Below are positions 1 through 20,204 of a stretch of DNA of 20,204 nucleotides, piece after piece. Location: IMG/VR virus record IMGVR_UViG_3300017782_004265, positions 1 to 20,204 of that record. One strand, given 5' to 3'. Made by a program: the position numbers and the translations under genes. Below the pieces are notes generated by a model, which had not been told where the DNA came from, searched no databases, and saw only the letters and a list, made by a program, of their open reading frames with translations. How positions within the stretch are numbered: the stretch's first letter is position 1; every line of letters starts with the position of its first letter. Source of the DNA: a virus.

Positions 1-227
1 TACAATGTAGTAACATAAACAGCATTTTAGAAAATAAAGTAGCAGGAAGAAAAACAAACGAACAAGGTATGAAAGAATATTTCTCAACTGACAGCAGTTG
101 GGATAGAGTAGCAACATTAATGTCTACTGCTTTTGACTTTGGTAAAGGATATGGAGATAACACCACAGGTAGTGCCGGCGGTGGTGGCGGGGGCGGTAGC
201 ACAAGACAAGCCGCTATGAGAAGATAA
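1..227 (+). CDS. C-terminal part of an unknown phage protein (5' partial)
   Basis: An open frame enters from the left edge (codons in phase from base 3) and stops with TAA at 225-227, giving about 74 visible residues. The visible part is hydrophilic. It ends in a run of seven glycines preceded by GSA and followed by a short basic tail (STRQAAMRR), a glycine linker with a charged end. It lies 15 bases before an acetyltransferase-like gene and directly upstream of tail genes, so a virion or tail-assembly role is plausible. I do not recognise the family, and the start is outside the window. Confidence 0.7.
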   Translation, partial: QCSNINSILENKVAGRKTNEQGMKEYFSTDSSWDRVATLMSTAFDFGKGYGDNTTGSAGGGGGGGSTRQAAMRR

Positions 228-242
228 TGAGGATATATAGAT

Positions 243-707
243 ATGATAGTAAGACATGCGACACAGGCAGATGATGACGCAGTTATTGATGTTTTAAAAC
301 AGTTTGCGGAACAACAACCGTTAGGCAAACTTAAAGTAGAAGCAGGTCAATACAATGATCATCATGTAAGAAAAGTTTTAAATGCTGTAAGAACAGGCGG
401 ACTGTTACTTATAGCACAAGAAGAAGAACATATAGCAGGTGTGTTCATGGCAGTAGTAACCCCCGATATATGGGTGCCAAATATGAGAATAATGAGTGAA
501 CTTGTATGGTGGGTAAACCCTAACTACAGAGATAGTAGTGCGGGTTTGAGATTACTGAAAGAATACACTAAAATAGGAGAGGAAATGAAAGAAAAAGGTA
601 GCATAAGCACATTTACTATGACACTATTAGAAAACTCTCCTAAAATAAACTTAGAAAAACGTGGTTGGTCTCCTATAGAGACTTACTATGTGTTTGGAGA
701 AAAATAA
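243..707 (+). CDS. GNAT-family N-acetyltransferase-like protein
   Basis: This 154-residue protein fits the GNAT acetyl-CoA-dependent acetyltransferase fold. It opens with a beta strand followed by an acidic helix start (IVRHATQADDDAVIDVL). A central strand (LLLIAQEEEHIAGVFMAVV, about 54-72) follows, then the strand-turn-helix LVWWVNPNYRDSSAGLRLL at about 87-105. That last segment matches the acetyl-CoA pyrophosphate-binding motif A, although the usual Q/R-x-x-G-x-G/A is loosened to RDSSAG. The closing KRGWSPIETYYVFGEK is the typical 'F/W...ERGF' end of the family. The start has a GAGG ribosome-binding site about 8 bases upstream. The stop abuts the next ATG (TAAATG), so it is probably coupled to the tail tip gene. 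The substrate is unknown. GNAT genes occur beside tail genes in several phage groups, and a virion-protein target is only inferred. Confidence 0.75.
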   Translation: MIVRHATQADDDAVIDVLKQFAEQQPLGKLKVEAGQYNDHHVRKVLNAVRTGGLLLIAQEEEHIAGVFMAVVTPDIWVPNMRIMSELVWWVNPNYRDSSAGLRLLKEYTKIGEEMKEKGSISTFTMTLLENSPKINLEKRGWSPIETYYVFGEK

Positions 708-3700
708 ATGGCAATATTTTCAGCCATAGCATCGACATTTAACTACTTTATGTGGGCAATAACCACTACAGCAGGTTCACTTGTTGGTGGACAAATACTG
801 GCGGCTCAAGCCGCGGCGGCATTATTAACAGGTGCTGTGGTATATGGTGTAGGTAAAGGTGTTGGTAAAATGCTTATGCCGGATTTTCCAACAGGCACAA
901 CAGGTTTAAACAGTGGCACAAGAGTTCAGTTATCACCTAACACAGGATACAGAGTTCCTGTGGTATATGGACATGCTTTCCAAAATGGTATAATAACAGA
1001 TGCCGCAATAAGTAGTGACAATCAAACAATGACTTATGTGCTAACACTTGGTGAAAAAACCAGTGGCACAACTACATTAGGCGACATTTTTTGGAATGAC
1101 AAAAAGTTAGTATTCGATGGCGGTGCTACATCACCAAATGTTACAAGCACAATAGATGAAGACAATACCACAAGCACAGATTATGCTAACAATGTAGAAG
1201 TATATGTATATGACGGCGATGGTGATAGTGCTAATGCTTTACGTGGTAGTGTAGATGCTTATACACTTGTTAATCATTGGACAAACACAGAAAAAAACAG
1301 TGGCACAATATTTGCTGTTATAAAAGTTACATTTGATCCCGAGGCACAACTTACAGGCTTAGGCACAATGACATTTGAACTAACAAACAGTTTAGATAAT
1401 CCACAAGAAGTGTTAAATGACTATCTAACAAACACAAGATATGGTTGTAGTATACCAAGTGCTGATATAGACAGCACAAGTTTAGCCGCATTAGGCACAT
1501 ACAGTGATGAACTTATAACTTATACAGATACAGGTGGTTCAAGTGCTACACAAAAACGTTACACAATAAATGGTGTAGTAAATACAGCAGAAGATTGTAG
1601 AACTACTATAGACAGGCTTCTAACTGCTTGTAACAGTTTCTTTACATTCGATCCTTCACAGGGCAAGTGGCGTGTAACAGCCAACAAAGCAGAAAGCACA
1701 GGCTCAGCATTTCAGTTTAGTGATGATAACATAATAAGTGATTTAAAGTTTAGTTCAACTGCCTTAGATGCCGGTTATAATAGTGTTGAAGTAGAGTTCC
1801 CCGATAAAGATCAAAAGGATAAAAGTAACTATGTAACAATAGACTTACCAAGTAACTTACGCGAAACAAATGAGCCGGATAACCAAATGACAATAAGAAT
1901 GGAGTTTGTAAACAACAATGTTCAAGCAAGTTATTTGGCAAATCAACAACTAAGACAAACAAGAGATGATTTAGTAGTAATATTCACAGCAGATTATACC
2001 ACAATGGGTGTAGACGCAGGTGATGTTGTAAAACTATTTGAAGATCAAGTATATGGACAAAATGATAAACTTTACAGAGTATTACAAACAGTAGAAAAAG
2101 AAGCAGAAGATGGTATGATTACCATAGAGTTTACTTGTTTGGAATACAATGCTGATGTATATACAGTAGAAAGTATCACAGAGTTTACACCGGCACCTAA
2201 CAGTGATATCAGTTTATTCAATAGATTAGGAACACCAACGCAACCTACAGTAGACAATGAAAGAAGTTTATTAAGTATGCCAGCATTTGATGTAAACTCA
2301 AATACACCGGCAAGTGGCATATACACAAGAGCAGAACTTTGGTTTGATACACAAAGTAATATGTCAACTAAAAAACTATTAGATACATTTAGATCACCTA
2401 CAACAATAGGCACTGGCACAGAAGTAGAGTTTACTATAAAAGGTTTAGCCAGTGGCACATACTATTATCAAACAAGAGTAGGTAATGATGAGGCATTTGG
2501 TGATTTTTCAACAACATCAAGTGCTCATAACTGGACTGCTAATGTTTTAATCAACCCTATAACTATTATAGATGGTAATCAGCCAGTATTAGGTGTTAGT
2601 GGTGGTAATATCATAGTAAACACAGGTAGTATTGGCACAACATTCTTAGACAGTGGCGTAAATGCTAACTTGGCTTTGGCGGCAAATGCCGTAAGTGCGC
2701 CTACATATAACTATTTTACTACAACAAATGCCGCGGCACCAAGCAATAGTGTTTTTAATACTGCTATAGGCAGAAATCCCATAGAAAATGACATAGTTGT
2801 AGCAACTAAAACAGGAGATGCTACTGTTCAAAAGGCTTATATACATAATGGCACAAGTTTTGTAGAAAATACCAACTTCTTTAGTGGTGGCTTAGTAACA
2901 GACGGAACAATAGGCGCAGATGCCATTGTTGCTAACAGTATAAGCACAGGTAAACTGGACTTTACACCAATAACTACTATAGCAGGTCAAACAGGTGCTA
3001 CAATAACTGCCGCACAACTAAGTAGTGGTGGCTTAAGATTAACAAACGATAGTGTAGCAACATCATTGCTCAACGGAACAGTTGGCGTAGGTAATGGCGG
3101 AACAGGCAGGACAACAACAAGCAGTTATGTAGCAGACTTAAATGCCGCAGGTTTAAGATTAACCAGTGATGTGGTAGATGTAGCACAAGGCGGAACCGGT
3201 AGAACAACAACAAGCAGTTATGTAGCAGATTTAAGTGCGGCTGGATTAAGGTTATCCAGTGATGTTGTAGGAGAAGCACAAGGTGGCACAGGAACAACCA
3301 GTTTTAGTAGTGCCTTAACAGCACAAGGTGTAGGTTTTGTAAGTGGTTCAAACGCAAACTTAGGTTCATTAGCATCATTAGACAACATAACACTTGCTAA
3401 AGTTACAGATGCTGGTAGTTTAGCCGCATTAAACAGTATAGGATATAACGATTCTACACTAACAGGCACATTAGATGAAACTAATGGTGGAACAGGACAA
3501 ACAAGTGATAGTGCTTATGCTTCGCATTTAGGTTCACAAGGACTTATTGTAACAGAAGTAGCAGGTGACACAGGTTCAGTAAGTGCCGCAACTATTGTAG
3601 CCGCAGGTAGTATACTTGTAGCAGATTCAAATGTTACAAGAAATACAAATGGTGGTATAACACAGATAAATGGTGGTGTTATAACAACAGGAACATTAGA

Positions 3701-4268
3701 CGCAAGTTTAGTAAATGTAACAAACTTAAATGCTACAAATATAAACACAGGAACATTAGCCGCAGATCGTATTGCTACAAATGATTTAATATTACCTTCT
3801 AATGGTGCTAATAAAACTGCTGTAGGACCATTCCACGAAAACGATATGACCTATAAACATTTAGGTGATTTAGGCACTGGAGCAGGTTTTTATACAGGTT
3901 ATATAAGAGTGTTCAAAGGTTCATACCCCGGCCAAGTAAAAACAATCAGTTTCTTATTTGATGACGGCACACACGGTAGCGGTAGTAGTTATGATGTAAA
4001 TACAGCAAGTAACTTTTTTGATACACCGCAAATAAGCAGTAGTGCTTCACATTATATAACAGAAACACCATTGTTATATTATCTAACAGGCACACTTATA
4101 ACTGATAGTAGATTAAAATCAAATACTAACCAAGATACTGCTAATATTCCTTTTGCTTTCTTGTATACAGGCACAGGCACACCAAAATGCTTTATATACG
4201 CACAAGGAGACAGCAATAGTCAGTATATAGGTGGCAGTGAAGTTCATTTTGTTAAGTTTAGCACATAG
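708..4268 (+). CDS. Tail tip / central fibre protein, J-like, with C-terminal fibre repeats
   Basis: This 1186-residue protein resembles the lambda J-type tip attachment proteins that close the tail end and contact the receptor. A hydrophobic alanine- and glycine-rich N-terminus (about 8-52) is followed by VPVVYGHAFQNGII (about 83-96), a hallmark near the start of J-like proteins. The middle, about 285-480, contains the GVVNTAEDCRTTIDRLLTAC and GKWRV segments usual in the phage-tail_3 region. A fibronectin-III-like stretch follows at about 510-615 (GTYYYQTRVGNDEAFGDFS). From about 797 there are 31-residue GGTG repeats and then a low-complexity Thr/Ser/Gly shaft ending in a beta-rich head. It starts immediately after the acetyltransferase stop. 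The next gene's Shine-Dalgarno follows its own stop (TAGGAGATATAATG). The family call is by motif and size only. The fusion of a J-like base to a fibre shaft is discussed in the findings. Confidence 0.8.
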   Translation: MAIFSAIASTFNYFMWAITTTAGSLVGGQILAAQAAAALLTGAVVYGVGKGVGKMLMPDFPTGTTGLNSGTRVQLSPNTGYRVPVVYGHAFQNGIITDAAISSDNQTMTYVLTLGEKTSGTTTLGDIFWNDKKLVFDGGATSPNVTSTIDEDNTTSTDYANNVEVYVYDGDGDSANALRGSVDAYTLVNHWTNTEKNSGTIFAVIKVTFDPEAQLTGLGTMTFELTNSLDNPQEVLNDYLTNTRYGCSIPSADIDSTSLAALGTYSDELITYTDTGGSSATQKRYTINGVVNTAEDCRTTIDRLLTACNSFFTFDPSQGKWRVTANKAESTGSAFQFSDDNIISDLKFSSTALDAGYNSVEVEFPDKDQKDKSNYVTIDLPSNLRETNEPDNQMTIRMEFVNNNVQASYLANQQLRQTRDDLVVIFTADYTTMGVDAGDVVKLFEDQVYGQNDKLYRVLQTVEKEAEDGMITIEFTCLEYNADVYTVESITEFTPAPNSDISLFNRLGTPTQPTVDNERSLLSMPAFDVNSNTPASGIYTRAELWFDTQSNMSTKKLLDTFRSPTTIGTGTEVEFTIKGLASGTYYYQTRVGNDEAFGDFSTTSSAHNWTANVLINPITIIDGNQPVLGVSGGNIIVNTGSIGTTFLDSGVNANLALAANAVSAPTYNYFTTTNAAAPSNSVFNTAIGRNPIENDIVVATKTGDATVQKAYIHNGTSFVENTNFFSGGLVTDGTIGADAIVANSISTGKLDFTPITTIAGQTGATITAAQLSSGGLRLTNDSVATSLLNGTVGVGNGGTGRTTTSSYVADLNAAGLRLTSDVVDVAQGGTGRTTTSSYVADLSAAGLRLSSDVVGEAQGGTGTTSFSSALTAQGVGFVSGSNANLGSLASLDNITLAKVTDAGSLAALNSIGYNDSTLTGTLDETNGGTGQTSDSAYASHLGSQGLIVTEVAGDTGSVSAATIVAAGSILVADSNVTRNTNGGITQINGGVITTGTLDASLVNVTNLNATNINTGTLAADRIATNDLILPSNGANKTAVGPFHENDMTYKHLGDLGTGAGFYTGYIRVFKGSYPGQVKTISFLFDDGTHGSGSSYDVNTASNFFDTPQISSSASHYITETPLLYYLTGTLITDSRLKSNTNQDTANIPFAFLYTGTGTPKCFIYAQGDSNSQYIGGSEVHFVKFST
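3096..3303 (+). repeat. 93-bp in-frame tandem repeat encoding GGTG fibre units
   Basis: Units start at 3096, 3189 and 3282, so the period is 93 bp (31 codons), with two full copies and the beginning of a third. Each encodes GGTGRTTTSSYVADL-x-AAGLRL followed by a spacer. Copies differ mostly at third positions. A further isolated GGTG lies near 3487. GGTG units of this kind are common in trimeric phage fibres. Confidence 0.85.
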
Positions 4269-4276
4269 GAGATATA

Positions 4277-4603
4277 ATGAGTAATAGATACGAAGATTTT
4301 ACAACAACTTTTACAATAAACAGAGCACATCATAAAAAAATAACACAAGATGGTGAACAAATAGTTACAGAAATATATTTTGATGTAAGTGGCGAAGATA
4401 CAACAGGTAATACGCATACATTTAATAATCAAATAGTAAGTTTCTCACCTTTTGCTACAGATACATCAGCAAACACATTCATTCATATAGATTCAGTAAC
4501 AGATACTATTTTAGAAAACTGGGTTAAACTTGATTACACAGAAGAAAAATGTAATCATATATTAAGTAACTTTTTATATAACAATGTTGATGGACCTTTA
4601 TAA
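4277..4603 (+). CDS. Unknown small virion-region protein
   Basis: This 108-residue protein starts 8 bases after the tail tip gene and its Shine-Dalgarno (GGAG) overlaps that gene's stop, so the two are surely co-transcribed. The sequence is a mix of predicted beta strands (TTTFTINRAHHKK, QIVTEIYFDVSGED, NNQIVSFSPF) and a C-terminal helix ending in HILSNFLYNNVDGPL. There is no signal peptide, membrane segment or recognisable catalytic motif. The position between tip and fibre genes suggests a small tail or baseplate component or assembly helper, but I do not recognise the family. It is the last gene before an internal GATAAATA promoter. Confidence 0.8.
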   Translation: MSNRYEDFTTTFTINRAHHKKITQDGEQIVTEIYFDVSGEDTTGNTHTFNNQIVSFSPFATDTSANTFIHIDSVTDTILENWVKLDYTEEKCNHILSNFLYNNVDGPL

Positions 4604-4605
4604 AC

Positions 4606-4630
4606 AAAAAAACACAAAATCGGATAAATA
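4606..4630 (+). promoter_or_regulatory. Late-type promoter (ACACAA-N5-GATAAATA) before the fibre genes
   Basis: ACACAA at 4611-4616 is separated by five bases from GATAAATA (4623-4630; ATAAATA 4624-4630). The spacing matches the copies at 12249 and on the minus strand at 20083. The 88-base gap between genes has room for it, and a good ribosome-binding site (AGGAG) precedes the next ATG. T4 late promoters carry TATAAATA as their -10; equating the two is inference. Confidence 0.6.
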
Positions 4631-4691
4631 CAAGTATAACAAAAAAGGCTACAATACCACAGTATTTTAGCAAGATCCTACAGGAGTCATT

Positions 4692-5204
4692 ATGTCAAGA
4701 TTATTAGACTGGAAAGCATTTATAGGCGGGGCAGATAATGTTATCGCAATGGATATGTTTCCACAAGAACAACAACAGTTTACATACCAGTTCGGTGCTG
4801 TAGACGTATCAACTTACACATGGGACATTGATTATCAAACAGTAGTGATAGATCAAGTTGCCTTCAATAGAAATACAGGCGAACCTAACTATACAGATTC
4901 AACAGTTACAGGGTATTTTACGGCTCAACAAGCAAATGTTGCCGCATACGTAAATACAACAGACGCCGCAAATGGTAATGTCACAGTAACAATACCATCA
5001 CAAAGATACACAGGTAAAATATTACCTAACAGTAGATTAAAAGTTCCTACTACAGTATTTTCTGTAAAATGGACAGATGGCAATACACCATCAGCAACAA
5101 ACCTACATAGATATATCATAAGTGAAAGATATACCGCAGAAGTGCCTATTGGAGATCCAACAACGGAAGCATCGGCACAGGGCGGATTTACAGCAATAAC
5201 ATAA
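4692..5204 (+). CDS. Unknown structural-type protein
   Basis: This 170-residue protein is the first gene after an internal late-type promoter and has a clear AGGAG site 7 bases before ATG. It begins MSRLLDWKAFIGGADNVIAM and continues as a beta-rich, Thr/Val/Asn-rich chain with few lysines and a single cysteine-free core, including DVSTYTWDIDYQTVVIDQVAF and VFSVKWTDGNTPSATNLHRY. The composition is typical of secreted or virion proteins. It sits 10 bases upstream of the giant fibre gene and shares its promoter, so a fibre-attachment, collar or neck component is a reasonable inference. I do not recognise the family. Confidence 0.78.
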   Translation: MSRLLDWKAFIGGADNVIAMDMFPQEQQQFTYQFGAVDVSTYTWDIDYQTVVIDQVAFNRNTGEPNYTDSTVTGYFTAQQANVAAYVNTTDAANGNVTVTIPSQRYTGKILPNSRLKVPTTVFSVKWTDGNTPSATNLHRYIISERYTAEVPIGDPTTEASAQGGFTAIT

Positions 5205-5214
5205 GGAGAAGAGT

Positions 5215-8200
5215 ATGGCTAATGTAACAGTTACTACTTCTAATCCAAGTATAACAGTAAACAGTAACAACAACGCAGTTACCGTTGCTACAACGCAGTC
5301 TAACGTAACCGTAGGCGCCGTTGTAAGCGGAACACTGGCAAACACAATCGCCACAAGTGGTAGATTTAGCACATTACAAGTAGGTAATGTAGCAACAGTT
5401 CAATACACATTCCCAATAGATGCGCCAACAGTAGATCAAGGTCTACGAGCATACGCAAATGGCACATTATATTGGAGTGCTGATGTAGGATTAGTAGATA
5501 GTGTAAACGGACAAACAGGAACAGTAGTTTTAGACACTGACAATATCAGTGAAGGCAGTAGTAATCTATATTTTACTAACACAAGAGCAGATGCTCGTGT
5601 AAATGCTGTTTTACCAAATACAGACAGTTTAAGTGAAGGCTCAACAAATCTTTACTTTACTAACGCAAGAGCCAATACAGTTATTGGCACAAATACAACA
5701 GATAATCTAACAGAAGGCTCAACAAATCTTTACTTTACTAACGCAAGAGCAGACGCAAGAGTAAACTTACAAACAGGCACTAACTTAGATTTATCAAACA
5801 AATCAACAAGTGACTTAGCAGAAGGCACAAACTTATATTTTACTGATACAAGAGTAGACAGTAGATTAAGCAGTGGTAGTGTAACAAGTAATATAGTTAC
5901 CAGCGGTCACATAATAACAAATAAACTAAATCCTGTAAGCGGTAACACAATAACTGTAGCAGGTAACATGGAAGTTAGTGGTAACTTAAATGTTGTAGAA
6001 AAACAAGATTTGTTACTACAAGATAACAAAATAGTTTTAAACTATGGTAATGCTTCAGCAAGAGATGCCTTTATAACTGTAGACAGAAGCGGTAGCAGTA
6101 TGGCTAATGCTCAAATAAAATATGATAACACTAACAACAAGTTTGAGGTTGGTATAGCAACAGGCACTAACCAAGTAGATTTGGCTACAAAAAACGGTAA
6201 TGTATTAATAACATCTACAAGCGGAATACCGCATTTAGAGTTTAACAGAAACGCCAGTGGCACAAACAGTTATTTAAGAATACAAGGATATGATGTCGGT
6301 GGTGGCTTAGAATCCAATGAACCAACTTTAGTTTTAAATCATAGTTCAACAGCAAATGCTTTAACAGGGTTTGCTATGACACAAGGTGGTGGCAACCAAG
6401 CATATCTAACACATGACGGAGCAACAGATGTATGGACTACATCAACAGTAGCACAAGGTTTTGGTAATGGTGGTAAAATACCACAAGAAGGGTTTGCCGC
6501 AAGTTTTACTGATTTAACAGCAAGTAATAAACTTGTTACAGATCTTATAGAAAAAGACGGTGATCCACAAGTCAAAATAAAAGGTGACGGTATTGGTGGT
6601 ATACAAACTAACCTATTAGGACGAGCAGATGTTTGGAGAACAGGCGCCGCAACAAACGAACAATATTGGGGACAAATAGAGTTTGCCGGCCATGCCGCGA
6701 GAGCAAATAATGATGGTAATCAAACATACGCAGGCACAACAAATATACCAAATGGTTATGCTTTTAACCAAACAACAACGGCAGGTAATGCCACAGTAGT
6801 TATAAACGGTGTTCAAAGACAAGCAGGGTTCAATGGTAACGGTGGTTTTGCTTACAGCACATCAACAACAGATATTGAAGCGGCTATAAACGACATAAAT
6901 GTAAATGATGTTATACATAGTGGTTACGAACCAATAGGCACATATGGAGACAGTGGTTTTGATGCTGACGGTGTAGTTTTAAGAGTTTCAAGCAAAGATG
7001 CTACAGCAAAGACAATAACATTAAACGCAACAGCATCAAGAACAGTAGATAACAGCAGTAAAGGCAGTATAGCAGGTGATTATACTGTATTAGAAACTGC
7101 CCCCGGCTTCTATGACGATACACGATTATTAGGTTTTTCAGTAGCACATGGTGAAGACGTAGGCGCCAGTGGCACAAACACTTATGGCTATATAGGTATT
7201 TTAAAGAGAGACAGTTTTGGTATGACCCAATATGCTATGCCTGTAGACTTTACAGCATCGCCTAACTTAACAGTAAGCGAGTTTGGTGTAGTAGATGCCG
7301 CAAATCCGTTTTTCTTAACAAACAGTAAAGTTACATTAGCAGATCCTAATGGTATAAGTGGAAAAATCCCCGGTCCTACACTAAACGCACCATATAATAT
7401 GACTATTGGTAAAAACACCAATATTGGTAACAGACCTTTTGCGGACGGTTTTAAATCGTTTGGTATGAACATAGGTTATAATGGTAAGTTAGATACAAGT
7501 TATTTTACAACATTGCCAGTAACACAGGTAAACATTACGCAACATACTAAAAACAGTGGTATGGTAAACAATAGTTACTTTAGAGATGCGGCTGGACCAA
7601 GAGTATATTTATCATCCTTAGATGGTGATTTTGAAAGTGCTTTAGGTGAGCAATATGCTAAAAATGGTGACGAACTTGGCAGAGTAATGGCATGGAGTAG
7701 AGCACAATCACAGTCCTCTCCTTCTACTTACTATGCTAACCAAAAAATGTCTTTTTACGCAGATGATTTTACAGGCACTAACACAAGGGGTGTATTTACT
7801 TTAGTTACAACAGATGACATTAGCACAAGTTCTAAAATGGGCACAAACAACGGTGACGGTATAAGTCTTGCTGGTGAAAACTTTACATATTTGGCAGGTG
7901 AAACAGTTGAACTAAAACCAGTTGGTCCACAGAGTGGTAACGGATATTATGCTACTGGTTTAGGTAGTCGTAAAAAATCTTATGCTTCAGCATTAACACA
8001 AAGCACCGATAACACAAAAGGTTCAAGATTAGTTGTAGGCCATGGTGCTGAAAGCAGAAAAACAGAAATAGGTGACTTAGAGTTAGGTATACGCAGACTA
8101 CAACCAAACAGAGATTGGGTCATGCGATTAGATAGAGGTAACTTTACTACAAGTAGTGGAGGCACCGCAAACAATGGTAACTATTTCCAAAGGTTAGCGG

Positions 8201-10530
8201 CAGGACAGGCCGGAGATGCTCCAAGATTCAACGCCACAAGTAAACATAACAGACCACCGGAGGATTGGGCTGATGGTATGAGTGTTGTGTTAAATGGTTT
8301 TAGCGGATCATTTGGAACAGCAGTAAATGGTAACACATACTACGGTAAAGTTATATTTAGTGTGTTAATGGAGTTATACACTGATGCTGGTCTTACAACA
8401 GGTTTAAACACCGGCGTAGCACATAACACAAATATTGATGAAAATGGCACAGCCACAATAACTATACAACAAAGCAACTTTCAAAACGCAGATGTTGTAA
8501 ACCAAGAATATTATTGGAACTTAAAAGAAGGTGAAAGTAAACTAAAACTAACAGACAGAAGATTTGGCACAAATATAGAAGTATTAGAGTATGATCCTGT
8601 AGATTTAGCATCAGCAACAGCAGGTAAGTTTGTGTTTAACAGACCAATAGAAACTGCTAATGTTATTACATCAACTGGTGGTTTTGTAGGTAACTTAACA
8701 GGAGCACCATCAAGTTTAAGTGGTTTAACAACAGATAACTTAACAGAGGGCAGTAGTAATCTTTACTATACTGACGCAAGAAGCAGAGCCGCAGTTAGTG
8801 TTACAACAGGTGTTACCAGTGGTGGAGGTCAGTTACAATACAACAACAATACAGGTGAGTTTACATTTAATCCTGCTGATACAGTAAACAATGCCACAAA
8901 TGCTACAAATACAGCAATAAGTGATAATACTACTGAAAATGCTACAAAATATGTTAGTTTTGTAGGCGGAACAAGTGGTAATCAACCTCAAGAAGTATCA
9001 AGTAGTAAACTTACATTTAATCCAAGCACAGGTGATTTAACCACAGCAGATCTTAGTGTAAACAGTAATGTTACAATAGAAAGTGGTAATGTCACAATGG
9101 GTAACACCACAGCAGTATTTGGACTTAAAAATCTTAAGTTTGATGGTGCTAACAACAGATTAGGTATAGGAACAGGTGACAACGTAGGTTTATTAGCCGA
9201 TGGCGTAGGTGCCTTTGGTGGTTTACATATGTTATCAAGTGACTATACAACTTGTAGAAGTAACTACGAAGAACTTAAAAATAGCACAACAGGACCGGAT
9301 TTCCGTTGGTATAAAGGCAGAGGCACTTATGAATCACCAACCACAGTAAATGCTGGTGATAGATTACATGAATCATTATATCATGCTTATGATGGCACAG
9401 ATTATGGTAGCAGTAGAGCACAACATGTGGTATTTACAGACGATAGAACTGGCACAGGATATGATCAAAGTAATGGTATAATATCAAGTTCATTTGCTTG
9501 GCAAGTAAGAGGCACAAATGGCAGTGATACTATAACACCACTACAAGTTCAAGGTGGTAGCGGTAATGTAATGATAGGCTTGAGTGATATTAGAAACAGC
9601 GGAACAGCCAATACTACTATCACAATGAGCGGTAATGTTCATACAGCAGGTGATGTTCATGTAAACAATATTAGACCTAACACAGGCTCAAATGTTCACA
9701 TAGATACAGTAAAACCTGTAACACAATATGGTGATTTTAAACTAAATGGCAATGTAGTAATAGACAAGGCAGAGTTTGCCAATAGTGGATCAGCAACTAA
9801 TGCCATTACTGCTATTATATCACATGGTAACCAAGGTGGTAGCACATCAGCAGATAGTATTGTTTTAACTACATCATTAGCAGATGGAACTGAAGTTGTT
9901 GTGAGTGGTATTACAGACAGTGGTGCTACCCAAGTAAACAATGGAACATATTATATAAAACAAGAAGGTAGTTTAGGATTTGGTGCGTTAGGTGTAGGTT
10001 TATATACTGATGTGCTGTTACAAAATCCAGTAAGATTGATGACAACAACTGTGTTTATATCACCGCCAAGTGGTTCACCAATAGCAACATACGCCGCAGG
10101 AACATTTTTAGATAATAAAGATGCTAACTTAGAAATAAAAGGGCATACAACAGCAAATACTGCCACTATAACAGGTTTATTAACTACAAATGATGTAACA
10201 CTTAAATCATTCCAAGAAACTGTAGTAGCATTAGGTAATCAAAGTGGCGATATATCGAGCAGTTTAAATGTAGATAACGGCACAATATATAGTGTAACAG
10301 CAACAGGCGGCATAACCATAAACAGTTTAGGTAATGCTGTAGCAGGAACAAGTTTTACACTTATAATAACACAAGATGGTAGTGGTAGTCATACACTAAC
10401 AGCAGGCAGTGACATAAAATGGGCGGGTGGACAGAAAACACTTAGCACGGCAGGTAATGCCATTGATGTTATAAGTTTCTTCTATGATGGCACAACATAC
10501 TTCGCAAGTTTAGGCAGAGGATTTGTATAA
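5215..10530 (+). CDS. Giant tail fibre protein with LYFTN repeats
   Basis: At 1771 residues this is the longest gene of the window. It has a short beta-rich N-terminus (TVTTSNPSITVNSNNNAVTV). Four LYFTN units follow (starting near residues 109, 137, 163 and 200), and a fifth, LYYTDARSRAAV, lies far downstream near residue 1174. Between them are long Asn/Gly/Thr-rich segments with pieces that look like head domains. The C-terminus (SGDISSSLNVDNGTIY through WAGGQKTLSTAG to FFYDGTTYFASLGRGFV) is a tip seen in many marine phage fibres. There are almost no cysteines and no transmembrane segments. It has a GGAG site before ATG and ends in TAATG, overlapping the next gene by one base. The role is most likely receptor recognition as a homotrimer; the receptor is unknown. 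Confidence 0.85.
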   Translation: MANVTVTTSNPSITVNSNNNAVTVATTQSNVTVGAVVSGTLANTIATSGRFSTLQVGNVATVQYTFPIDAPTVDQGLRAYANGTLYWSADVGLVDSVNGQTGTVVLDTDNISEGSSNLYFTNTRADARVNAVLPNTDSLSEGSTNLYFTNARANTVIGTNTTDNLTEGSTNLYFTNARADARVNLQTGTNLDLSNKSTSDLAEGTNLYFTDTRVDSRLSSGSVTSNIVTSGHIITNKLNPVSGNTITVAGNMEVSGNLNVVEKQDLLLQDNKIVLNYGNASARDAFITVDRSGSSMANAQIKYDNTNNKFEVGIATGTNQVDLATKNGNVLITSTSGIPHLEFNRNASGTNSYLRIQGYDVGGGLESNEPTLVLNHSSTANALTGFAMTQGGGNQAYLTHDGATDVWTTSTVAQGFGNGGKIPQEGFAASFTDLTASNKLVTDLIEKDGDPQVKIKGDGIGGIQTNLLGRADVWRTGAATNEQYWGQIEFAGHAARANNDGNQTYAGTTNIPNGYAFNQTTTAGNATVVINGVQRQAGFNGNGGFAYSTSTTDIEAAINDINVNDVIHSGYEPIGTYGDSGFDADGVVLRVSSKDATAKTITLNATASRTVDNSSKGSIAGDYTVLETAPGFYDDTRLLGFSVAHGEDVGASGTNTYGYIGILKRDSFGMTQYAMPVDFTASPNLTVSEFGVVDAANPFFLTNSKVTLADPNGISGKIPGPTLNAPYNMTIGKNTNIGNRPFADGFKSFGMNIGYNGKLDTSYFTTLPVTQVNITQHTKNSGMVNNSYFRDAAGPRVYLSSLDGDFESALGEQYAKNGDELGRVMAWSRAQSQSSPSTYYANQKMSFYADDFTGTNTRGVFTLVTTDDISTSSKMGTNNGDGISLAGENFTYLAGETVELKPVGPQSGNGYYATGLGSRKKSYASALTQSTDNTKGSRLVVGHGAESRKTEIGDLELGIRRLQPNRDWVMRLDRGNFTTSSGGTANNGNYFQRLAAGQAGDAPRFNATSKHNRPPEDWADGMSVVLNGFSGSFGTAVNGNTYYGKVIFSVLMELYTDAGLTTGLNTGVAHNTNIDENGTATITIQQSNFQNADVVNQEYYWNLKEGESKLKLTDRRFGTNIEVLEYDPVDLASATAGKFVFNRPIETANVITSTGGFVGNLTGAPSSLSGLTTDNLTEGSSNLYYTDARSRAAVSVTTGVTSGGGQLQYNNNTGEFTFNPADTVNNATNATNTAISDNTTENATKYVSFVGGTSGNQPQEVSSSKLTFNPSTGDLTTADLSVNSNVTIESGNVTMGNTTAVFGLKNLKFDGANNRLGIGTGDNVGLLADGVGAFGGLHMLSSDYTTCRSNYEELKNSTTGPDFRWYKGRGTYESPTTVNAGDRLHESLYHAYDGTDYGSSRAQHVVFTDDRTGTGYDQSNGIISSSFAWQVRGTNGSDTITPLQVQGGSGNVMIGLSDIRNSGTANTTITMSGNVHTAGDVHVNNIRPNTGSNVHIDTVKPVTQYGDFKLNGNVVIDKAEFANSGSATNAITAIISHGNQGGSTSADSIVLTTSLADGTEVVVSGITDSGATQVNNGTYYIKQEGSLGFGALGVGLYTDVLLQNPVRLMTTTVFISPPSGSPIATYAAGTFLDNKDANLEIKGHTTANTATITGLLTTNDVTLKSFQETVVALGNQSGDISSSLNVDNGTIYSVTATGGITINSLGNAVAGTSFTLIITQDGSGSHTLTAGSDIKWAGGQKTLSTAGNAIDVISFFYDGTTYFASLGRGFV
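5539..5880 (+). repeat. Four degenerate LYFTN repeats in the fibre gene
   Basis: Units beginning at 5539, 5623, 5701 and 5812 (spacings 84, 78 and 111 bases) encode (D)NL-x-EGS-x-NLYFTN-x-RA. The second and third are nearly identical over about 45 bases. A fifth copy starts at 8734. Units of this type recur in fibres of T4-like cyanophages and other marine phages. Confidence 0.85.
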
Positions 10531-11396
10531 TGCCATTTGCGGCAAGGCAAGGATTTATCGCAGGTGCTTCGCAATGGGCAGAAACAAGTGGAGGTAACTC
10601 TACTTCAACTGTAACTATAGATGGAGCAAACTACACTATACATACTTTTGACAATGTCAACAGCACACAAACATTTACTGTTAATGAGCCGGGGATTATT
10701 AGAGTATTAGCAGTAGGTGGTGGCGGTAGTGGAGGTGATGACAGAGATATTATCACTAATCCTGCTGGTCGTAAAGGTGGTGGTGGAGGTGCCGGCGAAT
10801 ACCTCGACGAAACATTTTATACATGGGATCTAAACGGCGATTACACAGGCGGCACAATATCAATAACAGTAGGCAGAGGCGGAGAAGCAAGACAAAGTAG
10901 TGTTGATGCCCAAAATGGTTATGATACTGTAGTAGGCAGTTTAACTGTCAAAGGAGGCGGTGGTGGTGCTGGCCTACAAGGTGGTAGTGGTGGCGGAGGG
11001 ATGGCGTATTCCAATAGAGTCACCACAGGTGCTACATCAAACATAAGTAACAGTAACGGAAAAGGAAACAGCGGCACAAATGCTGTAGTAAACAGCCTCG
11101 GTGGAGGTGGTGGTGGAGCAGGTGCGTCAGCCAGTGGTGGCAACGGCGGAGATGGTCTTCAATGGGTAGATGGTAACTACTATGCCGGCGGTGGCGGGGG
11201 TGGTGATAACCAATCTACATCAAGTGGTAGTGGCGGTAGTGGCGGCCAAGGTGGCGGAGGTTACGGCAGAGGCAACTTTGTAAACGGAACATCACAAAAC
11301 GCCGGCGAAGGGCAAAGTGTCACAGGTAGCGGTGGCGGCGCAGGTTACAATGGCGGTAGCGGTGTTGTAAAAATATTAGTAAGAAGTTACGCATAA
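10530..11396 (+). CDS. Glycine-rich adhesin / tail fibre tip protein
   Basis: This 288-residue protein has an N-terminal segment of about 50 residues (MPFAARQGFIAGASQWAET), then a strand-rich section (YTIHTFDNVNSTQTFTV, EPGIIRVLAVGGGGSGGD). After that come repeated glycine blocks (KGGGGGAGEY, VKGGGGGAGLQGG, LGGGGGGAGASASGGNGGDG, YAGGGGGGDNQ) up to a closing VVKILVRSYA. This is the glycine-rich domain layout found in phage and bacterial surface proteins, and resembles fibre-tip adhesins whose glycine runs pack as polyglycine-II helices (as in phage S16 gp38). Its ATG overlaps the giant fibre stop (TAATG), so it is translationally coupled and probably caps that fibre or helps it fold. Glycine codons alternate GGT, GGC and GGA, which limits exact DNA repeats. 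Confidence 0.8.
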   Translation: MPFAARQGFIAGASQWAETSGGNSTSTVTIDGANYTIHTFDNVNSTQTFTVNEPGIIRVLAVGGGGSGGDDRDIITNPAGRKGGGGGAGEYLDETFYTWDLNGDYTGGTISITVGRGGEARQSSVDAQNGYDTVVGSLTVKGGGGGAGLQGGSGGGGMAYSNRVTTGATSNISNSNGKGNSGTNAVVNSLGGGGGGAGASASGGNGGDGLQWVDGNYYAGGGGGGDNQSTSSGSGGSGGQGGGGYGRGNFVNGTSQNAGEGQSVTGSGGGAGYNGGSGVVKILVRSYA

Positions 11397-11406
11397 GGAG
11401 AAAAAT

Positions 11407-11493
11407 ATGCCAAAAAGAAGCAGAGGAACAGCGAAAGCAAATCCATATATGAAAAAGAAGAAGAAAAAGAAAGGTGGACGTAAAAGAGGTTGA
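11407..11493 (+). CDS. 28-residue lysine/arginine-rich peptide
   Basis: ATG at 11407 follows a strong AAGGAGAAA site at 5-6 bases spacing, better placed than for most genes here. It encodes MPKRSRGTAKANPY, then M, seven lysines, GG and RKRG before TGA. More than half the residues are basic, and there is no acidic residue. Its 3' end overlaps the next gene in another frame by 20 bases. Such a peptide could bind nucleic acid or neutralise the acidic surface of a fibre, but no function is known to me. The translation signal and the tight overlap are the reasons to accept it. Confidence 0.6.
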   Translation: MPKRSRGTAKANPYMKKKKKKKGGRKRG

Positions 11494-11854
11494 TTGGGCA
11501 GATTATTATGCTCGTATACAGAGTGTTTGCCCATGGAGTTACAAGGCTTTTATGAATGATAAAATATTAGTGTGGAAATCACCACATAAAACAATGAAAA
11601 CTATCAGCGGCACTTTTGACAGCACAGATTACGAAGCATTTGTTTATGTTTTTAACAATGCTACACCTAAAGAACTTGATAAAAGAGTTACAGAGATGAA
11701 CGCATACAGACCTAACAGTGAGTTTCTATGGAGTCATCCAAAAGCAGACAGCGGAGACGGTAACAGCACCGATGTGCCAGTTATAATACAACAAGACAAA
11801 AAGGTTTTAAATGACCTAAGAGAAAAACTATTCGGAGAACACAATGACGATTAA
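11474..11854 (+). CDS. Unknown soluble protein downstream of the fibre genes
   Basis: This 126-residue protein probably starts at GTG 11474, inside the end of the basic peptide gene, behind an A/G-rich stretch; its reading depends on coupling to that gene. It is an acidic and aromatic mixture (VDWADYYARIQSVCPWSYKAFMND, FDSTDYEAFVYVFNNATPKELDKRV) and ends in a charged helix (QQDKKVLNDLREKLFGEHNDD). No known motif is visible. The position after the fibre and adhesin genes is where fibre-assembly chaperones are usually found, which is only a positional suggestion. It overlaps the next small gene by 11 bases. A later start is possible because the GTG has no canonical Shine-Dalgarno. Confidence 0.65.
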   Translation: MDVKEVDWADYYARIQSVCPWSYKAFMNDKILVWKSPHKTMKTISGTFDSTDYEAFVYVFNNATPKELDKRVTEMNAYRPNSEFLWSHPKADSGDGNSTDVPVIIQQDKKVLNDLREKLFGEHNDD

Positions 11855-11990
11855 CGCAGAACTATTACAGTATTTGACAGATAATCACAGTGGCCAACAC
11901 TACTTTAACAGTATGTTTGACAAAATATGTGATGACACATTAAAAACAGAAGCAGATATAGAAAAAGCCATTACTGATTTTGAAGAATAA
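11844..11990 (+). CDS. 48-residue unknown acidic protein
   Basis: ATG at 11844 lies inside the end of the preceding gene, behind GGAG (11834-11837) at about 6 bases. It encodes MTINAELLQYLTDNHSGQHY followed by an acidic helix-forming tail (KTEADIEKAITDFEE). The stop at 11988-11990 is directly before the next ATG (TAAAATG). Good spacing and overlaps on both sides support it as a real gene. It has no recognisable domain. Confidence 0.6.
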   Translation: MTINAELLQYLTDNHSGQHYFNSMFDKICDDTLKTEADIEKAITDFEE

Positions 11991-11991
11991 A

Positions 11992-12225
11992 ATGAGTAGA
12001 ATCACCACAAAACAAGTCCATGATGAACTTAAAACGTTTATTGATCACAACTGTAAAGAACACAAACAACTTCATGCTCGTGTAACAGAACTTGGCAAAG
12101 CAGTAAAAGAAAACAGAACATTTTTCACTGACAGATTAGACAGACTGGATAACAGAATATGGATGATAATGGCACTTACGTTTACCACATTTGTAACATT
12201 ATTCGCAAGTCTAATGTTCACATAA
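11992..12225 (+). CDS. Coiled-coil plus C-terminal membrane anchor, XhlA/holin-like
   Basis: I take ATG 11992 as the start (77 residues) rather than a TTG four codons earlier. The protein begins with a polar helical part (MSRITTKQVHDELKTFIDHN) and a heptad-like coiled coil (LHARVTELGKAV, then FFTDRLDRLDNRI). It ends in one hydrophobic segment, IWMIMALTFTTFVTLFASLMF, at about 55-76. Small phage proteins with this topology include the XhlA-type haemolysin/holin accessory proteins that sit in the inner membrane and assist host lysis. No endolysin is visible nearby, so a lysis role is inferred from topology alone; a virion-associated membrane protein is the alternative. It is the last gene of the rightward virion block. 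Confidence 0.7.
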   Translation: MSRITTKQVHDELKTFIDHNCKEHKQLHARVTELGKAVKENRTFFTDRLDRLDNRIWMIMALTFTTFVTLFASLMFT

Positions 12226-12236
12226 ATCCGCAAAAA

Positions 12237-12255
12237 ACACAAAAACAGATAAATA
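12237..12255 (+). promoter_or_regulatory. Late-type promoter of candidate RNA 1
   Basis: ACACAA at 12237-12242, five bases, then GATAAATA at 12248-12255. GTAAC follows six bases later (12262), a conserved start-site-like sequence also found after the copies at 16502 and 20083. The first predicted stem of the downstream RNA begins exactly there. Confidence 0.6.
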
Positions 12256-12261
12256 TATAAT

Positions 12262-12460
12262 GTAACTGGTATAGTATGTTTTATCGAGCATACTTCACTA
12301 ACAACTGACGATTGGTCTCCGACGATGAAAGAGAACCAGTTACAGCACATAAAGGAACTGACCAAAGTTCAAATAATGTGCCATTTTATTTACATGACAC
12401 TTTAAGTGGCATAGTAGATTTTCCTAAAAAAAGTGAAAAGCACACTTCGGTGTGTTTTTT
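12262..12460 (+). ncRNA. Candidate structured RNA 1 (about 199 nt) with intrinsic terminator
   Basis: No convincing ORF lies here, yet paired segments are dense. P1 pairs GTAACTGGT (12262-12270) with ACCAGTTAC (12335-12343). Inside it P2 pairs AGTATG (12273-12278) with CATACT (12289-12294), and a short TCTC/GAGA helix (12316-12319, 12331-12334) abuts P1. Next to P1, P4 pairs GCACAT (12345-12350) with ATGTGC (12376-12381) and encloses GAACT/AGTTC (12355-12359, 12366-12370). A CACT/AGTG hairpin (12398-12408) follows, then the UUCG terminator. A promoter six bases before P1 and a terminator at the end make a self-contained transcription unit. No known RNA family is recognised. Pairings were found by eye and no folding energy was computed. 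Confidence 0.6.
12436..12460 (+). terminator. Rho-independent terminator with cUUCGg loop
   Basis: AAAAGCACAC (12436-12445), loop TTCG, then GTGTG and six T (12450-12460). The C(UUCG)G tetraloop is exceptionally stable, and the A run can pair with the T run. It ends candidate RNA 1 and would also stop read-through from the virion genes. Confidence 0.88.
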
Positions 12461-12471
12461 GCTGACTGCCC

Positions 12472-12498
12472 ATTATAAAGTGATAAATCACTTATAAT
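12472..12498. repeat. Inverted repeat upstream of the second RNA promoter
   Basis: ATTATAAAGTGAT (12472-12484) and ATCACTTATAAT (12487-12498) are complementary over 12 bp with one bulged A and a two-base centre. The element lies between the terminator of RNA 1 and the next ATAAATA. It could be a protein-binding palindrome acting on that promoter, or the end of an RNA. Confidence 0.5.
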
Positions 12499-12499
12499 A

Positions 12500-12507
12500 G
12501 ATAAATA
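12500..12507 (+). promoter_or_regulatory. Late-type promoter of candidate RNA 2
   Basis: GATAAATA (12500-12507) is followed six bases later by GTAGC (12514), a variant of the GTAAC start-site sequence. The ACACAA upstream box is absent; the 12472-12498 palindrome occupies that place. Confidence 0.5.
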
Positions 12508-12513
12508 CTTACT

Positions 12514-12708
12514 GTAGCAAAACTCATTCCACTAAGTTATGCCTAATCACATACTTGGATCATAATGATAAAGTTGCCAAACGAGAATCCACTAATCAAC
12601 CGGTTATAGATTCGTTCATAAAGTTTTGCTACACCCCTTTGCTGTTGGTAGAAGATCCTAATACTTAGTATTAACATCATAATGTAGCCATTAACTGCTA
12701 ACAGCAAA
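12514..12708 (+). ncRNA. Candidate structured RNA 2, two multibranched domains
   Basis: Domain 1 is closed by a perfect 12-bp helix, TGTAGCAAAACT (12513-12524) with AGTTTTGCTACA (12622-12633). Inside are AAGTTATG/CATACTT (12534-12541, 12550-12556, one bulge) and a long arm AACGA-GA-ATC/GATTCGTT (12580-12589, 12609-12616), tipped by TAATC-AACC-GGTTA. Domain 2 is closed by a 14-bp helix with two G-U pairs, TTTGCTGTTGGTAG (12638-12651) with CTGCTAACAGCAAA (12695-12708). It encloses TAATAC-TTA-GTATTA (12659-12673) and ACAT-CATA-ATGT (12674-12685). The closing helix of domain 1 begins at the predicted transcription start. No plus-strand terminator is evident after 12708, so the 3' end is uncertain. 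It is not a tRNA or a family I recognise. Confidence 0.58.
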
Positions 12709-12717
12709 CTTTACCCA

Positions 12718-12742
12718 TAAAAAAAGGCGCCTTGCGACGCCT
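12718..12742 (-). terminator. Terminator of the leftward gene 12761-13243
   Basis: Read on the minus strand, AGGCG, a loop of about eight bases and CGCCT are followed by a run of seven T. It lies 18 bases after the gene's stop. On the plus strand there is no T run, so it is directional. Confidence 0.8.
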
Positions 12743-12760
12743 AACGCAGAGAGGTTACGT

Positions 12761-13243
12761 TTATTCAAATACTGTTTTTAGTGGAACTAATGTTAAAGGA
12801 TAATCTTTATAACATGGTGTTATAAGTTGACCCTCTTTAGCCATACCAAATGCTACAGCATTTTTATACATAGTAGATTCTAACCATTCATCTACTTTTT
12901 TCCATTTAGCAGTAGTATCACTTTCTCCGGCGTCTTCTTCAAGTGTAAAATATTCCTTAGCCTGTTCATCAGTTACAGGTATATACTCATATACACTACT
13001 ACTTAGATTATCAAACTCATATATGTCAAACTCACATACGTCTGCCTCTTCAGTTAAAGGTATAATACCTTTATTGATATTATTATCTTTACATAACTGA
13101 TCAATATCGATCATAGGTTCTGTTGAAAAACCTCTTTCACTCCATTCCTCAGCAGTTAGATTTTGAGTCTCATTACTCGTAGAAACAAGAATCTCCTTTC
13201 CATTGATTTTTGAGACTTTACTGTCGTTTTCAAATGTTGCCAT
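12761..13243 (-). CDS. Unknown acidic protein, early-type cassette
   Basis: I place the start at ATG 13243 (160 residues, MATFENDSKV...), behind AAAGGA. An in-frame ATG at 13285 would coincide with the predicted transcript start and lie inside a conserved leader hairpin, so it is disfavoured. The protein is strongly acidic with many Glu/Asp (TAEEWSERG, EFDIYEFDN, YFTLEEDAGESDTTAKWKKV). It has no membrane segment and no known motif. It seems distantly related to the gene at 15958-16395: both begin MAT, have a short FEN/FDN strand, contain (E)Y-x-IP-(V/L)T-(D/K)EQ-x-x-EY, and end with a Trp/Lys-containing helix. It has its own sigma70-type promoter and terminator and is inverted within rightward late genes, a moron-like layout. 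Function unknown. Confidence 0.8.
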   Translation of the reverse strand: MATFENDSKVSKINGKEILVSTSNETQNLTAEEWSERGFSTEPMIDIDQLCKDNNINKGIIPLTEEADVCEFDIYEFDNLSSSVYEYIPVTDEQAKEYFTLEEDAGESDTTAKWKKVDEWLESTMYKNAVAFGMAKEGQLITPCYKDYPLTLVPLKTVFE

Positions 13244-13260
13244 TTTATTTTCCTTTAAAT

Positions 13261-13285
13261 ATGTCTTTGCTTTATTGCTAAACAT
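13261..13285 (-). promoter_or_regulatory. 5'-terminal mRNA hairpin, covarying with 16412-16438
   Basis: On the minus strand ATGTTT (13285-13280) pairs with AGACAT (13266-13261), including one T-G pair, around the 13-base loop AGCAATAAAGCAA. The same 13-base loop with a different but still complementary stem occurs before the gene at 15958-16395. The stem begins at the predicted +1. Such 5' hairpins can stabilise mRNA or bind a regulator. Confidence 0.65.
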
Positions 13286-13291
13286 ACAACT

Positions 13292-13319
13292 ATTATACTA
13301 CAGATCGCAAAACTGTCAA
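13292..13319 (-). promoter_or_regulatory. Sigma70-type promoter, TTGACA-N16-TATAAT
   Basis: Consensus -35 TTGACA (minus strand, 13319-13314) and consensus -10 TATAAT (13297-13292) with a 16-base spacer. Predicted start is near 13285, and it drives the gene ending at 12761. Both hexamers match the bacterial housekeeping consensus exactly, so early transcription by host polymerase is likely. Confidence 0.85.
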
Positions 13320-13360
13320 CGGGCAAAAACTAAAAAAACTGTAACATTTGACGTCATTTG

Positions 13361-13368
13361 TATAAATA
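13361..13368 (+). promoter_or_regulatory. Late-type promoter, exact TATAAATA
   Basis: TATAAATA (13361-13368) equals the T4 late -10 consensus and is followed by an A/T-rich start region. It would transcribe the 39-codon ORF at 13451 and the hairpin-rich stretch beyond. The ACACAA box is missing here. Confidence 0.5.
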
Positions 13369-13450
13369 CTTTTTGATTAAGGCATACATGGCATAACACA
13401 GAACCCTAAAACAAACAGAACATAAGACTTGTCCGTCGGATATAAGGACC

Positions 13451-13570
13451 ATGGCAAAAGTAGTGATTTCGGTAACTACACATGAGAAACAAAACTACAA
13501 GCACACTCCTGCTCAATGTAGTAATGTAAGACATCTTTCTGTTATGTCGCAAACATACGCATACGCATAA
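13451..13570 (+). CDS. Possible 39-residue small protein
   Basis: ATG at 13451 is preceded by AAGGA at only 4 bases and lies 80 bases downstream of an exact TATAAATA. It encodes MAKVVISVTTHEKQNYKHTP and a further 19 residues ending QTYAYA. There is no known domain. The ribosome-binding site could be hidden in a GTCC/GGAC hairpin (13431-13449), which would make translation conditional. Composition is plausible, but the ORF is short and alone, and the segment may instead be part of a long untranslated RNA. Confidence 0.35.
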   Translation: MAKVVISVTTHEKQNYKHTPAQCSNVRHLSVMSQTYAYA

Positions 13571-13573
13571 ACA

Positions 13574-13860
13574 CTTATAATAGTTACACGAGATTATAAG
13601 GCACATTTATAATGTGTTGTTGATGTAGGTTGGAAAAGGTCAAAGTCCATTGCGTAGTATGTATAAAAATAAAATACCTATTGTTTGAACAGGCTGTGAT
13701 ACTCACATAATGAGACAGCAGGAAGACACTTCAATAGTGTTTTCTTGACTGAAATATCTACATAATAAGTTCTAATAAGGTTCGAGAGAACAAACAAACA
13801 AGCAACTACACGAGTGTTAACGAGTGTTTGCTGTTTGTTTTGTGTGAACGTAGTTCGCAC
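13574..13860 (+). other. Hairpin-rich non-coding stretch
   Basis: I see no convincing gene between 13571 and 13938. The stretch holds a series of local helices: CTTATAAT/ATTATAAG (13574-13600), CACAT/ATGTG (13602-13616), and AAGACACT/AGTGTTTT followed by CTT (13723-13745, terminator-like). Further on are GTTC-GAGA-GAAC, a GNRA loop (13780-13791), a long A/C-rich with T/G-rich helix ending in GCAA/TTGC (about 13790-13843), and GTGTGAAC-GTA-GTTCGCAC (13842-13860). It lies downstream of TATAAATA at 13361 and could be a third structured RNA or a long leader of the gene at 13939. Pairings were found by eye. Confidence 0.45.
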
Positions 13861-13938
13861 ATTAATAATAAGTATATGATACCACATAAAACACTATAAT
13901 CCTGCTGTGGAGTGTAAATAGATACTGTAGGAGTAACT

Positions 13939-14205
13939 ATGAGTAATGAAAAATACATACCCAGTATACCTCGTTTCAGCACAAGTGGTATAGCAGAGCA
14001 ACATCAACATTGGGCAAGAAGTTTAACAGAACCTTTTAGCAGACAACAAAATGCCACATTAAAGTGGTTATTGGAAACAAAACCCATGGAACAACGTCCA
14101 TATGTTATCATAGAAGACAAACGTGTATTATGTGGCACTAAACGTAAACTATACACCAAAACAGCCGCAGGATGGCGTATACAGAGTTTAAAAACAGTCA
14201 AATAG
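13939..14205 (+). CDS. Unknown basic protein before the small terminase
   Basis: This 88-residue protein has an AGGAG site 7 bases before ATG (GTAGGAGTAACTATG). It is basic and soluble (MSNEKYIPSIPRFSTSGIAEQHQHWARSL, then a C-terminal strand-rich part YVIIEDKRVLCGTKRKLYTKTAAGW). The C-terminal half, with alternating strands and Lys/Arg, could bind nucleic acid. Its stop overlaps the sequence before the next GATAAATA promoter, so it has a separate transcription unit from the terminase small subunit. The likely promoter is unclear: GTAAATA (13914-13920) and TATAAT (13895-13900) are both imperfect. I do not recognise the family. Confidence 0.78.
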   Translation: MSNEKYIPSIPRFSTSGIAEQHQHWARSLTEPFSRQQNATLKWLLETKPMEQRPYVIIEDKRVLCGTKRKLYTKTAAGWRIQSLKTVK

Positions 14206-14213
14206 GATAAATA
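14206..14213 (+). promoter_or_regulatory. Late-type promoter of the small terminase unit
   Basis: GATAAATA (14206-14213) starts within one base of the previous stop. The upstream A-rich part resembles the other copies loosely. The next gene begins 39 bases on with AGGAG before ATG. Confidence 0.55.
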
Positions 14214-14251
14214 TACAAGCATACAGTTTAAACTGATTACAGGAGACATCT

Positions 14252-14689
14252 ATGTCAAATGAACATGAAAAACCCACAGACAACTTGACAGAATATGCCG
14301 AACAGCATAAGCCATATCAAGTTACTAAAATAAAATACGGCGAAAAAACAGTCACAGGCAGAATAGTAGGCAGAGCAAAAACAGTCATCCCCGAGCAAGA
14401 GTTCTATCAAATGGCATGCTTGTTCTCAACATGGAAAGACTTTAGCGAGTATTATTCAGTGCCGGAGAGCACACTCCGAGACAACTTTCGCGACTTATAC
14501 ACAAAAGCACGACAGAAAACGAAACAAAAACTACGTCAAAAAATGTTGGAAACAGCACTCAATGGTGACAGAGTCATGATGATTTGGCTCTCGAAGCAAT
14601 GGCTGGACATGACTGATTCTCCAGTAAAAGGATCGGACAGTGACGTATTACCATGGAATGAGGAGACAACAAATGAAATGGAAGAATAA
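14252..14689 (+). CDS. Terminase small subunit candidate (DNA-binding)
   Basis: This 145-residue protein has a helix-turn-helix at about 51-82 (FYQMACLFSTWKDFSEYYSV then PESTLRDNF). A long basic helix follows (TKARQKTKQKLRQKMLETAL), then NGDRVMMIWLSKQWLDMTDS at 104-123. The last segment is the 'aLIWLGKQwLGqsd' signature that many phage terminase small subunits carry after their HTH; here the glycine is changed to serine. It would recognise packaging sites and pass DNA to the large terminase encoded about 2 kb downstream. A GGAG site precedes ATG, and the gene overlaps the following membrane peptide by 17 bases. The family assignment rests on these motifs; a transcription regulator with the same HTH is the alternative. 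Confidence 0.75.
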   Translation: MSNEHEKPTDNLTEYAEQHKPYQVTKIKYGEKTVTGRIVGRAKTVIPEQEFYQMACLFSTWKDFSEYYSVPESTLRDNFRDLYTKARQKTKQKLRQKMLETALNGDRVMMIWLSKQWLDMTDSPVKGSDSDVLPWNEETTNEMEE

Positions 14690-14801
14690 ACAAGTGTATT
14701 ACACTATAAAAGACAGATTCGAACTCAGTGAGCGTCATATGGCGTATTACTATGCTTTAGCAGGTGTTATAGCAGGTTTTGTTATAGGTATTATTGTATA
14801 A
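14673..14801 (+). CDS. 42-residue single-pass membrane peptide
   Basis: ATG 14673 has GAGGAG at 7 bases, inside the end of the terminase small subunit gene. It encodes a short basic head (MKWKNKQVYYTIKDRFELSE), then a hydrophobic segment from about 24 to 42 (MAYYYALAGVIAGFVIGII-V). The stop shares a base with the next ATG (TAATG). Perfect coupling on both sides supports it. A small holin-like or membrane-docking role is possible, but no family is recognised. Confidence 0.65.
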   Translation: MKWKNKQVYYTIKDRFELSERHMAYYYALAGVIAGFVIGIIV

Positions 14802-15109
14802 TGCCAGTAGCACCAGCAAACGTGCGTCAAACAGCACGTAGAGCCTTAGAAGTTCGTAAGACACTACCCAAAAGCAAACAAGCCGGCACATCAGTCGGCT
14901 TAGCAAGAGCAAATCAGTTAGCAAAAGGTGAGAACCTATCACAGGAAACACTAAAACGCATTAAGAGTTTTATAGCAAGACACAAACCCAACTATCAAAA
15001 AGCAAGGTCACAAGGTAAGACTATCAAAGACGGTGGCGTTATATTAGCAATGGCATTGTGGGGATATCCGGGGATTAGCAGTTGGGTAGATAAGAACTTA
15101 AAGTCATAA
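14801..15109 (+). CDS. Small basic protein with an RARANQLA / ALWGYPG-type domain
   Basis: This 102-residue, lysine-rich protein is arranged as a helix (NVRQTARRALEVRKTLPKSK), a second helix LARANQLAKGENLSQETLKR, then IKSFIARHKPNYQKA, and a final GGVILAMALWGYPGISSWVD. The order 'RAR-x-LA-x-G-x-x-(L/V)S-x-x-T-(I/L)KR...SF-x-xRH...A-x-xLWG' recurs in many phage proteins, alone or attached to head-morphogenesis proteins; its function is not known to me. Here it stands alone, coupled by TAATG to the membrane peptide and within the terminase region, so a head or packaging role is the best guess. It is the last gene before a hairpin terminator. Confidence 0.7.
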   Translation: MPVAPANVRQTARRALEVRKTLPKSKQAGTSVGLARANQLAKGENLSQETLKRIKSFIARHKPNYQKARSQGKTIKDGGVILAMALWGYPGISSWVDKNLKS

Positions 15110-15113
15110 AAGG

Positions 15114-15148
15114 AGGAAGGCGCCTAATGTCTACAAAAGCGCCTTCTT
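15114..15148 (+). terminator. Hairpin terminator after the small terminase operon
   Basis: GAAGGCGC (15116-15123) pairs with GCGCCTTC (15139-15146), extendable by an A-T and a G-T pair, with a 15-base loop and a weak TT-AATA tail. It starts a few bases after the stop at 15109. The tail is better on the minus strand (CTCCTTTT), so it may act in both directions. Confidence 0.6.
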
Positions 15149-15155
15149 AATACAA

Positions 15156-15235
15156 TGATCCGTTTTTGACTTCTCGAGTGGATCAAACTCTCATTAACAG
15201 ACCTACACGGAAGAATGAGGCCCTTGGTCTATAAC
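15156..15235. other. Two further hairpins between converging genes
   Basis: TGATCC (15156-15161) pairs with GGATCA (15180-15185) and encloses ACT-TCTCG-AGT. AGACC (15199-15203) pairs with GGTCT (15226-15230), followed after ATAAC by TTTTT. They fill the gap between converging genes and may be a back-up terminator. Confidence 0.4.
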
Positions 15236-15238
15236 TTT

Positions 15239-15466
15239 TTAAGCAAACACTCCTTCGTTAACTATGCCCTCTTCTATTACTTCTTCGGCAATCCATTGTT
15301 TGCCATCTTCTTCTACTATAACTTTTGGATCAGTAATATAATAATCGATCTCCATATCGAAGTGAGCAAAACTATCTGCTTTCAGTTGCTCTATGTTGTC
15401 GCCTTTACTTACTGGATAGTATTGATCTTCTCTGTCTCCCCATCCTTTAACATTTAATATAAACAT
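15239..15466 (-). CDS. Unknown small acidic protein, early-type cassette
   Basis: This 75-residue protein starts at ATG 15466 behind GGAG at 7 bases. It begins with a strand (MFILNVKGWGDREDQYYPVS), has a helix GDNIEQLKADSFAHFDMEID, and ends with acidic strands (KVIVEEDGKQWIAEEVIEEG). The arrangement suggests a small alpha/beta domain. It carries its own TTGACA/TATACT promoter that overlaps the end of the gene upstream. No known family. Small acidic early proteins of phages often bind host enzymes, but nothing here shows a target. Confidence 0.75.
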   Translation of the reverse strand: MFILNVKGWGDREDQYYPVSKGDNIEQLKADSFAHFDMEIDYYITDPKVIVEEDGKQWIAEEVIEEGIVNEGVFA

Positions 15467-15473
15467 ATTTTAT

Positions 15474-15506
15474 CTCCTTTATTTAAAATATACATATAGT
15501 ATACTA
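15474..15506 (-). repeat. 33-bp direct repeat, copy 1 (promoter -10 to Shine-Dalgarno)
   Basis: The 33 bases 15474-15506 are identical to 15847-15879. The repeat covers the -10 box, the transcription start and the AAAGGAG site, so two adjacent genes have the same core leader. This points to duplication of a promoter-leader unit. Confidence 0.9.
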
Positions 15507-15525
15507 TACTTTTAATCTGTGTCAA
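15498..15525 (-). promoter_or_regulatory. Sigma70-type promoter, TTGACA-N16-TATACT
   Basis: -35 TTGACA at 15525-15520 and -10 TATACT at 15503-15498 on the minus strand, with a 16-base spacer. It drives the gene 15239-15466. Most of the region downstream is duplicated at 15847-15879. Confidence 0.85.
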
Positions 15526-15527
15526 CC

Positions 15528-15836
15528 TTAGATTATTGTAAAATATTTCATTTTGCGTCTAACTTTTGGGTTTGTCGCATTTTCATATCTTTGTATGTGT
15601 ATAACATTTTCGGCTTCCATCTCCAATATCGCACACTTCACCCTACATAATGTAACCCCGGCGAGTTTATTTTGATATGTAAGCAACGCATGTAACTGCG
15701 GTTTACTATATTTCTTTTTGCGCCATCCATTTTTTTCTAATATATCGATAGTTGTGAGTATTTCTCTTTTTATATCGGATATAGATGCTCTATTTGCCTT
15801 ATATTCTTTATATTCTTCATTTGTCATTTTTTCCAT
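15528..15836 (-). CDS. Unknown basic helical protein, early-type cassette
   Basis: This 102-residue protein starts at ATG 15836 with GGAG about 10 bases upstream; an in-frame ATG three codons later is an alternative. It is basic and largely helical: MTNEEYKEYKANRASISDIK, an ILTTIDILEKNGWRKKKYSK segment, then LHALLTYQNKLAGVTLCRVK. The end is an Arg/Lys-rich tail (NPKVRRKMKYF). It could bind nucleic acid, but no defined fold is recognised. It has its own sigma70-type promoter. Its stop lies only two bases from the -35 of the next leftward promoter, and no terminator is seen between them. Confidence 0.75.
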   Translation of the reverse strand: MEKMTNEEYKEYKANRASISDIKREILTTIDILEKNGWRKKKYSKPQLHALLTYQNKLAGVTLCRVKCAILEMEAENVIHIQRYENATNPKVRRKMKYFTII

Positions 15837-15846
15837 ATTTTATTAA

Positions 15847-15879
15847 CTCCTTTATTTAAAATATACATATAGTATACTA
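15847..15879 (-). repeat. 33-bp direct repeat, copy 2
   Basis: Identical to 15474-15506. It holds the -10 box and Shine-Dalgarno of the gene 15528-15836. Confidence 0.9.
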
Positions 15880-15898
15880 CATTTTTTATCTGCGTCAA
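15871..15898 (-). promoter_or_regulatory. Sigma70-type promoter, TTGACG-N16-TATACT
   Basis: -35 TTGACG at 15898-15893 and -10 TATACT at 15876-15871 on the minus strand, spacer 16. The spacer begins CAGATAAAAAA, as does that of the promoter at 16443-16470. Confidence 0.82.
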
Positions 15899-15911
15899 CC
15901 TCGCTATCGGT

Positions 15912-15942
15912 CAAAAAAAAGCACACTAAAGAGTGTGCTTTA
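15912..15942 (-). terminator. Rho-independent terminator of gene 15958-16395
   Basis: On the minus strand AAAGCACAC, a six-base loop and GTGTGCTTT are followed by a continuous T run of eight. The stem starts 16 bases after the stop. On the plus strand the tail is TTTATAG, so weak termination from that side is also possible. Confidence 0.88.
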
Positions 15943-15957
15943 TAGTTATAGAATATG

Positions 15958-16395
15958 TTAAGCAACTTCTATATAGTTGATTTGCTCTTTCATTTCTGCT
16001 AAAGTATATACTCCGCCAAAACGAAACAAATCTTTTGTTATTTTAAGAGTAGGTTCTAATGCTAAAGCATTGTCTTTCATCCATTTTATTTGCTTTTCTA
16101 TAGCAAACTCCTCACTATCGACCATTGCTTGATCTCCAATGCCAGCATTTGGACATACATTCATTACAGCACAATCTTCTATATATTCTGCTGTTTGCTC
16201 TTTAGTTAACGGAATAAAACTATATTCGAATAAATCACGTTGTTCGTCAGTATTATATTCGACTTCTATACAGTATGTATATCCCGCATCTACTAATGCG
16301 TCTATAGTTTTATTTTGATCTATTACTTCATGAGTAACAGTTTTCTTCTCTTTTACGATTTTTAAGACTTCGTTGTCAAAAGTTAATGTCGCCAT
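15958..16395 (-). CDS. Unknown acidic protein, early-type cassette, paralogue of 12761-13243
   Basis: This 145-residue protein starts at ATG 16395 behind AAAGGA. It begins MATLTFDNEVLKIVKEKKTV, has IDALVDAGYTYCIEVEYNTD and FEYSFIPLTKEQTAEYIEDC, and ends with a KQIKWMKDNALALEP helix and a charged tail. The order and several motifs parallel the gene at 12761-13243, and their leaders share a 13-base loop, so they are probably ancient duplicates. Three cysteines and no membrane segment; no known family. It is flanked by a sigma70-type promoter and a strong terminator, i.e. a self-contained leftward cassette within rightward late genes. Confidence 0.8.
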   Translation of the reverse strand: MATLTFDNEVLKIVKEKKTVTHEVIDQNKTIDALVDAGYTYCIEVEYNTDEQRDLFEYSFIPLTKEQTAEYIEDCAVMNVCPNAGIGDQAMVDSEEFAIEKQIKWMKDNALALEPTLKITKDLFRFGGVYTLAEMKEQINYIEVA

Positions 16396-16411
16396 TTTTC
16401 TTTCCTTTAAT

Positions 16412-16438
16412 ATACGTTTTGCTTTATTGCTAACGTAT
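16412..16438 (-). promoter_or_regulatory. 5'-terminal mRNA hairpin, covarying with 13261-13285
   Basis: On the minus strand ATACGTT (16438-16432) pairs with AACGTAT (16418-16412) around the loop AGCAATAAAGCAA, identical to the loop at 13267-13279. The stem bases differ from the other copy but remain paired. The predicted start (about 16436) lies at the base of the stem. Confidence 0.65.
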
Positions 16439-16442
16439 GTAT

Positions 16443-16470
16443 ACTATAACATCTTTTTTATCTGCGTCAA
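16443..16470 (-). promoter_or_regulatory. Sigma70-type promoter, TTGACG-N16-TATAGT
   Basis: -35 TTGACG at 16470-16465, -10 TATAGT at 16448-16443 on the minus strand, spacer 16. It is divergent from the late-type promoter at 16501, whose ACACAA box is 19 bases away. Confidence 0.8.
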
Positions 16471-16488
16471 CCTCTATTTTGTGGAAAA

Positions 16489-16508
16489 ACACAAGAAACT
16501 GATAAATA
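16489..16508 (+). promoter_or_regulatory. Late-type promoter of the large terminase operon
   Basis: ACACAA (16489-16494), six bases, GATAAATA (16501-16508), then GTAAC at 16514. AAGGAG follows before ATG 16541. Confidence 0.62.
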
Positions 16509-16540
16509 CTACTGTAACGCAACTTTAAGGAGATATAGAT

Positions 16541-16711
16541 ATGAAGATGAACTTCTCGGAAGAAAAAACAAGATATATAAACACAATGAGTCTTACTGGA
16601 CTAAGTCTAATGTGGGGACAGATGTTAGGTATGTTAAATCCATGGTTTACACCTCTAACAGTCTTAACTATTATTATTGGATACGGTAGCGAACTCAATA
16701 AACCTCAGTAG
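16541..16711 (+). CDS. 56-residue membrane protein before the large terminase
   Basis: ATG 16541 lies behind AAGGAG at 9-10 bases, the first gene after a late-type promoter. The peptide has a polar head (MKMNFSEEKTRYINTM), then a hydrophobic part from about 17 to 49 (SLTGLSLMWGQMLGML, NPWF, TPLTVLTIIIGYG). This can be read as two short membrane helices split by NPW or as one long segment, followed by a polar tail. The stop shares a base with the GTG start of the terminase (TAGTG). A two-helix holin or other small membrane protein is possible; no family is recognised. Confidence 0.7.
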   Translation: MKMNFSEEKTRYINTMSLTGLSLMWGQMLGMLNPWFTPLTVLTIIIGYGSELNKPQ

Positions 16712-17946
16712 TGAAACTGACACCACCGCAAAAAACTGTAAGCGATCATGAAAGTCGTTTTCGTGTTGTAGCGGCTGGACGTCGATTTGGTAAAAGTTTT
16801 TTAAGTATAAATGAACTTGCTAAGTTTTCACGTTTTCCTAACTCCAAGTGTCTGTATGTAGCACCAACTTATAGACAAGCAAAACAAGTCATATGGGACG
16901 AACTTAAAAATCGTCTATATGCTGTTAAATGGATAGACAAAGTAAACGAAAGCGATCTAAACATAAGACTTAAAAACGGTTCAGTTATTTTTATTCGTAG
17001 TGCTGATAACAGAGAAGCATTACGTGGTGCCAAATACAACTTTATTGTGTTAGATGAGTGTGCTGATATTCATGAAGAAACATGGCATCAAATATTAAGA
17101 CCTACACTAAGTGATACACAGGGATCAGCACTATTCATCGGCTCACCTAAAGGCAGAAACTGGTTTTATGACTTATACAGTTTAAGTGGTGAAACAGACT
17201 GGCAAAGTTGGCAGTTTACCACATTAGAAGGTGGCAATGTGCCGTTAGCAGAAATAGAAGCCGCCAAAAGAGACTTAGATGAAAGAACATTTGAACAGGA
17301 ATATTTAAGCCAGTTTGTGAGTTATATGGGTGTGTGTTATTATTCATTTACTGAAGATAACGTGCTACCAGCACCCAGTCATTTAAGCAATGTTACACCA
17401 ATACATGTAGGTATGGACTTTAACATAGATCCAATGCGTGCTGTGGTGTGTGTAGAGGACAGAGAAGGTAACACATGGTGTATAGATGAAATCACCATAT
17501 ACAGTTCAAACACAAACGAAATGGCACAGGAAATAAAACGCAGATACGGTAACAGACCAGTATTTGTATACCCCGATGCCACAGGTTTACGCAGAACAAC
17601 TAACAGCACAGGCATGAGTGATCACCTTATACTACAACAACACGGTTTTAAACTGGTTACTGGTAAAAGTAATCCGCCAGTAGCAGAGAGGATAAGTAGT
17701 GTAAACGCAAGATTATGTAACAACTTGGGCGAACGTCAACTGTTTATAACACCAAAATGTAAACAGTTACGAGAAGGCCTAATAAAAATGACTTATAAAG
17801 AAGGCACACGTCAGCCGGACAAAAACAGTGGATACGACCATATTACAGATGCTTTAGGTTATTATATACAGAGAACATATCCAATCCGCGGCGCAGAGCC
17901 GGAGATATATAGAGATACACGTAGAAGCACAGGAAGAATGTTATGA
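16711..17946 (+). CDS. terL: Terminase large subunit (DNA packaging ATPase-nuclease)
   Basis: This 411-residue protein is the motor that pumps phage DNA into the prohead and cuts it. The ATPase half has Walker A GRRFGKS (23-29, after VVAA), Walker B FIVLDE (111-116) with the catalytic glutamate, and the coupling motif FIGSPKG (142-148). The RNase-H-like nuclease half shows VGMDFNIDP (Asp236), VYPDATG (Asp289) and YDHITDALGY (Asp376 and Asp380). All key acids are present and the length is normal for the compact terminase class. The GTG start overlaps the upstream stop (TAGTG), which fits the residue just before LTPPQKTV. The end overlaps the next gene (ATGA). The small subunit candidate is 2 kb upstream, separated by the leftward cassettes. 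Confidence 0.95.
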   Translation: MKLTPPQKTVSDHESRFRVVAAGRRFGKSFLSINELAKFSRFPNSKCLYVAPTYRQAKQVIWDELKNRLYAVKWIDKVNESDLNIRLKNGSVIFIRSADNREALRGAKYNFIVLDECADIHEETWHQILRPTLSDTQGSALFIGSPKGRNWFYDLYSLSGETDWQSWQFTTLEGGNVPLAEIEAAKRDLDERTFEQEYLSQFVSYMGVCYYSFTEDNVLPAPSHLSNVTPIHVGMDFNIDPMRAVVCVEDREGNTWCIDEITIYSSNTNEMAQEIKRRYGNRPVFVYPDATGLRRTTNSTGMSDHLILQQHGFKLVTGKSNPPVAERISSVNARLCNNLGERQLFITPKCKQLREGLIKMTYKEGTRQPDKNSGYDHITDALGYYIQRTYPIRGAEPEIYRDTRRSTGRML

Positions 17947-18158
17947 CAGATAAAAAAGATAAAAACTGGGTAAAGAACGAAAAGATTATTAATCGTGACC
18001 CTACACTAAGAGCCGCAAGAGACATCAGCGAAGGATTTAAGCCTAAGCCGGGTCAAACACATGGCGGAAAAGGTAGTGCTCGTAGAGGTGCTAATGATGA
18101 CGCATATGAAAGCGGTTGGGATAGAATATGGGGCAACAAGGATAAAAAAGATGACTAA
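17943..18158 (+). CDS. Small hydrophilic protein after the terminase
   Basis: This 71-residue protein overlaps the terminase stop by four bases (ATGA). It is highly charged and probably disordered: MTDKKDKNWVKNEKIINRDP, a central GFKPKPGQTHGGKGSARRGA, and an end DDAYESGWDRIWGNKDKKDD. The 'DRIWG/DRIFG' ending near the C-terminus recurs in small proteins of marine phages, without known function. Translational coupling to the terminase suggests a packaging or portal-related accessory role, by position only. It overlaps the next gene by eight bases. Confidence 0.75.
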   Translation: MTDKKDKNWVKNEKIINRDPTLRAARDISEGFKPKPGQTHGGKGSARRGANDDAYESGWDRIWGNKDKKDD

Positions 18159-18387
18159 TCCACGTGACCATAAAGGTGTAGAAATGTTTATGAAGTTTCA
18201 AACAGATTGGTTGTTGTTAAGTAAATATCAACAACAGTTAGCAAAACAAAATAACAGTATAGTATATAGAAGATATATGCTTAGTCAAAAATACGGCAAA
18301 CAAATATATAACTATCTTAGCAATGGTGGTATACGTGAAATACACGAGGACTACATTGTGTTATGGGATAGTGAAAAGGATCAGTAG
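18151..18387 (+). CDS. Unknown small basic protein
   Basis: I choose ATG 18151 (78 residues, MTNPRDHKGVEMF...), with AAGGA about 9 bases upstream; the frame is open from 18061, but that start would overlap the previous gene by about 100 bases. The protein is helical and basic (DWLLLSKYQQQLAKQNNSIV, YRRYMLSQKYGKQIYNYL) and ends GGIREIHEDYIVLWDSEKDQ. No known motif. It is the last gene of the large terminase operon and is followed by a terminator. Confidence 0.7.
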   Translation: MTNPRDHKGVEMFMKFQTDWLLLSKYQQQLAKQNNSIVYRRYMLSQKYGKQIYNYLSNGGIREIHEDYIVLWDSEKDQ

Positions 18388-18412
18388 GGTAGGAGTAACT
18401 GGTAGGTGCGGC

Positions 18413-18450
18413 AAAGGGTAGTCTATTAAAGGAGTAACTACCCTTTTATA
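18413..18450 (+). terminator. Terminator ending the large terminase operon
   Basis: AAAGGGTAGT (18413-18422) pairs perfectly with ACTACCCTTT (18437-18446) around a 14-base loop, followed by TTTTATA. The stop of the converging leftward gene lies in its right arm (18438-18440). AGGAGTAACT occurs both before it (18391-18400) and in its loop. Confidence 0.8.
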
Positions 18451-18938
18451 CTGCCGTCTAAAAGTTTACCGTCCCAGTCGTAGTTCATTAGTTTATACCA
18501 TAAACCTAAAGTTTTTTTAACAGCATTTAGATCACTGGCGTCGGTGTTTATACTTTCTTGATGTATCTCAATAGGTTGTATTGGTAACTGAACTCTTTCA
18601 GCATTACGTTGCTTATACCAAGCATCGGTAGGCTTGCGAAAACCACATTCAAACTCTATAGCCTCCGACCAAACTTCTTTAATGTATTTGTTTAACATAA
18701 AGTGGCCATTATTACATGTAGGTCGAGCCGCGTTGTTGTATATCACAAAGAAAGGTTCACGTTTATTAATGCCCACAGGGTCTTCTATAAACAGTTCTGT
18801 GCGTATGTTACCATGGTTAGTATAGCAGAACCCTAACTGAGTGGCTGTGTCTAATATAACTGTTAGTTGTTGAGCAGGGTTTAAACCATGTTTGTATTCT
18901 TTTGGTGTGACTTGTTTTAGATATTCGTATTGATCCAT
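18438..18938 (-). CDS. Unknown protein, last gene of the leftward operon
   Basis: I place the start at ATG 18938 (166 residues, MDQYEYLKQVTPKEYKHGLN), with AGGAA at 6-7 bases; the longer open frame up to 19019 would overlap the upstream gene and has no ATG or ribosome-binding site. The protein mixes helices (NPAQQLTVILDTATQLGFCY) with strands (GNIRTELFIED, REPFFVIYNNAARPTCNNG). It continues with a conserved-looking EFECGFRKPTDAWYKQRNAE stretch and a Trp/Tyr-rich end (LGLWYKLMNYDWDG). No catalytic signature is recognised. It is separated by 17 bases from the DNA-binding gene upstream, so it is in the same operon. Confidence 0.75.
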   Translation of the reverse strand: MDQYEYLKQVTPKEYKHGLNPAQQLTVILDTATQLGFCYTNHGNIRTELFIEDPVGINKREPFFVIYNNAARPTCNNGHFMLNKYIKEVWSEAIEFECGFRKPTDAWYKQRNAERVQLPIQPIEIHQESINTDASDLNAVKKTLGLWYKLMNYDWDGKLLDGSIKG

Positions 18939-18955
18939 TATTATTCCTATTGTTT

Positions 18956-19360
18956 TTATTTTAAATCGTCCAGTTTGAAGTATGTGGCTAAACTTCTTGT
19001 AGTTCTGCTTTCGGTCCAATGTTTTGGTGCTGTCTGTTTACCACGTTGATATTTGCCTATAAAAGCCTCGGGTTCATGGTAAACATCACCATATTTGTTT
19101 TCTCTGTTAGCAACCGTGATAGGATGTAAACCTAACTCCATGGCTATGGCCATTACTGTTTTGCCATATTTTTTTTCATAAAAAGTTTCTTTGTTACGAC
19201 GTTGAAAAGGATTACCAAAACGCATAACTCTCATGTGAATAGCATCGGGGGTTACTGATTCTAACTTGGCTAACTCAATAGCACTTATACCCCATTTGTG
19301 TTCAAATAAAGTAATCTTAGTGCCGTCTTGTAATGTTACTTTCTTTTCACCTTTTTTCAT
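18956..19360 (-). CDS. Two-helix-turn-helix DNA-binding protein
   Basis: This basic protein of 134 residues has two HTH-like segments: SAIELAKLESVTPDAIHMRV (about 26-45, followed by MRFGNPFQRR) and TVMAIAMELGLHPITVANRE (about 68-87, followed by NKYGDVY). A shared pattern 'x-AIE/MLA-x-x-x-x-V/L-x-P-x-x-(I/V)' indicates internal duplication. Such repeated HTH segments resemble the DNA-binding modules linked to homing endonucleases and phage regulators; no nuclease motif is present. Its ATG overlaps the previous stop (ATGA). It may regulate transcription from the phage promoters, which is inference. Confidence 0.75.
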   Translation of the reverse strand: MKKGEKKVTLQDGTKITLFEHKWGISAIELAKLESVTPDAIHMRVMRFGNPFQRRNKETFYEKKYGKTVMAIAMELGLHPITVANRENKYGDVYHEPEAFIGKYQRGKQTAPKHWTESRTTRSLATYFKLDDLK

Positions 19361-20037
19361 AATGTTATTATTGTGTTATCACTTTCAAACAATGTTTCAT
19401 CTGCTAAAGTTTTTGAATACTCTATAAAATGAACAGGATACAATGGCGGATTTGCTTTACCATTGCTTTTTTTAAATCCTATGTCTTGATCTGTAAGTAT
19501 GTCGTTGTAACCTTTTAGGAAAAACCAACTCATCCAAAAAACATGCTCTATCATTTTAAGTTGGCTTTTAAGATACTTTGGATCTTCACCGTTACGCAAA
19601 AAGTTAATGCGTAAACCACTTATCATTGTGAGTGTGCTGTTTGCTGTTCCTACTGCTTCATGTGTGCTGTAATGATTAACAGGTTGTAGCATGTGATTAA
19701 ACATTTGTCCTGCGTATTGTATATGTTTGTGGCATATTTCATTTTCCAATCTTGTGAGCCAATATTCTATATATGCGGCATCGCCTTTAGTAAAGTTTAC
19801 AAACAGTTCATCTTTGTTGTTTTTGTCGTATGTGTATGGTATAACAAAATGTTCTACATCTAACCAACTGTCTAACTCATGTGGCATAACTGCTGTTAAA
19901 AGTGGATCTGTTACACTTATATAATGATTAAGCCAACCTGTAGCATGTTCTTTTTTACCACTGGTTCTTATAGTGCCTTTTTGAACATAACGTTGATAAC
20001 GTTTTCTTTGTTTTTGTGATTTTCTTTTCTTTGTCAT
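19357..20037 (-). CDS. Unknown protein with a very basic N-terminus
   Basis: I place the start at ATG 20037 (226 residues) with GAGG at 6-7 bases; the open frame extends to a TTG at 20055 without a good site. The N-terminus is extremely basic (MTKKRKSQKQRKRYQRYVQK) and may bind nucleic acid. The rest is a soluble helical domain with aromatic and histidine residues (HELDSWLDVEHFVIPYTYDK, CHKHIQYAGQMFNHML, MIEHVFWMSWFFLKGYNDIL). No motif is recognised. It is the first gene after a leftward GATAAATA promoter and is coupled to the two-HTH gene by ATGA. Confidence 0.78.
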   Translation of the reverse strand: MTKKRKSQKQRKRYQRYVQKGTIRTSGKKEHATGWLNHYISVTDPLLTAVMPHELDSWLDVEHFVIPYTYDKNNKDELFVNFTKGDAAYIEYWLTRLENEICHKHIQYAGQMFNHMLQPVNHYSTHEAVGTANSTLTMISGLRINFLRNGEDPKYLKSQLKMIEHVFWMSWFFLKGYNDILTDQDIGFKKSNGKANPPLYPVHFIEYSKTLADETLFESDNTIITL

Positions 20038-20071
20038 AATAACCTCTGTTGCCAAATAACTTTGTTGTTAC

Positions 20072-20094
20072 ATACTTATTTATCACTCTTTGTG
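20072..20094 (-). promoter_or_regulatory. Late-type promoter of the leftward operon
   Basis: On the minus strand CCACAA (20095-20090), five bases, GATAAATA (20084-20077), then GTAAC five bases on. The layout is the same as at 4624 and 12249, with C for A at the first box position. It overlaps the stop codon of the gene upstream. Confidence 0.62.
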
Positions 20095-20204
20095 GTTTTT
20101 ATGGCTTTTATTTGAAACTTTTCGTTTGCCCATCTGTTTTGTAGTATTCTACAATAAGCAATGGCGCATTGTTTGTTGCGCCATGTCTTAGTGTTTACCC
20201 TAAA
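20076..20204 (-). CDS. C-terminal end of an unknown leftward gene (partial)
   Basis: An open frame enters from the right edge on the minus strand and runs 42 codons to TAA at 20078-20076. The visible end is basic (TWRNKQCAIAYCRILQNRWA, then NEKFQIKAIKTTKSDK). The stop is embedded in the GATAAATA promoter of the next genes. The start and the family cannot be determined from this window. Confidence 0.55.
   Translation of the reverse strand, partial: FRVNTKTWRNKQCAIAYCRILQNRWANEKFQIKAIKTTKSDK

Follow-up and report, generated by a model that had tools for sequence, protein, structure and literature searches.

A predicted structured RNA gene in an uncultured tailed phage and an 18-nt module shared with RNAs and leaders of related phages

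Organization of the locus

The window, that is, the whole stretch of DNA analyzed here, is an IMG/VR virus record of 20,204 bases from an uncultured tailed phage; relatives that look complete are about 28–31 kb long. Its terminase, portal, and tail-tip proteins are only distantly related to their counterparts in named phages. The best identity to named phages was about 45% for the terminase (Pelagibacter phage HTVC026P and phage DSL-LC06) and about 27%, over a partial length only, for the portal, where the protein of the relative L008 served as query. Terminase relatives in bacterial genomes could not be confirmed, and neither a tRNA nor a tmRNA was found in the window. Related contigs, retrieved by IMG/VR searches with the terminase and neighboring genes, share the same gene order: an ORF of about 126 amino acids, an ORF of about 78 amino acids with a hydrophobic C-terminal end, the octamer GATAAATA, and then RNA1, the first of three predicted structured RNAs in tandem. 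The gene for TerL, an ordinary large terminase, starts at position 16711, 4.25 kb downstream of RNA1, so that the location "near the terminase genes" given in the first-pass annotation is a loose description.

RNA1 (12262–12460, plus strand, approximately 199 nt) was assigned as a structured noncoding RNA by its fold, covariation, the folds of its homologues, the broken overlapping ORFs, and the absence of an Rfam match. Direct reading of the sequence gives ACACAA (12237–12242), five further nucleotides, the promoter octamer GATAAATA (12248–12255, plus strand), which is T4-late-like and for which no −35 element was seen, and, after six bases, the 5′ arm of helix P1. In P1, GUAACUGGU (12262–12270) pairs with ACCAGUUAC (12335–12343) over 9 bp, or 10 bp if U12261–A12344 is counted. 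This helix (12261–12270/12335–12344), which displays compensatory changes, closes domain 1 (12261–12344, plus strand), and the domain contains a UUUUAUCGAG hairpin as well as the 18-nt module CUGACGAUUGGUCUCCGA (12305–12322, plus strand). P2 with its inner hairpin follows at 12345–12381 (plus strand; GCACAU 12345–12350/AUGUGC 12376–12381, inner hairpin GAAC 12355–12358/GUUC 12367–12370), and P3 occupies 12388–12419 (plus strand; AUUUAC 12388–12393/GUAGAU 12414–12419). The intrinsic terminator, a C(UUCG)G hairpin with a U-run (12440–12460, plus strand), consists of GCACAC (12440–12445), UUCG (12446–12449), GUGUGU (12450–12455), and the U-run until 12460. RNA1 is composed of four helical parts and a terminator. 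The architecture of promoter, helices, and terminator described in the first-pass annotation agreed with the sequence at every position given there; P3, which was absent from its list, is present in addition.

A second copy of GATAAATA (12500–12507, plus strand), found at the homologous position in relatives, precedes RNA2 (12513–12708, plus strand). RNA2 is predicted to fold into a P1 helix (12513–12524/12622–12633) and a second long hairpin (12638–12708), with a fold z-score of −5.64 for 12508–12745 and z-scores from −3.2 to −8.0 in homologues. Its P1 was 100% paired in nine types, two of which (L012 and L045) were assigned through their TGTAG...CTACA arms, and five of the ten pairs were changed on both sides. 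No plus-strand terminator of RNA2 was found in the window. A GC-rich hairpin at 12718–12742 has a T-run on the minus strand only and looks like the terminator of the minus-strand gene at 12761–13285, not that of RNA2. This ORF (12761–13285, minus strand; MATFENDSKVSK...) and a second one (15958–16395, minus strand; MATLTFDNEVLK...) look paralogous by eye and have similar AT-rich upstream regions, near-identical copies of which are also located at about 15476–15510 and 15851–15885.

RNA3 (13420–13870, plus strand), whose core (13565–13768) lies 1.1 kb further on, was recognized by profile matches and covariation; a possible promoter, TATAAATA (13361–13368, plus strand), is predicted from the sequence only. 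RNA3 is noncoding, 74%–93% identical within the subclade, and has a fold z-score of −3.29. Its profile matched in 68 fetched loci, many of which are overlapping stretches of the same contigs, and reached phages with a terminase identity of only about 50%–52%, a wider spread than that of RNA1. Two helices covary (21 sequences; none of 300 re-dealings was as good), while RNAalifold recovered few pairs from the sequence alignments because the arm lengths vary. Of all elements in the window, RNA3 may be the most interesting.

The three conserved RNAs, RNA1–RNA3, are distinct from and dissimilar to one another. None of the three matches Rfam: at the gathering score, release 15 gave no match in the window, in line with the novelty proposed in the first-pass annotation, or in 19 related loci, and relaxation to E ≤ 5 yielded chance-level matches only. 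Several marine and cyanophage motifs that carry Rfam numbers are listed in a survey covering 104 RNA motifs from bacteria and metagenomes (PMC2864571). At the DNA level, neither RNA1/RNA2 nor RNA3 matched a named phage. The stem scan of the Pelagibacter phages HTVC026P and HTVC112P and of the Roseobacter phage CRP-831 detected no such element, and a single weak candidate (z −2.7) was found in the metagenome-assembled phage DSL-LC06.

Conservation of RNA1

The fold of RNA1 (12262–12460) reached −55.5 kcal/mol, compared to −36.3 kcal/mol (SD 3.8) in dinucleotide shuffles (z −5.04), and none of the 200 shuffles was as low; the folding comparison on which the initial proposal had been made dependent therefore came out in its favor. 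As an independent check, homologues were folded singly, and each of the ten sequences had a z-score between −3.6 and −6.8. P1 begins 4–5 nt past the octamer in all ten. Its mean pair probability is 0.96–1.0 in eight homologues and weaker in L010 (0.65) and L090 (0.56). The terminator is more variable, since the U-run is absent in L010 and L153 and the terminator hairpin of L154 is different. The sequence TTGCTGA at the terminator end (12459–12465) is conserved even in the homologues without a U-run (L010 and L153); judged from this conservation, the conserved RNA may extend beyond the terminator in some phages.

Covariation was assessed in seven divergent but related RNA1 types (window, L007, L008, L010, L090, L153, and L154). 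In a hand-built skeleton of helix arms (P1, P2 including the inner hairpin, and P3), an alignment that is biased towards these helices, 15 of 23 pairs had both partners replaced in one or more types, and 98.1% of 160 cells were paired. None of 500 shuffles reached any of these measures, and sliding the partners reduced pairing to 26%–47%. In P2, five of the eight pairs counted were changed on both sides with 100% of the cells paired; in P3, where 97.6% of the cells were paired, all six pairs had both partners replaced in one homologue or another. Compensatory changes, which the first-pass annotation had named as a test, are accordingly present in this skeleton. Several of the substitutions proceed via G–U, which fits the plus strand as the folded RNA. 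RNAalifold applied to a plain MAFFT alignment found no pairs in domains 2–3 because the arm lengths vary.

Two ORFs overlap RNA1, a TTG-start ORF of 61 amino acids (12312–12497, plus strand) and an antisense ORF of 97 amino acids (12072–12365, minus strand). Protein coding was rejected for both, which are broken by stops and frameshifts in homologues. The earlier remark that no ORF fits is thus inaccurate as to the presence of ORFs and correct in that neither is conserved; a conserved spanning ORF, which would have spoken against an RNA gene, was not found.

RNA1 of the window and of L006 are 94.5% identical, whereas the terminases share a lower identity of 82%. RNA1 was found only in the subclade of the window, and most of the TerL relatives, of which hundreds exist, do not have it. 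A pattern search for further copies retrieved L191 as the sole new one beyond the known relatives. The remaining new matches were rejected as RNA1 copies; they have no promoter and resemble coding sequence.

Promoter octamer, closing stems, and the 18-nt module

Of the 75 GATAAATA sites in 11 related sequences, 60 fall between genes, yet the intergenic share of each sequence is only 8%–21%; permuted octamers were intergenic in 4.8 of 27 cases on average. The consensus is GATAAATA-(A/T)4-TG. To judge from this distribution, GATAAATA looks like a promoter in the clade. The late expression of RNA1 suggested earlier is a fair expectation because the same octamer also precedes the portal, terminase, and other operons. 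No gp55-like sigma factor was detected among the proteins scanned, the virus record covering only 20.2 kb.

Closing stems with a score of at least 22, a cut-off chosen by the analyst, follow 19.2% of 281 GATAAATA sites. For 25 permuted octamers, which have 2728 sites in these contigs and are a stricter control than random positions, the share is 1.1%. The elements stem from related phages, so that the counts are not fully independent. Among the 60 non-redundant stem elements, 16 have an intrinsic terminator in the 300 nt that follow, compared to 1.3% of random positions, and in about nine the start codon of a longer ORF, often a terminase, is located 13–26 nt past the stem. The motif UUGCCA occurs in 25 of the 60 (2.95 expected), frequently as a hairpin loop. 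Upstream of the TerL genes at L104:11184, L106:7135, L115:10870, L116:10860, and L101:5194, GATAAATA and a long closed-stem leader were observed, and these leaders end 13–23 nt before the start codon where measured.

The module CUGACGAUUGGUCUCCGA is letter-identical in nine RNAs. The closing helices around it differ widely in sequence; in the seven counted, 96% of the positions were paired and six of eight pairs were changed on both sides. Shortly upstream of a 17-mer of the module, ATAAATA is present in 15 of 17 IMG/VR stretches; the two exceptions, L204 and L208, have no ATAAATA near the 17-mer and resemble coding sequence. A search of 84,980 genomes of bacteria and archaea with the 19-mer gave no match. 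The carriers comprise apparently free short RNAs (L201, L206, and L210) and leaders (L119, L129, and L136), both kinds under the same predicted promoter and the leaders positioned a short distance 5′ of a start codon. The module is thus shared with leaders of other phages, and no module-bearing leader was found within the window. RNA1 contains the module in the window, L006, and L090, whereas the RNA1 frame of L007, L008, L010, L153, and L154 is devoid of it. Since it is missing from some homologues, the module cannot be the sole conserved function of RNA1. A limited literature search did not reveal a prior description of such modular reuse, with one module in varying stems.

The short RNAs with CUGACGAUUGGUCUCCGA under an ATAAATA box are about 65 nt long (L201:3649–3715, plus strand; L206:1483–1550, minus strand; L210:1356–1420, plus strand). 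In L201, a second GATAAATA is located directly after the module RNA and before a putative portal gene. A second shared module, GCGGCCAGATAGACATTGTGGTTG, was observed in leaders after ATAAATA (L008:1408–1490, L125:2879–2960, and L139:10492–10570). A similar gene (MAQEKLYTIEEYL...) is preceded in L139 and L129 by two different leader types.

Possible function and comparison with known systems

Conservation of the structure, noncoding nature, synteny, and the recurrence of the module in closed-stem RNAs under the same predicted promoter were demonstrated by comparison of the related sequences. RNA1 is very probably a genuine noncoding RNA gene of the phage, and the first-pass annotation's proposal of a compact gene that has a promoter of its own, begins with a helix at the presumed +1, and ends in a terminator is supported. 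Judging from the anatomy, transcription would start from GATAAATA at or beside 12262; this position is suggested because the T4 late box precedes the start by about one turn (PMC2988020). The 5′ end would enter P1 at once, three further helical parts would form, and the UUCG terminator would end the transcript near 12460. A motif that stays invariant inside a stem of freely varying sequence points to a recognition site, and CUGACGAUUGGUCUCCGA might be recognized by a phage or host protein or by another RNA. RNA1 would then be a late, nuclease-resistant carrier of this site in trans and could titrate a factor that also binds the module-bearing leaders in the manner of CsrB and CsrA. That RNA1 acts in trans by presenting the shared module to a protein is a tentative proposal. 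For the reading as a whole, an RNA gene together with a trans-acting, module-presenting mechanism, we estimate a probability of roughly 0.4. An extension to the entire clade is more speculative: free RNAs and leaders that share CUGACGAUUGGUCUCCGA and UGCC-loop hairpins in interchangeable closing stems might form an RNA-based late regulon, with one factor reading both, RNA1 as its sponge or carrier, and RNA2 and RNA3 as further parts.

RNA1 could instead be a trans-acting antisense RNA, in which the C-rich or UGCC loops of RNA1 and RNA2 pair with Shine–Dalgarno sequences or GGCAAC in phage or host leaders. NCUCC and UUGCC are abundant in the RNAs, and short leaders after GATAAATA are enriched in AGGAGA (46 compared to 15.9 expected) and GGCAAC (26 compared to 11.6). 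However, AGGAGA is simply the ribosome-binding site, the module is partly paired by prediction, and, compared with 29 translation starts of the phage itself, neither RNA1 nor RNA2 paired in clear excess once the antisense ORF of RNA1 was left out, which makes this mode of action rather unlikely. The single match of −93.5 kcal/mol in this search was discarded, as it corresponds to the spurious ORF antisense to RNA1 itself.

The element begins at what is presumed to be +1 of a phage promoter, and similar stems lie directly before the terminase and other genes of relatives; these positions would also suit a cis element of the HK022 put type, whose nascent RNA modifies the RNA polymerase past the promoter so that downstream terminators are ignored. 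The terminator of RNA1 itself and those following 16 of the 60 stem elements fit a free RNA better, and in the complete-looking relative G002, the portal, TerS-like, and minus-strand promoters have no stem; we consider such an antitermination role improbable. Much the same holds for a mere stability device, in which the +1 helix protects transcripts from 5′-end-dependent decay. The constant spacing of 4–5 nt between octamer and P1 and the freedom of the P1 sequence to vary as long as pairing holds are compatible with it, but it would leave unexplained why the 18-nt module recurs verbatim, why P2 and P3 are conserved, and why there are free RNAs with terminators, and we regard it as quite improbable. 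Hairpins form readily in AT-rich intergenic DNA, yet the z-scores, the compensatory changes with G–U intermediates, the synteny, and the promoter context contradict chance hairpins or a DNA site, so that the absence of any RNA gene is hardly credible. Least credible is the packaging role that had been allowed for at the outset, i.e., a DNA-packaging RNA comparable to phi29 pRNA: RNA1 does lie in the late region, a few kilobases ahead of the terminase, but the distance to an ordinary TerL and the detection of RNA1 in only one subclade among hundreds of TerL relatives lend it no support; RNA3, likewise unsupported in this role, would be the wider-spread candidate.

For the preferred reading, in which RNA1 presents the module in trans, the module, invariant while its stems vary, offers a ready bait for a partner, and the function can be tested without a cultured phage. 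Few phage-encoded structured RNAs are known, mostly without an assigned function. Here, a small phage reserves more than 800 bases for three conserved RNAs that do not resemble one another and are missing from Rfam, and its clade repeats a single design of promoter, closing stem at about +1, and conserved loop module.

In sponge RNAs of the CsrB/CsrC type, a motif common to the free RNA and to mRNA leaders allows the titration of one protein, CsrA in the case of CsrB. The system proposed here differs in motif and partner, and RNA1 holds a single copy of the module. A small, phage-encoded structured RNA of a tailed phage is also known in phi29 pRNA; in contrast, RNA1 has no Rfam match, and an ordinary terminase is present in the window. 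The HK022 put RNA, about 70 nt with two stem-loops close after a phage promoter (PMC9378689), resembles RNA1 as a structured RNA directly after such a promoter, whereas RNA1 has approximately 199 nt, four helical parts, and its own terminator. T4 late promoters lack a −35 element and have a TATA-type box of 8 bp that lies roughly one helical turn before the start (PMC2988020). GATAAATA is likewise an 8-bp TATA-type box for which no −35 element was seen, but has a G in the first place. GOLLD and ROOL are structured RNAs of phages and prophages with unknown function, for which Rfam profiles exist, and GOLLD rises during lysis (PMC12286853). RNA1 shares with them the phage origin and a noncoding structure conserved by covariation. 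They are far larger (many GOLLD RNAs exceed 800 nt, compared to about 200 nt in RNA1) and often located near tRNA islands, whereas RNA1 does not match the Rfam models and the window contains no tRNA. RNA1 combines its own predicted promoter, its own terminator, and the lack of a conserved ORF, as is characteristic of a free-standing phage sRNA gene, and RNA1–RNA3 are new families within the known category of phage-encoded structured RNAs.

Follow-up and report, generated by a model that had tools for sequence, protein, structure and literature searches.

The structured region that follows a promoter-like box at position 12,500 of the window (the whole 20 kb IMG/VR virus record analyzed here, 20,204 nt) is best described as a new phage small-RNA family with an optional second module, lying within a cluster of non-coding RNAs. 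Judged from sequence comparison, the first domain of this region (RNA 2) belongs to a family of phage small RNAs that Rfam does not contain. At least 14 distinct versions of the family were found in aquatic phage contigs, some of them mutually unrelated, with RNA lengths of 62-169 nt. The comparison establishes conserved structure and gene layout, whereas transcription and function are inferred.

The large terminase encoded by the window shares about 45% identity with those of pelagiphages and of phage DSL-LC06, and a close relative, G005, encodes a siphovirus-type portal, tape-measure, and tail protein. The RNAs sit 3′ of a 77 aa gene and 5′ of the terminase gene. The 77 aa product had no Pfam match; by eye, it looks like a helical stretch with a membrane segment. 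The features discussed below are as follows.

12248..12461, plus strand: RNA 1, a neighboring structured RNA (own GATAAATA box at 12248-12255, fold, terminator-like hairpin)
12500..12507, plus strand: GATAAATA promoter-like box of RNA 2 (14/14 homologues have the box 3-5 nt upstream of the RNA start)
12513..12633, plus strand: domain 1, assigned to the UGUAG/UUGCCA small-RNA family (fold, covariation, homologues)
12513..12524, plus strand: P1 closing helix, 5′ strand (pairs with 12622-12633; covariation in 14 members and in 7 not helix-selected)
12532..12558, plus strand: P2 hairpin, variable in sequence and length (MFE fold of window and relatives)
12573..12582, plus strand: small hairpin GUU-GCCA-AAC with invariant UUGCCA at 12574-12579 (motif 14/14, hairpin 13/14)
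12585..12613, plus strand: further domain 1 hairpin, optional in relatives (folds)
12622..12633, plus strand: P1 closing helix, 3′ strand (covariation)
12638..12708, plus strand: domain 2, optional module closed by a 14 bp helix (four homologues, 100% of cells paired)
12680..12693, plus strand: domain 2 tip UAAUG-UAGC-CAUUA with invariant AUGUAGCCAU (fold, alignment)
20048..20056, minus strand: candidate target site UUUGGCAAC, within the leader of a gene on that strand (ATG at 20037; complements the domain 1 loop perfectly over 9 nt)

The original prediction described two domains, each closed by a long helix and each containing further hairpins. Reading the sequence bore out both the 12 bp perfect helix (TGTAGCAAAACT at 12513-12524 with AGTTTTGCTACA at 12622-12633) and the 14 bp helix (TTTGCTGTTGGTAG at 12638-12651 with CTGCTAACAGCAAA at 12695-12708), the latter with exactly two G-U pairs, and the MFE fold returned both long helices together with the inner hairpins. 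The folding test proposed at that stage placed the RNA 2 region far below shuffled sequences (MFE -51 kcal/mol compared to -30.9 ± 3.7 for shuffles, z = -5.41), with 0/200 shuffles equaling it. Domain 1 folded alone gave z = -4.0 against shuffles, and 13 homologues gave z from -3.4 to -7.4. A coding reading of RNA 2 was rejected, as open frames are not kept between homologues and lengths vary.

Relatives were gathered by scans with the terminase and the neighboring 126 aa gene. Reading of the syntenic region found the layout of the window in G004 (L106), G013 (L119), G006 (L109), G005 (L108), G008 (L111), and G010 (L112). Pattern scans followed by a closing-helix test added L207, L217 (to which L197 is near-identical), L133, L177, L384, and L431, and the same test picked L045 from terminase loci. 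Most search patterns included the KATAAATA box. Of 253 promoter-plus-TGTAG sites with a downstream TTGCCA, 14 pass the helix test, compared to a mean of 1.4 and a maximum of 5 for decoys. Because the head genes of L384 belong to other families, the domain 1 RNA is common to unrelated phages.

Several candidates did not hold. Two hits of the initial pattern scan, L090 and L092, were dropped as coding-like sequence in which the motif is absent; L194 and L386 passed the helix test yet were judged false; and among the at least 116 stretches listed from bacterial genomes, the one that passed lies on a Bacteroidales contig and was judged a chance match. The last viral scan brought no additional accepted family members. 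Named phage isolates gave no meaningful nucleotide match; the promoter-plus-TGTA signature is absent from HTVC026P and HTVC112P, and DSL-LC06 has a single such site. Rfam 15 returned no match at gathering level across the whole window, none with E up to 1 in 12200-14300, and none at gathering level in six loci with homologues, and ARAGORN detected no tRNA or tmRNA.

In 14/14 homologues, UGUAG opens the RNA 3-5 nt after GATAAATA or TATAAATA, and the 3′ closure is CUACA, with CUACG once. P1, which seals the RNA at a blunt 5′ end, is 10-18 bp long across the family, its sequence turned over and its pairing held. The covariance test suggested by the original prediction found that 14 distinct sequences retain the 12 bp helix, with numerous compensatory changes: 97% of cells are paired, 7/12 scored pairs are changed on both sides, and the covariation score is 0.66 compared to 0.18 for shuffled and at most 0.18 for slid sequences. 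Some of the 14 members had been selected for the P1 helix. In the seven that had not, 82/84 P1 cells are paired, whereas shuffled partners give 65.5 (p = 0.0016). Loss of the long helices in homologues had been named in advance as grounds for abandoning the structured RNA reading; they are maintained, which supports it.

The second hallmark of the family is the UUGCCA motif, present in 14/14 members (for six of them, the search pattern included it) and enclosed by a small hairpin in 13/14. The enclosing stems differ, as in GUU/AAC, AAAUGU/ACAUUU, and AGACUU/AAGUCU; in L133, folded with GCC unpaired, no stem encloses UUGCCA. Compared to flank shuffles, each hairpin is weak alone, that of the window (12573-12582) having p = 0.18, but jointly they outperform the shuffles, with a Fisher combined p of about 1e-6 drawn from relatives that are not independent. 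The window RNA thus shows the box-to-UGUAG spacing, a covarying P1 of at least 10 bp (UGUAG...CUACA), and the UUGCCA-tipped hairpin by which membership is defined.

The idea of a two-domain RNA was supported, with one refinement. Both helices are kept where present, but the two domains are not one fixed unit: most relatives are without domain 2, which is present only in the window, G004, G006, and G013. In these four sequences, the 14 bp helix persists and every cell pairs; two pairs are changed on both sides and three on one side. The two G-U pairs that had been singled out are replaced in relatives by A-U or G-C, and by C-G. With four sequences, the shuffle control is modest, 34/500 shuffles reaching the covariation score. 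ATGTAGCCAT is invariant in domain 2. We take domain 2 to be an optional second module whose tip (AUGUAGCCAU) is related to that of domain 1.

The suggestion that the locus is a cluster of non-coding RNAs gained support from the upstream RNA 1, which has its own box, a conserved fold, and a terminator-like hairpin. RNA 1 includes a P1 helix (TGTAACTGGT/ACCAGTTACA) and a TTTTATCGAGC hairpin, and is conserved in at least six relatives. Other elements were noticed along the way. After a TATAAATA box, 13361-13938 forms a third, mostly non-coding element that begins ATGGCATAACACAGAACCCTA, holds the two-codon frame AUG GCA UAA, and is 74-88% identical to relatives across long stretches, with no Rfam match. 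A stretch GGTTRGCGGGCCAG...ATACCGCTGTG, common to unrelated contigs (L045 at about 3820-4000, the L177 contig (L459), and L112 at about 1990), is possibly another structured RNA, 3′ of the small RNA. The leader of a 170 aa gene (4623-4692) is nearly unchanged in the window, G004, and G006 (CAAGTATAACAAAAAAGGCTACAATACCACAGTATT), and it contains GGCTACA, the complement of UGUAGCC at the tip of domain 2. Two pairs of related stretches lie at genes on the minus strand: 13205-13281 with 16357-16433 (78%) and 15464-15528 with 15834-15901 (90% identical). They suggest repeated promoter and leader cassettes.

The GATAAATA box of RNA 2 ends 5 nt upstream of the first helix, at which the RNA would start (12513). 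As a bare octamer with at most one mismatch, it is no commoner than chance within the window; what makes it a convincing promoter is its recurrence in relatives, at one and the same short spacing from structured 5′ ends and gene starts. It resembles T4-type late promoters (TATAAATA) in that a KATAAATA box lies a few bases upstream of the presumed start and, as in those promoters, also precedes head and packaging genes. Unlike in the T4 setting, the box here belongs to a siphovirus-type phage. In seven relatives (L045, L177, L217, L431, G010, L207, and L133), reading of the sequence revealed a terminator-like hairpin after domain 1; together with the box, this is the layout of a putative stand-alone small RNA gene. 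In the window, domain 2 follows domain 1, and no plus-strand terminator-like site was found after domain 2; the hairpin at 12725-12742 is oriented as the terminator of a minus-strand gene. A downstream intrinsic terminator was not treated as defining for the family.

Of the mechanisms we considered, the most likely, which we put forward tentatively, is that of a trans antisense RNA controlling the translation of phage transcripts. The RNA would be a late product of infection, and its double-stranded 5′ end may make it long-lived. Its exposed loop would pair over about 7-10 nt with GGCA(A) motifs in phage transcripts, at or near ribosome-binding sites or start codons, and this pairing would lower or time translation of the target transcripts. 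In the window phage, the best candidate target would be the gene 20037-19357(-).

Candidate target sites were sought as complements of the loop in gene leaders. The 9 nt UUUGGCAAC is the longest match in the window between the domain 1 loop and any leader, and it adjoins the Shine-Dalgarno sequence of the gene 20037-19357(-). Its GGCAAC is kept in the leader of this gene in G006 and G005 (proteins 65 and 58% identical) and occurs also in the leader of a distant counterpart gene (about 30% identical) in G008 and G009; outside GGCAAC, the leader of the 20037(-) gene diverges. Among 42 distinct promoter-linked leaders, GGCAAC occurs 6 times compared to 0.26 expected and its complement GTTGCC 0 times, the six leaders coming largely from related genes. 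The next transcript matches the phage's own loop over 10 nt in L177, 10 nt in G010, and 8 nt in L045, and these loops differ. The own-loop/next-leader test gave p of about 0.009, although it is narrower and partly post hoc, some leaders having been picked after inspection. In the window itself, the match of domain 1 to the next leader is poor, at 5 nt. A broad specificity test across all leaders found own loops no better than loops from other phages, and the variable base beside the loop tracks leaders in only 11/30 cases. With a loop invariant in unrelated phages, a conserved partner would fit better than phage-specific targets.

Such a partner could be a protein. Close behind antisense control, and a serious rival to it, is a protein-binding decoy or scaffold, in which the UUGCCA hairpin is recognized by a phage or host RNA-binding protein that is titrated or positioned in a CsrB-type manner; we regard this as possible but doubtful. 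Sponge RNAs of the CsrB/RsmZ type show a repeated short motif in hairpin loops. Their motif is GGA, whereas here it is UUGCCA, as a rule present once in each RNA, and neighboring modules have related tips. The invariance of UUGCCA in phages with unrelated head genes speaks for a decoy, as do the related GCC tips that recur in domain 2, in RNA 1, and in the second hairpins of L207 and L133. In L384, the gene that follows the small RNA also has a sense UUGCC hairpin in its leader (L462 (G016), about 2670-2690), like an mRNA operator, but this sense copy was seen in one phage only. A decoy would, moreover, leave the GGCAAC enrichment in leaders unexplained. We think it unlikely that host rather than phage transcripts are involved, with the small RNA pairing with, or mimicking, a host RNA or mRNAs, for example at start regions reading AUGGCAA: the loop is invariant in unrelated phages, and UUGCCAU (L045, L177, L384, and L431) is the complement of AUGGCAA, which reads as a start codon followed by an alanine codon, yet this complement is short and common.

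Two further readings start from gene position and from the ends of the element. The presence of terminase genes downstream of the RNA in the window clade would suit a structural or packaging RNA, like the pRNA of phi29. However, in L384 the RNA is more than 6 kb from the terminase gene, which is on the other strand, and the small size, variable architecture, and lack of a sequence or Rfam match make this role very improbable. We give least credence of all, next to none, to a DNA-level inverted repeat of a mobile element. The TGTAG start and CTACA end of the P1 strands could be those of terminal inverted repeats, but copies in different phages share almost nothing beyond UGUAG and UUGCCA where near-identical copies would be expected; copies are also positioned a few bases after a promoter box, and some members use G-U pairs.

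Antisense control, the preferred reading, has precedents in phages. The sar RNA of P22 and the OOP RNA of lambda pair over long perfect complements, being encoded opposite or overlapping their targets. Any pairing by domain 1 would, in contrast, span 7-10 nt, with the site elsewhere in the genome. Both sar and OOP are small phage-encoded antisense RNAs acting on phage mRNAs (PMC12197685). For the mode of action proposed here, the closest parallel would be the c4 RNA of phages P1 and P7, which works in trans as an antisense RNA of 77 nt; its short complementary stretches are believed to be displayed in loops and to prevent translation around the ribosome-binding site (PMC12197685). Whereas c4 targets the mRNA for an antirepressor of a temperate phage, the target of domain 1 is only predicted; we see no evidence for common descent of the two. 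As a structured RNA, the family may be set beside GOLLD and ROOL, metagenome candidates recognized by covariation, some of them in phages (PMC2864571, PMC12286853). It shares with them its recognition by covariation as a non-coding RNA, and differs in that the domain 1 RNA is only 62-169 nt long and has no Rfam 15 match.

To our knowledge, lytic phages of non-model hosts have yielded few descriptions of trans-acting RNAs. The domain 1 family is a candidate addition to Rfam, which has no model for it. Its members can be recognized by a short descriptor and occur in phages whose head genes are unrelated, which points to a conserved partner. More speculatively, unrelated aquatic phages might share a compact late RNA, built as a blunt-ended stem that displays UUGCCA in a loop, which times the translation of several late mRNAs through a GGCA(A) leader mark, which would amount to a shared post-transcriptional code and not to one-to-one antisense pairing.
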